Assembly (NCBI RefSeq): GCF_000621585.1
Contig: NZ_KK211310.1
Coordinates: forward strand, 1-64,000
Direction of reading: 5' to 3'
DNA: 64,000 nucleotides
From: [Eubacterium] cellulosolvens LD2006
GTDB lineage: Bacteria; Bacillota; Clostridia; Lachnospirales; Lachnospiraceae
In this document: positions 1 to 64,000 of the stretch, one piece after another
How positions within the stretch are numbered: position 1 is the stretch's first letter
Layout of the letters: each line of letters begins with the position of its first letter
The notes under the pieces: model-generated
What the model saw: only the letters and a program-made list of their open reading frames with translations
The model's database searches: none
Told to the model about the DNA's origin: nothing
Program-made: the position numbers and the translations under genes

Positions 1-24
1 TAAGCCGTTACTACGACTGGGCAG

Positions 25-186
25 TTACAAGCCCATTACCTTTAGGTGATGGGTAGTTGACTTTCGAGTGTTACGGATACCTTTGGCTTTTCTCCGCTTC
101 ATGGTACCTGTCACCCAGACTTTCTTCGTCTGTTCTTTTATATCTTCATCGTTTATCGCAATACCCGAACCAGGTGTATTAGGCAT
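25..186 (-). CDS. Small hypothetical protein, C-terminus possibly replaced by mobile DNA
   Basis: A 53-codon frame whose ATG overlaps the end of the upstream gene by 8 bases, an arrangement typical of translational coupling. The protein starts MPNTPGSGIAINDED, has no membrane segment and becomes very basic after residue 28. The second half runs into DNA that looks like the end of a transposon (hairpin at 32-53), so the basic tail may not be original. The junction coincides with a GGTGACAGG-type motif near 107-118, which also occurs beside the truncated frame at 710-871. I do not recognise the family. Confidence 0.4.
   Translation of the reverse strand: MPNTPGSGIAINDEDIKEQTKKVWVTGTMKRRKAKGIRNTRKSTTHHLKVMGL
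32..62 (+). mobile_element. Possible right end of an IS200/IS605-type element
   Basis: A hairpin with 9-base arms (CCCATTACC, loop TTTA, GGTGATGGG with one G-T pair) is followed by TAGTTGAC. Subterminal hairpins followed by a short cleavage site are the known end structure of IS200/IS605 elements, and TnpB guide RNAs end in the same place. The body of such an element would lie left of the window, so this cannot be confirmed here. A second TAGTTGAC lies at about 906-913. Confidence 0.3.
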
Positions 187-703
187 TCTCTTTTTCCTCC
201 TCCGTCAGTAAATCATATCCTCTCTCCAAAGCACTTTTACTATCAAGGAAATCACCCTCTCCGGTAAGTGCACGCATGATTTCTACAGTTTCTTTCGGAT
301 GCTTCATCACCCATTCGACTTTCAACGGAGTCTCTTTCGTAATTCCATTTTTCTTCGCAACCTTTCTCGCTTTTTCCGTCAGGCTTTCGTCGGACTTATA
401 GATCATTGTATTCATCAGTGCCACCGCTTTTTTCGTATCGTCCGTCGGACTCAGCGTATAAAAGCTGAAATCCGGTCCCGTTGATCGATCGATCGTGTGG
501 GCGTCGTACTTCGGTGAGGGTATACAGTAAAACCTGTGGATCATAATTCCGAATTCCGTCTCATCAAGATGCGCCTCAGTAAAAAACGGCTCTTCTTTTT
601 TCTTCTCATCAACCATTTCCATTCCCCTTGTTGCCAAAAACACGCCTGATACAAACAGTATCACTATCAAAATGCCAAGTACTAATTTTCTTCTTTTCAT
701 CAT
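179..703 (-). CDS. Hypothetical membrane-anchored extracellular protein
   Basis: 174 residues. The N-terminus has a basic start (MMKRRK) and one hydrophobic segment (about residues 7-24), so it is probably anchored in the membrane with the rest outside. The remainder is hydrophilic and rich in Lys and Glu, with no cysteine lipobox and no motif I recognise. An AAGGA sequence precedes the tandem ATG codons. It lies 6 bases after the truncated frame at 710-871 and overlaps the next small gene by 8 bases, so the three look like the remains of one operon. Confidence 0.55.
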   Translation of the reverse strand: MMKRRKLVLGILIVILFVSGVFLATRGMEMVDEKKKEEPFFTEAHLDETEFGIMIHRFYCIPSPKYDAHTIDRSTGPDFSFYTLSPTDDTKKAVALMNTMIYKSDESLTEKARKVAKKNGITKETPLKVEWVMKHPKETVEIMRALTGEGDFLDSKSALERGYDLLTEEEKENA

Positions 704-709
704 CCATCC

Positions 710-871
710 TTAGTTCTGAAGAACTGCGTTGTAGATATCCTTATTATCGTTGGACAAACTATTCCAGCTTTTATAAATACTGTCACTCTTCTCCAGCACA
801 TCACTGATGCTGTAATCCCATCCGAACGCAGCATCAATGGCCTCGATCCTCTCCTGCGTGTTCACGCCCTC
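710..871 (-). pseudogene. C-terminal fragment of a hypothetical protein
   Basis: An open frame of 53 codons ends at the TAA at 710-712, six bases before the next gene. Upstream it runs directly into an in-frame stop at 872-874, and there is no convincing start codon or ribosome binding site. The break lies a few bases from a GGTGACAGGCAC motif (about 877-889). I read this as the 3' end of a gene whose front was lost by insertion or deletion. Family not recognised. Confidence 0.45.
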
Positions 872-1043
872 TTAAGCGTGCCTGTCACCGAGTCCTTGGT
901 CGGGGTAGTTGACTCCTCTATCTTACTTAAATGTGCTGTATCATGCGCATTCCTAATTGAGCAAAATGATATCCGTATCATGCGCAAACATAAAAATATT
1001 TTATGCCCAAAAACGAATAAAAACAATGGTAACATGAAAGGAA

Positions 1044-1084
1044 AAGGCTGTCTCACCCGATGTTTTTCGAGTAAGACAACCCTT
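1044..1084 (-). terminator. Terminator of the ABC importer operon
   Basis: The minus-strand transcript forms AAGGGTTGTCTT...GAGACAGCCTT, with about ten pairs around a 17-base loop, followed by a U-rich run (CCTTTTCCTTTC). It lies 19 bases beyond the stop codon of the last ATPase gene. Confidence 0.7.
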
Positions 1085-1102
1085 CATATTTCTATTCTGT
1101 TT

Positions 1103-1792
1103 TTACACCGCGCCGCTTTCCACAACCGCTTCCGCACCTTCAGCCACGCGTTTTTCTTCCTCGTTTCTCTCCGGTACGTTGATATGGTTGATCTCCGGAA
1201 GTTCGATGATTCTCGTGCAGACTCTCTTGGCGAGTGCCATATTGTGGGTGATGACGATCATGCCCATCTTGCGCTCTTTCGCAATGTCTGTGAGGATGTT
1301 CCAGACCTGAGCCTGTGTGATCACGTCCAGCATGGTTGTGATCTCGTCACAGAGGAGCATACGGGTCTGGGGTCCGAGGACACGGGCGATGCAGAATCTC
1401 TGCAGCTCTCCGCCGGACAGCTCGGAGGGCCAGCGGTTCAGCCACTCCTTTTCGATTCCCATCTTCGCGAGAAGCTCGTCGTCCGGAGTCCAGGCCTCGT
1501 TCAAGGTCTTTGCCATCTTCCATCTGGGATTTACGGCGAGCTCCGGGTGCTGGTAGATCATCTGGATCGGACAGTAACCGGCATCATTCATCGGCTTTCC
1601 GTCAATCAGCACCTGTCCGGAAGACGGTTTCTCGTAACCTGCCAGGATTCTGGCGAGGGTACTCTTGCCATAACCGGAGGGTCCGATGATGCCGACGCTC
1701 TCTCCCTCTTCCACGGTCAGGGATACATCCTTGAGGATCCACGGTGATTTATCTGTGTATCGGAAATGTACGTTTTTTGCTTCAAGACGCAT
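1103..1792 (-). CDS. ABC importer ATPase, OppF/DppF/NikE type
   Basis: Second ATPase of a peptide/nickel-class importer, about 229 residues. Visible motifs are Walker A GPSGYGKST (Tyr where Ser or Cys is usual), a Q-loop at MIYQHP, the signature LSGGELQRF, Walker B MLLCDEIT and the H-loop VITHN. The protein is short and lacks the C-terminal cysteine-bearing oligopeptide domain that its partner has. It overlaps the end of that partner gene, as is usual in these operons. Either a GTG at 1798 or the ATG at 1792 could be the start; both lie at plausible distances from AAGG sequences. The substrate cannot be read from the ATPase. Confidence 0.9.
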   Translation of the reverse strand: MRLEAKNVHFRYTDKSPWILKDVSLTVEEGESVGIIGPSGYGKSTLARILAGYEKPSSGQVLIDGKPMNDAGYCPIQMIYQHPELAVNPRWKMAKTLNEAWTPDDELLAKMGIEKEWLNRWPSELSGGELQRFCIARVLGPQTRMLLCDEITTMLDVITQAQVWNILTDIAKERKMGMIVITHNMALAKRVCTRIIELPEINHINVPERNEEEKRVAEGAEAVVESGAV

Positions 1793-2717
1793 GGACACAC
1801 CTTACCTTTCCGCCGCGAACTTCACGTTCCGGCTGTTTGCCAGCGCAGGCATCGTCCCGGTTCGGGCAACGATCCGCAAAGAGACAGCCTGACGGCAGGC
1901 TTCCTGCGTAGGGCTGTGATCCCGGAATCGGATGGAACCCGTTCTGCGGGAGGGCATCGATAAATGCCTTGCTGTAGGGATGACGCAGTGCTTCCTTGCC
2001 TGCGAGAAAATCCGCTGTGGAGGCCACTTCCACGACGGTTCCCGCGTAGAACACAGCCACCCGGTCCGCCACATTCAGAGCCAGATCGATGTCGTGGGTG
2101 ATCATGAGAACAGCAGCTCCCTGATCCGCCATCTTTCGGAAATGCTGCAGGGTTTCCATAGCCATTTCCAGATTCAGACCCGGCGTGGGCTCATCGGCGA
2201 TAATCAGATCCGGCTGTCCCATCATGGCTCCGGCAATCAGCACACGCCTTGCCATTCCTCCGGAAAGCTGGAAAGGATACTTCTGCTCGGTATCTTTCGC
2301 CAGCTGATATTTGCGGAAGAGTTCTTCCTGTTTTGCTTTTGTGCCAAAAACGCCCTGCACCTGGCGGCCGACTCTCATTACCGGATCCAGGTAATCCACC
2401 GACTGTGGAATGAAGGCAATTTCACGCCCGCAGAGTGCTTTCTGTCTTGCCTTCGTGAATGGGGCAGACTTGTATTCGATCTTTCCTTCCACGCTGGCGT
2501 TTCCCGGAAGGAGTCCCAGGACAGCGTTTGCCAGAATACTTTTTCCGGAACCGCTGGATCCCACAACCGCTACAATCTCTCCCGCGTGAACATCAAGAGA
2601 AAGAGCATGGATAACTTCCAGCCTTTCCTTGCGGAAGCTGCCTTTGCGGTACATGCTGAAGGCGACGACGAGATCCTCGATTTTCAAAACCGGATCTTTT
2701 TTGCTTGTTTTTTCCAT
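1782..2717 (-). CDS. ABC importer ATPase, OppD/DppD/NikD type
   Basis: First ATPase of the importer, 311 residues. Motifs in order are Walker A GSSGSGKS, signature LSGGMARR, Walker B LIIADEPT and H-loop MITHD. After about residue 240 follows the oligopeptide/dipeptide transporter C-terminal domain, with the pattern HPYSKAF and a cysteine cluster C-(x6)-C-(x6)-C plus a later Cys. Clusters of this type hold an Fe-S centre in some homologues. It begins 9 bases after the permease stop and would pair with the second ATPase to energise the two permeases. Confidence 0.92.
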   Translation of the reverse strand: MEKTSKKDPVLKIEDLVVAFSMYRKGSFRKERLEVIHALSLDVHAGEIVAVVGSSGSGKSILANAVLGLLPGNASVEGKIEYKSAPFTKARQKALCGREIAFIPQSVDYLDPVMRVGRQVQGVFGTKAKQEELFRKYQLAKDTEQKYPFQLSGGMARRVLIAGAMMGQPDLIIADEPTPGLNLEMAMETLQHFRKMADQGAAVLMITHDIDLALNVADRVAVFYAGTVVEVASTADFLAGKEALRHPYSKAFIDALPQNGFHPIPGSQPYAGSLPSGCLFADRCPNRDDACAGKQPEREVRGGKVRCVHAS

Positions 2718-2726
2718 GTTGCCTCC

Positions 2727-3566
2727 TTATTCATTACCACTGTTCGGATTCCAGAGTTTCTTTAACGTCTCACCGATGATATCGAAGAGAATGACTGCAA
2801 TGAGAAGCATGATTCCCGGGAACAGAGCCATCCACCACTTTCCTGTAGTGATGTAGTTCATGGATTCCGAGAGGATCACGCCGATGGCCGGTGTCTCCTT
2901 CGAGAGACCGAAGCCCAGGAAGGTTACGGATGCCTCGTGCATGATGGCGTGCGGGAACAGCAGAATCAATCCGATGAGGAAGGCCGGAAGCACATGGGGA
3001 ACCATGTGGCGCAAAGCGATCTCAAAGGATGACTTTCCCATTCTGCGGCTGGCGGCCACGTACTGGGAAGATCTCTGCACCAGCACTTCCTGTCTTACAA
3101 TACGCGTCAGGCTGGGCCAGTGTGTCAGGGCAACCGACACGGTGACACCCAGCGCTCCCTTTCCGAGCATACAGGAAATTAAAATCAACAGTACCAGGTG
3201 CGGCAGACCCATGCAAAGATCGACAGCCAGTTTTACGAAGCGGTCTACCCAGCCGCCCCAGATCGCCGAGGCGATACCAAGAATCAGCGCAACAAAAGAA
3301 CTGAAAATCGAAGCCACAAGGCCGATCACCAGAGAATTGGACAGCCCCTTGATACAACGGTAAAACATATCCCGTCCCATGGCATCCGTTCCGAAGAGAT
3401 GTTCGCCGGATGGAGCGAGCAGCTTGTTGTCATAGTGAACACCGTAGAGCTCGGGATTCAGGAACAGTCCCCAGAGGAAAATCCCAAGAAGGTATACGAC
3501 CGCCACGGAAGTAAAAATAAGAACCAGTACTTTCCGGTTCGGGAGGAATCTTTTCTCTTTCATCAT
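2727..3566 (-). CDS. ABC importer permease, DppC/OppC/NikC type
   Basis: 279 residues with one N-terminal and about five later membrane segments. The family landmark HLFGTDAMGRD follows the first periplasm-facing loop, and the EAA coupling loop lies around RMGKSSFEIALRHMVP, where the ATPases dock. Its start overlaps the stop of the partner permease by 4 bases (ATGA), indicating translational coupling. It forms the heterodimeric channel with the DppB-type protein. Confidence 0.92.
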   Translation of the reverse strand: MMKEKRFLPNRKVLVLIFTSVAVVYLLGIFLWGLFLNPELYGVHYDNKLLAPSGEHLFGTDAMGRDMFYRCIKGLSNSLVIGLVASIFSSFVALILGIASAIWGGWVDRFVKLAVDLCMGLPHLVLLILISCMLGKGALGVTVSVALTHWPSLTRIVRQEVLVQRSSQYVAASRRMGKSSFEIALRHMVPHVLPAFLIGLILLFPHAIMHEASVTFLGFGLSKETPAIGVILSESMNYITTGKWWMALFPGIMLLIAVILFDIIGETLKKLWNPNSGNE

Positions 3567-4540
3567 TTCTCTCCCTCCCTGATTCTCGGATCGCAGATGC
3601 CATAGAGGATATTCGCGATCAGGTTTCCGGCAAAAACGAACAGGGCGCTGAGCAGCGCGATGCCCAGAAGCAACGGCGCGTCTCCGTTCAGAGCTGCTGC
3701 CGTTGTGGCAGTACCGATCCCGGGATAGGCGAAGACATTCTCTGCCAGTGCCATGCCGCCGAAGAGCTCGCTGAAGGACGCGAACTGCAGCGTGATGGCC
3801 GGAAGCATAACGTTCCGTAGGATGTGGCGGAACATAATCTGCCTTGGATTCTCTCCCCTCGCTCTCGCGTAGAGAATGAAGTCACTTCCGATGATTTCGA
3901 CGACTTTCTGTCTTGTATAAAGGACAACCTCACTGATATTCGCAATGGTCAGGGTAATCACCGGAAGGATCAGATGATAGATTCTGTCTCCGAGAGTAAT
4001 CTCACTTTCCAGTTTTCCCATGGGCGCAGCCATTCCGATCGGAAACCATCGAAGCTGAACCGCAAAAACCACCAGAAACATCAGTCCGAGCCAGAAGGTC
4101 GGTGCGGACTTGACGATCAGACAGAACGTCTTCATGATGCGGTCAAAAATACCGTTCTGACGGACACCGCAGACCAGGCCTGTCAGGAATCCGAGAATTC
4201 CGGAAAGCGCCCATGCCAGAAGCATGAGTACGATGGAATAAGAAAAACGCTCGCTGATGATTTTTGCAACAGGCTTCTTGTAGGTGATGGAATCACCCAT
4301 GTCGCCGTGCATGACATTGCCGAGCCACTTCACATAGCGCTGCGGCAACGGATCGTTGAGTCCCCAGTGCTCCGCGATCTGCTGCTTTGCCTCGTCGGAG
4401 AGCGTCGACTCCGTGCCGACGTAGGCCGTCAGCGGATCGATGGGAGATTTGGCGATCAACGCGAAGGCGAGAAAGCTCACCAGGAAAAGAAGGATGATCA
4501 TTCTCGCCGTCTCGTAGATGATGTTTTTTCGTTTCGTCAT
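3563..4540 (-). CDS. ABC importer permease, DppB/OppB/NikB type
   Basis: 325 residues, about six membrane helices. The N-terminal stretch with PIDPLTAYVG and then GLNDPLPQRYVKWL followed by HGDMGDS is typical of the DppB family, and the EAA loop lies near YARARGENPRQIMFRHILRN. It is the first gene after a 170-base gap that holds a terminator hairpin and a repeat, so permease and ATPase genes are probably expressed at a lower level than the binding protein. Confidence 0.92.
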   Translation of the reverse strand: MTKRKNIIYETARMIILLFLVSFLAFALIAKSPIDPLTAYVGTESTLSDEAKQQIAEHWGLNDPLPQRYVKWLGNVMHGDMGDSITYKKPVAKIISERFSYSIVLMLLAWALSGILGFLTGLVCGVRQNGIFDRIMKTFCLIVKSAPTFWLGLMFLVVFAVQLRWFPIGMAAPMGKLESEITLGDRIYHLILPVITLTIANISEVVLYTRQKVVEIIGSDFILYARARGENPRQIMFRHILRNVMLPAITLQFASFSELFGGMALAENVFAYPGIGTATTAAALNGDAPLLLGIALLSALFVFAGNLIANILYGICDPRIREGEK

Positions 4541-4570
4541 GTTAAAACCTCATAAAATAGATGCATTCCG

Positions 4571-4638
4571 GCGGAAGGGCAAAATCATACACCCTCACAC
4601 GTCGCTTCGTTCGGGTTGTATAACTTTGCCACTTCCGC
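4571..4638 (+). repeat. Short copy of structured repeat family R2
   Basis: A 68-base hairpin: GCGGAAG, GCAAA and ATACA in the left arm pair with TGTAT, TTTGC and CTTCCGC in the right arm. The loop side carries CTCACACGTCGC, the same string that follows the left arm in the copies at 30,437 and 54,506. The interior of the long copies is absent. It lies between the binding-protein gene and the permease gene. Confidence 0.6.
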
Positions 4639-4655
4639 ATCGCATCATATACGCC

Positions 4656-4696
4656 AAAATTCTGCTTCGCTCCCCGGATTCGGGAGTGAAGCAGAA
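4656..4696 (-). terminator. Intra-operon terminator or attenuating hairpin
   Basis: On the minus strand TTCTGCTTCACTCCC pairs with GGGAGCGAAGCAGAA and is followed by TTTTGG. It lies 15 bases after the stop of the binding-protein gene. The U run is short, so read-through into the permease genes is likely. This would give the common surplus of binding protein over membrane components. Confidence 0.6.
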
Positions 4697-4710
4697 CCAA
4701 TATTCTTGCG

Positions 4711-6351
4711 TTAGTTGAGTGTCCAGTCCTTCAGGTTGCAGACAATCGGGCTTCCGTGTCCGTGAGGATGCGGGATCTGTGTATCCTCGGAGATGTCAAG
4801 CTTATCATTGATGAAGTAGGAATGCTCGATGTTTACAATGAAGAGATACGGATACTCAGCGTCACCGATCTTCTGTGCCTCTTTCCAGTACTTGTTAGCG
4901 TCCGCCTGATTTGTTGCGTTGAAGGCGTTCTCGATGGCCTTGTCGCAGTCTGCATTGTTGAAACCGGATACGTTTGCGTACTGTGCCTCAAGGAACATGG
5001 ATGAATCATAGAGATTCTGGATAACCATCGGGCTGTACTGTCCCCATCCCCATACAATGGGTGTCTTGTTTTCCTCTTCTACTGCAACATCCCAGGATTC
5101 GTTGCGAACCTTGATTTCGATGCCGAGATTCTTTGCGCTCTCTGCCACTGCTGTAGCCAGTTTGTATCTGTCTTCGTCGTTTCCGGGAGCAATGACATCG
5201 AAGGAACATCTCACGCCGTCTTTCTCACGGATTCCGTCGCTGCCCTCTTTCCAGCCAGCTTCGTCCAGGAGTTTCTTTGCCTCATCCACCTGATTGTCAT
5301 CATAGGTTTCAGTGGATGCCCAGGGAAGATTGTCTGTGAAGTTTACAGAAGGTTTTCCCTCTCCGTTGAAGGCGTTTTTAATGATGGTCTCACGGTCGAT
5401 TCCAATCGCAAGTGCTTTGCGGACTGCCAGATCACTGGTAACCTTGTTTCCGACTTCATACTCGTTGCCCTTGCTGTCTTTCATCTTCTGTTCCGGAAGA
5501 GTCGGAAGGCTGATGTTGCGGACATCCATGGTCTCCAGTTTGTGGAGGCTCATGCCCTTGATGTTTTCATTGATGTATGTGGAGCTTACCATTACTACAT
5601 CCAGCTGACCGGATACAGCGTTGGAATAGGCAGTATCCTGATCCATCTTGATGATGTTGACCTGCTCAATGTCCGGTGTGTTATCCCAGTACTGATCATT
5701 TACCTGAAGAATGATCTGCTGGTTTGCGTCGTACTGAGCAACCTTGTACGCGCCTGTTCCGATCGGAGCTTCATTGAAAGCCTCACCGTCGTAAGCGTCG
5801 CTGGGAACAATCTGCTGCATAGCCGTGATATCAAGGAACGGAGAATAGGGCTCTGTCAGAGTGAACTCTACCTTATAGTCTCCGTCAGCTTTCACTGATG
5901 CCAGCTTTGTGAGATCTACATTCTCATTGTCTGCCTGGTTGTCTTTTACCTGCTGATAGGTGAAAACAACGTCCTCCGCAGTAAAATCACTGCCGTCGCT
6001 GAACTTCACTCCCTTACGAAGATCGAAGGTATAGGTCAGGGCATCGTCACTTACTGTCCAGCCCGTAGCGAGATCCGGTACATATTCAGAGTCCTTGTTG
6101 ACCTGGATCAGCGGCTCATTTACGAAAGCATATCCGTATGTCATGAACCCCTTCACCGGATCCATGCTGTTGTCAAAAATGGAACCACCAACATAAATGT
6201 TAATGCTCTCGTTGTCGTCATCTGCATTCGTCATAGCCGCAGTAGATGTGGAAGCTACTTCCGAACTGCTGCCTGTGGAAGCTGCAGATCCGCAGCCTGT
6301 CAGTGTTGCCATAACAGCTGTGGCCAAAGCCAGTATTCTCATCTTTTTCAT
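4711..6351 (-). CDS. Solute-binding lipoprotein of peptide/nickel-class ABC importer
   Basis: 546 residues, SBP family 5. A lipobox at TLTGCGS marks lipid attachment at Cys20. The body shows family 5 landmarks: the LATGWTVSDD and YTFDLRKGVKFSDG strings, DVVFTYQQ, GTGAYKV, and RKALAIGIDRETI. The C-terminus carries the run HPHGHGSP. Histidines there are suggestive of a metal or metallophore ligand, but this is inference; peptide binding is equally possible. It is the promoter-proximal gene and is followed by an attenuating hairpin before the permeases. Confidence 0.9.
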   Translation of the reverse strand: MKKMRILALATAVMATLTGCGSAASTGSSSEVASTSTAAMTNADDDNESINIYVGGSIFDNSMDPVKGFMTYGYAFVNEPLIQVNKDSEYVPDLATGWTVSDDALTYTFDLRKGVKFSDGSDFTAEDVVFTYQQVKDNQADNENVDLTKLASVKADGDYKVEFTLTEPYSPFLDITAMQQIVPSDAYDGEAFNEAPIGTGAYKVAQYDANQQIILQVNDQYWDNTPDIEQVNIIKMDQDTAYSNAVSGQLDVVMVSSTYINENIKGMSLHKLETMDVRNISLPTLPEQKMKDSKGNEYEVGNKVTSDLAVRKALAIGIDRETIIKNAFNGEGKPSVNFTDNLPWASTETYDDNQVDEAKKLLDEAGWKEGSDGIREKDGVRCSFDVIAPGNDEDRYKLATAVAESAKNLGIEIKVRNESWDVAVEEENKTPIVWGWGQYSPMVIQNLYDSSMFLEAQYANVSGFNNADCDKAIENAFNATNQADANKYWKEAQKIGDAEYPYLFIVNIEHSYFINDKLDISEDTQIPHPHGHGSPIVCNLKDWTLN

Positions 6352-6392
6352 CTCGTTAATCTCCTGTCTGTTGCATAAATGTTTACAAACTT

Positions 6393-6460
6393 AAAGGTTG
6401 CGTCTGATGTTTTGGTCAAGAGAGGCGATTTCCATGATCAAAACATATGACACAACCTTT
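6393..6460 (-). promoter_or_regulatory. Long 5' hairpin at the start of the importer transcript
   Basis: Two 26-base arms (about 22 pairs, several mismatches or G-U pairs) enclose a 16-base loop. The core is AAAGGTTG/CAACCTTT and ATGTTTTG/CAAAACAT. The predicted transcription start (about 6465) lies just before it, so the mRNA would begin with this stem. It is not followed by a U run and is not a terminator. It could stabilise the 5' end, bind a protein at DNA level, or be a sensor. I do not match it to a known riboswitch class. Confidence 0.6.
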
Positions 6461-6471
6461 CCCGAAGATAG

Positions 6472-6500
6472 ATTATACGAAAGGAAGATATGAATTTTAA
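6472..6500 (-). promoter_or_regulatory. Promoter of the ABC importer operon
   Basis: TATAAT at 6472-6477 (minus strand) with a weak TTAAAA-like -35 at about 6495-6500. Directly upstream of the -35 lies CCCCCCCAGGGGC (6501-6513), a G/C-tract palindrome in otherwise AT-rich DNA. A weak -35 with an adjacent palindrome suggests regulated expression. Confidence 0.55.
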
Positions 6501-6583
6501 GCCCCTGGGGGGGTTATTTTTTCTCTCATAGCTGCATTCGTTATGAGGGCTCAAAAAAGTATTGATTAATGCGATTTCCTTCT

Positions 6584-7339
6584 TCAGCGATCGAACCAAA
6601 ACTTTATCTCCGCGAAAAACTCACGCATCATATTGTTGGGGAGGTGCTTGAATGAGGTCGGCGCAGCTATTCCGCAAACATCCTTTAGTCCGTTCTTTCT
6701 TGCAATCTGCAAAGCCCGGAACACATGAAAATTGTTGGTGACGACAGCGACCGATCCCTCTTCTTTCATGAGCTTCCTGCTAAAGGAGATGTTCTGCGTT
6801 GTTGTTTCCGATTTTCTTTCCTTAAGAATCCTCTCGGAAGAGATCCCCGCCTTTTCCAGATACTCGGCCATCACATCGGCCTCCGGACGCGGTTCATTGG
6901 CGCCCTGTCCGCCGGATACAATGCAGATTGTCTCCGGATTCTCTTTCAGATAGTCGACGGCTGTATCCAGCCGATAGCGCAGAACACGACTTGGTCGCGT
7001 CTCGAAGACCTGAGCGCCGAGAACGACGATGTATTTCAGCCCCGGTTTTCCTTTCTGATGAAAACCGCTGAGGATGTATCCCTCGATGACTGCAAAAATG
7101 ATCGCGCCGAGCGCAACCAGAACAAGAACTCCCGCGCGTATTTTTTTCGGTAGCAGAGCCCAGTAGTGAAAATGAGCCGCTATCGAAAGCATCAGAAAAA
7201 ACAGGCCGGACGCAAACCAGAAAAGGTAAAAGCTCGAACCGGTCCGCATCGACATGACAATACCGCCGGATACGATACACACGATTGCAAAAACAGCCCA
7301 TAGAATTGTCATCCATTTTCCCCTCATCTTTTTGATCAT
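6584..7339 (-). CDS. DUF218 (SanA/YdcF-like) membrane protein
   Basis: 251 residues. Three or four hydrophobic segments lie in the first 90 residues. The DUF218 domain follows, with VVLGAQV, the conserved SGGQG loop, EADVMAEYL and the TNNFHVFRA string near the end. The E. coli members SanA and YdcF affect envelope permeability or bind SAM, but the reaction is not established. A better spaced ribosome site (AGGGG) precedes an internal ATG about 27 bases downstream, so the protein may start at MTILWAVFA. It is a single gene with no clear operon partner. Confidence 0.85.
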   Translation of the reverse strand: MIKKMRGKWMTILWAVFAIVCIVSGGIVMSMRTGSSFYLFWFASGLFFLMLSIAAHFHYWALLPKKIRAGVLVLVALGAIIFAVIEGYILSGFHQKGKPGLKYIVVLGAQVFETRPSRVLRYRLDTAVDYLKENPETICIVSGGQGANEPRPEADVMAEYLEKAGISSERILKERKSETTTQNISFSRKLMKEEGSVAVVTNNFHVFRALQIARKNGLKDVCGIAAPTSFKHLPNNMMREFFAEIKFWFDR

Positions 7340-7375
7340 AGCGATTGTAATACCTTTCTATTATTTAAAAAAGAA

Positions 7376-7494
7376 TGTCGCTAGCGACATTCTCGCGCCG
7401 AACGCGGATGCAACGCATCTACATATCGCGCGAGTGCGCATCCTGCGGAGCGTTTTGTCTCATGGGAAATTCGGAGGAATTTCCTATGAGACAA
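7376..7494 (-). repeat. Repeat family R1, full copy
   Basis: Read on the minus strand after the tRNA terminator: a palindrome GTCTCATAGGAAATTC...GAATTTCCCATGAGAC, then a GC-rich part with CGCTCCGCAGGATGCG, CGCGCGAT, GATGCGTTGCATC and GAATGTCGCTAGCGACATTC. Related copies, whole or partial, lie at 21,491, 35,507, 50,695 and 62,662. Several short nested palindromes make it highly foldable. It contains no credible reading frame. Confidence 0.6.
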
Positions 7495-7523
7495 AAAGAG
7501 CAACCACGACACCGTAGTTGCTC
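7493..7523 (-). terminator. Terminator of the tRNA-Leu pair
   Basis: GAGCAAC...GTTGCTC stem followed by TTTTTG on the minus strand, starting 11 bases after the end of the tRNA at 7534-7617. Confidence 0.8.
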
Positions 7524-7533
7524 TTCTATCAGC

Positions 7534-7617
7534 TGCGGAAGGCGGGACTTGAACCCGCACGACATTGCTGCCACAAGATCCTTAGTCTTGCTCGTCTACC
7601 AATTCCGACACTTCCGC
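7534..7617 (-). tRNA. tRNA-Leu (anticodon AAG), copy 1
   Basis: An 84-base type II tRNA. The acceptor arm GCGGAAG pairs with CTTCCGC, the D-loop contains GGTAGAC, the anticodon stem is CAAGA/TCTTG with loop CTAAGGA (anticodon AAG, reading CUU/CUC), there is a long variable arm, and the T-loop is TTCAAGT. CCA is not encoded. It is identical to the other two copies and shares a transcript with copy 2. Confidence 0.93.
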
Positions 7618-7656
7618 ACGATATGTAATTATTGTGCATCCTTATGTAAAAAAGGA

Positions 7657-7740
7657 TGCGGAAGGCGGGACTTGAACCCGCACGACATTGCTGCCACAAG
7701 ATCCTTAGTCTTGCTCGTCTACCAATTCCGACACTTCCGC
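7657..7740 (-). tRNA. tRNA-Leu (anticodon AAG), copy 2
   Basis: 84 bases, identical to copy 1 over the whole gene. It is the promoter-proximal member of a two-tRNA unit that starts at the promoter at 7791-7819. CCA is not encoded. A small hairpin (GCATCC/GGATGC) lies in the 39-base spacer before copy 1 and could guide processing. Confidence 0.93.
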
Positions 7741-7790
7741 ATATGCACTTTACCTGTCGCCGCGCACTTCTGTACCCGACAACAGGTAAT

Positions 7791-7819
7791 ACAATAACAT
7801 AGTATGTTTGATGCGTCAA
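7791..7819 (-). promoter_or_regulatory. Promoter of the two-tRNA-Leu unit
   Basis: TTGACG, a 17-base spacer and TATTGT on the minus strand. About 60 bases around it are closely similar to the region around the promoter of the third tRNA-Leu gene, showing that promoter and tRNA were duplicated together. Confidence 0.75.
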
Positions 7820-7889
7820 GCACAATTTTCAATTTTTTCATCCTTTTTTAACTTCTTTCAGGCTCTCCCCTTCGTTTACTACATCAAAA

Positions 7890-7928
7890 CAAAAAGAAAG
7901 CCAAAATCATTAACGATTCCGGCTTTCC
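7890..7928 (-). terminator. Terminator of tRNA-Leu copy 3
   Basis: GGAAAGCC...GGCTTTC stem, with further AATC/TGATT pairing inside, followed by TTTTTG on the minus strand. It separates copy 3 from the promoter of copies 2 and 1. Confidence 0.8.
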
Positions 7929-7937
7929 AAAAAAAGC

Positions 7938-8021
7938 TGCGGAAGGCGGGACTTGAACCCGCACGACATTGCTGCCACAAGATCCTTAGTCTTGCTCGTC
8001 TACCAATTCCGACACTTCCGC
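7938..8021 (-). tRNA. tRNA-Leu (anticodon AAG), copy 3
   Basis: 84 bases, identical to copies 1 and 2, but with its own promoter (8070-8098) and terminator. CCA is not encoded. Three identical genes for one anticodon suggest heavy use of CUU/CUC codons or a recent duplication. Confidence 0.93.
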
Positions 8022-8069
8022 ATATGCAATTATTCGTTGCCCTTCTCATTGTGTCCGACAACATGTAAT

Positions 8070-8098
8070 ACCTTAGCATAGTATTCTTAAGGCGTCAA
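8070..8098 (-). promoter_or_regulatory. Promoter of tRNA-Leu copy 3
   Basis: TTGACG, a 17-base spacer and TAAGGT on the minus strand, similar in its flanks to the promoter at 7791-7819. The stretch from here to 8302 holds no gene that I can see. Confidence 0.7.
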
Positions 8099-8302
8099 GC
8101 ACAAATTTTAATTTTCTGCAGATATAAAATGACGTGCGGGACTCAATGTCCTGAAGACACTGAATCCTGCTCTGTTTACAATCGCGGTTCTTGCATTACT
8201 GTGCTATCATTCACATAATCTGTTCTCTATAGTTTATCCATCGCACTCTTGAATATAAATTCGAAGAACCGACAAGCGACCGCAGTCCTGCGGCCGCCGC
8301 CT

Positions 8303-8905
8303 TTACGCCCTGGCCTCCTTCTCCTTACTCTTCTGCTTCCCCGGCTTCTTCTCCTTCTTCTTCCTCTTCAGCACCCTCAGCGCCACAAAACACACGAGCT
8401 GACTGATGACATACGCGAGCAGGAATCCGCAGAGCACGTCCGTCGGATAATGCACGCAGTTATACAGCCTCGACAGCGAGATCAGCGTCGCGAGAATGAT
8501 CAGCGGCACACTGAACTTGTTCGGAATCATTCGCTGAAGGACAAGCACAACCGCAAAAGCCGTCGCCGTGTGTCCGGAGGGAAAAGAAAGATCCGTCGGT
8601 ATATACCCCAATGGAATCAGATCCGCGTAATCATTGTACGGCCGCACTCTTCCGACCAGCGGTTTGATCCCAAACCAGCTCAGGCAGAACACGATCGCCA
8701 ATGAAATCGCCGCGACAATCCCAGCCTTCCTTGTCTTCTTGAATAGCATAAGCACAAGAACCAGCGCGATCCAGAACCATCCCAACTCCCCGAGAAAACT
8801 CAGGAATTTCATGACCGGATCCAGAAACGGAAAGCGAAGATAATTCTGGATAAAAACAAGAATCGCGTGATCAATATTTGTTACACCCAAAAGAAACTGT
8901 TCCAT
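8303..8905 (-). CDS. PAP2-family membrane phosphatase
   Basis: 200 residues, about six membrane helices. All three PAP2 catalytic motifs are intact: KPLVGRVRP, PSGH, and SRLYNCVHYPTD. The active site would face the outside of the membrane. Members dephosphorylate undecaprenyl pyrophosphate, phosphatidylglycerol phosphate or phosphatidate, and the sequence alone does not separate these. The C-terminus is a Lys/Glu-rich tail. The gene stands alone; a short GC-rich hairpin (CCGCAG/CTGCGG) follows its stop. Confidence 0.9.
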   Translation of the reverse strand: MEQFLLGVTNIDHAILVFIQNYLRFPFLDPVMKFLSFLGELGWFWIALVLVLMLFKKTRKAGIVAAISLAIVFCLSWFGIKPLVGRVRPYNDYADLIPLGYIPTDLSFPSGHTATAFAVVLVLQRMIPNKFSVPLIILATLISLSRLYNCVHYPTDVLCGFLLAYVISQLVCFVALRVLKRKKKEKKPGKQKSKEKEARA

Positions 8906-9105
8906 CGTATTTACACCTCCAAATCGAATTCTAAAATCGCAGAGTTGCTATATTCCGTGTTTCTTTCGTAAATCTATCCCACAATCTCTTGTACAATATA
9001 CAATTATCAACCGAAGCAAGCTCTTGCGAGCTCATTTCGGAATAACCGTTCGTTCATCACCCGCCGTTAGACGGAAAGATACGAATTCAAAGATCCCTGC
9101 GGCAG

Positions 9106-10410
9106 TTAAAACAGCCGGAACAGATCATGGATCGTCACATAGACCATGAATGCCAGAAGCGCCAGCAGTCCGTAAAAATTGATATTTGCCTCGAGTTCCT
9201 GATTGCCCGGTTTTCTGCGGATCGCCTCGATGACCATGAGAAGCAGTCGTCCACCGTCCAGCGCCGGAAGCGGAATCAGGTTCATAAAACCGAGGTTCGC
9301 GGAAATCATTGTCATGATACCGATCAGCGTCAGAATCGCGCTGAAGACATCCACCGTCTTCGCCACTGTGCCGTAGGCGTCGCCAACCGTCTTGACGATG
9401 CCGACCGGGCCGGACATGTCGTTGATGCTGAACGTTCCCGAGAACATTCCCCCGATGGTCTTGATGGTGACACGGATCCAGAACAGAACCTCTCCGGCAC
9501 TGTACTGCAGAACGCCGATCCAGCCGACTTTCTGACGGGCGGCGTTGTAGGTGAAATTGCTGACCGGTCTGGTGACTTTCGCCGGAACCAGCCCTTTCGC
9601 CGTTTTCTCGTGCCCGTTTCTTTCATAGGTAATGTTCACCTTGGATCCGTCGAGCGGATGCTTCTGAAAATAATTGTAGAGTTCTTCCTGACTCTTCACT
9701 TCCGTTCCGTTCACCGCGGTGATGATATCTCCGATGCGGATTCCGGCCTTCTTCATGGCGCTTCCCTTGGATACCATGGTAATCAGGACGCCGTCACCCT
9801 CGGTGTTCGAATCATAGTTGAAACCGAGCATATATCTCGTGACGGTCTCCGGCTGATAGCCGATCGAAATGCGCTTTCCGTTGCGCTCCACAGTCAGGTC
9901 AATATGATCCGTCGGGCTCTCTTTGATCAGCTGGTCGAAATACAGCTCACGGCTGTTCGCAATGCCGCGCCCCTCAAATGAGGTGATCACGTCACCCCGC
10001 CTCAGGCCGGCGGCCTCCTCGGGAGATCCCTTGCCAACTTCCATTACCGTGGCCGGTTCCGCTCCCGTCAGACCGATAACGAGAACCGATAGCAAAAACG
10101 CGAGAATGAAATTAAACACCGGTCCCGCAGCGACCACAAGCATTCTCCGCCAGAGTGCCGCGCCGATGAAACTTCCTTCGATCTTCTCTCCCTCGTCTTC
10201 GTTGAGCATCGCGCAGGAACCTCCGAAAGGAAGAAGCTTCAGCGCGTATACTGTTCCGCTCTTTTTGCTCTTGTGCTTCAACAGGATCGGCCCCATGCCG
10301 ATCGCAAACTCTTCAACTACGATATGATTCAGCCTTGCCAGAAGGAAGTGGCCAAATTCATGAAACAGGACAACCAGTCCCAGTACGATGATTCCAAGAA
10401 TGTATTTCAA
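9106..10410 (-). CDS. rseP: Site-2 protease RseP
   Basis: 434-residue intramembrane zinc metalloprotease. HEFGH near residue 18 supplies two zinc ligands and the catalytic Glu; LDGG near residue 375 supplies the third ligand. Two PDZ-like segments lie between them (about 110-190 and 200-280). Members cut anti-sigma factors, signal-peptide remnants or sporulation factors within the membrane. It ends the cluster frr-uppS-cdsA-dxr-rseP, an order seen in many bacteria. The gene downstream of dxr is separated from it by about 115 bases with no obvious signal. Confidence 0.93.
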   Translation of the reverse strand: MKYILGIIVLGLVVLFHEFGHFLLARLNHIVVEEFAIGMGPILLKHKSKKSGTVYALKLLPFGGSCAMLNEDEGEKIEGSFIGAALWRRMLVVAAGPVFNFILAFLLSVLVIGLTGAEPATVMEVGKGSPEEAAGLRRGDVITSFEGRGIANSRELYFDQLIKESPTDHIDLTVERNGKRISIGYQPETVTRYMLGFNYDSNTEGDGVLITMVSKGSAMKKAGIRIGDIITAVNGTEVKSQEELYNYFQKHPLDGSKVNITYERNGHEKTAKGLVPAKVTRPVSNFTYNAARQKVGWIGVLQYSAGEVLFWIRVTIKTIGGMFSGTFSINDMSGPVGIVKTVGDAYGTVAKTVDVFSAILTLIGIMTMISANLGFMNLIPLPALDGGRLLLMVIEAIRRKPGNQELEANINFYGLLALLAFMVYVTIHDLFRLF

Positions 10411-10525
10411 TCTTTTCTCCTAATGTGGGATTAAATTTTTCAAATAAATATGTTCGAAGTTGCCATTCAGACAATCACTGATGTACGAAGCAGAAACTCA
10501 TTTAACCGACGAATATCCTTGCGCT

Positions 10526-11671
10526 CTATACATACGTCGCCCGGATGTACGCTCTCGTCTCCCTCTCCGTCTCGAGGATCTGCTCCAGATCCGGGTTCTC
10601 GATGACACTGTGTCTTCGCATCGATTCCTCAATGATTCGGTAGATGTCGAGGAAGTGGATCTTGTCCGCGAGAAAAGCAGCTACGGCCTCCTCGTTTGCC
10701 GCGTTGAAGACGGTCGGCATCGAGCCGCCGGTTTTTCCGGCCTCGATTGCGAGCTTCAATCCGCGGAAGGTCTCCATATCCGGTGTGTCGATGGTGATGC
10801 CGGAGAGCTTCGTGAAGTCGAGACGGTCACCGGGAAGATCTCTTCTGTCCGGATAATAGAGGGCGTACTGAATCGGCAGCCTCATATCCGGCGTGCCGAG
10901 CTGCGCGATCACCGCGCCGTCCTCAAACTCAACCATGGAGTGGATGATGCTCTGGGGCTGTACGACCACCTCAATCTGATCGAGATCGACGTCGAAGAGC
11001 CAATGAGCCTCCAAAACCTCGAGTCCCTTGTTGACCAGGGTGGAGGAATCGATCGTGATCTTTTTCCCCATGGACCAGGTCGGGTGCTTCAGCGCGTCCG
11101 CGGCGGTCATGTCCGCAAGCTCCTCGGTCTTCTTCCCGCGGAAGGGGCCGCCGGAGGCTGTGATGAGCAGACGGCTGATCTTGTTTGCACGCTCTCCGTG
11201 CAGGCACTGAAAAATCGCGCTGTGCTCGCTGTCCACCGGAAGGATCTGCACGCCCTTCTCTTTGGCGAGGGGCATGATCAGGTGGCCGGCGGTCACCAGG
11301 GTCTCCTTGTTCGCGAGGGCGATATCTTTTCCCGCCTCGATCGCGGTGATGGTCGGACGGATGCCGATCATGCCGACGATGGCCGTCACGAGGATCTCCG
11401 ATTCCGGCATCGCCGCCAGTTCGAGAAGTCCGTCCATGCCCGTCTTCACAATCGTATCGGTGTCCGCGATTTTCTTCTTCAGAATTTCTGCCGCCTCTTC
11501 GTTGTAGACAACGGCAAGCTTCGGGTGAAATTCCCGGATCTGCTCCTCCAGCAGGGTGACATTGGACGCCGCCGACAGGGCGCAGACCTTCAAATCATCG
11601 TTGTTTCTTACGATATCCAGTGTCTGGGTACCGATGGAACCGGTGGAACCCAGAATTGCGATTGTTTTCAT
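10526..11671 (-). CDS. dxr: 1-Deoxy-D-xylulose-5-phosphate reductoisomerase
   Basis: Converts DXP to MEP with NADPH, the committed step of the non-mevalonate isoprenoid route. The N-terminal nucleotide site is ILGSTGSIGTQTLDI. The metal/substrate region PVDSEHSAIFQ and the ITASGGPFR and MGKKITIDSSTL motifs follow. I place the start at the internal ATG (MKTIAILG, 381 residues), since GGAG lies 9 bases before it and the earlier ATG (11684-11686) has no ribosome site. It supplies isopentenyl units to UppS encoded upstream. Confidence 0.95.
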   Translation of the reverse strand: MKTIAILGSTGSIGTQTLDIVRNNDDLKVCALSAASNVTLLEEQIREFHPKLAVVYNEEAAEILKKKIADTDTIVKTGMDGLLELAAMPESEILVTAIVGMIGIRPTITAIEAGKDIALANKETLVTAGHLIMPLAKEKGVQILPVDSEHSAIFQCLHGERANKISRLLITASGGPFRGKKTEELADMTAADALKHPTWSMGKKITIDSSTLVNKGLEVLEAHWLFDVDLDQIEVVVQPQSIIHSMVEFEDGAVIAQLGTPDMRLPIQYALYYPDRRDLPGDRLDFTKLSGITIDTPDMETFRGLKLAIEAGKTGGSMPTVFNAANEEAVAAFLADKIHFLDIYRIIEESMRRHSVIENPDLEQILETERETRAYIRATYV

Positions 11672-11795
11672 GTCGATATTCTCCATGTTTCATTTTATTC
11701 TGTCACAGGAAATGTTTCCGCAATCCCAATGACATCAGACCGCTCCCGGTCAGGTTTGCATCTTCTGAAGATCATTGCCTCTTCAGAGCAGGCTC

Positions 11796-11821
11796 GATCC
11801 GATAAACCCGTTTATCGGATC
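11796..11821. promoter_or_regulatory. Perfect 12-bp inverted repeat between cdsA and dxr
   Basis: GATCCGATAAAC, two bases, then GTTTATCGGATC. It lies in the 225-base gap between cdsA and dxr, among several GATCAG/GATC strings. It could be an operator or an RNA stem; no promoter can be tied to it with confidence. Confidence 0.4.
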
Positions 11822-11896
11822 CTGCGGAACGATCTCCGTATCAGATCAGAATTGTTCCCCTCGCATTTCAGATCAGGCGGTATGATTGCTCCCGCG

Positions 11897-12769
11897 TCAA
11901 ATCAGGATCGTCGCCAGGAAAAAGATTACCGGCGATGTAAAGATCACACTGTCGAATCGGTCGAGCACGCCGCCGTGTCCCGGAATCAGCTGACTGTAGT
12001 CCTTGATTCCGGCATTTCTCTTGATGGCGGAAGCGGCAAGATCTCCCACCATGGAGATGAGCGCTCCGACAAAGCAGATAATCATGTACTCAAGCGCAGG
12101 TCCGTCTGTGATCAAGGCGTAAACCATGCCCAGAAGAATCGCGCCGAGCACGCCGCCGATGCCGCCCTCAATGGTCTTGTTCGGACTGAGAATCGGTGAC
12201 ATCTTGTGTTTTCCGAAGAGGCGTCCGGCGCAGTACGCGCAGGTATCGCAGCCCCAGGAGCACAGGAAAATCAGCCAGACGATGTACTGTCCGGACTCAA
12301 GCATTCTGGTCTGGTACACGTAGGAAAGCATCACGCCGACGTAGACGATGCCGAAGAAGCCCTGCATGATCTTGCTGTATTCATACTCCGGATAGGTAAA
12401 GACATATACAAACATCAGCACGACCAGTCCGAGGATCACTGCGGCGAGTTGAATGTTTCTCCAGACAGTGACCAGACTCAGGTAGTAAAGGATCACGGCC
12501 ACATAACCCGCGATCTCGAGCGGCTCCGTGAACTTTCCCTTCTGATGGATGCCGACGGCGCGGTACAGTTCAAAAACACCGACCAGCGACAATACCAGCG
12601 AGGCGCCGTAGAGCAGCCATCCGCCGACCATGATAATCACAAGCGCATCGGCCACCAGAATGATTCCGCTGAGCAGCCTCTTCAAAAAAGAACTCTCGTT
12701 TTTTCTGGTCAGGAACTGAACCACCATCGTGATCAGGATTACTGCCAGACAAAGAATATAAAAGTACAC
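11897..12769 (-). CDS. cdsA: Phosphatidate cytidylyltransferase
   Basis: 290 residues, about eight membrane helices. Makes CDP-diacylglycerol from phosphatidate and CTP, the branch point to phosphatidylglycerol and cardiolipin. The family signature near the C-terminus is present: SAIKRNAGIKDY followed by IPGHGGVLDRFDS, with the conserved Lys, Asp, His and DR residues. It lies 31 bases after uppS and precedes dxr, the conserved cluster order. Confidence 0.95.
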   Translation of the reverse strand: MYFYILCLAVILITMVVQFLTRKNESSFLKRLLSGIILVADALVIIMVGGWLLYGASLVLSLVGVFELYRAVGIHQKGKFTEPLEIAGYVAVILYYLSLVTVWRNIQLAAVILGLVVLMFVYVFTYPEYEYSKIMQGFFGIVYVGVMLSYVYQTRMLESGQYIVWLIFLCSWGCDTCAYCAGRLFGKHKMSPILSPNKTIEGGIGGVLGAILLGMVYALITDGPALEYMIICFVGALISMVGDLAASAIKRNAGIKDYSQLIPGHGGVLDRFDSVIFTSPVIFFLATILI

Positions 12770-12800
12770 TGTTCTATCTCCTCATCATTTCATTCATTTT

Positions 12801-13523
12801 TTATTTAGCATCACCGAAACGGCGGTCTCTGCCGTTGTATTTCTCGATGGCTTTGATCAGCTCCTTGCGGTTAAAATCCGGCCAGGCCACATCCGTGAAA
12901 TAAAACTCTGTGTAGGCCAGCTGCCAGAGCAGGAAGTTGGAGATGCGGAGCTCGCCGCTCGTACGGATCATGAGATCCGGATCCGGCATTCCGGCGGTGT
13001 CGAGATAATTCTCGAACACATCTCCGGTAATTCTTCCCTCCGGAATCTTTCCCTCGCGGACGTCATCCGCCAGCTTCGTCACCGCTCTCTCGATCTCGTC
13101 GCGTCCTCCGTAGTTGAGAGCGATCTGGAAAAACATCTGGTCATAGTCCTTCGACATTCCCTCTAGCTCTTTGATACTCTCCTGAATATCCTCGTCGAGG
13201 GCGGACGGATCTCCGATGATCTTGACGCGCATCTGGTTCTTCTTCGCCTTGCGCATACATCTCTTCAGATATTTGCGGAAGAGATTCATCAGCGTGCGGA
13301 CTTCATCGGGCGAGCGCTTCCAGTTCTCCGTGGAAAAAGCGTAGACTGTCAGATACTTGATGCCCATCTCGCACATCGTGTCGCACATCTTTTCGAGATT
13401 GTCGCAGCCTACGATATGTCCGTAACTTCTCGGCATGCCCTTGCGCTTCGCCCAGCGGCCGTTGCCGTCGAGGATAATCGCTATGTGCTGCGGAAGTTTC
13501 AGTCCCTGAATATCTTCGTTCAT
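12801..13523 (-). CDS. uppS: Undecaprenyl diphosphate synthase (cis-prenyltransferase)
   Basis: 240 residues, cytosolic, condenses isopentenyl units onto farnesyl diphosphate to make the C55 lipid carrier. Motifs in order are IAIILDGNGRWAK with the catalytic Asp, the AFSTENWKR string, and RTSGELRISNFLLWQLAYTE near the end. Length and motif positions match the bacterial family. It is followed closely by cdsA. Confidence 0.96.
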   Translation of the reverse strand: MNEDIQGLKLPQHIAIILDGNGRWAKRKGMPRSYGHIVGCDNLEKMCDTMCEMGIKYLTVYAFSTENWKRSPDEVRTLMNLFRKYLKRCMRKAKKNQMRVKIIGDPSALDEDIQESIKELEGMSKDYDQMFFQIALNYGGRDEIERAVTKLADDVREGKIPEGRITGDVFENYLDTAGMPDPDLMIRTSGELRISNFLLWQLAYTEFYFTDVAWPDFNRKELIKAIEKYNGRDRRFGDAK

Positions 13524-13687
13524 TTTTATCTCCTGTCAAATATAGTGAATAACCATAATACCAGCTGCAGCGGGTATCCCGAAAATTTGCGATCGGACAA
13601 GCAGACAGGACTTTGATCCAGGCATCGAAGAAGCACGGAATCAGCATCCTCATCCACAGTCTTCAAAAACAATTTCCTGTCACGCAA

Positions 13688-13723
13688 CAGACCCCGGGCA
13701 GCAAGCGTACTGTCCGGAGTCTG
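13688..13723 (-). other. Intergenic hairpin between frr and uppS
   Basis: CAGAC, CCGG and CAG in one arm pair with CTG, CCGG and GTCTG in the other around a short loop. On the minus strand it is followed by TTGCG rather than a U run, so it is a weak terminator or a processing stem. The rest of the 264-base gap shows nothing I can name. Confidence 0.45.
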
Positions 13724-13787
13724 TAATTGTCATGCTTTTCGATCGCATGGATTCGAAGCCCGCTGCCACAGGCAGCGCTCTCGAAAA

Positions 13788-14342
13788 TCAGACGGTCATA
13801 AGCTCTTTGGATTTTACTTCTACAGCTTTGTCAATGTCTTTGATGTATTTGTCAGTGAGCTTCTGAACGTCCTCTTCAAGACCCGCGATGATATCCTCGG
13901 AGAGATCCTCAGCCTTCTCGAGTTTCTTGAAGGAGTCATTGGCGTCACGGCGGATGTTACGGATCGCAACCTTCGCAGCCTCACCTTTTTTCTTAACGTC
14001 CTTTGTGAGTTCTTTACGTCTGTCCTCAGTCAGCTCCGGGAAAATCAGGCGTACAACTTTTCCGTCTGTGCTCGGGTTGATGCCGAGCTCAGACATCTGG
14101 ATGGATTTCACGATCTCTTTGACCATGGATGCCTCCCACGGCTGGATCTGAATGATTCTAGCCTCCGGAACAGTGATGTTCGCTACCTGCTGGAGCGGGG
14201 TCGGTGCTCCGTAATACTCAACGGTGATGCGGTCGAGAACGTGCGGATTCGCACGGCCGGCGCGGATCGTCGCAAGCTCGCTGTCCAGGTTCGCGATGGT
14301 CTTAGTCATCTTCTCATCATATACTTTTACTCTCTCGTCCAT
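13788..14342 (-). CDS. frr: Ribosome recycling factor
   Basis: 184 residues, full length. With EF-G it splits post-termination ribosomes. Family strings: [17 protein letters not shown] near residue 25, [14 protein letters not shown], the [12 protein letters not shown] region, and [12 protein letters not shown]-like text (here [12 protein letters not shown]) around residue 100. It lies about 150 bases after pyrH, the usual neighbour. The gap between the two genes shows no clear signal beyond the ribosome binding site. Confidence 0.97.
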
Positions 14343-14495
14343 GTGTAGTAAATCCTCCTCAGATTTCTTATATTCATCTCTTTAAAGCGCTCTAATTTTC
14401 ACGACAGACTCGTCGAGATTCCTTCGGAGCAGAATACGCGGTTGCCCGGAAATCAGGTACTTCCCATCCGCACCCGGCGCATGCATGTCGCAGGC

Positions 14496-15194
14496 TTAGT
14501 CCACGGTAACTTCCGTGCCTGTAATCTTTCCGTTTGCGGCGTTGATAATGCTGTCCTCTTCGTCAAGAGCAAAGACGATCATCGGCACCTTGTTTTCCAT
14601 CGCCATGATGGAAGCTGTCATATCGACAACCTGCAGTTTCTTGTCGATGACTTCCTGAATAGATACCTTGTCGTATTTCTTTGCGTCCGGATTGGATTTC
14701 GGATCGCTGTCGTATACGCCGTCAATCGCTTTTGCAAGAAGCAGAGCATCTGCCTCGATCTCGATCGCGCGAAGAATGGCTCCTGTATCTGTGGAGAAAT
14801 ACGGATGACCCGTGCCGCCTCCGAAGAATACAACCATGTTGTGGTCAAAATATTTTGTCACACGGTCTTTGGAGTACAGCTTAGTGATGCCGCCGACCTC
14901 GAATGGGGTAAGTACCGATGTCAGCATTCCCTGGGAACGGAAGATCTCGGATACATACACACAGTTCATAATCGTGGCCAGCATACCGATCTGGTCCGCC
15001 TTTGTGCGGTCAATGTTCTTGCTTGATCTGCCGCGCCAGAAGTTTCCTCCGCCGATGACAATGCCGATCTGGAAGCCCTCGTCAACAAGCTTTTTCACCT
15101 GTTTCGCAACGCCGATCACGACCTCTTCATCGAAACCAGTCTTCTTGTCTCCTGCAAGCGCCTCACCACTCAGTTTCAGCAATAATCTCTTCAT
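14496..15194 (-). CDS. pyrH: UMP kinase
   Basis: 232 residues, amino-acid-kinase fold, hexameric enzyme making UDP from UMP and ATP. The N-terminus MKRLLLKLSGEAL contains the catalytic Lys and GE. GGGNFWRG and GGGTGHPYFSTDT are diagnostic. It opens the pyrH-frr-uppS-cdsA-dxr-rseP series. GGAGAGAGACG provides its ribosome site. Confidence 0.96.
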   Translation of the reverse strand: MKRLLLKLSGEALAGDKKTGFDEEVVIGVAKQVKKLVDEGFQIGIVIGGGNFWRGRSSKNIDRTKADQIGMLATIMNCVYVSEIFRSQGMLTSVLTPFEVGGITKLYSKDRVTKYFDHNMVVFFGGGTGHPYFSTDTGAILRAIEIEADALLLAKAIDGVYDSDPKSNPDAKKYDKVSIQEVIDKKLQVVDMTASIMAMENKVPMIVFALDEEDSIINAANGKITGTEVTVD

Positions 15195-15398
15195 CGTCTC
15201 TCTCCTTCTTGGTATTGCTCATAATTATCCGTATTATATCACATATTCCGACAAAATGCGACAGCCCCTTTTGTATTCGCTTTTTATAGTCTGATAGAAA
15301 TTGCCCCGCATTCCATCTCCATATAATCAAGCTTTTTTCAGTAAAATCAATACGTATGATGTTTTCCCTGCCCATGTCGTCCGAAATATAGAAAATGA

Positions 15399-15430
15399 GC
15401 TTCGCACCAAATACTTACTTAGTGCGAAGC
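15399..15430 (-). terminator. Terminator of lysC
   Basis: GCTTCGCAC...GTGCGAAGC on the minus strand, nine perfect pairs, followed by TCATTTTC. It starts 10 bases after the lysC stop. Confidence 0.75.
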
Positions 15431-15439
15431 CCCCATTTA

Positions 15440-16759
15440 TCAGAGCTGGGATACTACAAAGATATCGTAGATCGCCTGAATGGCTTTCTCGAAGTCTCTG
15501 TTCTCTACACCGATAATGATGTTGAGCTCGGAGGATCCCTGGTCAATCATTTTTACGTTGATATGCGCGTGAGCGAGTGCGGAGAAGATTCTGCCGGCTG
15601 TGCCGCGGGTTCTTCTCATACCTCTCCCAACAACCGCGATGAGTGCGAGATCGGACTCAAGCTCGATCATATCCGGATGTACGTTTCTGTGAAGTCCTGC
15701 GATGATCTGCTGCTCGTGCGGCTCGAACTCATGCTGGTTTACGAATACAGAGAATGTATCGATACCGGAAGGTGTGTGCTCGAAGGTCATGCCGGAGTCC
15801 TCGAAGACCTCGAGAACCTTGCGGCCGAAACCTACTTCCGCGTTCATCATGGCTTTCTCAATGGTGATGGACGCGAAGCCCTTCTTACCGCCGATACCTG
15901 TGATCGTGAATTTCGGTTTGTTGCAGGTGCTCTCAACAACCATTGTTCCCGGATCTTCCGGTTTGTTTGTATTGCGGACGTTGATCGGGATTCCCTCTTT
16001 GCGAAGCGGGAAGACAGCGTCCTCGTGAAGTACGGTAGCGCCCATGTAGGAGAGCTCGCGCATCTCGCGATAGGTGATCGTGCTGATCGTAACCGGATCG
16101 TTGATAATTCTCGGATCTGCCATCAGGAAGCCGGATACATCTGTCCAGTTCTCATAGAGATCTGCGTGAACAGCTTTTGCCACGAGAGATCCTGTGATAT
16201 CGGAACCGCCTCTGGAGAAAGTCTTGATGGAGCCGTCCGGTTTTGCTCCGTAGAAGCCCGGGATGACCGCTCTCTCGATCTGTTCGAGTTTCGCGCCCAT
16301 GATCTTGTCGGTGCGTCTGTCGTCGAAGTTTCCGTTCTCATCGAAAGCGACAACCTCTGCGGCGTCTACGAACTCATAGCCGAGGTAGGCAGCCATCACT
16401 CTTCCGTTGAGGTACTCTCCGCGGGAAGCCGCATAATCGATGCCGGCTTTGTTCTTGAAGTTCCCGGCGATAGTCTTGAATTCGTCGTCAAGGTTGAGAT
16501 CAAGATCAAGACCACGGATAATCTCGTCATATCTCTCGCGGATGTTGCTCAGAGTACCGCTGAAATCTTTGCCGTTCTCGGCCTGATGATAGCAGTCGTA
16601 AAGCATATCGGTAACTTTGGTATCACTGCTGAATCTGCGGCCCGGCGCCGAAGGAATGACGTAACGTCTGCTTTCTTCGCTTCGGATGATGTTGCCGACT
16701 TTCTTGAACTGCTCTGCGTTTGCAAGGGAACTGCCACCAAATTTAACTACCTTTTTCAT
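15440..16759 (-). CDS. lysC: Aspartate kinase
   Basis: 439 residues. Phosphorylates aspartate for Lys, Thr, Met and diaminopimelate synthesis. KFGGSSLAN opens the kinase domain and SRGGSDITGSL is the second conserved motif. Two ACT domains occupy the last ~140 residues, with the typical GIGGKKGFASI start, so feedback control by an end product is expected. Which amino acid cannot be read here. Its ATG overlaps the stop of the DUF5662 gene by 4 bases, and a terminator follows. Confidence 0.93.
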   Translation of the reverse strand: MKKVVKFGGSSLANAEQFKKVGNIIRSEESRRYVIPSAPGRRFSSDTKVTDMLYDCYHQAENGKDFSGTLSNIRERYDEIIRGLDLDLNLDDEFKTIAGNFKNKAGIDYAASRGEYLNGRVMAAYLGYEFVDAAEVVAFDENGNFDDRRTDKIMGAKLEQIERAVIPGFYGAKPDGSIKTFSRGGSDITGSLVAKAVHADLYENWTDVSGFLMADPRIINDPVTISTITYREMRELSYMGATVLHEDAVFPLRKEGIPINVRNTNKPEDPGTMVVESTCNKPKFTITGIGGKKGFASITIEKAMMNAEVGFGRKVLEVFEDSGMTFEHTPSGIDTFSVFVNQHEFEPHEQQIIAGLHRNVHPDMIELESDLALIAVVGRGMRRTRGTAGRIFSALAHAHINVKMIDQGSSELNIIIGVENRDFEKAIQAIYDIFVVSQL

Positions 16760-17307
16760 TTCTTGATTCCTTCCTTGAGAAATACTTCTCTGATGTATTT
16801 TATGGTCTCATCCTCACCCTTCTCGGCCAGCATTCCGAGCAGGAATTCCAGCTGATCCTTGACCTGGTCGTGAACGAACCACAGTTTCTCTTTCCCCTTA
16901 TTGTAGTATTCCAGCGGGGCGCTGTCAGTATATTTATCTCCCAGATAAACTCTGGAAGCACTGATCCTGTCCGCAATCATCTCGGCGACATACTTTCTCG
17001 GCATGGGCACGCCCTTGATGACCGTCTTGCTCTGGATGTCGTAATCCGTCCAGTACTCGAAGTGATGTTTGTTTCTTCCTTTGTGGTGAAGCCAGGAGAG
17101 CGAAAGCCCTGTGGCCTCTCTCTCTGCGTTGTTCGGGCTTCTGTTTCCCTGCCAGTATCTGGCGCCCTGCCGGAACTCGGTGGGCGAATACTTGGAGAGG
17201 TCATGGGCAAGTCCCTGCCATATAAGCCCCATGCGGAAACAGTACTTCATCACGATGAGCTTGTGTTTTGTTATTGTCCTGAAATGCTGTAAAGCATATT
17301 TTCCCAT
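16756..17307 (-). CDS. DUF5662 family protein
   Basis: 183 residues, no membrane segment. It contains the family's conserved histidine/aspartate pattern: HDLSKYSPTEF near residue 35, then SWLHHKGRNKHHFEYW near residue 70. The repeated His and HD residues suggest a metal site, but no reaction is known to me. It lies 3 bases after the GH13-like gene and overlaps lysC by 4 bases, so all three are cotranscribed. Confidence 0.8.
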   Translation of the reverse strand: MGKYALQHFRTITKHKLIVMKYCFRMGLIWQGLAHDLSKYSPTEFRQGARYWQGNRSPNNAEREATGLSLSWLHHKGRNKHHFEYWTDYDIQSKTVIKGVPMPRKYVAEMIADRISASRVYLGDKYTDSAPLEYYNKGKEKLWFVHDQVKDQLEFLLGMLAEKGEDETIKYIREVFLKEGIKK

Positions 17308-17310
17308 GTA

Positions 17311-19191
17311 TTACTCCCGGTTATTCGGAACCGCCTGCAGGATCTTGATACTTCTCGGTGAAACACTCACCAGCCGGTCGTCGGATCCGGGCATTTCTTT
17401 TTCTTTCTTCTTTGACTCGCTGATAAAAACTTTCTGCGTGCTTGTGTCGGCAACAAGTTTCCACGTATATCCCTCCGGCGGTGTCGGAAGTGCGAAGCTC
17501 TGCTCCTGCCAGTACATGTTGTAGACAAAATACAGGGTGTCGTCTTTGCTGCCGTCTTCCCTCTGCGCGTAGTCTCCGCAGTAGAGAACGCCCAGTCCTG
17601 CTTTTGTCACCGTGCTGCCGTTGACCCAGGCCGCGTAGCTGTGATACGAGAGATCCGGAAGTCCGCAGCCGCGGTAATCCGTCATGCGGAGCGGCGTGCG
17701 CTGATGAAGAACCGGATGTTTTTTCCGGAAGGCGAGCACCGCTTTCACATAGTCCGTAAGAGCCGCTGCCGACCTGGTCTTTTTCCAGTTGACCCATCCG
17801 GTCTTGTTGTCCTGACACCAGGCGTTGTTATTTCCCTGCTGACTGTTCTCACACTCATCTCCCGCGTAGATCATCGGGGATCCCTGGGCGGTCGCGAGAA
17901 GCAGAAAGGCATTGCGGACAAGCTGCGCTCTGAGATTGCGGATCGTCGTCTTTCTGGTCGGTCCCTCTTCTCCGCAGTTCCAGGTGTAGTTGTCATTGCT
18001 TCCATCCCGGCTCATCTCGCCGTTGGCGTCGTTGTGCTTCTCCTCGTAGGAGACCATGTCGGCCATGGTGAAGCCGTCCTGATCTGCGAAGTAATTGACA
18101 AACGCGCTGTCTCTCTCATTCCTCCTCTGAAGGAGGGCGATATCCTCGGCGTTGACGTCGAGATCGCCTTTCAGGAACTTGCGCATCATGTGCTGATAAT
18201 AGCAGTTCATCACGCCGAGATTGCGAAGAGACGGGGAATTTCCTCCGTAGATTGTCGTCGTGTCAAAATCTGTATAGAGCAGTTTGGTTTTGGACAGAAG
18301 GGGGTCTGTCTCAAGCGCATGGATCCAGTTTCCGGCTCCCACGAGATGAAATCCGTCCACGTGGAAGCGGATTCTCCAGTGGCGAAGGACATCGGCCACA
18401 AGCCGGCTGTCCGCCTCCGGTCGGAAATAGAACTCCGGTATGCACTCGATGCCCGCCGCGTGAAGGGCGTCGACGAGCTGCGCGAACTCCCGGTTCGGAT
18501 TTCCGAAGGCCGCGTATTTCGCCTTCGGTGCAAAGTACAGTCCGGCGTCATATCCCCAGTAGTTTTTCCGGATATTTTTGTCCGGCTCCTTGACCAGAAT
18601 GCCGCCGTCGAGTTCGTAGCAGCGCTCTTCCGCGCTGAAATCCCGGAACTCATAGCAGGGCATCAGAATCAGCGCGTTGACCCCGAGATCTTTCAGATAC
18701 GGGATCTTCTCCCGGACTCCCTCGAAGGTTCCCGGGTGCTTCACGCCGGAGCTCTTGTCCATTGTAAAACCACGAACGTGGAGTTTGTAGAAGACAGTAT
18801 CCTCGTACGGAATCTCCAGCGGCTGCGTCTCTGCCGTGAAGTTCGCGTTGAGAGAACACCGCGGTTCTTCTTTTCCCGACTCCGGATCTCTCACTGAACG
18901 TACCGAGCGCGCGTACGGATCGGCAGTCATCCTGCCGCCGATCCGGTAACAGTATTCAAAGTCCGTCTTGTCGTCCATCTCAACGCAGACGGCGCTGCAG
19001 CTACCGATCCGGTCTTTCTCGTCAAGAATGATTTCCTGACACGGCTCCGTCTCCCCGCTCCTGTACAAAAGAAGTGAGGCTTCCTGCCCGTCCGGCACGG
19101 TCACTGAGAAGAGATGTTCTCTCTTGTTTTCGTGAACCCCCTGTTTTTCAGGGCTTGCGGCATACGCCCTGAACGCTGTCTTCTCAACCAT
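17311..19191 (-). CDS. GlgX/pullulanase-like GH13 protein with lost catalytic motifs
   Basis: 626 residues: an N-terminal immunoglobulin-like (CBM48-type) part, a GH13 barrel from about residue 130, and a C-terminal beta domain. Relation to glycogen-debranching enzymes is clear from VSYEEKHNDANGE, QQGNNNAWCQDN and SPMIYAGDE. The four catalytic regions are altered. DVVYNH is EFYFRP (253-258). VDGFRFD is VDGFHLV (278-284), so the Arg and the nucleophile Asp are lost. The general-acid region reads LYTDFD (305-310). HDG is QDG (371-373), with its Asp kept. As read it should not cleave glucan. A binding or regulatory role is inference. No signal peptide. Confidence 0.82.
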   Translation of the reverse strand: MVEKTAFRAYAASPEKQGVHENKREHLFSVTVPDGQEASLLLYRSGETEPCQEIILDEKDRIGSCSAVCVEMDDKTDFEYCYRIGGRMTADPYARSVRSVRDPESGKEEPRCSLNANFTAETQPLEIPYEDTVFYKLHVRGFTMDKSSGVKHPGTFEGVREKIPYLKDLGVNALILMPCYEFRDFSAEERCYELDGGILVKEPDKNIRKNYWGYDAGLYFAPKAKYAAFGNPNREFAQLVDALHAAGIECIPEFYFRPEADSRLVADVLRHWRIRFHVDGFHLVGAGNWIHALETDPLLSKTKLLYTDFDTTTIYGGNSPSLRNLGVMNCYYQHMMRKFLKGDLDVNAEDIALLQRRNERDSAFVNYFADQDGFTMADMVSYEEKHNDANGEMSRDGSNDNYTWNCGEEGPTRKTTIRNLRAQLVRNAFLLLATAQGSPMIYAGDECENSQQGNNNAWCQDNKTGWVNWKKTRSAAALTDYVKAVLAFRKKHPVLHQRTPLRMTDYRGCGLPDLSYHSYAAWVNGSTVTKAGLGVLYCGDYAQREDGSKDDTLYFVYNMYWQEQSFALPTPPEGYTWKLVADTSTQKVFISESKKKEKEMPGSDDRLVSVSPRSIKILQAVPNNRE

Positions 19192-19250
19192 TAACTGCTC
19201 CCCCCTCCGGCAGCCTTACAGCCTGCCGGCATTGCCAATACAAATACCCT

Positions 19251-20003
19251 TTATATGCTGATCTCCAGTTCCACCGGACAATGATCGCTACCAAAGATCT
19301 CCTGATGAATCACCGCCTGCCCGATCTTCTCTTTTATCCTCTCGGATGTAAGGAAGTAATCAATTCTCCATCCTGCGTTTTTTTCTCTTGCATGAAAACG
19401 GTAGGACCACCAGCTGTACTCCACCGTGTCCGGATGCAGATAGCGGAAGGTATCCGTGAATCCGGCGGCAAGAAGTTCGGTGAACTTCGCTCTCTCCTCA
19501 TCCGTAAACCCGGCGTTTTTCCGGTTGGTCTTTGGATTTTTCAGATCGATCTCCGCATGGGCGACATTCAGATCCCCGCAGACGATGACCGGTTTCGAAG
19601 CGTCCAGCTTCAGTAGATACGCGCGGAACGCGTCCTCCCAGGTCATGCGGTAGTCCAGTCGCTTCAGACCGTCCTGGGAATTCGGCGTGTAAACCGTGAC
19701 AAGATAAAAATTCTCATATTCGAGAGTGATGACGCGACCCTCGTGGTCGTGCTCCTCCACACCGATGCCGTAGGTGACCGAAAACGCCGGCTCTTTCGCC
19801 CAGATCGCCGTTCCCGAATACCCCTTCTTCTCGGCGTAGTTCCAGTACTCGGTCCAGCCTTCGGGACAGTATTCAATCTGCCCCTCCGAGAGCTTGGACT
19901 CCTGAATACAGAAAAAATCCGCGTCCAGATCACGAAAGGTCTGATCAAAATCTTTTTTCATACAGGCTCTCAGGCCGTTTACATTCCAGGAAATAAACTT
20001 CAT
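19251..20003 (-). CDS. xth: Exodeoxyribonuclease III / AP endonuclease
   Basis: 250 residues. Cuts DNA 5' of abasic sites and trims 3' ends in base-excision repair. MKFISWNVNGLRA, the metal-binding Glu in IQESKL, CGDLNVAH and the terminal SDHCPVELEI are all present. Its start overlaps the decarboxylase stop by 4 bases (ATGA), an unusual operon partner. It ends 59 bases before the GH13-like gene. Confidence 0.96.
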   Translation of the reverse strand: MKFISWNVNGLRACMKKDFDQTFRDLDADFFCIQESKLSEGQIEYCPEGWTEYWNYAEKKGYSGTAIWAKEPAFSVTYGIGVEEHDHEGRVITLEYENFYLVTVYTPNSQDGLKRLDYRMTWEDAFRAYLLKLDASKPVIVCGDLNVAHAEIDLKNPKTNRKNAGFTDEERAKFTELLAAGFTDTFRYLHPDTVEYSWWSYRFHAREKNAGWRIDYFLTSERIKEKIGQAVIHQEIFGSDHCPVELEISI

Positions 20004-21466
20004 AGTTTCAACTCCCTATTCATGATGACCCGCAGGGTGTTCAGCGTCTTGTCGGCGGGACCGTGAATTTCCAGTTTATGTGAAAGGCAGAACATCGCCT
20101 TTTCATAGACTTCTCTTGTGACCGTCTCGCCCGGATACAGGATCGGCACACCCGGCGGATACGGCGTAATGCTCTCCGCAGCGACTCTTCCGATGGAATA
20201 GGCGAGCGGAACCACTTCTGTCTCACTGAAGTACGCTTCTCTCGGCGTGACGGCCACCTGCGGAAGATTCAGCTGCTCGACATCTTCCACGGGCTCGACA
20301 TCTGTGGACCCGAACTGCAGACACTCCGCGCAGTGCCTCTGCATGACGCGCTTGATCGTCTGGATCAGACGGCGGACATCCTCGCCGGTATTTCCCCAGG
20401 TGAGTACACAGACGACGTTCTGGGAATCGGACAGCTCTGTGCTGACCCGTCCGGTCTCGTAGAGGCGCTTCTGAAATTCGTAACCGGTGATGCCGGCGTC
20501 GATCGCGGAGAGCACAATTCTGGTCGGATCCATATCCGGCCGGTGCAGAATCCGCACATCGGTCAGCTCTTCGAGTTCCTTGCGGATCACTTCTGCCATG
20601 GCGACGGTTCGCTCCATATGTTCTTCCCCGTGCTCCGCCATCAGATGTCTGGCAGCATCGAGGGAGCCCATCAGAAGATAATTGGGGCTCGTGCTCATGA
20701 CAAGTTTTAACGCCTTGTCGACTTTTACTTCGTCCACCAGCGAGCTCCGGATGTGAAGCATCGAGCTCTGTGTCATGCTCCCGAGCGTCTTGTGGGTGCT
20801 CTGCGCCACGAGATCGGCTCCCGCCTGCAGGGCGCTCTTCGGCAGATCCTCCGAGAAGCACAGATGTGAGCCGTGCGCCTCGTCCACCAGAAGCGGAATT
20901 TGTCTCTTGTGACAGATGTCCGCTATCTCCTTAAGATCGGAGCAGATGCCGTAGTAGGTCGGGCTGACCAGAAAAACAGCTTTGATCTCCGGATCCTCCT
21001 CGAGGGCTTCCTCTACTGCCAGCGGATCTACCGGTCCGCTGATCCCGAAGTCTTCAATATATTCAGGGTTGATCCACACCGGTTTTGCGCCGGACAGGAT
21101 CAGTCCCATCATGACAGATTTATGCGCGTTCCTCGGAACAAGAATTTTCTCTCCCTCGCCCACAGTTGCAAGGATCATCGCCTGGTTTCCGCAGGTCGTT
21201 CCGTTGACCAGAAACCAGCATCGGTCGGAGCCGAACAGATCCGCGGCCAGTTTTTCCGCCTCAAGAATCGGTCCGGTCGGCTGGTGAAGATCATCCAGTC
21301 CCTCCGCCTCGGTCAGATCCGCCCGGTACGCGCGATCCCCGAAAAGCTCCAGCGCCTTTCTGTCTACGCCGCGCTCAAATCGGTGTCCCGGTATCCTGAA
21401 AAAAGCAGGCTCTTCTTTGATAAAACTTTCGATTGCGTCCAAAAGCGGTGTCTGTTTCTGATCCAC
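20000..21466 (-). CDS. Orn/Lys/Arg decarboxylase family protein (PLP-dependent)
   Basis: 488 residues, fold-type I PLP enzyme. FRIPGHRFERG opens the domain, FLVNGTTCGNQA binds the phosphate, VDEAHGSHL carries the PLP-ring Asp and His, and the Schiff-base Lys is in AQSTHKTLGSMTQSS. The C-terminal decarboxylase domain ends with LPYPPGVP-type text (here ITPYPPGVPILYPGE). Length matches the short Firmicutes arginine/lysine decarboxylases that lack the wing domain. Substrate (Arg, Lys or Orn) is not decidable. Coupled to xth by a 4-base overlap. Confidence 0.9.
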   Translation of the reverse strand: MDQKQTPLLDAIESFIKEEPAFFRIPGHRFERGVDRKALELFGDRAYRADLTEAEGLDDLHQPTGPILEAEKLAADLFGSDRCWFLVNGTTCGNQAMILATVGEGEKILVPRNAHKSVMMGLILSGAKPVWINPEYIEDFGISGPVDPLAVEEALEEDPEIKAVFLVSPTYYGICSDLKEIADICHKRQIPLLVDEAHGSHLCFSEDLPKSALQAGADLVAQSTHKTLGSMTQSSMLHIRSSLVDEVKVDKALKLVMSTSPNYLLMGSLDAARHLMAEHGEEHMERTVAMAEVIRKELEELTDVRILHRPDMDPTRIVLSAIDAGITGYEFQKRLYETGRVSTELSDSQNVVCVLTWGNTGEDVRRLIQTIKRVMQRHCAECLQFGSTDVEPVEDVEQLNLPQVAVTPREAYFSETEVVPLAYSIGRVAAESITPYPPGVPILYPGETVTREVYEKAMFCLSHKLEIHGPADKTLNTLRVIMNRELKL

Positions 21467-21490
21467 GATTTGCCTCCAATAAGCCCGTTA

Positions 21491-21528
21491 TTCGCAATGG
21501 AAAATTCGAAATATTTTCCTATGATACG
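21491..21528 (-). repeat. Repeat family R1, palindrome part only
   Basis: Directly after the U run of the ilvE terminator lies CGTATCATAGGAAAATATTTCGAATTTTCCATTGCGAATA-type DNA, an imperfect palindrome with the same ATAGGAAA...TTTCC core as the copies at 7376 and 50,695. The GC-rich half of the repeat is missing. Confidence 0.45.
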
Positions 21529-21564
21529 AAAAATTGAGGGTATTCCGAAAGGAACACCCCCAAT
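21529..21564 (-). terminator. Terminator of ilvE
   Basis: ATTGGGGGTGTTCC, loop TTTC, GGAATACCCTCAAT and then TTTTT on the minus strand. It lies 32 bases after the ilvE stop. Confidence 0.85.
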
Positions 21565-21596
21565 AATAACATTTATCATTGGCTAATTCAATAAAA

Positions 21597-22631
21597 TCAG
21601 TCAACCTTGATCTCGTGAATCCAACCTTCCGGAGCCTCCAGATGACCCATCTGAATACCTGTCAGTGTGTCATACAGTTTCTTGATTGTCGGTCCCATCC
21701 CTTCCATACCGCTTGGGATTTTGATCACATTTCCGTGATCGTGAATCTCTCCTACCGGGGAGATAACTGCCGCTGTTCCGCAGAGTCCCATCTCCTCAGC
21801 CTCTTTTACCTCATCGAAGAGCACCGGTCTGTGCTCTACATTCATGCCGAGGATGTGCTCGGCGATGTAGCAGATCGAGCGGCGTGTGATCGAAGGAAGA
21901 ATGGAATCGGACTTCGGTGTGACAAGTGTTTTTCCACCGTCTTTGATGAAGATGATGTTGGCTCCGCCTGTCTCTTCCACCTTGGTTCTTGTGGCAGGAT
22001 CGAGATACATGTTCTCGCTGTATCCCTCTCTGTGCGCTTCCATAATCGGATGAAGGCTCATCGCGTAGTTAAGTCCTGCCTTGATTCCGCCTGTTCCGTG
22101 TGGCGCTGCTCTGTCGAAATCCGGGATTCTTACAACAACCGGCTTTGCGCCGCCCTTGAAGTAAGGGCCTACCGGAGTTACAAGGATACGGAACATATAT
22201 TCCTCTGCCGGCTTAACACCGATTACAGAATTGTAACCGAACATGTACGGGCGGATGTAAAGCGTAGCGCCGGATCCGTACGGCGGTACCCAGTCCGCGT
22301 TTGCCTTTACTACCTGCTCAACGGCCTCGATGAAACGCTCCTTCGGAAATTCAGGCATCTCCAGACGTTTGCAGGAATCGATCATACGATCCGCGTTCAG
22401 ATCCGGGCGGAAGGTGACAATCTTTCCATCCTCGGTTCTGTAAGCCTTGAGACCCTCGAAACATGTCTGCGCGTACTGAAGAACGCAGGCACACTCATTC
22501 ATGCTGATGTTGTGATCCTTTGTGAGTGTTCCCTCGTCCCACTTTCCGTCCTTATACATGGACACGTAACTGTAGTCGGTCTCTAAATATGAAAATCCCA
22601 GGCTTCCCCAGTCGATGTCTTTTAATGCCAT
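21597..22631 (-). CDS. ilvE: Branched-chain amino acid aminotransferase
   Basis: 344 residues, fold-type IV PLP enzyme, last step of Leu, Ile and Val synthesis and first of their breakdown. GTLTKDHNISMNE, CFEGLKAYRTEDG, YIRPYMFG and the PLP-Lys region AGLNYAMSL are recognisable. EEMGLCGTAAVISPVG near the end is diagnostic. It has its own promoter and a strong terminator, so it is a single transcription unit. The gene just upstream is the leucyl-tRNA-synthetase derivative. Confidence 0.95.
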   Translation of the reverse strand: MALKDIDWGSLGFSYLETDYSYVSMYKDGKWDEGTLTKDHNISMNECACVLQYAQTCFEGLKAYRTEDGKIVTFRPDLNADRMIDSCKRLEMPEFPKERFIEAVEQVVKANADWVPPYGSGATLYIRPYMFGYNSVIGVKPAEEYMFRILVTPVGPYFKGGAKPVVVRIPDFDRAAPHGTGGIKAGLNYAMSLHPIMEAHREGYSENMYLDPATRTKVEETGGANIIFIKDGGKTLVTPKSDSILPSITRRSICYIAEHILGMNVEHRPVLFDEVKEAEEMGLCGTAAVISPVGEIHDHGNVIKIPSGMEGMGPTIKKLYDTLTGIQMGHLEAPEGWIHEIKVD

Positions 22632-22664
22632 TGGTTTGTCCTCCTAAATTTAATCTTGAACGTT

Positions 22665-22694
22665 ATTATACACCCTATTTTCAGAAATGCGCAA
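22665..22694 (-). promoter_or_regulatory. Promoter of ilvE
   Basis: TATAAT at 22665-22670 and TTGCGC at 22689-22694 on the minus strand, 18-base spacer. Confidence 0.6.
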
Positions 22695-22787
22695 AAAAAA
22701 TGAAATAATCGGGAGAAAAAATCAGAAGGCGTAAATATTTCGTTCATCCTTGCTTTTGCAGAAAAATCAACGGATGAACCTCGTGTT

Positions 22788-22872
22788 TCTCATTTTTTCC
22801 CTTAACGGAGACTGAAATCAGGATTATGTTTTCTTCCTTTTTCCCTTAACAGAGACAAAATTCAGGATCTTA
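22788..22872. repeat. Partial tandem duplication of a gene's 3' end
   Basis: The last ~30 bases of the gene ending at 22824 (TTAAGGGAAAAA and the preceding TCCTGAATTTTGTCTCTG) recur directly after its stop codon with a few changes. This looks like a slippage duplication. Confidence 0.5.
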
Positions 22873-23738
22873 AGCGGGATATAGACCGCCTTTTCGAAAA
22901 CATCCGGCATCTCCCCGTTTTTGTTGACACCGCTCTTCCGTTTCTCTTTTTCCACAAGTGCCTCTCTTCCCTTCCGGATGATTTCTTCTTCGGAGAGTGA
23001 AGCCGAAAGGCAAAGTTCCGTCCGCAGCTTTCCGTCCACCGATACAGGAAGGCGGAAAAGATCTCCCTCTTCCGTCAGAGATCCGGCGGTCGGCCAGGGC
23101 GCGTCCGCAAGGGGAAGTTCGGAAATCCGGCTCCACAGTTCCGATGCCATCACCGGTGCCAGATCACGAAGAAGAATGACCAGATCCCGGATCGTGCCCG
23201 CATCAACCGCACACTCCTTTGTATGCGTCCAGGTGCCGGTGGGCAGAACCTCTCCGATCCCGACTCCATCCGTCTTCTCACCACTTTTCCGGCAAAGACT
23301 CTCCAACGACTGTCCGCAGCTCCGCAGTTCCCTGCACGCTTTCATGAAAAAGGCCGGTGCGCTTCTCCATCTTCCCTTCTCGCGGCAGACCGTCATTTCC
23401 CGGACGAGGCGGTTCCGGATGCTTCTGATCCCGGTTGTTGCATCGCAATTCTGGCGAAGGGAGAGAACAGCGAGCGCCCAGAATCGTTTCAGAAAGCGGT
23501 AGGCCGCTGCCACCACTTCTTCGTCCCAGTCATCGTTGGTCTTAGGCACCGGGTTGTAGATACAGTAAAGATGCAGGGCGTCAAAGCCGAAATCTGTCAT
23601 CAGATCCGAAGGAAAGATCGCCTTCTCCTTCTGCATCTCCTTCCGGACAACCTCTTCCCATTTCCGCTCGAGCGCCCGGTGATTGTATAATTCGTGATTG
23701 TGATTATCAAGTTTTCCTGTTTGTATATTCGTATTCAT
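22824..23738 (-). CDS. Leucyl-tRNA synthetase derivative lacking catalytic and editing domains
   Basis: 304 residues. Residues 17-31 (LYNHRALERKWEEV) match the N-terminal helix of LeuRS. Residue 45 onward matches LeuRS from just after KMSKS: FGFDALHLY corresponds to YGADTxRLY, and RFLKRFWAL to the start of the anticodon-binding bundle. APVMASELW and APWPT match the end of the bundle, and VDGKLRTEL plus AVYIPLKILNFV match the C-terminal domain. HIGH, the editing domain and KMSKS are absent, so it cannot charge tRNA. A normal LeuRS is about 800 residues. I use the ATG at 23738, because the upstream TTG lies within the preceding terminator and promoter. Binding tRNA-Leu or regulating leucine genes is inference. 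Confidence 0.85.
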   Translation of the reverse strand: MNTNIQTGKLDNHNHELYNHRALERKWEEVVRKEMQKEKAIFPSDLMTDFGFDALHLYCIYNPVPKTNDDWDEEVVAAAYRFLKRFWALAVLSLRQNCDATTGIRSIRNRLVREMTVCREKGRWRSAPAFFMKACRELRSCGQSLESLCRKSGEKTDGVGIGEVLPTGTWTHTKECAVDAGTIRDLVILLRDLAPVMASELWSRISELPLADAPWPTAGSLTEEGDLFRLPVSVDGKLRTELCLSASLSEEEIIRKGREALVEKEKRKSGVNKNGEMPDVFEKAVYIPLKILNFVSVKGKRKKT

Positions 23739-23745
23739 GAAACCT

Positions 23746-23774
23746 ATTATAGAAAGGCAGAAAGATACGCGCAA
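23746..23774 (-). promoter_or_regulatory. Promoter of the LeuRS-like gene, probably leaderless
   Basis: TATAAT at 23746-23751 and TTGCGC at 23769-23774 on the minus strand, 17-base spacer. The expected start (about 23739) is at the ATG itself, so the mRNA would have almost no leader. The -35 begins only a few bases after the preceding terminator. Confidence 0.6.
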
Positions 23775-23776
23775 TA

Positions 23777-23808
23777 ACAAAAGGCCGGCAGCTCAAAAGA
23801 GCTGCCGG
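23777..23808 (-). terminator. Terminator of the EF-G-like gene
   Basis: CCGGCAGCTC, loop TTTT, GAGCTGCCGG, then CCTTTTG on the minus strand: ten perfect pairs. Confidence 0.85.
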
Positions 23809-23854
23809 CGGCAATTGGGTTGATATGTTTATACATGGAGGGATATTACCGTTG

Positions 23855-25945
23855 TCATTCCTCGATCGATGTGATTTTTCCCGCTCTCTCTTCGATCTCC
23901 TTCTCCTGAATATCGGAAGGAGCCTGCTCGTATCTGACGAACTCATACTCGAAGACGCCAGATCCCTGGGTCATGGATCGAAGGGTGTTTGAATATCCGT
24001 AGAGCTCAAGCTCCGGAATATCCGCCTCAATGATGGTGGTTCCATCCTTCGCCGGCGTCATGCCGAGCACGCGGCCTCTTCTCTTGTTGAGGTCGCCCAT
24101 GATATCGCCGGTGTAACCATCCGGTGCCGTCACTTTCAGGTTAACGATCGGCTCGAGAAGGATCGGCGAAGCTTTCATAAAGCCGTCTTTAAACGCCATC
24201 CTCGTCGCGGTCTTGAAGGCCATCTCCGAGGAATCTACCGGATGGTAGGAGCCGTCGTAGAGAACTGCCTTTACGCCGACGACCGGGTAAGCAGCGAGCG
24301 GTCCGGAGAGAACCGACTCTGCGAGTCCCTTCTCGACAGCCGGGAAGTACTGTTTCGGCACAGCTCCTCCGACCACTTCCTCCTCGAAGACGAACGGCGT
24401 GTCCAGATCACCCGAAGGCTCGAAGCGCATCTTTACGTGACCGTACTGACCGTGTCCTCCGGACTGTTTCTTATATTTGGAATCTACGTCGGAGTTCTTT
24501 TTGATTGTCTCGCGGAAAGCTACCTTCGGCTTCGAGAGCTCGATGTCTACGTTGTAGCGCTCTTTCAGTTTTGCGGCAACCACCTCGATCTGCATATCTC
24601 CGATACCGTAGATCAGGGACTGGTGATTTGCGGAGTCTGTGACGATGCGAAGGGTCGTATCCTCCAGCTGAAGTCTGGCCAGACCCTGGGCAACCTTGTC
24701 TACCTCCTGCTTGTTCACCGGTTTGTATCTCTTCGCGGTGTACGGCTTCGATACGGAAATCGGTCCGTAGTCGACCGGTTTTGTCTTGACTGCGAGAGAG
24801 TCGCCGGTTTTTGCCGAGGCGAGTTTCGGAATCGCTCCGATATCGCCCGCGTGAAGCTCCGCAATCTCGGACGGCTTGTTTCCGCAGAGAATGTAGAGTT
24901 TTCCGATCTTCTCCTCGGTGTCCTGCGTCACGTTGTAGAGGACGTCATTGGCTTTGATGACGCCGGAGCAGACTTTGATGATCGAATACTTTCCGAGGAA
25001 AGGATCTGCGATGGTTTTCCAGATCGTTGCAGATTTCGAGAGCGTGAAGTCGTAGTTTGCCTCGAAAATATCGTTGCTGTTGCGGTCGAGTCCCGCGCGC
25101 TCCCTCTGGGACGGATTCGGGAAATATCCGACGATATCGTCCAGAAGAATCTTGATTCCCTGCAGATTGATCGGGGAACCCATGCAGACCGGAACCATAT
25201 CTCCGCTCGCCACGTTCGTCGCAAGGGCTGCTCCGATCTCGGCCGGCGAGAACTCGTCACCGTTGAAGTAGCGGTCCATAAACTCCTCGCTGGTCTCCGC
25301 AACAGACTCCAGCAGAGCGTCTCTATATTCAGAGAGGTGATCCTTCACGTAATCCGGTGTCGGAATCTCCTCTTTCTCATTCTTATTAATGTATCTGCGG
25401 GATTTGTTCTTTACGATATTCACGTATCCGATGAACTTTCCGTTCTCACGAATCGGCATGTGCAGCGGCGCGATTCTCTTTCCGTAAAGATCCTGCAGTT
25501 TCAGTACAACATCACGGTAGGACACGTCGTCGATATCCATCTCTGTAACGAAGATCATACGCGGCAGGTTGTATCTCTCACAGAGATCCCATGCCTTCTG
25601 TGTTCCGACCTGAACCCCGGACTTTCCGGAGATCACGATGATGGCCGCGTCCGCAGCGGCTGCCGCTTCCTCCGCCTCACCTACAAAATCAAAAAAACCA
25701 GGAGTATCCAGAATGTTTACTTTGCACTTTTCCCACTCAACCGGGACAACGGATGTGTTAATTGAGAATTTTCTTTTGATTTCTTCTTTGTCGTAATCGC
25801 TCACCGTGTTGCCGTCGTTGACGCTTCCGAGGCGGCTGGTAATTCCTGACAGATAGGCCATTCCTTCTACCAGTGAAGTCTTACCTGCCCCGCCGTGTCC
25901 GAGCACAACGACGTTTCTCACCCTGTCCGTTCTATAAACCTCCAT
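23855..25945 (-). CDS. EF-G-like translational GTPase (EF-G2 type)
   Basis: 696 residues with all five EF-G-type domains. The P-loop is GHGGAGKTS. The G3 motif reads DTPGFFDF, with Phe where classical EF-G has the catalytic His; Tyr or Phe is usual in the EF-G2/EF-G-like branch. The guanine-specificity motif NKxD reads TEMD, so both Asn and Lys are missing. Domain IV contains GGHGQYGHV and domain V GDIMGDLNKRRGRV. It is therefore a paralogue rather than the housekeeping fusA. It is a single gene with its own promoter and a strong terminator. A stress or late-growth role on the ribosome is possible but not shown. Confidence 0.85.
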   Translation of the reverse strand: MEVYRTDRVRNVVVLGHGGAGKTSLVEGMAYLSGITSRLGSVNDGNTVSDYDKEEIKRKFSINTSVVPVEWEKCKVNILDTPGFFDFVGEAEEAAAAADAAIIVISGKSGVQVGTQKAWDLCERYNLPRMIFVTEMDIDDVSYRDVVLKLQDLYGKRIAPLHMPIRENGKFIGYVNIVKNKSRRYINKNEKEEIPTPDYVKDHLSEYRDALLESVAETSEEFMDRYFNGDEFSPAEIGAALATNVASGDMVPVCMGSPINLQGIKILLDDIVGYFPNPSQRERAGLDRNSNDIFEANYDFTLSKSATIWKTIADPFLGKYSIIKVCSGVIKANDVLYNVTQDTEEKIGKLYILCGNKPSEIAELHAGDIGAIPKLASAKTGDSLAVKTKPVDYGPISVSKPYTAKRYKPVNKQEVDKVAQGLARLQLEDTTLRIVTDSANHQSLIYGIGDMQIEVVAAKLKERYNVDIELSKPKVAFRETIKKNSDVDSKYKKQSGGHGQYGHVKMRFEPSGDLDTPFVFEEEVVGGAVPKQYFPAVEKGLAESVLSGPLAAYPVVGVKAVLYDGSYHPVDSSEMAFKTATRMAFKDGFMKASPILLEPIVNLKVTAPDGYTGDIMGDLNKRRGRVLGMTPAKDGTTIIEADIPELELYGYSNTLRSMTQGSGVFEYEFVRYEQAPSDIQEKEIEERAGKITSIEE

Positions 25946-26018
25946 ATTGTGTACCTCCTTGTACGTTTTTCCGCGCCTGACGAAAGATCTTCTCCCGCAG
26001 GTTTTTGTTCATGTGTAT

Positions 26019-26047
26019 ATTATACTAATATTTCTTATTTTTTTCAA
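26019..26047 (-). promoter_or_regulatory. Promoter of the EF-G-like gene
   Basis: TTGAAA (26042-26047), a 17-base spacer and TATAAT (26019-26024) on the minus strand, inside the 335-base divergent gap 25,946-26,280. Nothing else in this gap is evident apart from the opposite promoter. Confidence 0.8.
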
Positions 26048-26156
26048 TACAATTGTGTAATATATCCAATTCCTTCAATTCTGTGCGCAGGCCTCATTGT
26101 GAAGGACGAACAACACAATCAACAAAACTTTTCCGGATTCTGAACATATTTTTCCT

Positions 26157-26186
26157 TTGCCATTCCTAACACATTTGTGGTATTGT
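26157..26186 (+). promoter_or_regulatory. Promoter of the DUF1846 gene
   Basis: TTGCCA, an 18-base spacer and TATTGT. The gene follows after a leader of about 85 bases that ends with AAAGGAGC as ribosome site. Confidence 0.65.
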
Positions 26187-26280
26187 ATATCAGTTATGAG
26201 TACGCAATAATAAGGTACAAATGAGGAAAGTGCGCGATCATGTACTTAATCGGAAGTATCTAATGTAAAGGAGCAAAAAT

Positions 26281-27765
26281 ATGCAGATCGGTTTTGATAA
26301 TGACAAATATTTAAAGACGCAGTCACAGCATATCCGCGAGAGAATTTCCCAGTTCGGCGGTAAGCTGTACCTCGAGTTCGGCGGAAAACTCTTCGACGAT
26401 TTCCACGCGTCGCGTGTTCTCCCTGGCTTCCATCCGGACTCCAAGATCACGATGCTCAAAGAGCTCAAGGATCAGGTGGAGATTGTCGTCGTCATCAACG
26501 CCGGCGATATTGAAAAAAATAAAGTGCGCGGAGACCTCGGAATCACCTACGATATGGATCTTCTCCGTCTCGTGGACGCTTTCACAAGCAATGGACTGTT
26601 TGTAGGAAGTGTTGTCCTCACACGCTTTGCCGAGCAGCCCTCTGCCATCGCCTACGAGAAGAAGCTCAAAGCTCTCGGTCTCAAGGTGTACCGTCACTTC
26701 CCGATTTCCGGCTATCCGTCCGACATCCCCTACATCGTCAGCGATGAGGGCTTCGGAAAGAACGACTACATCGAGACGACGAGACCGCTGGTAGTCATCA
26801 CTGCACCGGGACCGGGTTCCGGAAAAATGGCGACCTGCCTCTCCCAGCTCTACCATGAGAATAAGCGCGGCATCAAAGCCGGCTACGCAAAATTCGAGAC
26901 CTTCCCGGTATGGAACCTGCAGCTGAACCATCCGGTCAACCTCGCCTACGAGGCCGCAACCGCAGATCTCGACGACGTAAATATGATCGACCCGTTCCAT
27001 CTCGAGGCTTACGGAAAGACCTGCATCAACTACAACCGCGATGTCGAAGTTTTCCCGGTACTCAACGCAATGTTCGAGAAAATCCAGGGATCCTCGCCGT
27101 ACAAGTCACCGACCGACATGGGCGTAAACATGGTCGGACTCTGCATCTCCGATGACGAGGCCTGCTGCAAGGCGTCTGAGCAGGAAATCATCCGCCGCTA
27201 TTACAAGGCTCTCTGTGAGAGGCGCAAAGGAAACTGCGGCGACGCTCCGGTCAACAAGATCGAACTTCTTATGAATAAAGCCGGCATCCGTCAGTCCGAC
27301 CGTCCCTGCGTCGCTGCGGCCAATGTCAAGGCAGAGCAGACAGGCTCTCCGGCCGCTGCCATGGAGATGCAGGACGGAACCGTCCTCACCGGAAAGACAT
27401 CCAAGCTTCTCGGCGCTTCTTCCGCTCTTCTGCTGAACGCCCTTAAGCACCTCGCCGGCATCGACGACAAGGCTGAGCTGTTGAGCCCGGACATCATTGA
27501 CCCGATCATGAAGATGAAGATCAGCTACCTTGGTGCAGACGAGACTTCTCTGCTTCACTTAAACGAGATCCTGATCGCGCTCTCCATCGCGTCCACGACC
27601 GACGAGAACGCCTCCAGGGCAATGGCACAACTCAGCAAACTGAATGGACTTGAGGCGCACTCCACCGTCATCCTCTCACAGATCGACGAGGACGTCTTCA
27701 AGAAACTCGGCATCAATCTGACCTGTGAGCCGAAATACGAGACCACAAAGCTCTACCATAAATAA
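26281..27765 (+). CDS. DUF1846 family protein
   Basis: 494 residues, cytosolic, full family length. Family landmarks are LYLEFGGKLFDDFHASRVLPG near the start, VITAPGPGSGKMATCLSQLYH around residue 175 (a Gly-rich nucleotide-binding-like loop), and AYEAATADLDDVNMIDPFHL. Structures of the family are known, but no reaction is settled to my knowledge. It is a single gene between its own promoter and a good terminator. GGAG precedes the ATG by 7 bases. Confidence 0.9.
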   Translation: MQIGFDNDKYLKTQSQHIRERISQFGGKLYLEFGGKLFDDFHASRVLPGFHPDSKITMLKELKDQVEIVVVINAGDIEKNKVRGDLGITYDMDLLRLVDAFTSNGLFVGSVVLTRFAEQPSAIAYEKKLKALGLKVYRHFPISGYPSDIPYIVSDEGFGKNDYIETTRPLVVITAPGPGSGKMATCLSQLYHENKRGIKAGYAKFETFPVWNLQLNHPVNLAYEAATADLDDVNMIDPFHLEAYGKTCINYNRDVEVFPVLNAMFEKIQGSSPYKSPTDMGVNMVGLCISDDEACCKASEQEIIRRYYKALCERRKGNCGDAPVNKIELLMNKAGIRQSDRPCVAAANVKAEQTGSPAAAMEMQDGTVLTGKTSKLLGASSALLLNALKHLAGIDDKAELLSPDIIDPIMKMKISYLGADETSLLHLNEILIALSIASTTDENASRAMAQLSKLNGLEAHSTVILSQIDEDVFKKLGINLTCEPKYETTKLYHK

Positions 27766-27787
27766 AAACGATACTTAATCAATTACA

Positions 27788-27834
27788 AACCCGGCAGTAC
27801 TTTCCATTGAAGGAGTAGAATCTGCCGGGTTCTT
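27788..27834 (+). terminator. Terminator of the DUF1846 gene
   Basis: AACCCGGCAG pairs with CTGCCGGGTT around a long loop and is followed by CTTTTG. Confidence 0.75.
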
Positions 27835-27837
27835 TTG

Positions 27838-27866
27838 TTGACAAAGAGAAACGTTTTCAGTACAAT
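27838..27866 (+). promoter_or_regulatory. Promoter of tyrA-aroA
   Basis: Consensus TTGACA, a 17-base spacer and TACAAT, starting directly after the preceding terminator. The leader of about 125 bases holds a small stem (TTTAGC/GCTAAA near 27,875). Confidence 0.8.
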
Positions 27867-27996
27867 AAAGTTTAGTTTAGCGCTTTGAAGTGCTAAAGAT
27901 TCTATTTTCCTTCAAACACATCCCGGATGGGATTATGTTCCGGAAAATGAATCAATAAGAAATAGAAGAAACAGCAAAAGAAGCTCGAGGAATATT

Positions 27997-29091
27997 ATGA
28001 CATGTATCGGTTACATCGGACTTGGACTGATCGGAGGATCCCTTGCCCGTTCTATCAGAAAATATCATCCGGAGTACAGGCAGATTGCCTACTCTCACAC
28101 AAAAGCAACGACAGACGCAGCCATTGAGGCGGGCGTCATCGACGAAGCTCTCTCACAGGACGACGAACGCTTCGGAGAATGTGATTTCATCTTTCTCTGC
28201 GCCCCGGTCCGCACCAACATCGCCTATCTCCCTTTTCTTCGCAAAGTCATCCGAAAAAACTGCATTCTGACGGACGTCGGAAGCGTCAAGGGTGAGACCA
28301 TGAACGCAGCGGCCGCCGAGGGGCTCTCCGCGAATTTTATCGGCGGACATCCGATGGCCGGAACCGAAAAAACGGGCTTCGCAAATTCCACGGATTACCT
28401 TCTGGAAAACGCCTATTACTTCATCACGCCCTCCAAAGACGCCGCAGATGAGGACATCCGCCGCTACGAGGAGCTGATCAGTTCCATCCGCGCGCTTCCG
28501 CTGGTTGTCCCGCCGGAAAAACACGATTTTATCGTCGCGGGCGTCAGCCATCTGCCGCACATCGTCGCTTCCGTACTCGTCAACACGGTGAAAGAAATCG
28601 ACACCGAGGACGAGCGCATGAAGCTCGTCGCGGCCGGAGGTTTCCGCGATATTACGAGAATCGCCTCCTCTTCTCCCGCCATGTGGCAGCAGATCTGTAT
28701 GGCAAACAAAGAGGCCATCCTCGAGGTTCTCGACACCTTTACGGACCTCCTGAAAAAATCCTCAGATCTTGTCCGGGAGAGCGACGCCGATCGTCTTTTG
28801 ACGATGTTTGAGTCCTCCAAGAATTACAGGGACTCCATCGACGACGTGAAGAAGGGATCTGTTCCGCGTCAGTATGTTCTCTACATCGATATTATCGATG
28901 AGACCGGCGCGATCGCCACGATTACGACCATGCTCGCGATGAATCAGATCAGCATCAAAAACATCGGCATTCTTCACACCCGCGAGTATGAGGAAGGCGC
29001 GCTCCGCATCGAGTTCTACGACGAAGGCGCCCGCGATCAGGCGGAAAGCATCCTGCACCGCAGAAACTACACAGTGAGAAAGAAAATCTGA
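27997..29091 (+). CDS. tyrA: Prephenate dehydrogenase
   Basis: 364 residues. Oxidatively decarboxylates prephenate to 4-hydroxyphenylpyruvate for tyrosine. The NAD site is GYIGLGLIGGSLARSI at the N-terminus. The catalytic His lies in GGHPMAGTEKTG, and VVPPEKHD and SHLPHI follow. The last ~70 residues form an ACT domain (about 295-364), so feedback by tyrosine is likely. It is first of a two-gene aromatic operon with aroA 30 bases downstream. CGAGGAA is a moderate ribosome site. Confidence 0.94.
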   Translation: MTCIGYIGLGLIGGSLARSIRKYHPEYRQIAYSHTKATTDAAIEAGVIDEALSQDDERFGECDFIFLCAPVRTNIAYLPFLRKVIRKNCILTDVGSVKGETMNAAAAEGLSANFIGGHPMAGTEKTGFANSTDYLLENAYYFITPSKDAADEDIRRYEELISSIRALPLVVPPEKHDFIVAGVSHLPHIVASVLVNTVKEIDTEDERMKLVAAGGFRDITRIASSSPAMWQQICMANKEAILEVLDTFTDLLKKSSDLVRESDADRLLTMFESSKNYRDSIDDVKKGSVPRQYVLYIDIIDETGAIATITTMLAMNQISIKNIGILHTREYEEGALRIEFYDEGARDQAESILHRRNYTVRKKI

Positions 29092-29121
29092 TCATCACGA
29101 TCCAGTTAGAGGGATAGAGCT

Positions 29122-30408
29122 ATGAAATTTAACGCCTGCAACAAACCACTCCGCGGAAGACTGAATATTCCCGGAGACAAATCGATTTCCCACCGCGCGG
29201 TCATGTTCGGAAGTCTCGCCGAGGGCGATACGGAAATCACGAACTTTCTTCCCGGAGCAGACTGTATTTCCACGATCAATTGCTTCCGTCAGATGGGCGT
29301 GACCATCGATATTGATGAAGAAGACACCAGCCACGTCATCGTTCACGGCAACGGGCTTCACGGACTGAAACGTCCGGAGGATGTGCTGGACTGCGGAAAC
29401 TCCGGTACAACAACCAGACTTCTTGCCGGCATCCTCGCCGGACAGGATTTCGTCTGTGTGCTCACCGGTGACGAATCCATTCAGAAACGACCAATGGGTC
29501 GTGTCATCACACCGCTGACCCTGATGGGCGGCGACATCGAGAGCGTGCGCGAGAACAACTGCGCGCCGCTTCTGATCAACGGAACGAAGCTTCAGGGCAT
29601 CCACTACAACTCCCCTGTTGCCTCCGCGCAGGTCAAATCCTGCGTTCTTCTCGCGGGACTCTACGCCAGCAGCGTGACGAGCGTCACCGAGCCGGCGCTT
29701 TCGAGAAACCACACCGAGCTGATGCTCCGCAATTTCGGTGCGGACATCCGCTGTGAGGCCTACAGCACACAGATTCAGCCGAATCCTGTGCTCCGGGGCT
29801 GTAAGGTGGAAGTTCCCGGAGATATTTCCTCCGCGGCCTACTTTATCGCTGCCGCCGCGATGATTCCGGACTCCTCCGTGACGCTCCGCAGAGTCGGCAC
29901 CAACCCGACCCGCGACGGCATTCTCCGCGTTCTTCAGAGTATGGGTGGATTCGTAGCCTATCGTCATATGAGTACCTCAGGCGGCGAACCCTTCGCGGAT
30001 CTGAAAATCCAGTATGCTCCGCTTCACGGAACAACGATTGAGGGAGCCCTGATCCCGACGCTCATCGATGAGATTCCGATCATCGCCGTTCTTGCAGCGA
30101 CTGCCGAGGGCGACACGATCATCCGCGATGCCCGGGAGCTCAAAGTAAAAGAATCCAACCGTCTCGACATCATGGTCGACGGCCTCTCGAAGATGGGTGT
30201 CGACGTCGAGGCAACGGATGACGGAATGATCATCCACGGCGGCAAGAAGCTGCACGGCGCAGTCATCGACAGCCACAAAGATCACCGCATCGCCATGTCC
30301 TTCGCCATCGCCTCTCTGGTGGCCGAGGGCGAGACCGAGATTCTGGACGCGGACTGCGTGGATATCTCCTATCCGAATTTCTACGAGGATCTGGAGTCGC
30401 TTTTGTGA
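29122..30408 (+). CDS. aroA: 5-Enolpyruvylshikimate-3-phosphate synthase
   Basis: 428 residues. Sixth step of the shikimate pathway. IPGDKSISHRAVM, CGNSGTTTRLLAG, the RPMGR string and KVKESNRLD are all in place. The GNSGTTTR form resembles the class II type seen in many Firmicutes rather than the class I GNAGTAMRPL form. Cotranscribed with tyrA. A copy of repeat R2 begins 28 bases after its stop, and a terminator follows about 340 bases downstream. Confidence 0.95.
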   Translation: MKFNACNKPLRGRLNIPGDKSISHRAVMFGSLAEGDTEITNFLPGADCISTINCFRQMGVTIDIDEEDTSHVIVHGNGLHGLKRPEDVLDCGNSGTTTRLLAGILAGQDFVCVLTGDESIQKRPMGRVITPLTLMGGDIESVRENNCAPLLINGTKLQGIHYNSPVASAQVKSCVLLAGLYASSVTSVTEPALSRNHTELMLRNFGADIRCEAYSTQIQPNPVLRGCKVEVPGDISSAAYFIAAAAMIPDSSVTLRRVGTNPTRDGILRVLQSMGGFVAYRHMSTSGGEPFADLKIQYAPLHGTTIEGALIPTLIDEIPIIAVLAATAEGDTIIRDARELKVKESNRLDIMVDGLSKMGVDVEATDDGMIIHGGKKLHGAVIDSHKDHRIAMSFAIASLVAEGETEILDADCVDISYPNFYEDLESLL

Positions 30409-30436
30409 AATAAAAAGCTAACACAATGTGACGTCG

Positions 30437-30653
30437 CGGCGTGGCGCAGAGCATACACGCTCACACGTCGCGAAAGTGCCCAGCGCTCCGCCGCCTATTG
30501 CGGGTAGCTCCCGCAAAAAGCTCAAGCGCTTTGTTCATATGCCCTTCGGGCGATGTTCAAAGCGCTTTCAGACATTGCTCACGCACCCGCGCTATGCTCG
30601 CGCTGAGCCACTTCGCTTCCTATCGTTCGCGCTGTATGACTCTGTCCACGCCG
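30437..30653 (+). repeat. Structured repeat family R2, long copy a
   Basis: 217 bp, ends self-complementary: CGGCGTGG, CAGAG, CATACA and GC in the left arm pair with GC, TGTATG, CTCTG and CCACGCCG in the right arm. An inner hairpin is AAGCGCTTTG...CAAAGCGCTT (30524-30567) capped by GCCCTTCGGGC. Between the arms lie CTCACACGTCGCGAA and CAGCGCTCCGCCGCC, and near the right arm GCGCTATGCTCGCGC. The same layout, with compensating base changes, is seen at 54,506-54,722. Confidence 0.75.
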
Positions 30654-30748
30654 TTTAGTTCAGTTTACGGTTACGGATACAACCTACAACATGTTGTATA
30701 TCCTTTCATTAGCAAAATAAAAAACTATATCATGTCTTAAAATACAAC

Positions 30749-30802
30749 GAAGTCCTCCAAGCGGAATCATACATCATATGTTTCCACTTAGAGGACTTTT
30801 TC
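30749..30802 (+). terminator. Terminator after aroA and repeat R2
   Basis: GAAGTCCTC and GGAA pair with TTCC and GAGGACTTTTTC, giving a stem followed by TTTTT on the plus strand. Confidence 0.65.
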
Positions 30803-30893
30803 ATTTATTATCTTACACCATCAAAAACAGGTGCCTCTACAGGTCTACAAGCATTCGTTCGCATATCCGTTGGTCGAGAAATATCGCACGCGC

Positions 30894-31069
30894 TCGGGGT
30901 ACAGAGCATGCTAAGCGAACACTTGGAAGCGTAGACCGAAGCGCGAGCATAGCGCAGCTGCTGGAGGCATGAGAGCACGAGTGCTCGATTTTGCCGGAAG
31001 CAGCTGCAAATAGGCGGCGGAGCGCTGAGGACTGGAGCGACGTGTTCGCGTGTATGCTCTGTGCCCCGA
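30894..31069 (-). repeat. Structured repeat family R2, copy c (inverted)
   Basis: 176 bp in the opposite direction to copy a. Outer arms: TCGGGG, ACAGAGCAT and GCGAACAC pair with their complements. It shares CAGAGCATACACGC, CAGCGCTCCGCCGCC and GCGCTATGCTCGCGC with the other copies. The inner hairpin is replaced by the short GAGCACTCGTGCTC. Together with copy a it fills the 690-base gap between convergent aroA and the ABC exporter. Confidence 0.7.
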
Positions 31070-31099
31070 AGCGTTTCACCACGCACGTAATGCGCTGTT

Positions 31100-33046
31100 T
31101 TACTCCGTTACAGCCCCTCCGGTATACAACTGATAGTATCTGCCGTGCTGCGCGATCAGCTCGTCGTGGGTGCCGCGCTCAATGATGCGTCCCTGCTCCA
31201 TAACCAGGATACAGTCGGCATTCTTGACGGTGGAGAGACGGTGGGCAATGACGAAGGAGGTTCTTCCCTCCATCAGCTTGTCCATACCGTCCTGTACGAT
31301 ACGCTCTGTACGGGTATCGATGGAGGATGTGGCCTCATCCAGAATCAGTGCCGGCGGATCCTGAATCGCCGCTCTGGCGATGGCCAGAAGCTGACGCTGT
31401 CCCTGGGAGAGGTTTGCGCCGTCTCCGGTGAGCTTTGTCTTATATCCGTTCGGCAGATGTCGAATGAAGGAATCCGCGTTGGCAAGTTTTGCCGCAGCAA
31501 TTACTTCTTCGTCCGTCGCGTTCAGGTTGCCGTAGCGGATATTTTCTTCAACTGTTCCTGTGAAGAGATGTGTATCCTGAAGGACAACTCCCAGAGATCT
31601 TCGGAGGTCTGCCTTCTTGATTTTGTTGATATTGATGTTATCGTAGCGGATCTTTCCGTCCTGAATGTCATAGAAACGGTTGATCAGGTTCGTGATGGTG
31701 GTCTTGCCTGCGCCGGTGGAGCCAACCAGGGCGATCTTCATACCGGGCTTAGCGTGAAGCACGATGTCGTGAAGTACCATCTTGGAATCATCGTAGCCGA
31801 AGTCCACGCCATTGAAGGTGACGTCGCCTTCCAGAGGTTTGTACTCCACCTCACCGGTGGCCTGATGTACATGTTTCCATGCCCAGTGTCCGGTGTGATG
31901 ATCCGCCTCTGTAATTGCTCCGTCCTTCATCTCGGAATCCACCAGCATAACGTAGCCGTCGTCCTGCTCCGGCTTCTCATCCATGAGCTTAAAGATACGC
32001 TCCGCTCCTGCGAGTGCCATGATCACGGAGTTGAGCTGCATGGATACCTGGTTGATCGGCATCGTGAAGCTCTTGTTGAAGGTCAGGAAACTCGCGAGCG
32101 CTCCTACCGTAAAGCCGGCGAAACTGTTCAGCGCAAGGAGTCCTCCGATCATGGCACAGAGTACGTAACTTGTATTTCCGAGCTGTGCGTTGATCGGTCC
32201 GATGATATTGGAAAAAGCATTGGCGCGGAAGGAACTCTGATATAGCTCTTCGTTAAGCCGGTCGAACTCCTCGATCATCTGCTTCTCGTGACTGAAGACT
32301 TTGACAACCTTCTGGCCGGTCATGGTCTCCTCGATGTGTCCGTTCAGTTTTCCGAGATTTGTCTGCTGGGCGATGAAGCCCTTTCCGGAGTTCTTGGTTA
32401 CCTTACCTGTGGCGAAGAACATAACGCCTACCATGGCAAGGGAAACAATCGTCAGCGGTATACTGAGGACAAACATCATCGCGATGATCGAGATGATGGT
32501 GATTCCACTGCTGAAAATCTGCGGCAGAGACTGGCTCACCATCTGACGCATGGTATCGATATCGTTGGTGTACACCGACATGATATCACCGTGGGCATGG
32601 GTATCGAAGTACTTGATTGGCAGCGTCTCCATGTGCTCGAAGAGGCTGTTACGCATCCTCTCCATCATACCCTGTGTGACATAGGCCATAATTCTTGCCT
32701 GCCCGAAAGCTGCGCCGATACCGATCAGATAGAATACGGCTACTCTTGCCATCGCTTCGAGGAGCGGGCTGTAATCCGGATTCGGATCTCCGATCATCGG
32801 GGTGATATATTTATCGATGAGCTGTCTCATGAACATCGTTCCCTGCACATTGGAAAAAACCTGCAGGAAGATGAACAGAATTACGAAACAAAGCTGAACC
32901 TTGTAGTAGCGTAACAGGAAATTCATCAGTCTGTTGAATAACTTTCCGGGATTCTGTACTTTTGGTCTCGGTGCTCCCCTGGGTCTTCGGCCGGGTCCGC
33001 CGACTCTTACTTCTTTTTCTTTTATTTCCATCTTTTCTTCAACCAT
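31100..33046 (-). CDS. ABC exporter half-transporter B (canonical ATP site)
   Basis: 648 residues: a basic N-terminal extension, six membrane helices, then the ATPase domain. Walker A is GSTGAGKTT, signature LSQGQRQ, Walker B LILDEATS with the catalytic Glu, H-loop IAHRLS. Between membrane and ATPase domains (about residues 355-400) lies a His/Trp-rich insert, DHHTGHWAWKHVH. I start at the ATG 17 bases after the previous stop, because AGGAGG lies 9 bases before it; a longer frame upstream overlaps that gene. It pairs with the next-listed half-transporter. Substrate unknown; drug or peptide export is typical. Confidence 0.9.
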   Translation of the reverse strand: MVEEKMEIKEKEVRVGGPGRRPRGAPRPKVQNPGKLFNRLMNFLLRYYKVQLCFVILFIFLQVFSNVQGTMFMRQLIDKYITPMIGDPNPDYSPLLEAMARVAVFYLIGIGAAFGQARIMAYVTQGMMERMRNSLFEHMETLPIKYFDTHAHGDIMSVYTNDIDTMRQMVSQSLPQIFSSGITIISIIAMMFVLSIPLTIVSLAMVGVMFFATGKVTKNSGKGFIAQQTNLGKLNGHIEETMTGQKVVKVFSHEKQMIEEFDRLNEELYQSSFRANAFSNIIGPINAQLGNTSYVLCAMIGGLLALNSFAGFTVGALASFLTFNKSFTMPINQVSMQLNSVIMALAGAERIFKLMDEKPEQDDGYVMLVDSEMKDGAITEADHHTGHWAWKHVHQATGEVEYKPLEGDVTFNGVDFGYDDSKMVLHDIVLHAKPGMKIALVGSTGAGKTTITNLINRFYDIQDGKIRYDNININKIKKADLRRSLGVVLQDTHLFTGTVEENIRYGNLNATDEEVIAAAKLANADSFIRHLPNGYKTKLTGDGANLSQGQRQLLAIARAAIQDPPALILDEATSSIDTRTERIVQDGMDKLMEGRTSFVIAHRLSTVKNADCILVMEQGRIIERGTHDELIAQHGRYYQLYTGGAVTE

Positions 33047-33062
33047 TTTCGCACGCCTCCTT

Positions 33063-34811
33063 TCAGTTATTCTCGTCGAAATCAGCGTTTCCGCTGTTTC
33101 CTGTCTGCGATTCATAGACTTCGCGATAGATCTCACTGGAAGCCACAAGCTCGTCGTGGGATCCGATATCTGTGATCACGCCGTCATCCATAACAATGAT
33201 CCGGTCGCAGTGCTGAATACTGGAGATTCGCTGCGCAATGATGATCTTTGTCGTATCCGGAATTTCTTCCGCGAAGGCTTTGCGGATCTTCGCGTCCGTC
33301 GCCGTATCAACCGCGCTGGTACTGTCGTCGAGAATCAGAACTTTCGGCTTTTTCAGAAGGGCTCTCGCGATACAGAGACGCTGTTTCTGACCTCCGGACA
33401 CATTGTTTCCACCCTGCTCAATATGGGTGTTGTAACCCTCCGGCATCCGCTCGATGAATTCCGAAGCGCAGGCCAGATCACAGGCTCTCTTACATTCTTC
33501 GTCGGAGGCATTCGGATCACCCCAGCGGAGGTTGTCGTAGATGGATCCCGTAAAGAGGACATTTTTCTGAAGTACGACCGACACCTGATTGCGGAGTGAA
33601 TCCATGTCATACTGACGGACATCGATGCCTCCGACCTTTACGGAACCTTCCGTAACATCATACAGGCGGCTGATCAGGTTGACCAGCGTAGACTTCGCCG
33701 AGCCGGTTCCTCCGAGGATACCGATGCTCTCTCCGGATTTGATATGTAGGTTGATATCCCGGAGAACCGGAACCTCCGCCTTCTCACTGTAGGTGAACAC
33801 AACGTTTTCGAAGTCGATGCTGCCGTCCGGCACCTCATAGACCGGCTTCTCCGGATTGGTCAGATCGCTCTTCTCGTCGAGAACTTCCACAATTCGCTTT
33901 CCGGATGCCTCGGACATCGTAATCATTACAAAGACCATAGAGAGGAACATCAGACTCATCAGGATATTCATACTGTAGGCCTGGAGACTCATGAGCTCAC
34001 CGGTGAGCAGCTCACCGCCGATAACCAGGTGCGCGCCAAACCAGCCGACCGCAAGAATACTGCAGTAAACGACCGTCATCATGACCGGCATAATTCCGGT
34101 GAGATTCAGCTCCGCTTTCAGGAACAGCAGATAGATATTGGCAGAAGCCTTCTGGAACTTGGTGATTTCATGATCCTCCCGCACATAGGCTTTTACCACG
34201 CGGATCGCGTTGATATTCTCCTGCACGCTCTCATTGAGTTCGTCATATTTCGGGAATACCTGTTTGAAGTAAGCGGTCGCCGTCCTCATGACAATCATCA
34301 TGAAGGTTCCGAGAAAAATAACCGCAACGAGGTAGATACTCGCAAGCTTCCAGTTAATGATAAAGGAAAGAATCATCGCAGTGATCATGGAGAGCGGCGC
34401 GCGCATGGCCATACGAAGAGTCATCATAAAAGCCATCTGCACGTTGGTGATATCCGTCGTCAATCTTGTTACCAGACTGGAGGGTGAAAACCTGTCGATG
34501 TTTGAAAACGAAAACGTCTGGATGTTGTCAAACATGGCTTTTCGCAGATTCTTTGCAAGTCCCGCTCCCGCCTTTGCCGCAAAAAATCCGCCGGCAATAC
34601 CGAAGGCCAGACCGATCAGGGCAACCACCAGCATCAGTATGCCGGTCTGAATAATGTATCTCATGTCACTGTGTCCGACACCCAGATCCACGATCCGTCC
34701 CATCAGAATGGGAACGATCATTTCACAGATGACTTCGCCAACCATCATCAGCGGTGTCATAAGAGCCACCAGCTTGAATTCTTTAACCTGTGAAAGTATT
34801 TTTCTCAGCAT
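33063..34811 (-). CDS. ABC exporter half-transporter A (degenerate ATP site)
   Basis: 582 residues, six helices and an ATPase domain. Walker A is GGTGSAKST (Ala for the last Gly) and Walker B ends LDDST, with Asp in place of the catalytic Glu. The signature VSGGQKQR is intact. Such asymmetry is known in heterodimeric exporters of the TM287/288 kind, where one of the two ATP sites is not hydrolytic. It overlaps the MarR gene by 7 bases and precedes the second half by 16 bases, so all three are one operon. Confidence 0.9.
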   Translation of the reverse strand: MLRKILSQVKEFKLVALMTPLMMVGEVICEMIVPILMGRIVDLGVGHSDMRYIIQTGILMLVVALIGLAFGIAGGFFAAKAGAGLAKNLRKAMFDNIQTFSFSNIDRFSPSSLVTRLTTDITNVQMAFMMTLRMAMRAPLSMITAMILSFIINWKLASIYLVAVIFLGTFMMIVMRTATAYFKQVFPKYDELNESVQENINAIRVVKAYVREDHEITKFQKASANIYLLFLKAELNLTGIMPVMMTVVYCSILAVGWFGAHLVIGGELLTGELMSLQAYSMNILMSLMFLSMVFVMITMSEASGKRIVEVLDEKSDLTNPEKPVYEVPDGSIDFENVVFTYSEKAEVPVLRDINLHIKSGESIGILGGTGSAKSTLVNLISRLYDVTEGSVKVGGIDVRQYDMDSLRNQVSVVLQKNVLFTGSIYDNLRWGDPNASDEECKRACDLACASEFIERMPEGYNTHIEQGGNNVSGGQKQRLCIARALLKKPKVLILDDSTSAVDTATDAKIRKAFAEEIPDTTKIIIAQRISSIQHCDRIIVMDDGVITDIGSHDELVASSEIYREVYESQTGNSGNADFDENN

Positions 34812-35344
34812 TCTTTCTTCCTTTCTTCCTGTTCTGTAGTCTGAATGACAGTTTCTATATTCGCATAGATCTTATTGAGAAGCATCTCCAGCAGATCCTG
34901 TTCCTCCTCCGTCATCGAACCTACAATCTTCTGTTCCGTCTGACAGATACAAACCCGGATATCCGATACCGTCTTCTTTCCCTTTTCTGTAAGGGTGATG
35001 ACTCGATAGCGTTTATTCTCCGGCTTGACCGACCGCTCGATCAATCCCTTCTCTTCCAGACGCTCCAGAAGCCCGATCACAGAAGTATGCTTGATATTCA
35101 GCACCTCACTGATCTCCTTCTGGGAAACCTCATGATCCGTCACATGGGACAGATACATCAACAGCGCTCCCTGCTGATACGATACATCGTTTTTCTTCAG
35201 ATTCTGATTCTGAATCTGCGTAAACCGGTTATTGATCTTCTTAAACAAAAGGCCGAAATTGTGTTTCAGCTTCGGTTTGTCCTTCGAATCACATCCGTCA
35301 AATGTACAGATATCGGTTCGCCTCCTCTCAAAAAAAGCAGACAA
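34805..35344 (-). CDS. MarR-family repressor of the ABC exporter
   Basis: Up to 179 residues, with a winged-helix MarR domain (about residues 30-150). The recognition region is VSQKEISEVLNIKHTSVIGLLERLEEKGLIER, split here for length, followed by the wing ENKRYRVITLTEKGK. The frame opens with TTG. The best ribosome site (AGGAGG) lies about 20 bases further in, with no normal start codon at the right distance, so the exact start is uncertain. Three matching palindromes in its promoter indicate self-repression and control of the exporter genes it overlaps. Confidence 0.88.
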   Translation of the reverse strand: MSAFFERRRTDICTFDGCDSKDKPKLKHNFGLLFKKINNRFTQIQNQNLKKNDVSYQQGALLMYLSHVTDHEVSQKEISEVLNIKHTSVIGLLERLEEKGLIERSVKPENKRYRVITLTEKGKKTVSDIRVCICQTEQKIVGSMTEEEQDLLEMLLNKIYANIETVIQTTEQEERKKEC

Positions 35345-35366
35345 CTACGTACCACTGCCTATGCAG

Positions 35367-35467
35367 ATGTAGTTCCCTACATGTCTGTGCCTGTATATAA
35401 TATGTAGTTTCCTACATAAAGTCAAGAGATTTTCTGAAAAAACAAAAGAATATGTAATCTCCTACAT
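35367..35467 (-). promoter_or_regulatory. MarR-exporter promoter with three operators
   Basis: Promoter: TTGACT (35420-35425), a 17-base spacer and TATTAT (35397-35402). Three ATGTAR-N4-CTACAT palindromes lie at 35367-35382 (just after the start), 35402-35417 (filling the spacer) and 35452-35467 (upstream of the -35). The centre-to-centre spacings are 35 and 50 bases. Confidence 0.85.
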
Positions 35468-35506
35468 ATTAGATTTCGGAGGGTTTTCTTAGAACATTAA
35501 ATATAA

Positions 35507-35570
35507 TGTTGCTCGCGTCATTCACGTTCCGAGCATGGGATACTCATCGCGCGAGTACGCAAGCGGACAT
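35507..35570 (-). repeat. Repeat family R1, degenerate copy
   Basis: AATGTTGCTCGCGTCATT, then a central part and CATCGCGCGAGTACGC match the copy at 7376 (AATGTCGCTAGCGACATT, ATCGCGCGAGTGCGC). As in other copies it lies directly after a minus-strand terminator. Confidence 0.5.
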
Positions 35571-35610
35571 AAAAAGCGGCCACGAGAGCACATAAACTCT
35601 CATGACCACC
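35571..35610 (-). terminator. Terminator of the hypothetical gene at 35,657
   Basis: GGTGGTCATGAGAG pairs with CTCTCGTGGCCGCT (several G-U pairs), then TTTTTATG on the minus strand. Confidence 0.7.
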
Positions 35611-35656
35611 TTCATCTAAACCCAATTCATTTTCGCAATGCTTATGAGAATCCCTC

Positions 35657-36346
35657 TCAGTCGATCAGTCTTTTAAAATCGTAAATATCTGCTCCATAAG
35701 GTATATCCAGCTTACGATCTTCGCTAAGCGTGTATTCCTTACCGCCGATCAAGAACTTCTGCCCAGCTTTATAATCCTTTAAGAAGTTTTCGCTTAGCAT
35801 ATGATTATATCTTTGATCATATTGTTGTTTGCTATAAACGGCAGACGCACCTTTCGCTTGCGAATAAAACTGGTTATAAGATTTACTATCTACAGTTACA
35901 GTAAAAAATCCTGGTTTGATTCCGGCATTTGACAATCGATTTCGTATTTCCTTATCAGAATAACTAAGCCCCAAAAACGTCGGGTCATCAGTTAATCTGC
36001 TCCAAAACACATAATCATCAAAATTCAAATCCTCGAATAACGTAGACTCCATATCTTCAGCAGCATCTTCCGGTATTTCCCACTGAATCGTACCTGTTGG
36101 AGTCACCTTAACAATCCTTCCGACTTCATTGCAAAAATCTACGAATGGATCATTTAATCTAACAGCATTATCTATAGCTGTTACCTTCTTATAGCTCAAA
36201 GAAGTCCATTCTTTACAGGATTTCGAGGCATCCACACTGTCACTTCTTTTCCTTTTATCTTTGAATGCACTTTTCAACGCCTGTGTCATTTTTTTATCAT
36301 ATCTTCCAGGAGAAGAAAAGTTTCTATTATTAACAGATAAGGACAT
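35657..36346 (-). CDS. Hypothetical protein
   Basis: 229 residues, no signal peptide or membrane segment, Asp/Lys-rich and likely cytosolic or exported by a signal-less route. The start MSLSVNNRNFSS is well placed after GGGGAATAAG. No domain is recognised. The region is AT-rich compared with its surroundings and neighbours a damaged secreted-protein gene and an IS element, so it may be acquired DNA. It ends in a clear terminator and seems to be a single unit or the end of a two-gene unit with the interrupted gene. Confidence 0.6.
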   Translation of the reverse strand: MSLSVNNRNFSSPGRYDKKMTQALKSAFKDKRKRSDSVDASKSCKEWTSLSYKKVTAIDNAVRLNDPFVDFCNEVGRIVKVTPTGTIQWEIPEDAAEDMESTLFEDLNFDDYVFWSRLTDDPTFLGLSYSDKEIRNRLSNAGIKPGFFTVTVDSKSYNQFYSQAKGASAVYSKQQYDQRYNHMLSENFLKDYKAGQKFLIGGKEYTLSEDRKLDIPYGADIYDFKRLID

Positions 36347-36441
36347 TCTTATTCCCCTTTATGTAATACATATTACCGATGTTAATTATTCGTTCATTCG
36401 AATCCATTCTGTTAAAACAAAACTTCAGTAGAAATACTAAT

Positions 36442-37290
36442 TCATGATGTTACAGGATATACATATTTAATCGTGACGCTAGGGTATATCGTAATGTTTT
36501 TTTTATATTTGAAAGTAAATCTCCAATCTGCTTTTGCAGGAACATTTGAATATATTGATACATTCGTAGAAGGATTATATCCCGATAATGAGCAGCTATA
36601 AACACCTGTTATATTAAGTATATCTACACCATTTACATTTGTAGATGTGATTCCTCCCATGATAATACGATAAACAATTGCTCCGTTTGGAATAGACGTT
36701 TCGTTCACAGTATACAAAGGAGTCACATAGTTTGATCCATTCATATAAATACTTCCGAAATAATAATAATAATCATCTACCAAATATGTCGGTCCTCCAA
36801 CCGCCAACGTATAGGAAGATGAACTCGTAAGTATACCAGTCAGTTTTACATAATATGTTCCTGATGTGGTTACTGTAAAACTTTGTGCAGAAACGCCAGA
36901 ACCATTGTTGTAGTAAGAGTTTGTATACATCGGGTATATGAGATCGTTTTCTTCATATATCTCGTAATTAAAGGAAGCTCCACTACTTGTTACATACTTG
37001 GTTCCAGCAGACAACCAAACCATATACCAATCCGTATCATATGAAGAAATCGTTCCATTTACGACATATTGTCCAGAATATGTTCCATTTACACATCCAG
37101 AGGCACTCTCGCTGTTTGCAAAAATAAGCTGTGCCTGACTTGTGATATCATTCGGCTCTTCTTCACTTACCGTCTCTGCGCATACATTCATTTATAAAAG
37201 CCACAGCATAGCAATCATTGTTATTCCAATCAGCAAAAACTTAAACAAATACACATCCGAATATTTACTTCTTTTAATTCCTTTTTCCAT
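36442..37290 (-). pseudogene. Secreted PPC-domain-like protein, stop codon in the signal peptide
   Basis: From the ATG at 37,290, with AGGAGA 7 bases upstream, 32 codons encode a basic start and a hydrophobic run ending AMLWLL. Then comes an in-frame TAA (37,192-37,194), and the frame continues MNVCAETVSEEEPND for 249 residues. VCA before ET is a good signal-peptidase site, so the TAA splits one signal peptide. EEPND and the following beta-rich ~110 residues resemble the bacterial pre-peptidase C-terminal domain; the last ~120 residues are unknown. The inner ATG has no ribosome site and would lack the export signal. Either a nonsense mutation, a read error or read-through. Confidence 0.7.
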
Positions 37291-37486
37291 GGCTTTTCTC
37301 CTTCCTATGGACACAGTCCAATACTAAAACGTTAATTATAGGAGCATGCATAGCATCCCTGTATCTAATATCGTCGTGTTTTAAGAGATAATAATTCTCT
37401 AATTTTTAAGACATTATTAAATCATTTTATTTTTAAAGTTTACCATTATCTTCGTGTTATGGTAGTATGAAGGTTTTATTAATTCA

Positions 37487-37510
37487 AAGCTGCTCCTGCA
37501 GGAGCAGCTT
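37487..37510. other. 24-bp perfect palindrome left of the IS element
   Basis: AAGCTGCTCCTG and its exact complement without a spacer, 11 bases before the IS left end. It could be the terminator stem or other target site into which the element inserted. The rest of 37,291-37,486 is AT-rich with no gene. Confidence 0.45.
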
Positions 37511-37521
37511 CCTTAAAAAAA

Positions 37522-37613
37522 GGGGCTGTCGCACTAACAACTAGTGTGGCAGCCTTTTTAAACGAATGGGGCTGTCGCACTAACAACTAGTGTGGCAGCC
37601 TTTTTAAACGAAT
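37522..37613. repeat. Duplicated left end of the IS element
   Basis: Two perfect tandem copies of a 46-base unit beginning GGGGCTGTCGCACTAAC. Each holds a hairpin (GGCTGTCGCACTA/TAGTGTGGCAGCC) followed by TTTTT. The unit carries the left terminal inverted repeat, so the end is present twice. Confidence 0.8.
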
Positions 37614-37698
37614 GAAATCCGGCCAGTTGTCCGGATTTCTCTTATAATAACAAAGACCCGGGCTTCGAAAAGACCGGGCTTTATTGTAAAATAATGGT

Positions 37699-39324
37699 AT
37701 GCAAACCCCATTACGTTTACAGCCCGATTATACGGCATATCGAGGTTTTTATCAAATTAAACTTCCGTTGGAAATGGAACGCATGATCCCAGCTGATGAT
37801 CCGGTTCGCCTTCTGAGTGCATTTGTGGAGGGGATGGATCTTTCGGAACTGTATAAAACCTATGACAGGATCCGAAAAAATCAGGCGACTCCGCGTCAGA
37901 TGCTCAAGATCATGCTCTATGCTTCCATGAATCGCTTGTTTTCCAGCCGTGACATTGAAACCGCCTGCAAGAGGGATATCAACTTTATGTTTCTTCTCGA
38001 AGGAATGCCGGCGCCGGATCATTCTACGATTGCGAGATTCATTTCCATTCACCTGTCTGCATGTTCCAAAGAAATCCTTTCGAATGTGACTTCTATTCTC
38101 CATGATCTCGGAGAAATCTCTGGAAAGACGATATTTATCGATGGAACAAAAATAGAATCCTGCGCAAACAAATATACGTTTGTATGGAAAAAATCTGTCA
38201 CTAGACACCAGGCTCGCCTGTTTGAAAAGATCGTATCTTTCATCGAAGAATGCGAAACTTTGTATGGAATCAAAGTTGTTCACAATGACAAAGCGACGCT
38301 ACATACTATGAAGCGGTTACGCAAAAAGCTTTATCGGATCAAGGAAGAAGAACAAATCACCTTCGTTTATGGAATCGGTCATCGGAAAACTCAGCTGCAG
38401 AAATCTATCGAAATGCTGGAAGGATATATTAACAAGCTGAAAGAATACACAAAACACTTGCACATTTGCGGAAAGAGAAATAGTTATTCCAAGACTGATC
38501 CGGATACAACCTTCATGCGTTTAAAAGAGGATGCCATGTTAAACGGGCAGTTAAAGCCGGCCTATAATCTTCAGCATGGAGTTGATGCGCAATACATCAC
38601 ATGGCTTGATCTGAGTTGTCATCCGACAGATACACTGACACTTGTTCCGTTTTTGAAAGACATGGAGAATCACCTTCCATTCCAATACAAGGAGATCGTT
38701 GCAGATGCCGGATATGAAAGTGAAGAAGCTTATGTTTTTCTGGAACAGAATGGACAGATATCATACCTGAAACCACAGAATTATGAAATATCAAAAACGC
38801 GTAAATACCGCCAGGATATTAGCCGTAGAGAAAACATGACATATGATCCTGATCACGATGAATATTCGTGTGTAAATGGAAGGAAACTCAAGGCGATCTA
38901 TGACAGACACAGCAAGAACCGAAATGGTTATGTCAGTACAGTCACTGTATACGAATGTGAAAGTTGTCAAGGTTGTCCGTATAAAGAAAAATGTATTCAC
39001 GGAAACAACTGTAAGACTCCAATGGAGGAGCGGAACAAGCGTCTGAATGTTTCGAAGGTGATGAAACAAAAGAGGCAGGAAACACTGGATAGGATTACAA
39101 CGGAGTACGGGGCGCAGCTTCGAATGAACCGGAGCATTCAAGTCGAAGGAAGCTTTGCTGTCATAAAAGAGGACATGAATTTCCGTCGATATCTTTATCG
39201 CGGAAGAAAGAATGTACTAGCGCAGAGTGTACTTCTGGCCATTGCTTATGACATCAATAAGCTTCATTTCAAGATCCAGAGAGGTCGGACAGGACAGTTC
39301 CTGACCGAGCTGAAAGTGTCATAA
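37699..39324 (+). CDS. IS1182-family transposase
   Basis: 541 residues, full length and apparently intact. The N-terminal part has LLSAFVEGMDL and MLKIMLYASMNR, typical of the family. The DDE residues lie in FIDGTKIES, IVADAGYESEEAY and QVEGSFAVIKEDMNFRRY. A cysteine cluster CESCQGCPYKEKC is present around residue 420. A terminator follows at 39,435. Confidence 0.93.
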   Translation: MQTPLRLQPDYTAYRGFYQIKLPLEMERMIPADDPVRLLSAFVEGMDLSELYKTYDRIRKNQATPRQMLKIMLYASMNRLFSSRDIETACKRDINFMFLLEGMPAPDHSTIARFISIHLSACSKEILSNVTSILHDLGEISGKTIFIDGTKIESCANKYTFVWKKSVTRHQARLFEKIVSFIEECETLYGIKVVHNDKATLHTMKRLRKKLYRIKEEEQITFVYGIGHRKTQLQKSIEMLEGYINKLKEYTKHLHICGKRNSYSKTDPDTTFMRLKEDAMLNGQLKPAYNLQHGVDAQYITWLDLSCHPTDTLTLVPFLKDMENHLPFQYKEIVADAGYESEEAYVFLEQNGQISYLKPQNYEISKTRKYRQDISRRENMTYDPDHDEYSCVNGRKLKAIYDRHSKNRNGYVSTVTVYECESCQGCPYKEKCIHGNNCKTPMEERNKRLNVSKVMKQKRQETLDRITTEYGAQLRMNRSIQVEGSFAVIKEDMNFRRYLYRGRKNVLAQSVLLAIAYDINKLHFKIQRGRTGQFLTELKVS

Positions 39325-39434
39325 ATTTAGACAAGTTAAAACCATCATTTGCGGAGGTTACTCATTTGGTGAGTGGCTTAGTTGAAGAGCCGCCAAATTT
39401 AAAAATGCACTAGAAAACATGTTTGGAAAAGAGA

Positions 39435-39463
39435 AAATCCGGCCACGACGGCCGGATTTTTCC
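39435..39463 (+). terminator. Terminator of the transposase gene
   Basis: AAATCCGGCC, loop ACGAC, GGCCGGATTT, then TTCC: ten perfect pairs. Confidence 0.8.
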
Positions 39464-39570
39464 GATTAGAAGGGGGCTGCCGCAACTATCTATTGCGACA
39501 CCCCCACATATTACGCGTTTGGACTCAATATAGATTTGTATACGTCAGATCAATTCTGCGCGAAACAGAA

Positions 39571-40617
39571 TCAGTCTTTGTTCTGCTGTGCAGCCAGGAT
39601 GTCTGCTGTCAGCTTCGGAACGATCTTGTTGAGATCGCCTACGATACCGATATCAGCTACATCGAAGATCGGAGCTGTCTCATCTTTGTTGATTGCGATG
39701 ATGAGGTCAGAATCCTCCATACCGGCTGTGTGCTGGATGGCTCCGGAGATACCGATTGCGAAGTAGATCTGCGGACGAACAGTCTTACCTGTCTGACCAA
39801 CCTGAAGATCCTTCGGAAGCCAGCCGTTATCTACTACGGCACGGGAACAGGAAACCTCACCGCCGATTGCTTTTGCAAGGTCTTTGAGGATCTCGAAGTT
39901 CTCAGGAGAACCAACTCCACGACCACCGGAAACAAGGATTTTTGCCTTCTGGATATCAACAGTCTCGGAAACTTTCTTAACTACTTCCTCGATAGTGACA
40001 TACTTGTTGTTCGGTGTGAAGCCAGGGTTGTACTCAACAACCTCAGCCTTAGCGCCCTTGATCGGCTTAATCTTCTGCATAACGCCGGGACGTACTGTAG
40101 ACATCTGCGGTCTGTTATCCGGACAAGCGATGGTAGCGATTGTGTTTCCACCGAATGCAGGACGAGTCATAAGAAGCTGGTTGTGCTTCTGCTCTACGCC
40201 CTCTCTGGGCTGGATCGGGAAATCACCGATCTCAAGACTTGTACAGTCAGCTGTAAGACCTGTCTTAACACGGGCAGATACTGTAGGTCCGAGGTCACGG
40301 CCGATGGCTGTAGCGCCTACAAGCATGATGTCCGGTTTGTACTCGTTGATAACGGAGGAAAGTGCATGAGCGTAAGGCTCTGTGCGGTACTCTTTCAGCT
40401 CCGGATCGTCAACTACGATAACTCTGTCAGCGCCGTACTCAGCAAGCTGGTCAGCCAGATCTTTTACCTGGTATCCGATCAGGACTGCTGTAACCTGTGT
40501 GTTAAGAGGTGCTGCGAGATCTTTTGCCTTGCCGAGAAGCTCGAAGGCAATGTTGTCAATGTGGTTATCTACCTGCTGTGCAAAGATAAATACACCTTTG
40601 TATTCTTCTAAACTCAT
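39571..40617 (-). CDS. etfA: Electron transfer flavoprotein alpha subunit
   Basis: About 348 residues. Together with EtfB it carries FAD and passes electrons to or from butyryl-CoA dehydrogenase; the clostridial complexes bifurcate electrons from NADH to crotonyl-CoA and ferredoxin. The FAD-binding C-terminal domain shows ILVSGGRGVGSPENF, GWLPKDLQVGQTGKTVRP and YFAIGISGAIQHTAGM. I start at MSLEEYKG, since AAGGCGGTG lies 8 bases before it. The earlier ATG falls on the etfB stop. It is the last gene of the butyrate operon. Confidence 0.95.
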   Translation of the reverse strand: MSLEEYKGVFIFAQQVDNHIDNIAFELLGKAKDLAAPLNTQVTAVLIGYQVKDLADQLAEYGADRVIVVDDPELKEYRTEPYAHALSSVINEYKPDIMLVGATAIGRDLGPTVSARVKTGLTADCTSLEIGDFPIQPREGVEQKHNQLLMTRPAFGGNTIATIACPDNRPQMSTVRPGVMQKIKPIKGAKAEVVEYNPGFTPNNKYVTIEEVVKKVSETVDIQKAKILVSGGRGVGSPENFEILKDLAKAIGGEVSCSRAVVDNGWLPKDLQVGQTGKTVRPQIYFAIGISGAIQHTAGMEDSDLIIAINKDETAPIFDVADIGIVGDLNKIVPKLTADILAAQQNKD

Positions 40618-40634
40618 TCTATTCACCGCCTTCA

Positions 40635-41426
40635 TTAAATGTAATGTTTCTCAACTAATGCGTCGCAGATTGTCTTTGCGCCTGCATCCGGGTCAAGATC
40701 TTTGTAGATTGTTCCGGCACCTTTACGAACTTTGTCAGATGCTTTTGCGATCTTTGTCGGAGAACCGTTAAGACCCATATCCTCATCTTTCAGAGTGTCG
40801 AGGTCATCGCGTCCCCATACAGTGATCTCAGCATCACAAGCGTCCCAGATTCCCTTCGGAGTCATGTAACGAGGTGTGTTCAGCTCGGAAAGAGCGGTAA
40901 CCAGGCAGGGAAGCTGTGCTTTCAGTACGTGATAACGATCATCATACTGACGCTGTACAGTGATTGTCTTTGCTGCCTCATCTACTTTGATATCCTGTGC
41001 ATAGGAGATAACCGGAAGGCCGAGGTGCTCTGCAATCTGCGGTCCAACCTGTGCAGTATCTCCATCGATCGCCTGACGTCCTGTGATTACAAGATCATAG
41101 TCAAGTTTTCTGATTCCGGCTGCGATTGTAGAAGATGTAGCCCATGTATCAGCTCCACCGAGTTTTCTGTCTGTCATAAGGATTGCTTTGTCAGCACCCA
41201 TAGCGAGAGCCTCACGAAGAACTGCGTCAGCCTTCGGAAGTCCCATGGTCATAACGGTAACCTCTGCACCATACTGATCTTTCAGTCTCAGTGCAGCCTC
41301 AAGTCCGGCTTTGTCATCCGGGTTCATGATAGCAAGCATTGCTGCACGATCCAGGGTACCATCCGGTTTAAATTTAACACCGCCAGCTGTATCCGGAACC
41401 TGTTTGATACAAACAATAATCTTCAC
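40635..41426 (-). CDS. etfB: Electron transfer flavoprotein beta subunit
   Basis: 263 residues. MKIIVCIKQVPDT opens the protein. GRQAIDGDTAQVGPQIAEHLGLP, cut here as the diagnostic nucleotide-binding stretch, and PCLVTALSELNTPRYM are typical of EtfB. In bifurcating Etf this subunit holds the second FAD. It lies 15 bases after bcd and 17 before etfA, the usual bcd-etfB-etfA order. Confidence 0.96.
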   Translation of the reverse strand: MKIIVCIKQVPDTAGGVKFKPDGTLDRAAMLAIMNPDDKAGLEAALRLKDQYGAEVTVMTMGLPKADAVLREALAMGADKAILMTDRKLGGADTWATSSTIAAGIRKLDYDLVITGRQAIDGDTAQVGPQIAEHLGLPVISYAQDIKVDEAAKTITVQRQYDDRYHVLKAQLPCLVTALSELNTPRYMTPKGIWDACDAEITVWGRDDLDTLKDEDMGLNGSPTKIAKASDKVRKGAGTIYKDLDPDAGAKTICDALVEKHYI

Positions 41427-41441
41427 GGTAAATTCCTCCTG

Positions 41442-42614
41442 TTATTTCAGTAAGTTAGCAGAGATGACCATACGCATAACCTCAGCGGTACCCTCATAGA
41501 TCTCTGTGATCTTGGCATCGCGCATCATACGCTCAACGTCATACTCTCTGATGTATCCATATCCACCGAAGAGCTGTACGCACTTTGTCGTAACGTCCAT
41601 AGCTGTCTCAGCAGCGTAAAGCTTAGCCTCTGCAGCCTCAAGACCGTATGTGGAAGCCGGTGCGAATCCAACAGCATCCTTTGCACAGGCAGCTTTGTAT
41701 ACCATGAGCTGAGCTGCATCAACATGAGCTTTCATGTTTGCGAGCTGGAACTGTGTATTCTGGAATGCGGAGATGGAACGTCCGAACTGTTTTCTCTCCT
41801 TTGTGTATGCAACAGTGAGCTCAAGAGCTCCCTCTGCGATACCAAGAGCCTGAGTAGCGATTCCGATACGTCCGCCATCCAGAGTATGCATAGCGATTCC
41901 GAAACCTTTACCCTTAGCGCCGAGGATGTTCTCCTTCGGGATACGGCAATCCTGGAAGATCAGCTCGTATGTGGAGGATCCGCGGATACCCATCTTCTTC
42001 TCTTTTGCTCCGAAAGTGAATCCGGGTGTGTTCTTCTCTACGATGAATGCAGAGATCTCTTTGAACTTTTTGCCTCTCTTCTCAACGATACCGGTTACAG
42101 CGATGATGATGTAAACATCAGCAACTTTACCGTTTGTGATGAAGCACTTGGATCCGTTCAGAACCCACTCGTTTGTGTTCTCATCAAGAACAGCCTTTGT
42201 CTGCTGACCCTGAGCATCTGTACCAGCGCCCGGCTCTGTCAGACCGAAAGCACCCAGCCACTCACCTTTTGCGAGTTTCGGGATGTATTTCTGTTTCTGC
42301 TCTTCTGTACCGAATGTCATGATCGGGTCGATACAAAGGGAAGTGTGTGCGGAAAGTGCAACAGCTGTTGTACCGCAAACCTTTGCGATCTCCTCCATGC
42401 AGAGTACATATGTAAGCTCGTCGCAGCCCTGTCCGCCGTACTCAACCGGTACAGTGATACCCATGAAGCCGTTCTTAGCGAGTTTGTCGATTGTCTCCTG
42501 CGGGAATCTCTCTTCCTCATCAATTTCCTGAGCAAGAGGTTTCACTTCAGTCTGAGCGAAGTCTCTGAAAAGAGATCTTGCCATTTCATGTTTTTTGCTT
42601 AACGTGAAATCCAT
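41442..42614 (-). CDS. bcd: Butyryl-CoA dehydrogenase
   Basis: 390 residues, acyl-CoA dehydrogenase family, FAD enzyme reducing crotonyl-CoA to butyryl-CoA. GLTEPGAGTDAQGQ and CFITNGKVADV (substrate and flavin loops) and YGYIREYDVERMMRDAKI with the catalytic-Glu region EGTAEVMRM are present. Length and motifs match clostridial Bcd. It works with EtfAB encoded directly downstream. A short hairpin (GCGGGC/GCCCGC at about 42,639-42,655) lies between it and hbd. Confidence 0.96.
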   Translation of the reverse strand: MDFTLSKKHEMARSLFRDFAQTEVKPLAQEIDEEERFPQETIDKLAKNGFMGITVPVEYGGQGCDELTYVLCMEEIAKVCGTTAVALSAHTSLCIDPIMTFGTEEQKQKYIPKLAKGEWLGAFGLTEPGAGTDAQGQQTKAVLDENTNEWVLNGSKCFITNGKVADVYIIIAVTGIVEKRGKKFKEISAFIVEKNTPGFTFGAKEKKMGIRGSSTYELIFQDCRIPKENILGAKGKGFGIAMHTLDGGRIGIATQALGIAEGALELTVAYTKERKQFGRSISAFQNTQFQLANMKAHVDAAQLMVYKAACAKDAVGFAPASTYGLEAAEAKLYAAETAMDVTTKCVQLFGGYGYIREYDVERMMRDAKITEIYEGTAEVMRMVISANLLK

Positions 42615-42661
42615 GTTTAAACCTCCATAATGGTTATTGCGGGCATGACGCCCGCATGATT

Positions 42662-43537
42662 TTACTGCTTGTCTGTCGGAACTTTCTTGCCGTCAGCGTA
42701 GTTGTAGAAACCAATTCCTGTCTTGCATCCAAGTCTCTTACCACGAACCATCTTACGAAGGAGCGGGCATGCACGGTATTTGGAATCGCCTGTCTCAGCA
42801 TAGATAACATCCATGATTGCAAGTACGATATCAAGACCGATGAAGTCACCGAGCTCAAGCGGTCCCATCGGATGGTTGCATCCGAGTTTCATAGCGTTGT
42901 CGATACCCTCGATATCGGAAACGCCTGCTGCGTATACGCAGATACCCTCGTTGATCATCGGAACAAGGATACGGTTTACAACGAAACCTGCTGCCTCGTT
43001 AACCTGTACCGGAGTTTTTCCGAGTGCTACGGAGATCTCTTTAACTTTGTCAACAACCTCAACCGGTGTGTTGATTCCTGCGATAACCTCAACCAGCTTC
43101 ATAACCGGAGCCGGGTTGAAGAAGTGCATACCGATAACCGGTTTGGAAAGACCGGAGCCGATCTCTGTGATAGACAGAGAAGATGTATTGGAAGCAAAGA
43201 TGCAGTCAGGGTTCTTTACGATGTTGTCCTGAAGCTCTTTGAAGCAGTTCTTTTTGATTTCCATGTTCTCAAGAGCAGCCTCTACGATGAGGTCAGCATC
43301 TACACAGATTGTGTTGAGACCTGTTTTGATTTTGTTTGTGATGGCATCTGCAGCAGCCTGCTCCATTTTGCCCTTTGCTACTCTCTTGTCGAGACCTTTT
43401 TTGATCTTGTTGAAGCCGCCCTCGGCGAACTCCTCTTTGATATCGCAGAGATAAACTGTCTCTACTTCTGCACACTGTGCGAATGCCTGAGCGATTCCGG
43501 ATCCCATTGTACCGGCACCAATAACTCCTACCTTCAT
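42662..43537 (-). CDS. hbd: 3-Hydroxybutyryl-CoA dehydrogenase
   Basis: 291 residues. Reduces acetoacetyl-CoA to 3-hydroxybutyryl-CoA. The nucleotide site GVIGAGTMGSGIAQAFA is at the N-terminus, IFASNTSSLSITE follows, the catalytic His is in GMHFFNPAPVMKLVEV, and NEAAGFVVNRILVP and NHPMGPLELGDFIGLD lead into the dimer domain. It lies between crt and bcd. The 172-base gap upstream holds several short palindromes (for instance GTGTCCGACAC near 43,670) but no gene. Confidence 0.96.
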   Translation of the reverse strand: MKVGVIGAGTMGSGIAQAFAQCAEVETVYLCDIKEEFAEGGFNKIKKGLDKRVAKGKMEQAAADAITNKIKTGLNTICVDADLIVEAALENMEIKKNCFKELQDNIVKNPDCIFASNTSSLSITEIGSGLSKPVIGMHFFNPAPVMKLVEVIAGINTPVEVVDKVKEISVALGKTPVQVNEAAGFVVNRILVPMINEGICVYAAGVSDIEGIDNAMKLGCNHPMGPLELGDFIGLDIVLAIMDVIYAETGDSKYRACPLLRKMVRGKRLGCKTGIGFYNYADGKKVPTDKQ

Positions 43538-43709
43538 TTTGATTCCTCCTGTTTTTTATTCTGGAAAAATGTGTTTGCTAAATTTGTTGTTACAGCGACA
43601 AATCAGTTCCCGGATAAAACCAAAGCACCGGCCAACCCGGATGACATCCTGTCACCGAACACGAACAGTGTCCGACACCCGTATGCATATGCCAGACACT
43701 TGTAAGCTA

Positions 43710-44504
43710 TTACTTATTCTGGAATGCTACATGCTTAACTTTCTTAGGATCATCTTTTTTACGAAGGAAGTTAGCCATTCCCTCTGTCTGATCGTAAGAC
43801 TCAAAGCAGGAGCCGAAGAGCTTCTCCTCAGTGACGATTGCATCGTCCATTCCCTGCTCAAGACCCTCGTTGATGGCCTTTTTGCAGGCTCTTACAGCGA
43901 TCGGAGCATTGCCTGCGATTACAGAAGCAAGCTTCTTTGCTGTAGGAAGAAGTTCCTCAAGTGTTGTAACCTGATTTACGAGGCCGATTCTGTAAGCCTC
44001 CTCAGCGTTGATGTTTCTAGCTGTGTAGATGAGCTGCTTTGCCATTCCCGGTCCGATGAGACGGGCAAGTCTCTGTGTACCGCCGAATCCCGGTGTGATA
44101 CCGAGACCAACCTCCGGCTGACCGAAGATTGCGTTGTCGGAACAGATACGGAAATCACAGCTCATGGAGATCTCACATCCGCCGCCCAGTGCGAAGCCGT
44201 TGATTGCTGCGATTACCGGGATCGGAAGAGTCTCGAGTTTGCGGAAAATATCATTTCCTTTTTTGCCGAAGGCCTCAGCCTCAGCTTTTGTAAGTGTGCT
44301 CATCTGACCGATGTCAGCGCCGGCAACGAAGGACTTCTCGCCTGCGCCTGTGAGAATCAGACAGCGTACAGCGTCGAGGTCAATGCCGTCGATCACTTTC
44401 TCAAGATCATCCAGTACTTCACTGTTCAGAGCATTGAGTGCTTTCGGACGATCGATAGTTGCGATTGCAACTGCACCCTCTACTTCATATGTAACAAATG
44501 CCAT
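43710..44504 (-). CDS. crt: 3-Hydroxybutyryl-CoA dehydratase (crotonase)
   Basis: 264 residues, enoyl-CoA hydratase fold. RPKALNALNSEVL at the start, the oxyanion-hole AGADIGQM, FALGGGCEISMSCDFRI with one catalytic Glu, and PEVGLGITPGFGGTQRL with the second catalytic Glu. Makes crotonyl-CoA. Second gene of the operon after thl. Confidence 0.96.
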   Translation of the reverse strand: MAFVTYEVEGAVAIATIDRPKALNALNSEVLDDLEKVIDGIDLDAVRCLILTGAGEKSFVAGADIGQMSTLTKAEAEAFGKKGNDIFRKLETLPIPVIAAINGFALGGGCEISMSCDFRICSDNAIFGQPEVGLGITPGFGGTQRLARLIGPGMAKQLIYTARNINAEEAYRIGLVNQVTTLEELLPTAKKLASVIAGNAPIAVRACKKAINEGLEQGMDDAIVTEEKLFGSCFESYDQTEGMANFLRKKDDPKKVKHVAFQNK

Positions 44505-44549
44505 GATCTTAGTTTCCTTTCATGAGATCCTTTAGATCTTTATTTGGTA

Positions 44550-44588
44550 CCGCGCAGGTTCCGGACTGTGAATGCCGGATCTGCGCGG
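44550..44588 (-). other. Intercistronic hairpin between thl and crt
   Basis: CCGCGCAG...CTGCGCGG with an inner TCCGG/CCGGA, about 13 pairs, without a U run. It probably protects or processes the mRNA rather than terminating it. The gap of 134 bases holds nothing else evident. Confidence 0.5.
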
Positions 44589-44638
44589 AATGAATTGCGT
44601 CTACATTACAATTCGCTTCTGAATATAGAGTTCAGAAA

Positions 44639-45829
44639 TCAATCCTCGTAACGAAGTACAGATGTTGCAGCACCCATACCACCACCGATACAAAGTGTAG
44701 CAAGACCTCTGTTTGCGTTTCTTCTGTTCATCTCGTAGATCAGAGATACGAGGATACGGCAGCCGGAGCATCCTACCGGATGTCCAAGAGCGATTGCGCC
44801 ACCGTTTACGTTCAGCTTAGCCGGATCAAAGTTAAGATCCTTACCAACTGCGAGAGACTGTGCAGCGAAAGCCTCGTTTGCCTCGTAGAGATCGAAGTCA
44901 TCGATTGTGAGGTTTGCTTTCTTCATAAGGTTGCGAGTAGCGGCGATCGGTCCTACACCCATGATGGACGGATCTACACCGCCGAGAGCGCCTGCCTCCC
45001 ATACTGCAAGAGGTTTAACACCGAGCTCTTTCGCTTTCTCCTCGGACATAACAATAACTGCTGCAGCACCGTCGTTGATACCGGAAGCGTTACCTGCTGT
45101 AACAATACCGTCTTTCTTGAAGCAGGGTTTCAGCTTGGAAAGACCTTCAGCTGTTGTTCCCTCACGAGGACCTTCGTCTGTATCTACTACAGTAACAGCG
45201 CCTTTGCGTCCTTTGATCTCTACCGGAACGATCTCATCTTTGAACTTGCCGTCAGCGATAGCCTTGCAAGCCTTCTGCTGGGATGCAGCTGCAAACTCAT
45301 CGAGCTCCTCACGTGTGAGACCCCACTTCTCAGCAACGTTCTCAGCTGTGATTCCCATGTGGTAGTCATTGAATGCATCTGTAAGAGCATCTTTGATCAT
45401 TGTATCCTGGATCTGAGCGTGTCCCATACGATATCCGTAACGAGCTTCCGGAATAACGTAAGGAGCTTTGGACATGGACTCCATACCTCCGGCAACAACG
45501 ATATCATACTCTCCTGCCTCGATCATGTTTGCTGCCATGTTGACAGCTGCAAGACCGGATCCGCAGAGAATGTTCAGAGTCATAGCAGGTGTCTCTACCG
45601 GGATTCCTGCGTTTACAGCAGCCTGACGAGCTACGTTCTGGCCCTGTCCTGCCTGAAGTACGCAACCCATGTAAACCATATCTACTTTGTCAGCCGGAAC
45701 GCCGGATCTCTTCAGAGCCTCTTTGATTACGATTGTACCGAGATCTGCTACCGGAACTGTAGAAAGAGCTCCACCCATTTTGCCGATCGCTGTACGACAT
45801 GCGCCTGCAATTACGATTTTCTTTGCCAT
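44639..45829 (-). CDS. thl: Acetyl-CoA acetyltransferase (thiolase)
   Basis: 396 residues. Condenses two acetyl-CoA to acetoacetyl-CoA, entry to butyrate. The acyl-enzyme Cys is in [27 protein letters not shown] follows, [11 protein letters not shown] and [11 protein letters not shown], and the proton-donor Cys lies in [12 protein letters not shown]. First gene of thl-crt-hbd-bcd-etfB-etfA. AAGGAGG lies 8 bases before the ATG. It has its own promoter after but. Confidence 0.96.
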
Positions 45830-45919
45830 TTTTTTCCTCCTTAAAATCCATGTGTTATTTATTTGATTTTGTGTTTCTTTGTGTTTGTGTTTCTTTGTGG
45901 ATTTTTTAACACTGTGTTT

Positions 45920-45948
45920 ATCATACCCCTCAGGCTACGTTTTGTCAA
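45920..45948 (-). promoter_or_regulatory. Promoter of the butyrate operon
   Basis: TTGACA, a 17-base spacer and TATGAT on the minus strand, with a second TTGACA 11 bases upstream. The A/C-rich leader contains CACAAAGAAACACAAA twice. AAAATCCA at its start can pair with TGGATTTT, which directly abuts the thl ribosome site. Confidence 0.75.
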
Positions 45949-46061
45949 ATAATTGTCAATCCCGCATCGCCAAATAATTAACAATATTACAATTTAAAAA
46001 TTGTGGAAATTGACGGCAAAATTAACCGATTAGAGACAAAATTATTTGAAGAATATCATAA

Positions 46062-47408
46062 TCAGCGTTTATTTGACCGTCTCCAGATGTTCATCTTCTC
46101 AGCCTCGGCGATCAGCTCGTCTCGGCACTCCGGATGAGCGATGTTGATCAGAGACTCTGCTCTCTGCCACATGGTAAGTCCCTTGAGATTTACCATACCG
46201 AACTCAGTGACGATGTACATGGTGTTTGTACGGGTGTCTGTGGCGATACTTCCCTGCTGAAGGGTCGGTCTGATTCTGCTCTCCAGCTTTCCTGTCTTTT
46301 TGTTCATGAAGGTGGAGGACAGACAGATGAAGCTCTTTCCTCCGTTGGAGAGATACGCGCCGAGGACGAAGTCCTGCTGTCCGCCGGCACCGGAGATATT
46401 CTTGATTCCGGCACTCTCCGCGTTTACCTGACCGAAGAGATCAATGTCGACCGCATTGTTGATCGAGATGAAGTTGTCGAGGGATGCGATGGTTCTCACA
46501 TCGTTGACATACTCCACCGGCGCAGCCATACACTCCGGATTGTTGTCGAGATAGTCGTATAATTTCTTGGTTCCTGCACCGAACGCGTAGGTCTGTCTTC
46601 CCTTGTCGATGTTCTTGTTGCGTCCTGTGATCTTGCCTGCGTTTGCCATGTCGACGAAGGCATCGACATACATCTCTGTATGGATACCGAGATCCTTCAG
46701 ATCAGACTCCGCGATCATCTGGCCGATGGCATTCGGCATACCGCCGATTCCGAGCTGCAGACACGCACCGTTCGGAATCTCCGGAACGACGAGTTTCGCA
46801 ACTGCCTTGTCGATCTCGGATGCAGGACCGCCTGCGGGAATCTCATCGATCGCCGGGTTCTCTCCCTCAACGACCATGTCTACCTGATCGATGTGAATAT
46901 ATGCCCCTGTTCCTCCGAGACATACCGGCATGTTCTTGTTGACCTCGACGATGACAACGTCAGCTTTGTCAACGACTGCCTGCATATGACTGGTACACGG
47001 TCCGAAGTTGAAATAACCGTGAGCATCCATCGGAGATACCTGGCAGATCGCAACATTGAGCGGATCTTTCATATCTCTGTACAGACGCGGAAGCTCGGAA
47101 TAACGCAGAGGTGTCATGAAAACGAAACCGTTATTCACATTGTGACGCTCTACCGGATTCATGTGCCAGCTGTTCCATGTGAAGTGCTCCGCCGGATTCT
47201 CGATCTTGAAGATCTCCGGCTCATGGCAGAGGATTCCGCCTCTGATCTTTACGTCGTGAAGTTCCGGCATTCTCTTGGCGAGAGCTTTATCTACAGCTAC
47301 GTTCGTTCCTACGCACCAGCCGTAGTCTACCCAGTCTCCGCTTTTGATGACGGAAGCTGCTTTCTCTGCGCTTACGAGTTTTTCATTGTATTTCTGTGAA
47401 TAGTCCAT
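46062..47408 (-). CDS. but: Butyryl-CoA:acetate CoA-transferase
   Basis: 448 residues, family I CoA-transferase related to 4-hydroxybutyrate CoA-transferase. It moves CoA from butyryl-CoA to acetate, releasing butyrate and regenerating acetyl-CoA. [11 protein letters not shown] and [14 protein letters not shown] are the stretches known to distinguish But genes of gut butyrate producers; the Glu in TEMYVDAF is the likely catalytic residue. [12 protein letters not shown] binds CoA. It lies just upstream of thl but has its own promoter. No buk/ptb genes are in the window. Confidence 0.9.
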
Positions 47409-47463
47409 ATTTCCTCCTGCTGATTATCATTATTTTTATGATAATTTTTCACAATCTTGTATT

Positions 47464-47492
47464 ATTGTATAACAATCCCGCGGGCTTGTAAA
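47464..47492 (-). promoter_or_regulatory. Promoter of but
   Basis: TTTACA, a 17-base spacer containing CCCGCGGG, and TACAAT on the minus strand, about 55 bases before the ATG. Confidence 0.7.
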
Positions 47493-47513
47493 TTTTTTTA
47501 CACGTTTTTTCCA

Positions 47514-47567
47514 AAAACAAAGAAGCGACACATCCCCTTTGATTAAGGGTTGATGTATCGCTTCTTT
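47514..47567 (-). terminator. Terminator of queA
   Basis: AAGAAGCGATACATCAACCC pairs with GGGGATGTGTCGCTTCTT and is followed by TGTTTTT on the minus strand; about 16 pairs. It isolates queA from the but promoter. Confidence 0.85.
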
Positions 47568-47672
47568 CATATCTGTAAGAATTATCGGTATTTCCGCGCA
47601 TTCCTTCTGGAAACGACACGCAGTTCATTGCCCCGTCTATCGTTTCCGGACAAATACGGGTGATCTGTTTGT

Positions 47673-48707
47673 TTACACGATCATCATTGCGTCGCCAAAG
47701 CTGAAGAACCGGTACTGCTTCTCGACGGCCGTCTCGTAGGCGTGCATCACCTTCTCTTTTCCGGCAAAAGCGGACACGAGCATGATGAGCGTGGACTCCG
47801 GCAGATGGAAGTTGGTGATCAGTCCGTCCATGATCTTGAAGGTGTAGCCCGGATAGATAAAGATATTCGTCCATGCGCTTCCGGGCTGAAGGATGCCATT
47901 CTCGTCTGTGGCCGACTCCAGGGTACGGCAGCTGGTAGTGCCCACACAGATAACTCTTCCTCCGGCAGCCTTTGTGTCGTTGATGATCTTCGCCTGATCC
48001 TCCTCCACGATATAGAGCTCCGAGTGCATCTTGTGCTGCGTCACGTCCTCCACCTTTACCGGGCGGAAGGTTCCCAGTCCCACATGAAGGGTCACATGGG
48101 CGATCTTCACACCTTTGGCACTGATTTTTTCCAGGAGTTCCTTTGTGAAATGAAGACCTGCTGTAGGCGCTGCCGCGGAGCCGTCATTTTTGGCATAGAC
48201 CGTATTGTACATCGTTTTGTCCTGAAGTTTATGTTTGATGTATGGCGGCAGGGGCATCTCTCCCAGGCGATCAAGAATCTCCTCGAAGATTCCCTCATAG
48301 CTGAACTGGATGAAACGGTTACCATCCTCGGTGACATCAATGACCTTTCCTGTCAAAAGCCCCTCCTCACCGAAGACAATTTCTGTGCCGATCTTGCACT
48401 TCTTGCCGGGTCTGACCAGTGTCTCCCAGACGTCGTTCTGTTTTCTGGTCAGAAGCAGAACCTCGATGAGCGCTCCCGTATCTTTTTTTGTTCCGTAAAG
48501 TCTGGCAGGGATAACCCTGGTGTCGTTCAGAACAAGGCAGTCTCCCTCCTGCAGGTGATCGATGACATCTGTAAAAATCTCATCTCTCAGTTCGCCGGTC
48601 TCTTTATCCATGTACATCATCCTTGACGCACTTCTGTCTTCCAGGGGATCCTGCGCAATCAGCTCCACCGGAAGGTCATAATTGAAATCACTTGTTTTCA
48701 TCGGCAT
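47673..48707 (-). CDS. queA: S-adenosylmethionine:tRNA ribosyltransferase-isomerase
   Basis: 344 residues. Adds the epoxycyclopentane ring to 7-aminomethyl-deazaguanine in tRNA during queuosine synthesis. [20 protein letters not shown] at the start, [19 protein letters not shown] and [17 protein letters not shown] near the end are diagnostic. I start at MPMKTSDF, as AGGAG lies 9 bases upstream. A longer frame begins earlier but its extra 41 residues are not part of the family. No tgt is adjacent. Confidence 0.95.
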
Positions 48708-48840
48708 GATGCATTCTCCTTTTACGATCTGCACAACTCGATCTATGTCCTTTCGTGCCGGGACAGCCTGCGAACAAAGGGTACCGCGGACGAAATCTCC
48801 TCTGCCGCTTTTCCTCTGTTCACTGCTCATCCCGCACAGC

Positions 48841-49485
48841 TTACTTTTTCACATAGAAGGAATGATAATATTTCTCCGGATAATATACCTGATCGTCAAG
48901 AACCAGTGTCGCAACGCCGTCCTTGACCTCAACCATGCTGACGGCGCAGTTCATAGGAACGCCGCCGTGCCAGAAATCCTGTTTGTCCTCATAGACGCTG
49001 TTCAGGATTCCGCGAATCGCGCAGCCGTGGGTGGCAACCAGGATCGTCTTGTCCTGAAGATCCGGTCTTGCGATGATGTCCCGGTAAAAATCGCCGGTGC
49101 GGGCGAGTACCTGGGCGATCGACTCTCCTCCCTCCGGCGGCATATAGTTGAGGGGATCTTTGTGGAAGCTGCGGTAGACGTCTTCCGGTATCTCCATATT
49201 TCCGGGCGCACAGCTCTTTCCCTCCCAGACGCCAAAGCAGATTTCCTGAATTCTGTCGTCCTCGATGATGGGAATCTGTCTGTCACCTAGCATGATCTCG
49301 GCGGTATGTCTTGCCCGAATCAGCGGGCTGGTGAAGCAGATATCGAAGTCGACATCCGCTAAGGCTTCCGCCGTCATCTGAGCGAGAAGTACTCCCTCTT
49401 CATCCAGATCGCTGCCGGTCTGTCCCTGCAGCCTTCTATCTTTATTCCAAATCGTCTCTCCGTGTCGGATCGCGTAAATTTTCAT
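48841..49485 (-). CDS. Histidine phosphatase family protein (phosphoglycerate-mutase-like)
   Basis: 214 residues. The phosphohistidine motif is IRHGETIWN at the N-terminus; [14 protein letters not shown], the acid/base Glu region FGVWEGKS and ATHGCAIRG complete the active site. Members act on phosphoglycerate, phosphoserine, alpha-ribazole phosphate or other esters, and the sequence does not decide. The start at MKIYAIRHG has GGAG 6 bases upstream. Lies 133 bases upstream of queA. Confidence 0.9.
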
Positions 49486-49671
49486 AGTCATCTCCTGTAC
49501 CCGCAACTTCTACAATAATCCATTTCGATTATCCGATTTTAGATTTCGTATATATACAGATAAAAATCAAATAGTGCAACAGACCATAGAATAACACCTT
49601 TTTTCGTTTTATTCAAATACATCATTACAAATTCTGTACATGATAACGGACGGCGCAGACAGAGGCGCCTG

Positions 49672-50583
49672 TTAATATTGTATTTCCAGCATATCCATAA
49701 GTCTTTTGAATGTATCCTGCCCGTCCAGGCAGGTATCAGTAAGCCAGCCTCTTTCATTTGTCCATTCAGCGAGACCTCTGTAATAGTAATTCTTTTTCGA
49801 ATCTTCAATGATAAAAGGAATCGCACCATGTCGCAGGCACTCCTTTAATGCTACAAGGCGTCCAACTCTGCCGTTTCCATCCTGAAACGGATGTATATAC
49901 TCAAACTCGGCATGCAAAGCTATGATATCCTCTACTGTGACATTTGCGTTAGCGTTGTATTCCTTAAGTAACGCCATCATGTGCATATGAACATCCGATG
50001 GTTTCGATGTTTTGTGGCCTCCTACCATATTCGCACGCTTTTTATAATCCCCAACTGCAAACCATCCCAGCGTTGAATCCTTCGTATCATGCTTCAGGAT
50101 ATAATGCAGATGCTTGATAATATCCTCTGTCAGTTCATTCTCAGCATGATCTATTACATAATCGATTGCCCGAAAATGATGTACCGTTTCCAACACATCA
50201 TCTACAGGGATGCCGTCACCCACATCAAGGGTATTGGTCTCAAAAATCAGCCTCGTCTGATACTCAGACAGCCTACTTCCCTCAATATGGTTGGAATTAT
50301 ATGTCATCCTGACCTGCAGCTCGTGGTATAGTCCTCCCGATAGTCTCATTTCTTTTTCTTCTCTGAGTAATTGTAATATCTTATTTCCAGATACTTCCTT
50401 CATCAGAAGCTTCGCATCCATACCAAGATAATCTGCAATCTTTTGCAAACTCCGATGTGAAAGTTTTTCGCCTTTTCCTATCTTTGCTATGGTTCTGGTA
50501 GAAAGTCCAAGTTGCACAGAAAGCTCGGTCTTTCCAATTCCCCTATCTTTAAGAGCTTTTTCAAGAATCTCATACGAAATCAC
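49672..50583 (-). CDS. Fic-domain protein with N-terminal helix-turn-helix
   Basis: 304 residues from a GTG that has GGAGGT 6 bases upstream. Residues about 10-60 form an XRE-like helix-turn-helix (LSVQLGLSTRTIAKIGKG). The Fic core motif HPFQDGNGRVGR is intact, so AMP transfer to a protein is expected. The inhibitory helix motif SNHIEG precedes it (about residue 95), a class II arrangement in which the protein blocks itself. It stands alone without an antitoxin gene; a promoter lies at 50,612-50,640. DNA here is AT-rich. Autoregulation by the helix-turn-helix is inference. Confidence 0.88.
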   Translation of the reverse strand: MISYEILEKALKDRGIGKTELSVQLGLSTRTIAKIGKGEKLSHRSLQKIADYLGMDAKLLMKEVSGNKILQLLREEKEMRLSGGLYHELQVRMTYNSNHIEGSRLSEYQTRLIFETNTLDVGDGIPVDDVLETVHHFRAIDYVIDHAENELTEDIIKHLHYILKHDTKDSTLGWFAVGDYKKRANMVGGHKTSKPSDVHMHMMALLKEYNANANVTVEDIIALHAEFEYIHPFQDGNGRVGRLVALKECLRHGAIPFIIEDSKKNYYYRGLAEWTNERGWLTDTCLDGQDTFKRLMDMLEIQY

Positions 50584-50611
50584 ATTCTCACCTCCGTCTG
50601 GATCTTTACTT

Positions 50612-50640
50612 ATTATGGCAGAACAAAGGGATAATGTAAA
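50612..50640 (-). promoter_or_regulatory. Promoter of the fic gene
   Basis: TTTACA, a 17-base spacer and CATAAT on the minus strand, about 22 bases before the expected GTG start region's ribosome site. Confidence 0.6.
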
Positions 50641-50694
50641 GATTAGCACAAAACAGCGTCATAAAAGTAAAGATGAAGGACGAGAGGCGCAAGC

Positions 50695-50782
50695 AGAATC
50701 GCGTTAGCGATCTTCGTATCCGCGAGCTGCGCATCCCGCGGATCGTTTTGTGTTATAAAAATTCCGGAGGAATCTATAACAC
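50695..50782 (-). repeat. Repeat family R1, full copy
   Basis: Plus-strand reading: GAATCGCGTTAGCGAT, CCGCGAGCTGCGCATCC, GCGGATCGTTTTGTGTTAT, AATTCCGGAGGAAT, ATAACACAAAAA. This follows the copy at 7376 segment by segment, including GCGCATCC-GCGGA-CGTTTTGT and the GGAGGAAT core. The palindrome arms differ (GTGTTATA here, GTCTCAT there) but remain self-complementary. Confidence 0.6.
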
Positions 50783-50825
50783 AAAAAGCACCGCGTTACC
50801 AATATTTCTATCAGTAACGAGGTGC
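50783..50825 (-). terminator. Terminator of pheT
   Basis: GCACCTCGTTAC pairs with GTAACGCGGTGC, followed by TTTTTG on the minus strand. It lies about 100 bases after pheT. Confidence 0.8.
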
Positions 50826-50924
50826 CTATCTTACACATTCCCGGAGCTACTCCAAGGAGTTTTTGTCTATTCACTTTACACAAGCCGCTCTATAACGTAG
50901 CCGCTTACGCGTGTCAGGGAAAAA

Positions 50925-53351
50925 TCACTGTCTCAGATCAATTCCAAGGTCTCCAAGACCGTTGAGGATTTTCTTCATGGCAGCTGTGATATCGCCCTCT
51001 TCGAGTGTCTTCTCTTTGGAGCGGAAGGACAGGGAGTATGCCATGGATTTGAATCCGGCTTCAACCTGCTCGCCCTCGTAGATATCGAAGAGTTTCAGGC
51101 TCTCAAGGATCTTGCCGCCTCTCTGACGGATGACTTTCTCGATGGCAGCTGCCTCGAGCTCCTTCGGGATCAGCATGGAGAGGTCTCGTGTCACTGCCGG
51201 GAATTTCGCAATTCCGGTAAACTTGTGATCGAAGGATACGAACGGAAGGATCTCCGGGAGATCGAGAACCGCTACATATACGCGGTCGCCGATGCCGTAG
51301 TTCTTCTGTACGAGCGGGTGAACCTCACCGAGGTAACCGATCACTTTGCCCTCGTATGTTACGAGTGCCTGACGTCCCGGATGCAGGAAGGATTTTCCGG
51401 CTTTCGAATTGTACTCGATCACCTCATGCATACCGAGCTGTGTGAGGAATTCCTCCACAACGCCCTTCATCGTGTAGAAATCTCCGTCTCCGTAGAAACC
51501 GAGCGTGAACTGCATTCTCTCATCCGGAAGCTCTATTACCGGAAGCTGTTTCGGAATGTATATATTTCCAAGCTCGTAGAGACGAACATTTTTGTTTCGT
51601 CTGTTGTAGTTTGTAGAAAGCGAGTTGAGCATTCCGTTCAGAGAAAGTGTTCTCATGATGGAAAAATCCTCTCCAAGCGGATTGGAGATCTCGATGGCCT
51701 TTCTTGCCGGATCATCTGCCGGAACCAGAAGCTTATCGAAGACTTTCGGACTCTCGAAGGAATAGCACATACCCTGGGAGAAACCACAGTACTCAGCGAC
51801 GTCTCTTGCCTTGCCCTCGACGATGTTCTTGAAGGAAAGTTTTCCGGCTGTTGCCTCTCCGCGAGGAAGGGTTGTCGGAATGTTGTCGTATCCATAGAAA
51901 CGCGCAACCTCCTCGGCCACGTCGCAGTTTCTGTGAATATCCTGACGGAAAGTAGGAGCAACGATCTCTCCTGTTGCCTCGTCGAGCTTCAGCTCTACTG
52001 CCTCAAGGTATTTGAGCTGATCTTCTCTGCTGATATTTGTACCGAGCATTGCGTTAATCTTCTCCGGCTCGAACTTCACTCTGGAAGGCTCTCTCTTAAC
52101 CGGATAGACATCGACTGCACCGCCGACAACTTCACCTGCGCCGAACTCCTCGATGAGCTGGCAAGCACGGTTGATCGCGTCCAAGGCTGTATTCGGATCA
52201 AGACCCTTGTCGAACTTTCTGGAAGCATCTGTCTGGTTTCCGATCTTCTTTGCGGAGAGACGGATGTTTGTTCCGTCGAAGCAGGCTGCCTCGAAGAGGA
52301 TTGTCTTTACATTGTCTGTGATCATGGAGTTCTCACCGCCCATGATTCCGGCAAGGCCGACTGCCTTCTCAGCGTCACGGATGGTCAGGATGCTGTTGTC
52401 GAGTACATGCTCTTTGCCGTCCAGCGTCACGAATTTCTCGCCCTCATCGGCTCTTCTTACGATGATCTGATTTCCGGCGATAGTGTCCAGATCAAAGGCG
52501 TGCATCGGCTGGCCGAACTCTTCCATTACGTAGTTTGTGATATCGACAACATTGTTGATCGGACGGATTCCGTTGGAAGCGAGACATCTCTGCATCCACT
52601 TCGGTGACGGAGCAAGCTTGATGTTCTTTACCACTCTGGCCACGTATCTCGGGCAGAGCTCCGGATCCTGCACGTCTACTTTCACATAGTCGTTGACATC
52701 CTCACCGTTTCCTGTCTCTTTGATCACCGGCGGGATGAATTTTTTGCGGAAAGTTGCCGCAGCCTCACGGGCAATACCGATGACGCTGTAGCAGTCTACA
52801 CGGTTGGATGTGATCTCATATTCGAAGTTGATGTCATGAAGTCCGAGAGCTTCGATCGCGTCATCACCCGGCTTCACGCCGTCTTCCTCAGAGAACTCAT
52901 AGAGACCGTTCTCCGGGGCCTCCGGATAGAACTCTCTTGTGCTTCCGAGCTCCTCAATGGAGCACATCATACCGTGGGAAGGAACGCCGCGAAGGTTTCC
53001 GTCTTTGATCTCAATTCCGTCCTCCGGCATAGCGCTTCCGTCATGTCCGCCGGCTACTTTTCCGCCCGGAAGAACGACCGGGGTGAGCATGCCAACGCGA
53101 ACGTTCGGAGCTCCTGTGACGATCTGTGTCGTCTCGCTGCCGATATTTACCTGGCAGATCATCAGATGATCCGCGTCCGGATGTTTCTCCATGGACTCGA
53201 TCTTACCGACTACGATGTCCTTGAGGTTCTTGTCCAGAATGTCATATGTCTCGCATTTTGTTCCGGAGAGTGTCATACCGTCGAAGTATTCCTGCGCACT
53301 CACGTCGAGATCCGGAACATACATTTTTAACCATGAATAGGATGTATTCAT
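50925..53351 (-). CDS. pheT: Phenylalanyl-tRNA synthetase beta subunit
   Basis: 808 residues, full length. The EMAP-like tRNA-binding domain opens the protein (VGKIESMEKHPDADHLMIC), the B3/B4 editing domain follows (VRRADEGEKFVTLDG), then B5 and the catalytic-like core, and the C-terminal ferredoxin-fold anticodon domain (FPAVTRDLSMLIPKE, SMAYSLSFRSKEKTL). It forms the alpha2-beta2 enzyme with PheS, encoded 47 bases upstream. Expression is set by the T-box upstream of pheS. Confidence 0.97.
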   Translation of the reverse strand: MNTSYSWLKMYVPDLDVSAQEYFDGMTLSGTKCETYDILDKNLKDIVVGKIESMEKHPDADHLMICQVNIGSETTQIVTGAPNVRVGMLTPVVLPGGKVAGGHDGSAMPEDGIEIKDGNLRGVPSHGMMCSIEELGSTREFYPEAPENGLYEFSEEDGVKPGDDAIEALGLHDINFEYEITSNRVDCYSVIGIAREAAATFRKKFIPPVIKETGNGEDVNDYVKVDVQDPELCPRYVARVVKNIKLAPSPKWMQRCLASNGIRPINNVVDITNYVMEEFGQPMHAFDLDTIAGNQIIVRRADEGEKFVTLDGKEHVLDNSILTIRDAEKAVGLAGIMGGENSMITDNVKTILFEAACFDGTNIRLSAKKIGNQTDASRKFDKGLDPNTALDAINRACQLIEEFGAGEVVGGAVDVYPVKREPSRVKFEPEKINAMLGTNISREDQLKYLEAVELKLDEATGEIVAPTFRQDIHRNCDVAEEVARFYGYDNIPTTLPRGEATAGKLSFKNIVEGKARDVAEYCGFSQGMCYSFESPKVFDKLLVPADDPARKAIEISNPLGEDFSIMRTLSLNGMLNSLSTNYNRRNKNVRLYELGNIYIPKQLPVIELPDERMQFTLGFYGDGDFYTMKGVVEEFLTQLGMHEVIEYNSKAGKSFLHPGRQALVTYEGKVIGYLGEVHPLVQKNYGIGDRVYVAVLDLPEILPFVSFDHKFTGIAKFPAVTRDLSMLIPKELEAAAIEKVIRQRGGKILESLKLFDIYEGEQVEAGFKSMAYSLSFRSKEKTLEEGDITAAMKKILNGLGDLGIDLRQ

Positions 53352-53398
53352 TTTCTTATCCTCGTTTCCTTTCTTATCTCATCAAAACCGTCAGCGGA

Positions 53399-54430
53399 TC
53401 AGAACTGCTTCAGGAATCTTTCGTCGTTTTCATAGAGCAGACGCATGTCATCGATCTCGTATTTCAGAAGGGCAATTCGCTCAAGACCTACACCGAAAGC
53501 GAAGCCGTTGTACTCTTCCGGATCGATGCCGCACATCTCGAGAACGTGGGGATGAACCATACCGCAGCCGAGGATCTCGATCCAGCCCTCGCCCTTACAG
53601 AAGCGGCAACCTTTTCCGCCACACTTGAAGCAGCTGACATCCATCTCGGCACTCGGCTCTGTGAACGGGAAGTGATGCGGACGGAATTTCGTCTTTGTCT
53701 CTTCACCGAAAATCTCTTTCGCGAACATCTCCAGCGTACCTTTGAGATCCGCGAAGGTGATGTTTTTGTCAATTACAAGTCCCTCTACCTGGTGGAAGGA
53801 CGGAGAATGTGTGGCGTCCACTTCATCGGAACGGAATACGCGTCCAGGAGAAATCATACGGATCGGCAGATTGCCCTCTTCCATTCTTCTGGCCTGTACC
53901 GGGGAAGTCTGGGTACGAAGGACGATGTCCTTGTTGATGTAGAAGGTATCCTGCTCATCCTTCGCAGGATGGTTCGGCGGAATGTTGAGTTTTGTGAAGT
54001 TGTACTCATCCCACTCAACTTCCGGTCCCTCGATTACTTCATAGCCCATACCTACGAAGATTCTCTCCAACTCTTCCAGAGCGATGGTATTCGGATGTCT
54101 GTGGCCGATCACGTTCTTCTTTGCAGGAAGAGTGACGTCGATGGTCTCTGCAGCCATCTTCAGTTCCATCTGCTGCATCTCGATCTTTTGTTTTGCCGCC
54201 TCCAGCTTCTCTGTGATCTGGTCTCTCGCCTCATTGACGAGCTGTCCTACCTTCGGACGATCTTCCGGAGCCACATCCTTCATGCTCTTCATCAGCTCTT
54301 TCAGTTCACCTTTTTTTCCAAGGACATTGACACGGATCTCATTTAAAGCATCCGGTGTCGATACGGTCTCGAGGCTGCTCAATGCTTTTGAGACAATGCC
54401 TTCGAGTTTTTCTTTGATACTATCGCTCAT
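53399..54430 (-). CDS. pheS: Phenylalanyl-tRNA synthetase alpha subunit
   Basis: 343 residues. N-terminal coiled coil, then the class II core: GHRHPNTIALEELERIF, motif 2 LRTQTSPVQARRME and FRSDEVDATHSPSFHQVEG, and motif 3 FGVGLERIALLKYEI at the end. A CFKCGGKGCRFCKGEG insert in the core carries four cysteines and may bind metal. First gene of pheST. Its leader of about 700 bases contains a T-box and a copy of repeat R2. Confidence 0.97.
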   Translation of the reverse strand: MSDSIKEKLEGIVSKALSSLETVSTPDALNEIRVNVLGKKGELKELMKSMKDVAPEDRPKVGQLVNEARDQITEKLEAAKQKIEMQQMELKMAAETIDVTLPAKKNVIGHRHPNTIALEELERIFVGMGYEVIEGPEVEWDEYNFTKLNIPPNHPAKDEQDTFYINKDIVLRTQTSPVQARRMEEGNLPIRMISPGRVFRSDEVDATHSPSFHQVEGLVIDKNITFADLKGTLEMFAKEIFGEETKTKFRPHHFPFTEPSAEMDVSCFKCGGKGCRFCKGEGWIEILGCGMVHPHVLEMCGIDPEEYNGFAFGVGLERIALLKYEIDDMRLLYENDERFLKQF

Positions 54431-54505
54431 TTCTGTTCTCCTTTTAAAGTGTTAAATAGAATGTCAGCAGCGGCATTCGGAAGCAGAGACGTTACAAACG
54501 AATAT

Positions 54506-54722
54506 GCGTCAGAAACCAGAGCACACACGCTCACACGTCGCGAAGTTTGTCAGCGCTCCGCCGCCTATTGCAGGTGCTCCTCGCAAACTCAATCGCTTTG
54601 TTTCATGTCCTTCGGACATAAGTCCAAAGCGATTTCAAACATGCTCGTCGCACCAGCGCTATGCTCGCGCTGACTTCCTTCGCTTCCTATCGTTCGCGCT
54701 GTGTGACTCTGTCCTCTGACGC
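54506..54722 (+). repeat. Structured repeat family R2, long copy b, inside the pheST leader
   Basis: 217 bp, the same length as the copy at 30,437. Outer arms: GCGTCAGA, CAGAG, CACACA, GC pair with GC, TGTGTG, CTCTG and TCTGACGC. Inner hairpin AATCGCTTTG...CAAAGCGATT capped by ATGTCCTTCGGACAT. Compared with copy a, the G-C pair of the inner stem is T-A here, and CATACA/TGTATG is CACACA/TGTGTG; pairing is kept. It lies between the T-box terminator and pheS, in antisense direction to the transcript. Confidence 0.75.
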
Positions 54723-54806
54723 GGGCTACGTGCGATGCGAAATTTCTAGGAATCTCAATACACACATTCCTAGTTTTCGCCTTTAGATTCGCCAAAGTTG
54801 CCGCAC

Positions 54807-55144
54807 AAAAAAACGCCCCTGTCGAAACGACAGGGACGAGTTATCATCGCGGTACCACCCTGATTCCCGCGCGAACAATCGGATCACCTGCCGATTTTCC
54901 CACGGACTCTCATTGCTGCTGTAACGTGCAGACACGTTTTCTCCTACTGTGAAGGTTCAGAGAAAAAGCTCCGACGCGAACCTCTGGATATGTCTGAACC
55001 CGGGAAAACTTTCAGCCAGTGATTCTCCCTCTCTTGTGGAAAACAGATCCATACTAACGTCTTCAAAGCATTTCTTCTTTTTCAATTGTAAATACATGCC
55101 GATTATCCTTTACTTTTTTTGAACAACCACATCATGCATTAACG
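54807..55144 (-). promoter_or_regulatory. Phe-specific T-box riboswitch of pheST
   Basis: The minus-strand leader contains the T-box GGGTGGTACCGCG (54,848-54,860) and ends in a terminator CGTCCCTGTCGTTTCGACAGGGGCG plus a U7 run (54,807-54,838). In stem I the specifier loop reads GAACC-TTC-ACAGTAGG, with TTC (54,951-54,953) a Phe codon, matching the gene controlled. Uncharged tRNA-Phe should pair with TTC and with the T-box bulge and stop termination. Confidence 0.92.
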
Positions 55145-55150
55145 GGTTAC

Positions 55151-55179
55151 ATTTTAGCTTTAATTCTCTAAAGTGTCAA
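55151..55179 (-). promoter_or_regulatory. Promoter of the T-box-pheST transcript
   Basis: TTGACA, a 17-base spacer and TAAAAT on the minus strand; predicted start about 55,144. Confidence 0.8.
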
Positions 55180-55210
55180 GATGAAACCCGGGATTTGTTC
55201 TGCAGGTGCG

Positions 55211-55903
55211 TTAAAAGCACTCTTTTTTCAGATACAACTCCTCGTACATTTTTTCCAACGACTCAGCAGAATCCACCTCACATCTGATTTTTCCCTCAGA
55301 CAGAAACAGATTGTGATCACTGATATCCTGAACAAAATCCAGAATATGACTTGTCACTATTAGCGTGCAGCCCCTCTTTTTTGCCTCATCGATCAGCTTT
55401 TTCGTGTAGATGATTCCGGAAGTGTCCATGCCGTTTGTCGGCTCATCCAACAGAATCAACTCAGGAAAACCGGCGAAGGACATAATCATTTCTATCTTCT
55501 TTTTCATTCCGCAGGAACATTCCAGAAACTTTTTATTTTTGAAGCCATATAGATCGTACTTCTTTAACATTGTTTCGATCTGAATATCATTCTTCCCCTG
55601 ATTTTTCACAGCGTCAGCGAAATGCAAAAGCGCCTCCACGGAAATATTGGGATAAATGGCGTCAATGTCCGGCGCATAACCAATACTGATTTTGCACTCT
55701 CTTTTCTTTGTTTCCACACCATTCAGTTCCACACGTCCGGATGACATATTGATTACACCTGCCAGGCAATGCAAAAACGTTGTTTTTCCGGATCCGTTCG
55801 GTCCGATGATTGAATAAACCTCTCCGTCCTTGAATGTATAGTCGATTCCATTAATGACGGACTGTTTTTTATAAGATTTCCTAAGATCACACACCCTCAA
55901 CAT
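55211..55903 (-). CDS. ABC transporter ATPase with altered signature motif
   Basis: 230 residues. Walker A GPNGSGKTT, Walker B LILLDEPTNGMD and H-loop VTSH are regular. The signature LSGGQ reads CSCGM, keeping only the Ser and the second Gly. The protein resembles ATPases of ABC-2 exporters and immunity systems (short, one domain). It overlaps the membrane-protein gene by 17 bases. The pair lies in AT-rich DNA between the pheST promoter and the probable 6S RNA; no precursor-peptide gene is visible next to it. Substrate unknown. Confidence 0.85.
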   Translation of the reverse strand: MLRVCDLRKSYKKQSVINGIDYTFKDGEVYSIIGPNGSGKTTFLHCLAGVINMSSGRVELNGVETKKRECKISIGYAPDIDAIYPNISVEALLHFADAVKNQGKNDIQIETMLKKYDLYGFKNKKFLECSCGMKKKIEMIMSFAGFPELILLDEPTNGMDTSGIIYTKKLIDEAKKRGCTLIVTSHILDFVQDISDHNLFLSEGKIRCEVDSAESLEKMYEELYLKKECF

Positions 55904-57122
55904 ATCTATACCATTTATTGAATCCTTTTTTTATTATAAACAGTGACAGCGCCAACGGAACAAACGGTACAAGAGAAAACACCATGCACAAAACCATTAG
56001 CAGATAGTCCCATATACAGTATTCCTCGGAAATAAGAAAAAATACTAAAAAGTACACTGCATTCCAGAACATCACGCTTTGTATCACAAAAAGAAGGAGC
56101 ATCAGTCCGCCTGCATTTTCTTTTTCCAAAAACAGCTTGCCCAGCACAACAACGGTAGGAAAGGTCACCAGGACGAATGAATGACAGATTTTTCTGCAAA
56201 AAAACTGTTTCGCGGAAACACCCCAAAGCTTTAAACACACCAATATCTTTCGATCCCAGTGATACAGCATGGAAATCCCTGACATGCTTACAGCCACCAG
56301 GAACAGGCCCGGCAGAATTTCTGATTCGAAATTTTCAAAACTTGAAATGCCATAAAGAACAGATAAGAGATACAAAAGAATCAGAGCAATCAGATCCATC
56401 TTATGATTCACCGCTTCTTCCAGCATTCTACTGTTCTTAAGGATCTGCCTCCACCGGGAGAGGAATCCAGCATTTGCTCCTATTCTCGCCTCCATAAGAT
56501 CTGAGGTTCGATAGATTCCCCAAAGGCATAAGCTGCTTATGACAATCGTACCTGCAATTCCATAAAACAAAAATCGAACAGGCAAACTCTCGATCAAGCT
56601 GTTTTGAGACACCTCAATCACTAGCTGTTTCAAATTTACACTCCGTGTCTGCGAACGGTGAACATACCGACCAACAACTTTCAATAACACGCCGATCTGG
56701 AACAACCAGAATCCCCAAATACAGATTTGGACTTTTCTGTTGTAATATGAATATTCTGCCACAAAAATCATCATAATCACATATGAGGCATTCAACATGA
56801 GAACCAGCGCCAATTGCTCCATCCATGCCAGAGCTCCGAAACAACCGATCAACCATAGAATCGAGATAGACAATTTGTCGGCCCAAATCATAAAGACCGG
56901 TAACTTCCTTTTCTCAAGACCGATCGTGCAATGCAGTAAATATTCTTTCTTGATATAATTTTTCCACCCCTGCAGAAACACCAGCGGCGAAGATAGTATA
57001 AACAATGCTTCGCAGACTAAATATATAAAGAGGTATGTGTTAGCCTGATCCAGCAATTTAAATATCAATGCAATTGCAATCAGTGCCAGGAAAAGTACAG
57101 CAATTTTTTTCTTCATAATCAC
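55887..57122 (-). CDS. ABC transporter membrane protein, about ten helices
   Basis: 411 residues, very hydrophobic, roughly ten membrane segments, no recognisable solute-binding part. It is partner of the ATPase gene it overlaps, and is probably an ABC-2-like exporter. The start MIMKKKIAVLFLAL has weak ribosome-site context. Codon use is markedly AT-rich against the neighbouring genes, which suggests transfer. Confidence 0.75.
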   Translation of the reverse strand: MIMKKKIAVLFLALIAIALIFKLLDQANTYLFIYLVCEALFILSSPLVFLQGWKNYIKKEYLLHCTIGLEKRKLPVFMIWADKLSISILWLIGCFGALAWMEQLALVLMLNASYVIMMIFVAEYSYYNRKVQICIWGFWLFQIGVLLKVVGRYVHRSQTRSVNLKQLVIEVSQNSLIESLPVRFLFYGIAGTIVISSLCLWGIYRTSDLMEARIGANAGFLSRWRQILKNSRMLEEAVNHKMDLIALILLYLLSVLYGISSFENFESEILPGLFLVAVSMSGISMLYHWDRKILVCLKLWGVSAKQFFCRKICHSFVLVTFPTVVVLGKLFLEKENAGGLMLLLFVIQSVMFWNAVYFLVFFLISEEYCIWDYLLMVLCMVFSLVPFVPLALSLFIIKKGFNKWYRYVEGV

Positions 57123-57212
57123 ATCAACAGAACGCTGCCCAAAGGCGGCGTTCTTCCTTTATTGCAAGCTTTTCAGCCGAATCACCTTTCGTTTTAGGAT
57201 TTTCTACAGCAC

Positions 57213-57243
57213 AAAAATCGGAGGCAAGTAAAACTTGCCTCCG
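57213..57243 (-). terminator. Terminator of the probable 6S RNA
   Basis: CGGAGGCAAGT, loop TTT, ACTTGCCTCCG, then ATTTTTG on the minus strand; eleven perfect pairs. Confidence 0.85.
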
Positions 57244-57427
57244 GCCCAGAATGTCGTTCCTGCATTTTGACTCCTAGAAAGAATCTAGGTGGGTTACCTC
57301 AATTGTACTTTTGCCTTCCGCTGCAAACGACGGCCTGACAGCCATACAAGTATATTGGAATCCCGTTTTAAAGTAAATGTAGGTTCAATATAAACAGGGG
57401 ATCGACCACCCCAGGAATTCTTTTGAT
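57213..57427 (-). ncRNA. ssrS: Probable 6S RNA
   Basis: About 200 bases between a consensus promoter and a strong terminator, with no reading frame. The middle reads TTGAACCTACATTT, CGGGATTCC, GTATGGCTGTCAGGCCG and later GGTAACCCACCTAGATTC with a short CCTAGA/TCTAGG hairpin. From memory these strings and the small hairpin on the 3' side of a central bubble fit 6S RNAs of clostridia, but I could not run a covariance model. If not 6S, it is another abundant small RNA. Confidence 0.65.
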
Positions 57428-57433
57428 AGCCTT

Positions 57434-57462
57434 ATTATAATCGAAACACACAATTATTTCAA
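57434..57462 (-). promoter_or_regulatory. Promoter of the probable 6S RNA
   Basis: TTGAAA, a 17-base spacer and TATAAT on the minus strand. The remaining 170 bases up to the next gene are AT-rich and show nothing else. Confidence 0.75.
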
Positions 57463-57631
57463 TTATGAAATGTCATAAGAAAATGACGTCTATTTGTGAT
57501 ATGTGACCAAAATGTGACCAATACGCAGTTTTATATACTTTCTATTGTATTCATATTTCCTCGCAAACGTTTTTGTTTGACAGATGCTACCAAAGGGTCT
57601 CTTCCGCACGTTTACGCAGCTTTTAATGGTC

Positions 57632-57913
57632 TCATTTCTTAAGGTTATTCATATTCTCATCAATGTGCGTCTTGAGATCATCACAGGCAGCGAGCGCAGC
57701 TTCGATCTTGTCGAAGAGATCGGTGCACTCCACCGGGACGTTCTCTTTGTTCTCGTTGTAATAGATTCTTCCAAGCTCTGCGTAGGCGTCGCGAAGTTCT
57801 TTCTTCTTCATCTCAAGTTTCGCTTTTGCCGATGCTGCTCCTCCGAGATTTACGGCACCGTCACCGATCATCTCTCCAATCTCACGTGCTTTCTTTGAAA
57901 AATCCTCAAACAT
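57632..57913 (-). CDS. Small coiled-coil hypothetical protein
   Basis: 93 residues from the ATG that has AGGAG 8 bases upstream (MFEDFSKKAREIGEMIG). A Gly/Ala stretch (residues 16-28) is followed by a Lys/Glu-rich helical region, probably a coiled coil. No cysteines, no signal peptide. Family not recognised; similar small helical proteins are common in clostridia. Stands alone, 141 bases after folD. Confidence 0.6.
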   Translation of the reverse strand: MFEDFSKKAREIGEMIGDGAVNLGGAASAKAKLEMKKKELRDAYAELGRIYYNENKENVPVECTDLFDKIEAALAACDDLKTHIDENMNNLKK

Positions 57914-58054
57914 GTCCTGTTGCTCCTTTCTCATTTGGTGAAACATAACATCATTTCTATTACTCTTCAAATACTCAAAAACACTGTTCCTTCCGCGCTC
58001 CTATCCTGGCTTATGGAGCCTTTGCGATCGAGCGCGCCCCGGTATGGACTTTAA

Positions 58055-58903
58055 TTATACCGTCTTCTCCGCAGCCGAAACAACATGCTCCGCGAGTACG
58101 GAGGTTGTCACACTGCCGACGCCGCGCGGCACCGGGGTGATCTTCGCCACAACAGGTTCTACAGAGGTGAAGTCAACGTCTCCGCAGAGTTTTCCCTCCT
58201 CGTTCACGTTGATGCCTACATCGATGACGATCTGTCCCTCACGGACAAAGTCCGCGTTTACTACACCGGCGTGTCCCGCCGCCACGACAACGATATCCGC
58301 CTCGCGGACAACGGATGGCATATCGACGGTCTTTGTATGACAGATCGTAACCGTAGCGTTCTCACGAAGGAGCATCATAGCCACCGGTTTTCCGATCACC
58401 ATGCTTCTGCCGATCACAACCGCCTTCTTTCCGCAAAGTTCGATTTCATAGTGGCGGAGAATTTCCATCACCGCCTGAGCGGTGCAGGGCGGATAGCCCG
58501 TATCGTTTCCGGAAAAAACGCCTGCGATGGACGCCGTTGTAATTCCGTCCATATCTTTGGCCGGATCGAGCTCGCGGATGACCGCCTCCTCGTCGATCCC
58601 CTTCGGGAGCGGACGGAACAGAAGGACACCGTGTACCTCTTTGTCGTCGTTGGCTCTGTGAATGGCCTTGATCACATCCTCCGCAGCGCAGTCCACAGGA
58701 AGGACGTCTTTTCGAACCTTTACGCCGAGTTTTCCAAAGCGCACCTCTACGCTGTGCTCGTAGGCGAGATCATCCTCCCGCCCTCCGACACGAATGATCG
58801 CGAGCTGCGGAACCACCTGTTTCTCCGCGAGTTTTTCAATCCGGGAGACAATCTGCCCGTTCAGATCCGCGTTTACATCTTTGCCCAGTAAAAGTTCAGC
58901 CAT
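58055..58903 (-). CDS. folD: Methylene-THF dehydrogenase / methenyl-THF cyclohydrolase
   Basis: 282 residues. Interconverts 5,10-methylene-THF and formyl-THF. The folate site contains the catalytic-Lys region YEHSVEVRFGKLG (Tyr-Glu-His-Ser in place of the usual YVxxK spacing), LLFRPLPKGIDE and a Rossmann part with VIGRSMVIGKPVAMMLL, then HAGVVNADFVREG and DVDFTSVEPVVAKITPVPRG near the end. It overlaps fchA by 8 bases. With Fhs and FchA it forms a one-carbon operon. Confidence 0.93.
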   Translation of the reverse strand: MAELLLGKDVNADLNGQIVSRIEKLAEKQVVPQLAIIRVGGREDDLAYEHSVEVRFGKLGVKVRKDVLPVDCAAEDVIKAIHRANDDKEVHGVLLFRPLPKGIDEEAVIRELDPAKDMDGITTASIAGVFSGNDTGYPPCTAQAVMEILRHYEIELCGKKAVVIGRSMVIGKPVAMMLLRENATVTICHTKTVDMPSVVREADIVVVAAGHAGVVNADFVREGQIVIDVGINVNEEGKLCGDVDFTSVEPVVAKITPVPRGVGSVTTSVLAEHVVSAAEKTV

Positions 58904-59567
58904 TGATACCGCCCTCCTGACCTTCCATCAGCTTTGCGTGAACGTCGCTGTAGATATGATCACCGAGAGGACCGTAAATATCCAGCATCTCCTCTGCGTC
59001 GCGGTTCAGCTTCGCCGCATATTCTCTGTCTTTCATGTATTTCGTATTGATAAAAACGTTGAGTGCCGCGCCGCGAAGAGCCGCGCTGCAGATAGCGGCC
59101 GCCACGCCTGCGTCGCTGACCGCTATATAGGATCCTTTGTTTTCAAAAACTCCGATCATGGATATTATATCACAAATTCTGTGCATGATGCGGATCGGGG
59201 CGTCACTCGCCTGTTTGAGGCACTCCTCCATCACCCGGTCTTTTTCCGCCCGCTCCTCTTCTGTGCCGGTCGGCATCCGGTAGGCCGCGGAGAGCGGCGC
59301 GAAGGAGTCCGCGTCTTCCTGAACCAGCTCCTCAAGATCCTTCTGTACGCGGGTAATCCGCTCCATCAGTCCCTTGATTTCCTCCTCAACGTTTGCGTAT
59401 TTTTTCTTACCGATGGTGAGATTGCCCACCATATTACAGAGAGCCGCTCCCAGGGACGCCACCAGCGCGGAAGCTCCTCCGCCTCCCGGCACGGGTGCCT
59501 TGGAGGCAAGCAGTTCTGTGAAACCACTGCAGCTCAGATCCATCAACTTTGTCGTATTTTCTGTCAT
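58896..59567 (-). CDS. fchA: Methenyl-THF cyclohydrolase / cyclodeaminase family protein
   Basis: 224 residues from the ATG preceded by GGGGAG at 7 bases (MTENTTKLMDLSC); a longer frame reaches back without a ribosome site. The formiminotransferase-cyclodeaminase C-terminal fold is shown by LLASKAPVPGGGGASALVASLGAAL and ALRGAALNVFINTKYMKD, each split by gaps here. In acetogens and relatives this family opens methenyl-THF beside Fhs. It overlaps folD by 8 bases. Confidence 0.9.
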   Translation of the reverse strand: MTENTTKLMDLSCSGFTELLASKAPVPGGGGASALVASLGAALCNMVGNLTIGKKKYANVEEEIKGLMERITRVQKDLEELVQEDADSFAPLSAAYRMPTGTEEERAEKDRVMEECLKQASDAPIRIMHRICDIISMIGVFENKGSYIAVSDAGVAAAICSAALRGAALNVFINTKYMKDREYAAKLNRDAEEMLDIYGPLGDHIYSDVHAKLMEGQEGGING

Positions 59568-59728
59568 TCCCATCTCCCCATAAAAACTGCCGCCCGACGT
59601 CATTTGCATGATGCTATGCGTCGAGCGACAGCCGTTACTTATCTTATTCTTTATCTTTCCTTCCCGGCACACAGATCCGTCCGGGTCTGCATGCCCCGAT
59701 GGAAGAACCGTGATTTCCGTTCGATTTC

Positions 59729-61417
59729 TTAGAACAGACCTGTAATCTTTCCGTTCTCATCTACGTCGATATCCATAGCGGCAGGATGTTTCGGAAGTCC
59801 CGGCATGGTCATGATGTCACCGGTGAGGGCTACGATGAAGCCCGCTCCCGCGGAGATCTTCAGGTTGCGGACAGTGACAACGAAATCCTTCGGCGCGCCG
59901 AGCTTTGTCGGATCATCGGTGAGGGAATACTGGGTCTTCGCCATACAGATCGGCACATTCTCATAACCCATGGAAGCCAGTTTCTTCGCCTGTTTCTTCG
60001 CGTTGGAGGTGAGCTCTGCTCTCGCTCCTCCGTACACTTTCTGAACAATGGCATTGAGCTTCTCCTCAATGGTTCCCTCAAGACCGTAGGAATACTCGAA
60101 CGCGGAGTTATCTTCCTCGCAGAGTTTTACAACCTCCTCAGCCAGGGCAAGACCGCCTTCACCGCCCTTTGCCCATACCTCGGACAGACATACGTTGACG
60201 CCGATCTCTTTGCATTTTGCTTCTACGAGATCCAGCTCTGCCTTTGTATCGGTCGGGAATGCGTTGATGGCAACTACGCAGGGCAGATGGTAGACATCTT
60301 TGATGTTGCTTACGTGTTTCAGAAGGTTCGGAAGTCCTTTCTCCAGTGCCTCAAGATTCTCGTTGTTGAGATCTGCTTTCGCAACGCCGCCGTTGTATTT
60401 GAGGGCACGTACCGTTGCCACGATGACTACGGCATTCGGTTTCAGGCCAGACATACGACACTTGATGTCGAGGAACTTTTCAGCCCCGAGGTCGCAGCCG
60501 AAGCCCGCCTCCGTGACAGCGTAATCACCGAGCTTCAGTGCTGTTCTTGTGGCGATCACAGAGTTACAGCCGTGAGCGATATTCGCGAAAGGACCGCCGT
60601 GGATGATCACCGGTGTGTGCTCCAGTGTCTGCACAAGGTTCGGTTTGATCGCGTCCTTGAGGATCGCGGTCATCGCGCCTGCCGCGCCGAGATCTCCGGC
60701 TGTTACCGGCTTCTCGTCCACAAGTTTTCCGTAGGTGTAACCTACGATGATTTTGGAAAGTCTCTCTTTGAGATCCTTCAGATCCTTTGCCAGACAGAAT
60801 GCCGCCATAACCTCGGAGGCAACGGTAATGTCGAAGCCATCCTCACGCGGTGTTCCGTCGAGCTTTGTTCCGAGACCGTCGATGACGTTGCGAAGCTGGC
60901 GGTCGTTCATGTCGACGCATCGTTTCCACACAACTTTTCTCGGATCAATATTCAGAGGGTTGCCCTGCTGGATCGAATTGTCCAACATGGCTGCAAGGAG
61001 GTTGTTTGCCGCGCCGATCGCGTGCATATCACCCGTAAAGTGAAGGTTGATATCCTCCATCGGAACAACCTGTGCGTAGCCGCCGCCTGCTGCTCCGCCC
61101 TTTACACCGAAAACCGGTCCCATGGACGGCTCACGAAGCGCTCCAACCGGGTGTTTTCCGAGTCTGGAAAGTGCGTCGATCAGACCGATGGATGTCGTCG
61201 TCTTTCCCTCGCCGGCCGGCGTCGGGTTGATGGCAGTTACAAGAACAAGCTTTCCGTTCGGCCTGTCCATGTGATCCATGAGTTTGTCAGAAATCTTTGC
61301 CTTGTATTTTCCGTAGCACTCAAGGTACTCCTCGGCAATTCCGGCTTCCTGTGCAATCTCGGTAATCGGCTTCATGACACATTCCTGTGCAATCTCAATG
61401 TCTGACTTGTAGCCCAT
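59729..61417 (-). CDS. fhs: Formate-tetrahydrofolate ligase
   Basis: 562 residues. Makes 10-formyl-THF from formate, THF and ATP. The P-loop is [15 protein letters not shown], the family strings [20 protein letters not shown] and [14 protein letters not shown] are present, and [16 protein letters not shown] ends the protein. First of fhs-fchA-folD. The 313-base gap upstream contains the metF terminator, a small ATGACC/GGTCAT palindrome, and otherwise nothing clear. Confidence 0.96.
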
Positions 61418-61571
61418 CTACATATCCCTCCTGTTATAAACAAATAGCAATCATGACTTTTTGGTCATACTCCCATGAATTGTAACACAGGCTCCTCGGC
61501 GATTCCACTTTTTTCAGCAAATTCAAAGAATACTGTAAGCATTATGTCTAAAAATAGCGGTAGAACAAAAA

Positions 61572-61632
61572 AGAAGATGAAAAAAATCCTTCGCCGGTTC
61601 AACAGACCGACTACGGCTCTTTTTCATCTTCT
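61572..61632 (-). terminator. Terminator of metF
   Basis: AGAAGATGAAAAA and CGGT pair with ACCG and TTTTTCATCTTCT, followed by TTTTG on the minus strand. It lies about 100 bases after the metF stop. Confidence 0.75.
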
Positions 61633-61730
61633 ACCTATTCCTATCCGCCGCCCGCAGGCGTGTTCTGTCAGAGAACAGAAGGGACTGCCGCTCTGTTCAT
61701 CCGTATATGATACTTTCGATGCAATCGAAA

Positions 61731-62642
61731 TCAGAGAACTGTGCGGATGCCCGCCCGGTTCAGAATCTCGGTTACATCCTGCCACTTGTTCATCGCATAG
61801 AGGTGGATGCCGTTGACTCCCAGAGAGATAAATTCAAGAATCTGCTCAACGGTGTACTGCATACCTTCCTCGCGGAAAGCGGCGCGTACCTCGGGAAGCT
61901 CATTGCCCTCCGGATCCGTGTCAAACCAGTGATGAGAGAAAATCTCCGCGAGTTTTCTCGGAATCGCGCAGGCATTTCTGGAGAGGCACTGATTGATAAC
62001 CGGCTCCTTCTTCAATACAGGCATGATGCCGACATCGACCGGCATGGTGACGCCGGCTTTGCGGATTGCGTCGTACCAGCGTTTGAACTGCTCCATGTCA
62101 TAGGTCAGCTGGGTGATGATGTAGTCCGCGCCCTCATCCTGCTTCTGCTTCAGATGAGCGATATCCGAAGCCAGAGATGTACATTCCACATGTCCCTCCG
62201 GAGATCCGCTGACCGCGATCTCAAACTTGTCGCCAAACTCTCTTCTTATAAAGCTGACCAGATCCGTCGCGTAACGGAACGCGCTGTTCGTTCCGTCCCA
62301 GCCAAAGGGAATATCGCCGCGAAGCGCAAGAACATGTTCTACACCGTTGTCGAGATAGGCCTGCAGCTGTGCCCGGATCGAATCCTTTGTCTGTCCGATA
62401 CAGGTCAGATGGGTGACCGGAACGGTGTTCTGATCCGCCTCACGGATCATCTGCACAACTTCCAGATTTCTTCCGACATTATTTCCGCCAGCACCGTAGG
62501 TACAGGAGATGTACTCCGGATGAAACTGGTAGAGATGCTCCAACGTGTCCGGCAGCTTAGCCATTCCCTTTTCCGTCTTCGGCGGAAAAACCTCAAAAGA
62601 TACGGTTGTTTTCTCTTGCATAATCGCAGCCAGTTTTTTCAT
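61731..62642 (-). CDS. metF: Methylenetetrahydrofolate reductase
   Basis: 303 residues, FAD-dependent TIM barrel making 5-methyl-THF. SFEVFPPKTEKGMAKL with the catalytic Glu opens it; YISCTYGAGG, HLTCIGQTK, ALRGDIP and the ITQLTYDMEQF string follow. The last part (FREEGMQYTVEQILEFISLGVNGIHLYAMNK) is typical of the short bacterial form. It lies after gpsA with a repeat R1 copy in the 85-base gap. No partner-subunit gene is adjacent. Confidence 0.95.
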   Translation of the reverse strand: MKKLAAIMQEKTTVSFEVFPPKTEKGMAKLPDTLEHLYQFHPEYISCTYGAGGNNVGRNLEVVQMIREADQNTVPVTHLTCIGQTKDSIRAQLQAYLDNGVEHVLALRGDIPFGWDGTNSAFRYATDLVSFIRREFGDKFEIAVSGSPEGHVECTSLASDIAHLKQKQDEGADYIITQLTYDMEQFKRWYDAIRKAGVTMPVDVGIMPVLKKEPVINQCLSRNACAIPRKLAEIFSHHWFDTDPEGNELPEVRAAFREEGMQYTVEQILEFISLGVNGIHLYAMNKWQDVTEILNRAGIRTVL

Positions 62643-62661
62643 TTGTTCCCCCTTTTATTGC

Positions 62662-62727
62662 ATGTCACCCGCGACATTCTCACGCCGAGCTCAGATGCAG
62701 GTCATCTGCTCATTGCGCAAGTACTTA
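62662..62727 (-). repeat. Repeat family R1, copy without terminator
   Basis: GCGACATTCTCACGCCGAGC, GATGCAGGTCATC and CATTGCGCAAGTAC follow the GC-rich half of the copy at 7376 almost base for base (GCGACATTCTCGCGCCGAAC, GATGCAACGCATC, ATCGCGCGAGTGC). The palindrome with the GGAGGAAT core is missing. It fills most of the gap between gpsA and metF. Confidence 0.55.
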
Positions 62728-63732
62728 TCAATCCCACTCGGAAATCTCATCTTTTCCGTCGCGCTGCATCAGGTCATTGACCGCGTCGCGCGCCGGTTTG
62801 TCCTCGAAGAGGACTTTGTTGATCTCTTCAACGATCGGCATTTCCACATGATATTTATTGGAGAGTTCCATAGCGGCTTTCGCGGAGAATACACCCTCCA
62901 CCACCTGGTGAACCGCTGTCATGGCCTCATCCATCGTCTTGCCCTGCCCCATCAGGAAACCGGCCTTGCGGTTTCGGCTGTGGATACTTGCGCAGGTAAC
63001 GATCAGATCGCCGATACCGGAGAGTCCGAAGATGGTTCTCTGATGAATTCCCATCGCCTCACCCAGTCTGGAAAGCTCGGCGCTTCCTCGTGTGATCAGT
63101 GCCGCCTTTGTATTGTCACCGTAACCGAGTCCGTCCGCGATACCTGCTGCCAGCGCCATGACATTCTTCAGTGCAGCTCCCAGCTGAATACCGCTCATAT
63201 CCGGGCTGGTATACACACGAAAAACCGGTGACATGAAATAGTCACGGATTTTTTCCGCGGACTCTCTGTCGTGAGCGCCCGCTACAATGGCTGTCGGAAG
63301 TCCGCGTCCGACCTCTTCGGCGTGGCTCGGTCCGGAGAGAACGCCGACGTTTGCCTGCGGAATCTCCTGCTCCACAATGTCGCTCATGGTAAAGAGGGTT
63401 GACTCCTCGATCCCCTTAGCGACGCTGACGATCAGCTGTCCGTCGGAAACGAAGTCTTTCATATTTTTCGCAGTACTTCTTACCGCCGGTGAAGGAACCG
63501 CAAGAACAAGCATCTCTTTGTCTTTGCAGGCCTCAGCAAGGTCCCCGGTGTACACAACATTATCCGGAAGAATAACTCCCGGAAGTTTGTCCGTGTTCTG
63601 ATGATATTTCCTGTACATCTCTGTCTCTTCCGGAAGGAAGGACCAGAGTGTAATCTGATGTCCGTTGTTGCAGAGCAGCCATGCCAGAGCCGTACCCCAG
63701 CTTCCTGAACCGATCACGCTGATTTTTGCCAT
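62728..63732 (-). CDS. gpsA: Glycerol-3-phosphate dehydrogenase (NAD(P)+)
   Basis: 334 residues. Reduces dihydroxyacetone phosphate to sn-glycerol 3-phosphate for phospholipids. ISVIGSGSWGTALAWLL binds the nucleotide, SGPSHAEEVGRGLPTAIV and the catalytic Lys in QLGAALKNVMALAAG follow, and GLSGIGDLIVTCASIHSRNR is diagnostic. Start at MAKISVIG, with GGAGG 7 bases upstream. It follows plsY, whose product uses glycerol 3-phosphate; the order plsY-gpsA is common in Firmicutes. Confidence 0.96.
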   Translation of the reverse strand: MAKISVIGSGSWGTALAWLLCNNGHQITLWSFLPEETEMYRKYHQNTDKLPGVILPDNVVYTGDLAEACKDKEMLVLAVPSPAVRSTAKNMKDFVSDGQLIVSVAKGIEESTLFTMSDIVEQEIPQANVGVLSGPSHAEEVGRGLPTAIVAGAHDRESAEKIRDYFMSPVFRVYTSPDMSGIQLGAALKNVMALAAGIADGLGYGDNTKAALITRGSAELSRLGEAMGIHQRTIFGLSGIGDLIVTCASIHSRNRKAGFLMGQGKTMDEAMTAVHQVVEGVFSAKAAMELSNKYHVEMPIVEEINKVLFEDKPARDAVNDLMQRDGKDEISEWD

Positions 63733-63822
63733 ATCAATTACCTCCAAATCTAAGGAATGTCGAGTTACATACTACCCTGATGCCAAATTCCCGGATCCTT
63801 ACAGATCTGATTTCTGATCCGG

Positions 63823-64000
63823 TTACTGATCTGATTTCTTTGTGAGATATGTCTTTCTCTCATTTCCTGCCACAAGTCTCTGAATGTTCGCACGGTGCTG
63901 CCAGATGTTCAGCGCTGCAAGGACGGCCGTGAGCACACACATCTCGGTCAGATGCGGCTGTGTCATGGAATAATGTCCCAGGATACAGAACACAAGCATT
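63823..64000 (-). CDS. plsY: Acyl-phosphate:glycerol-3-phosphate acyltransferase, C-terminal part
   Basis: Only the last 59 codons are in the window. They encode the end of a membrane helix followed by NIWQHRANIQRLVAGNERK, which fits the conserved PlsY C-terminus (RHRxNIxRLxxGxE). PlsY acylates the product of GpsA encoded 90 bases downstream. A CCGGATC/GATCCGG stem lies between the two genes (about 63,792-63,822). Confidence 0.85.
   Translation of the reverse strand, partial: MLVFCILGHYSMTQPHLTEMCVLTAVLAALNIWQHRANIQRLVAGNERKTYLTKKSDQ

Follow-up and report, generated by a model that had tools for sequence, protein, structure and literature searches.

Arc1p and Trbp111 are stand-alone, synthetase-type tRNA-binding proteins with OB-type domains, and the leucyl-tRNA synthetase (LeuRS) of Aquifex is a two-subunit enzyme. 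Second genes derived from LeuRS are described in archaea, where LeuRS-I of Sulfolobaceae and LeuRS2 of Halobacteria have affinity for tRNA-Leu and show little or no aminoacylation. Both paralogues still make leucyl-adenylate or some Leu-tRNA and hence keep the catalytic domain, as far as the accessible part of the review states; that part centres on activities evolved from synthetase catalytic sites (PMC9437257). According to the accessible parts of two further papers, a 67-residue piece of human mitochondrial LeuRS, its isolated C-terminal domain, binds both cognate and non-cognate tRNAs and rescues mutant tRNAs non-catalytically (PMC3927953, PMC4370040). A natural core-less bacterial LeuRS is not described in the literature searched, which comprised titles and openings of abstracts and covered few subscription papers.

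The DNA analysed here (the window) comprises 64,000 nucleotides of [Eubacterium] cellulosolvens LD2006. An earlier note, made from the letters alone, had placed a core-less LeuRS gene at 22824-23738. This gene is real: the position holds, the frame of 304 codons is open and the homology to LeuRS was confirmed. As to the strand, the frame runs on the minus strand, from 23738 to 22824, and the plus strand carries stops. The gene and its parts are as follows.

22824..23738, minus strand: core-less LeuRS-derived gene, 304 codons plus stop (protein P0001, 304 aa), by open reading frame, profile, PDB matches, predicted model and codon tests
23625..23690, minus strand: retained LeuRS N-terminal helix, residues 17-38 (YNHRALERKWEEV...), by alignment and predicted model
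23124..23612, minus strand: post-KMSKS segment and anticodon-binding helical bundle, residues 43-205, by profile, alignment and model
22827..23066, minus strand: LeuRS C-terminal domain, residues 225-304, net charge +7, by alignment, model and charge count

In an alignment with 25 complete LeuRS sequences the N-terminal helix, in which E24, K26 and W27 are nearly invariant, is joined directly to the segment after KMSKS, and HIGH, KMSKS and the editing domain are absent. Thus both the fusion proposed earlier (seen in alignment, profile span and model) and the loss of Rossmann core and editing domain were borne out. The bacterial LeuRS profile TIGR00396 matches the protein at 3.3e-15, over positions 596-841 of 843 only. 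With 55.3 bits against a cut-off of 548.4, and with its core absent, the protein is not a functional leucyl-tRNA synthetase; the features of a LeuRS tail (post-KMSKS segment, bundle and C-terminal domain) extend along the whole of its tail, on a model whose alignment included LeuRS rows. The VDGK and YIP..ILNFV hairpins of the C-terminal domain are retained. Best matches in the PDB are LeuRS structures, with that of Neisseria gonorrhoeae at 6.8e-10. The Pfam family Anticodon_1 (PF08264, cut-off 25.1) gives 18.5 bits for the window protein and 20.1 and 28.9 bits for the forms of the congeners G014 and G009, and no match is listed for the G007 form. In the LeuRS-A of G006 (803 aa), HVGH is found at position 48 and KMSKS at 579; similarity to the short protein resumes at about 589, so that roughly residues 25-585 in this numbering are absent from the short protein.

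The comparison of profile and predicted structure with LeuRS that the earlier note had proposed found the homology on all three routes, by TIGR00396, by PDB matches and by the model. The predicted model reaches a pLDDT of 82 with an alignment that includes LeuRS rows; it contains helices at 20-26 and 28-38, with a mean pLDDT of 92 for residues 21-30. Compared with the E. coli LeuRS-tRNA complex, it gives a Z of 18.5 and an rmsd of 4.0 over 227 residues, residues 14-296 being placed onto LeuRS 1-859. The model made from five short forms alone was poor (pLDDT 50), and since the good model needed LeuRS rows, the structural match backs the homology but not independently.

The short gene lies between two further genes, which were both identified over the respective cut-offs; the adjoining ilvE named earlier was thereby confirmed.

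21597..22631, minus strand: ilvE, branched-chain aminotransferase; downstream flank of the old leuS locus
23855..25945, minus strand: EF-G family gene (NF009381); upstream flank of the old leuS locus

The genus sample consisted of 16 genomes, with the window genome as G000. LeuRS-A, the majority type of the family, adjoins ilvE in four of the 16 (G002, G005, G006 and G013), and no LeuRS-B was seen in these, three of which are only 77-82% complete. EF-G lies on the other side of LeuRS-A in both genomes where the contig reaches (G005 and G006), and the LeuRS-A of G002 is split over two contigs. A divergent LeuRS-B is found at a separate locus in 11 of the 16; the assembly of G010 breaks its LeuRS into two frames, and the type was assigned here by similarity, 94% to the LeuRS of G001. 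No full LeuRS was found in G015 (67% complete), which stands outside both counts. The short gene itself lies beside ilvE in five of the 11 LeuRS-B genomes (G000, G003, G007, G009 and G014), so that the search for short homologues in relatives, suggested at the outset, found them in four congeners besides the window genome; in G007 the gene is cut by the contig end at about codon 37 and the part downstream of this point is visible. Within the 16-genome sample the short gene occurs at the ilvE locus only in LeuRS-B genomes. In the other six of these (G001, G004, G008, G010, G011 and G012) the interval from EF-G to ilvE is without a short gene, and a search of the rest of the genome at E 1e-6 gave none either, with G004 being 69% complete. 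At this position G008 (L068) has an unrelated frame that resembles a membrane protein.

Since LeuRS-A adjoins ilvE in four congeners, the short gene is most simply explained by an in-frame internal deletion of LeuRS-A. The earlier note had named full-length homologues at the same locus, pointing to a local deletion under relaxed selection, as the finding that would speak against its interpretation; these homologues do exist, in the four genomes just mentioned. The extent of the short protein also resembles the tail half of a LeuRS, and it might complete a truncated synthetase in trans, as in Aquifex. However, the LeuRS-B of the window genome (G000:C1:430848-433253) is its single complete LeuRS, one match of 805 residues over profile positions 1-843, and therefore nothing is missing from the charging enzyme. 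A two-subunit LeuRS was rejected on these grounds and seems to us most improbable.

Descent of the short gene from the resident leuS (LeuRS-A) between EF-G and ilvE is well supported. The tails of the five short forms score higher against A-side than against B-side LeuRS and form one clade with a support of 97/96. The AU test did not reject a union with LeuRS-A (p 0.39) and was borderline for a union with LeuRS-B (p 0.058), so that the placement of the short forms by the tail tree alone was given up; because this tree does not place their clade firmly, the descent from LeuRS-A rests on locus and similarity. Twenty and 16 of 43 family tails were used in the tail trees. In the LeuRS tree, LeuRS-A falls into the main clade sampled from the family and LeuRS-B into a distant one, under a midpoint root at which two long branches meet. 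This tree left out the broken LeuRS of G010 and four sequences without a KMSKS match (L118, L119, L120 and L122, from G021, G147, G162 and G023), which are complete LeuRS with KMGKRFP where others have KMSKSKGN. LeuRS-B was presumably acquired by transfer, and the order of events proposed here is likewise presumed.

A tree of ilvE, EF-G and exoA, in which many rows are incomplete, separates the four LeuRS-A genomes from the eleven LeuRS-B genomes at 100/100. Both branches with the short gene have sisters without it, G008 (96/99) and G004 (100/100), and the fork that unites the two branches is weak (40/13). One origin in the genus followed by losses is the simplest reading, and it is helped by the nearly equal junction lengths in the alignment of both branches; two origins would be the less simple alternative.

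Selection on the short gene was assessed by pairwise codon models for four pairs from two branches, three of the pairs sharing species. For G000/G007 omega is 0.159, and the three pairs of G003, G009 and G014 gave 0.226, 0.188 and 0.162. In the four pairs an omega of 1 was rejected with LRT values of 98.7, 73.4, 84.7 and 100.7, and an omega of 0.5 with values of 37.8, 21.1, 29.3 and 38.3. Bundle and C-terminal domain each have an omega below 1, and for the C-terminal domain alone 0.5 was not rejected in one of the four pairs (G014/G009, LRT 2.7). All five short frames are without stops, one of them being cut by the contig end, at a pairwise dS of 1.0-1.5 within the branches. They stay in register across several indels, as seen on protein alignments and so not independently. 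A neutral simulation with substitutions only, from codon 38 on, followed 2000 frames: five were still open at 0.3 substitutions per site, and none at 1.0. Omega below 1 and a frame kept across species, in four pairs from two branches, mark a selected protein-coding gene: the short protein is under purifying selection. The dN/dS check proposed beforehand thus came out below 1 in every pair, and the view that the gene is not plain decay was upheld.

The constraint is weak compared with the neighbouring and the replacing gene. In the same pairs ilvE has an omega of 0.016-0.033 and LeuRS-B one of 0.009-0.014, so that omega of the short gene exceeds the first by a factor of 5-12 and the second by a factor of 12-19; a decarboxylase-like neighbour came close to the short gene, with 0.141 over 79 codons in the pair G014/G009. 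The relaxed selection that the earlier note had set against a function is therefore seen in part, as the ratios are high but omega stays clearly below 0.5. These ratios, the lack of the gene in six LeuRS-B genomes and the long indels between the short forms would also fit a slowly decaying relic, with a frame held open by inertia and weak past constraint and with no present function. Against a relic stand the rejection of 0.5 in four pairs from two branches, the five stop-free frames at a dS of 1.0-1.5 within branches and the neutral simulation, which left no frame open at 1 substitution per site, and we consider it improbable, the last of three rivals to a tRNA-binding function, behind a role in protein contacts and, second, a decoy or sensor.

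Evidence on expression comes from the region around the start codon, where two elements precede the gene in the window.

23784..23809, minus strand: terminator-like hairpin after the EF-G gene and before the short gene
23746..23751, minus strand: candidate -10 element, TATAAT, 7 nt upstream of the ATG, read from the sequence, with a poor -35

Because this hairpin follows EF-G and TATAAT then stands 7 nt before the ATG, either the start or the leader is unusual in the window lineage. The claim of an own promoter holds in so far as the TATAAT box is present; the -35 is poor, and a consensus promoter scan did not list this box and pointed to another site, inside the short-gene frame. In all three species of one branch (G003, G009 and G014), an HTH-like gene lies upstream, and its stop shares four bases (ATGA) with the start codon region of the short gene, an arrangement which suggests that the short gene is translated there. 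The HTH-like gene (L009:851-1492, L010:1749-2588, L011:2097-2768 and L069) lies between EF-G and the short gene in these three species and between EF-G and ilvE in G004. HTH models matched it only below their cut-offs, and no Pfam or NCBIfam model matched over cut-off. A search at E 1e-8 gave no relative for the window genome or for G007, and a weak match was seen in G008. Its presence in G004 without the short gene, together with the searches of the window genome and G007, led us to reject it as an obligate partner.

As to function, we predict from these comparisons a free-standing tRNA-binding protein, a chaperone or handling factor, and give this about even chances. An in-frame deletion would have removed Rossmann core and editing domain and joined the N-terminal helix directly to the segment after KMSKS, with bundle and C-terminal domain following on, and with LeuRS-B at another locus now probably responsible for charging. 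As the Rossmann and editing domains sit between N-terminal helix and bundle, removal of the core can leave a compact module for the tRNA body. In LeuRS these retained parts make the contacts to the body and the elbow of the tRNA. The free-standing protein could hold this body and elbow, of tRNA-Leu first and perhaps of others, as a non-catalytic factor. Among the parts conserved in the five forms of the genus are the C-terminal hairpins [VI]DG[KR] and [KR].[VI]Y[VI]P.[KR][IM]LN, which belong to the tRNA-elbow part of LeuRS. It is the kept tRNA-contact parts, these basic conserved hairpins and the precedent of human mitochondrial LeuRS that suggest the chaperone or handling role.

The charge of the protein gives a mixed picture. 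For the C-terminal domain, the net charge of the five genus forms ranges from +2 to +7, compared with a mean of +2.8 (0 to 6) for LeuRS tails, 53 of 56 of which could be cut at the motif. Over the whole protein, three of the six short forms measured are acidic (G007, as a partial sequence, G003 and G190), so that strong RNA binding is not obvious, and G007 has a Cys in the C-terminal hairpin where the other five have Arg. These acidic members, a more distant form in G199 (genus g185) without C-terminal domain, the patchy occurrence, with absence in six of 11 LeuRS-B genomes, and the fast evolution were counted against a role in tRNA binding. Rather than tRNA, the module might have been kept to bind another protein (LeuRS-B, EF-G, the ribosome or the HTH-like protein), its tRNA contacts being unused. 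The overlap with the HTH-like gene in one branch, the several members with a net charge that is not basic, the form of g185 and surfaces that once faced the Rossmann core and should now be free are in line with this; yet the C-terminal hairpins are conserved in five forms, and the search for HTH relatives at E 1e-8 gave none for the window genome and G007, which leaves a purely protein-binding role rather unlikely in our estimate.

The RNA genes of the window include the following.

7532-8022, minus strand: cluster of three tRNA-Leu(AAG) genes whose matched parts are identical
54829-55075, minus strand: T-box leader, 110.4 bits, the one T-box of the window, 31 kb from the short gene
57239-57420, minus strand: match to 6S RNA at 51.0 bits (cut-off 46.4)

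Three tRNA-Leu genes are thus present as described in the earlier note, but they lend no support to a function: related tRNA-Leu genes turned up in every one of the 16 genomes, whether the short gene is present or not. In G007 tRNA-Leu(AAG) is present in two close copies, in most other congeners in one. Since a tRNA-Leu match also lies on the ilvE contig of G002, G006 and G012, which have no short gene, the cluster carries no weight and was rejected as a functional link. Control of the short gene by an RNA element was likewise rejected, with no Rfam match at gathering score nearby or in 15 related loci. The same search bears on a decoy or sensor, which would compete with LeuRS-B for tRNA-Leu or read the charging with leucine and so tune ilvE and leucine metabolism. 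Its neighbours, ilvE in the window and ilvH-ilvC beside a second remnant in G190, would suit such a function, but in the genus the ilvE neighbourhood is already that of the old leuS and hence nothing new; being present also without the short gene, it carries no weight. With the ligand-binding core gone as well, we judge a decoy or sensor to be quite unlikely.

Further core-less remnants of LeuRS were found outside the genus. Among 200 genomes scanned at 1e-15, those with two matches were G000, G056 and G190. The family scan gave a match at 1e-10 in 383 of 397 genomes, and at least five genomes, among the matches listed, had two: G000, G056, G190, G199 and G670; a short frame that is the sole match of its genome might escape notice in this way, and a 312-codon frame from the contig start in G513 lies outside the inspected set. 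On follow-up, G056 and G670 had two whole LeuRS frames each, G190 a frame of 270 codons and G199 one of 230 codons. The phylum scan covered 299 genomes, 295 of them with a match at 1e-12, and the 28 genomes with at least two matches besides the window genome were all re-searched; no further whole free-standing tail was found, pieces of 183, 146 and 134 codons in G480, G426 and G292 lying outside the inspected set. Second LeuRS-like frames of other kinds were seen in genomes that possess a complete LeuRS as well. In family f15 of the same phylum, L166 (G221) and L167 (G330), with 606 and 634 codons, have a first motif resembling HMG[HY]A but lack KMSKS and, to judge from their length, probably the editing domain too; they represent a different, partly degenerate LeuRS paralogue. 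The frame L168:1852-3420 (G441), with 523 codons, has KMSKS and the tail and lacks the N-terminal part; the complete LeuRS of this genome lies elsewhere.

At least two further core-less remnants thus exist in the family, in two other genera, with a similar plan near EF-G. The 270-codon frame of G190, the only member of its genus in the sample, combines an N-terminal helix (RYNHTSIERKW) with the tail and is flanked by ilvH-ilvC on one side; on the other lie EF-G and a frame of 547 codons that belongs to no known family, and a LeuRS-B type enzyme is encoded elsewhere in this genome. This remnant (S_G190) matches A-side and B/C-side LeuRS equally; as its sequence does not choose the LeuRS type, it is locus and architecture that speak for an origin from LeuRS-A. 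In G199 a 226-codon gene directly follows a complete LeuRS of a third type, which itself lies downstream of EF-G, and a class B sortase-like gene comes next. Its N-terminal segment is recognisable (PLNHREIEYHARRL) and the bundle is kept. EF-G stands within the short flanks of four of 18 further complete leuS loci (L120, L124, L129 and L133), which makes an old EF-G/leuS neighbourhood plausible. All seven remnants fall off the B/C LeuRS clade and group together at 74/95 on long branches, the placement of the two outside the genus being unsure, so that the seven may have had one origin or several. A displaced LeuRS may have turned into a core-less tRNA-handling protein in three genera of this family, repeatedly or once anciently, a generalisation we put forward tentatively and hold for possible rather than probable. 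If true, the tRNA-recognition module of a synthetase became an independent factor once it was freed from catalysis.

Synthetase-like proteins with new jobs are already known, and we file the short protein as a synthetase-derived accessory protein of this otherwise known kind. What sets it apart is that the catalytic site was removed and both chain ends for the tRNA body were kept and selected. The genus offers natural controls, with species that carry the intact ancestor, the remnant or neither, through which the cellular role of a lone LeuRS tail and the persistence of a displaced essential gene become testable. The protein could also be a natural counterpart to the C-terminal LeuRS peptides studied for mitochondrial tRNA disease. 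Compared with bacterial LeuRS (TIGR00396; LeuRS-A), it is homologous over N-terminal helix, post-KMSKS segment, bundle and C-terminal domain and lies at the same locus, but is devoid of Rossmann core, HIGH, KMSKS and editing domain. Arc1p and Trbp111 bind tRNA without catalysis, the mode proposed here, with different domains, and no homology is claimed. Unlike LeuRS-I and LeuRS2, as characterised in the accessible part of the review, the short protein has no catalytic domain in the alignment. The C-terminal domain of human mitochondrial LeuRS, in the accessible parts of the reports, is likewise a non-catalytic LeuRS tail with tRNA binding and chaperone-like activity (PMC3927953, PMC4370040); it is, however, an experimental construct and no natural gene, and is made without the helical bundle and the N-terminal helix that the short protein has kept.
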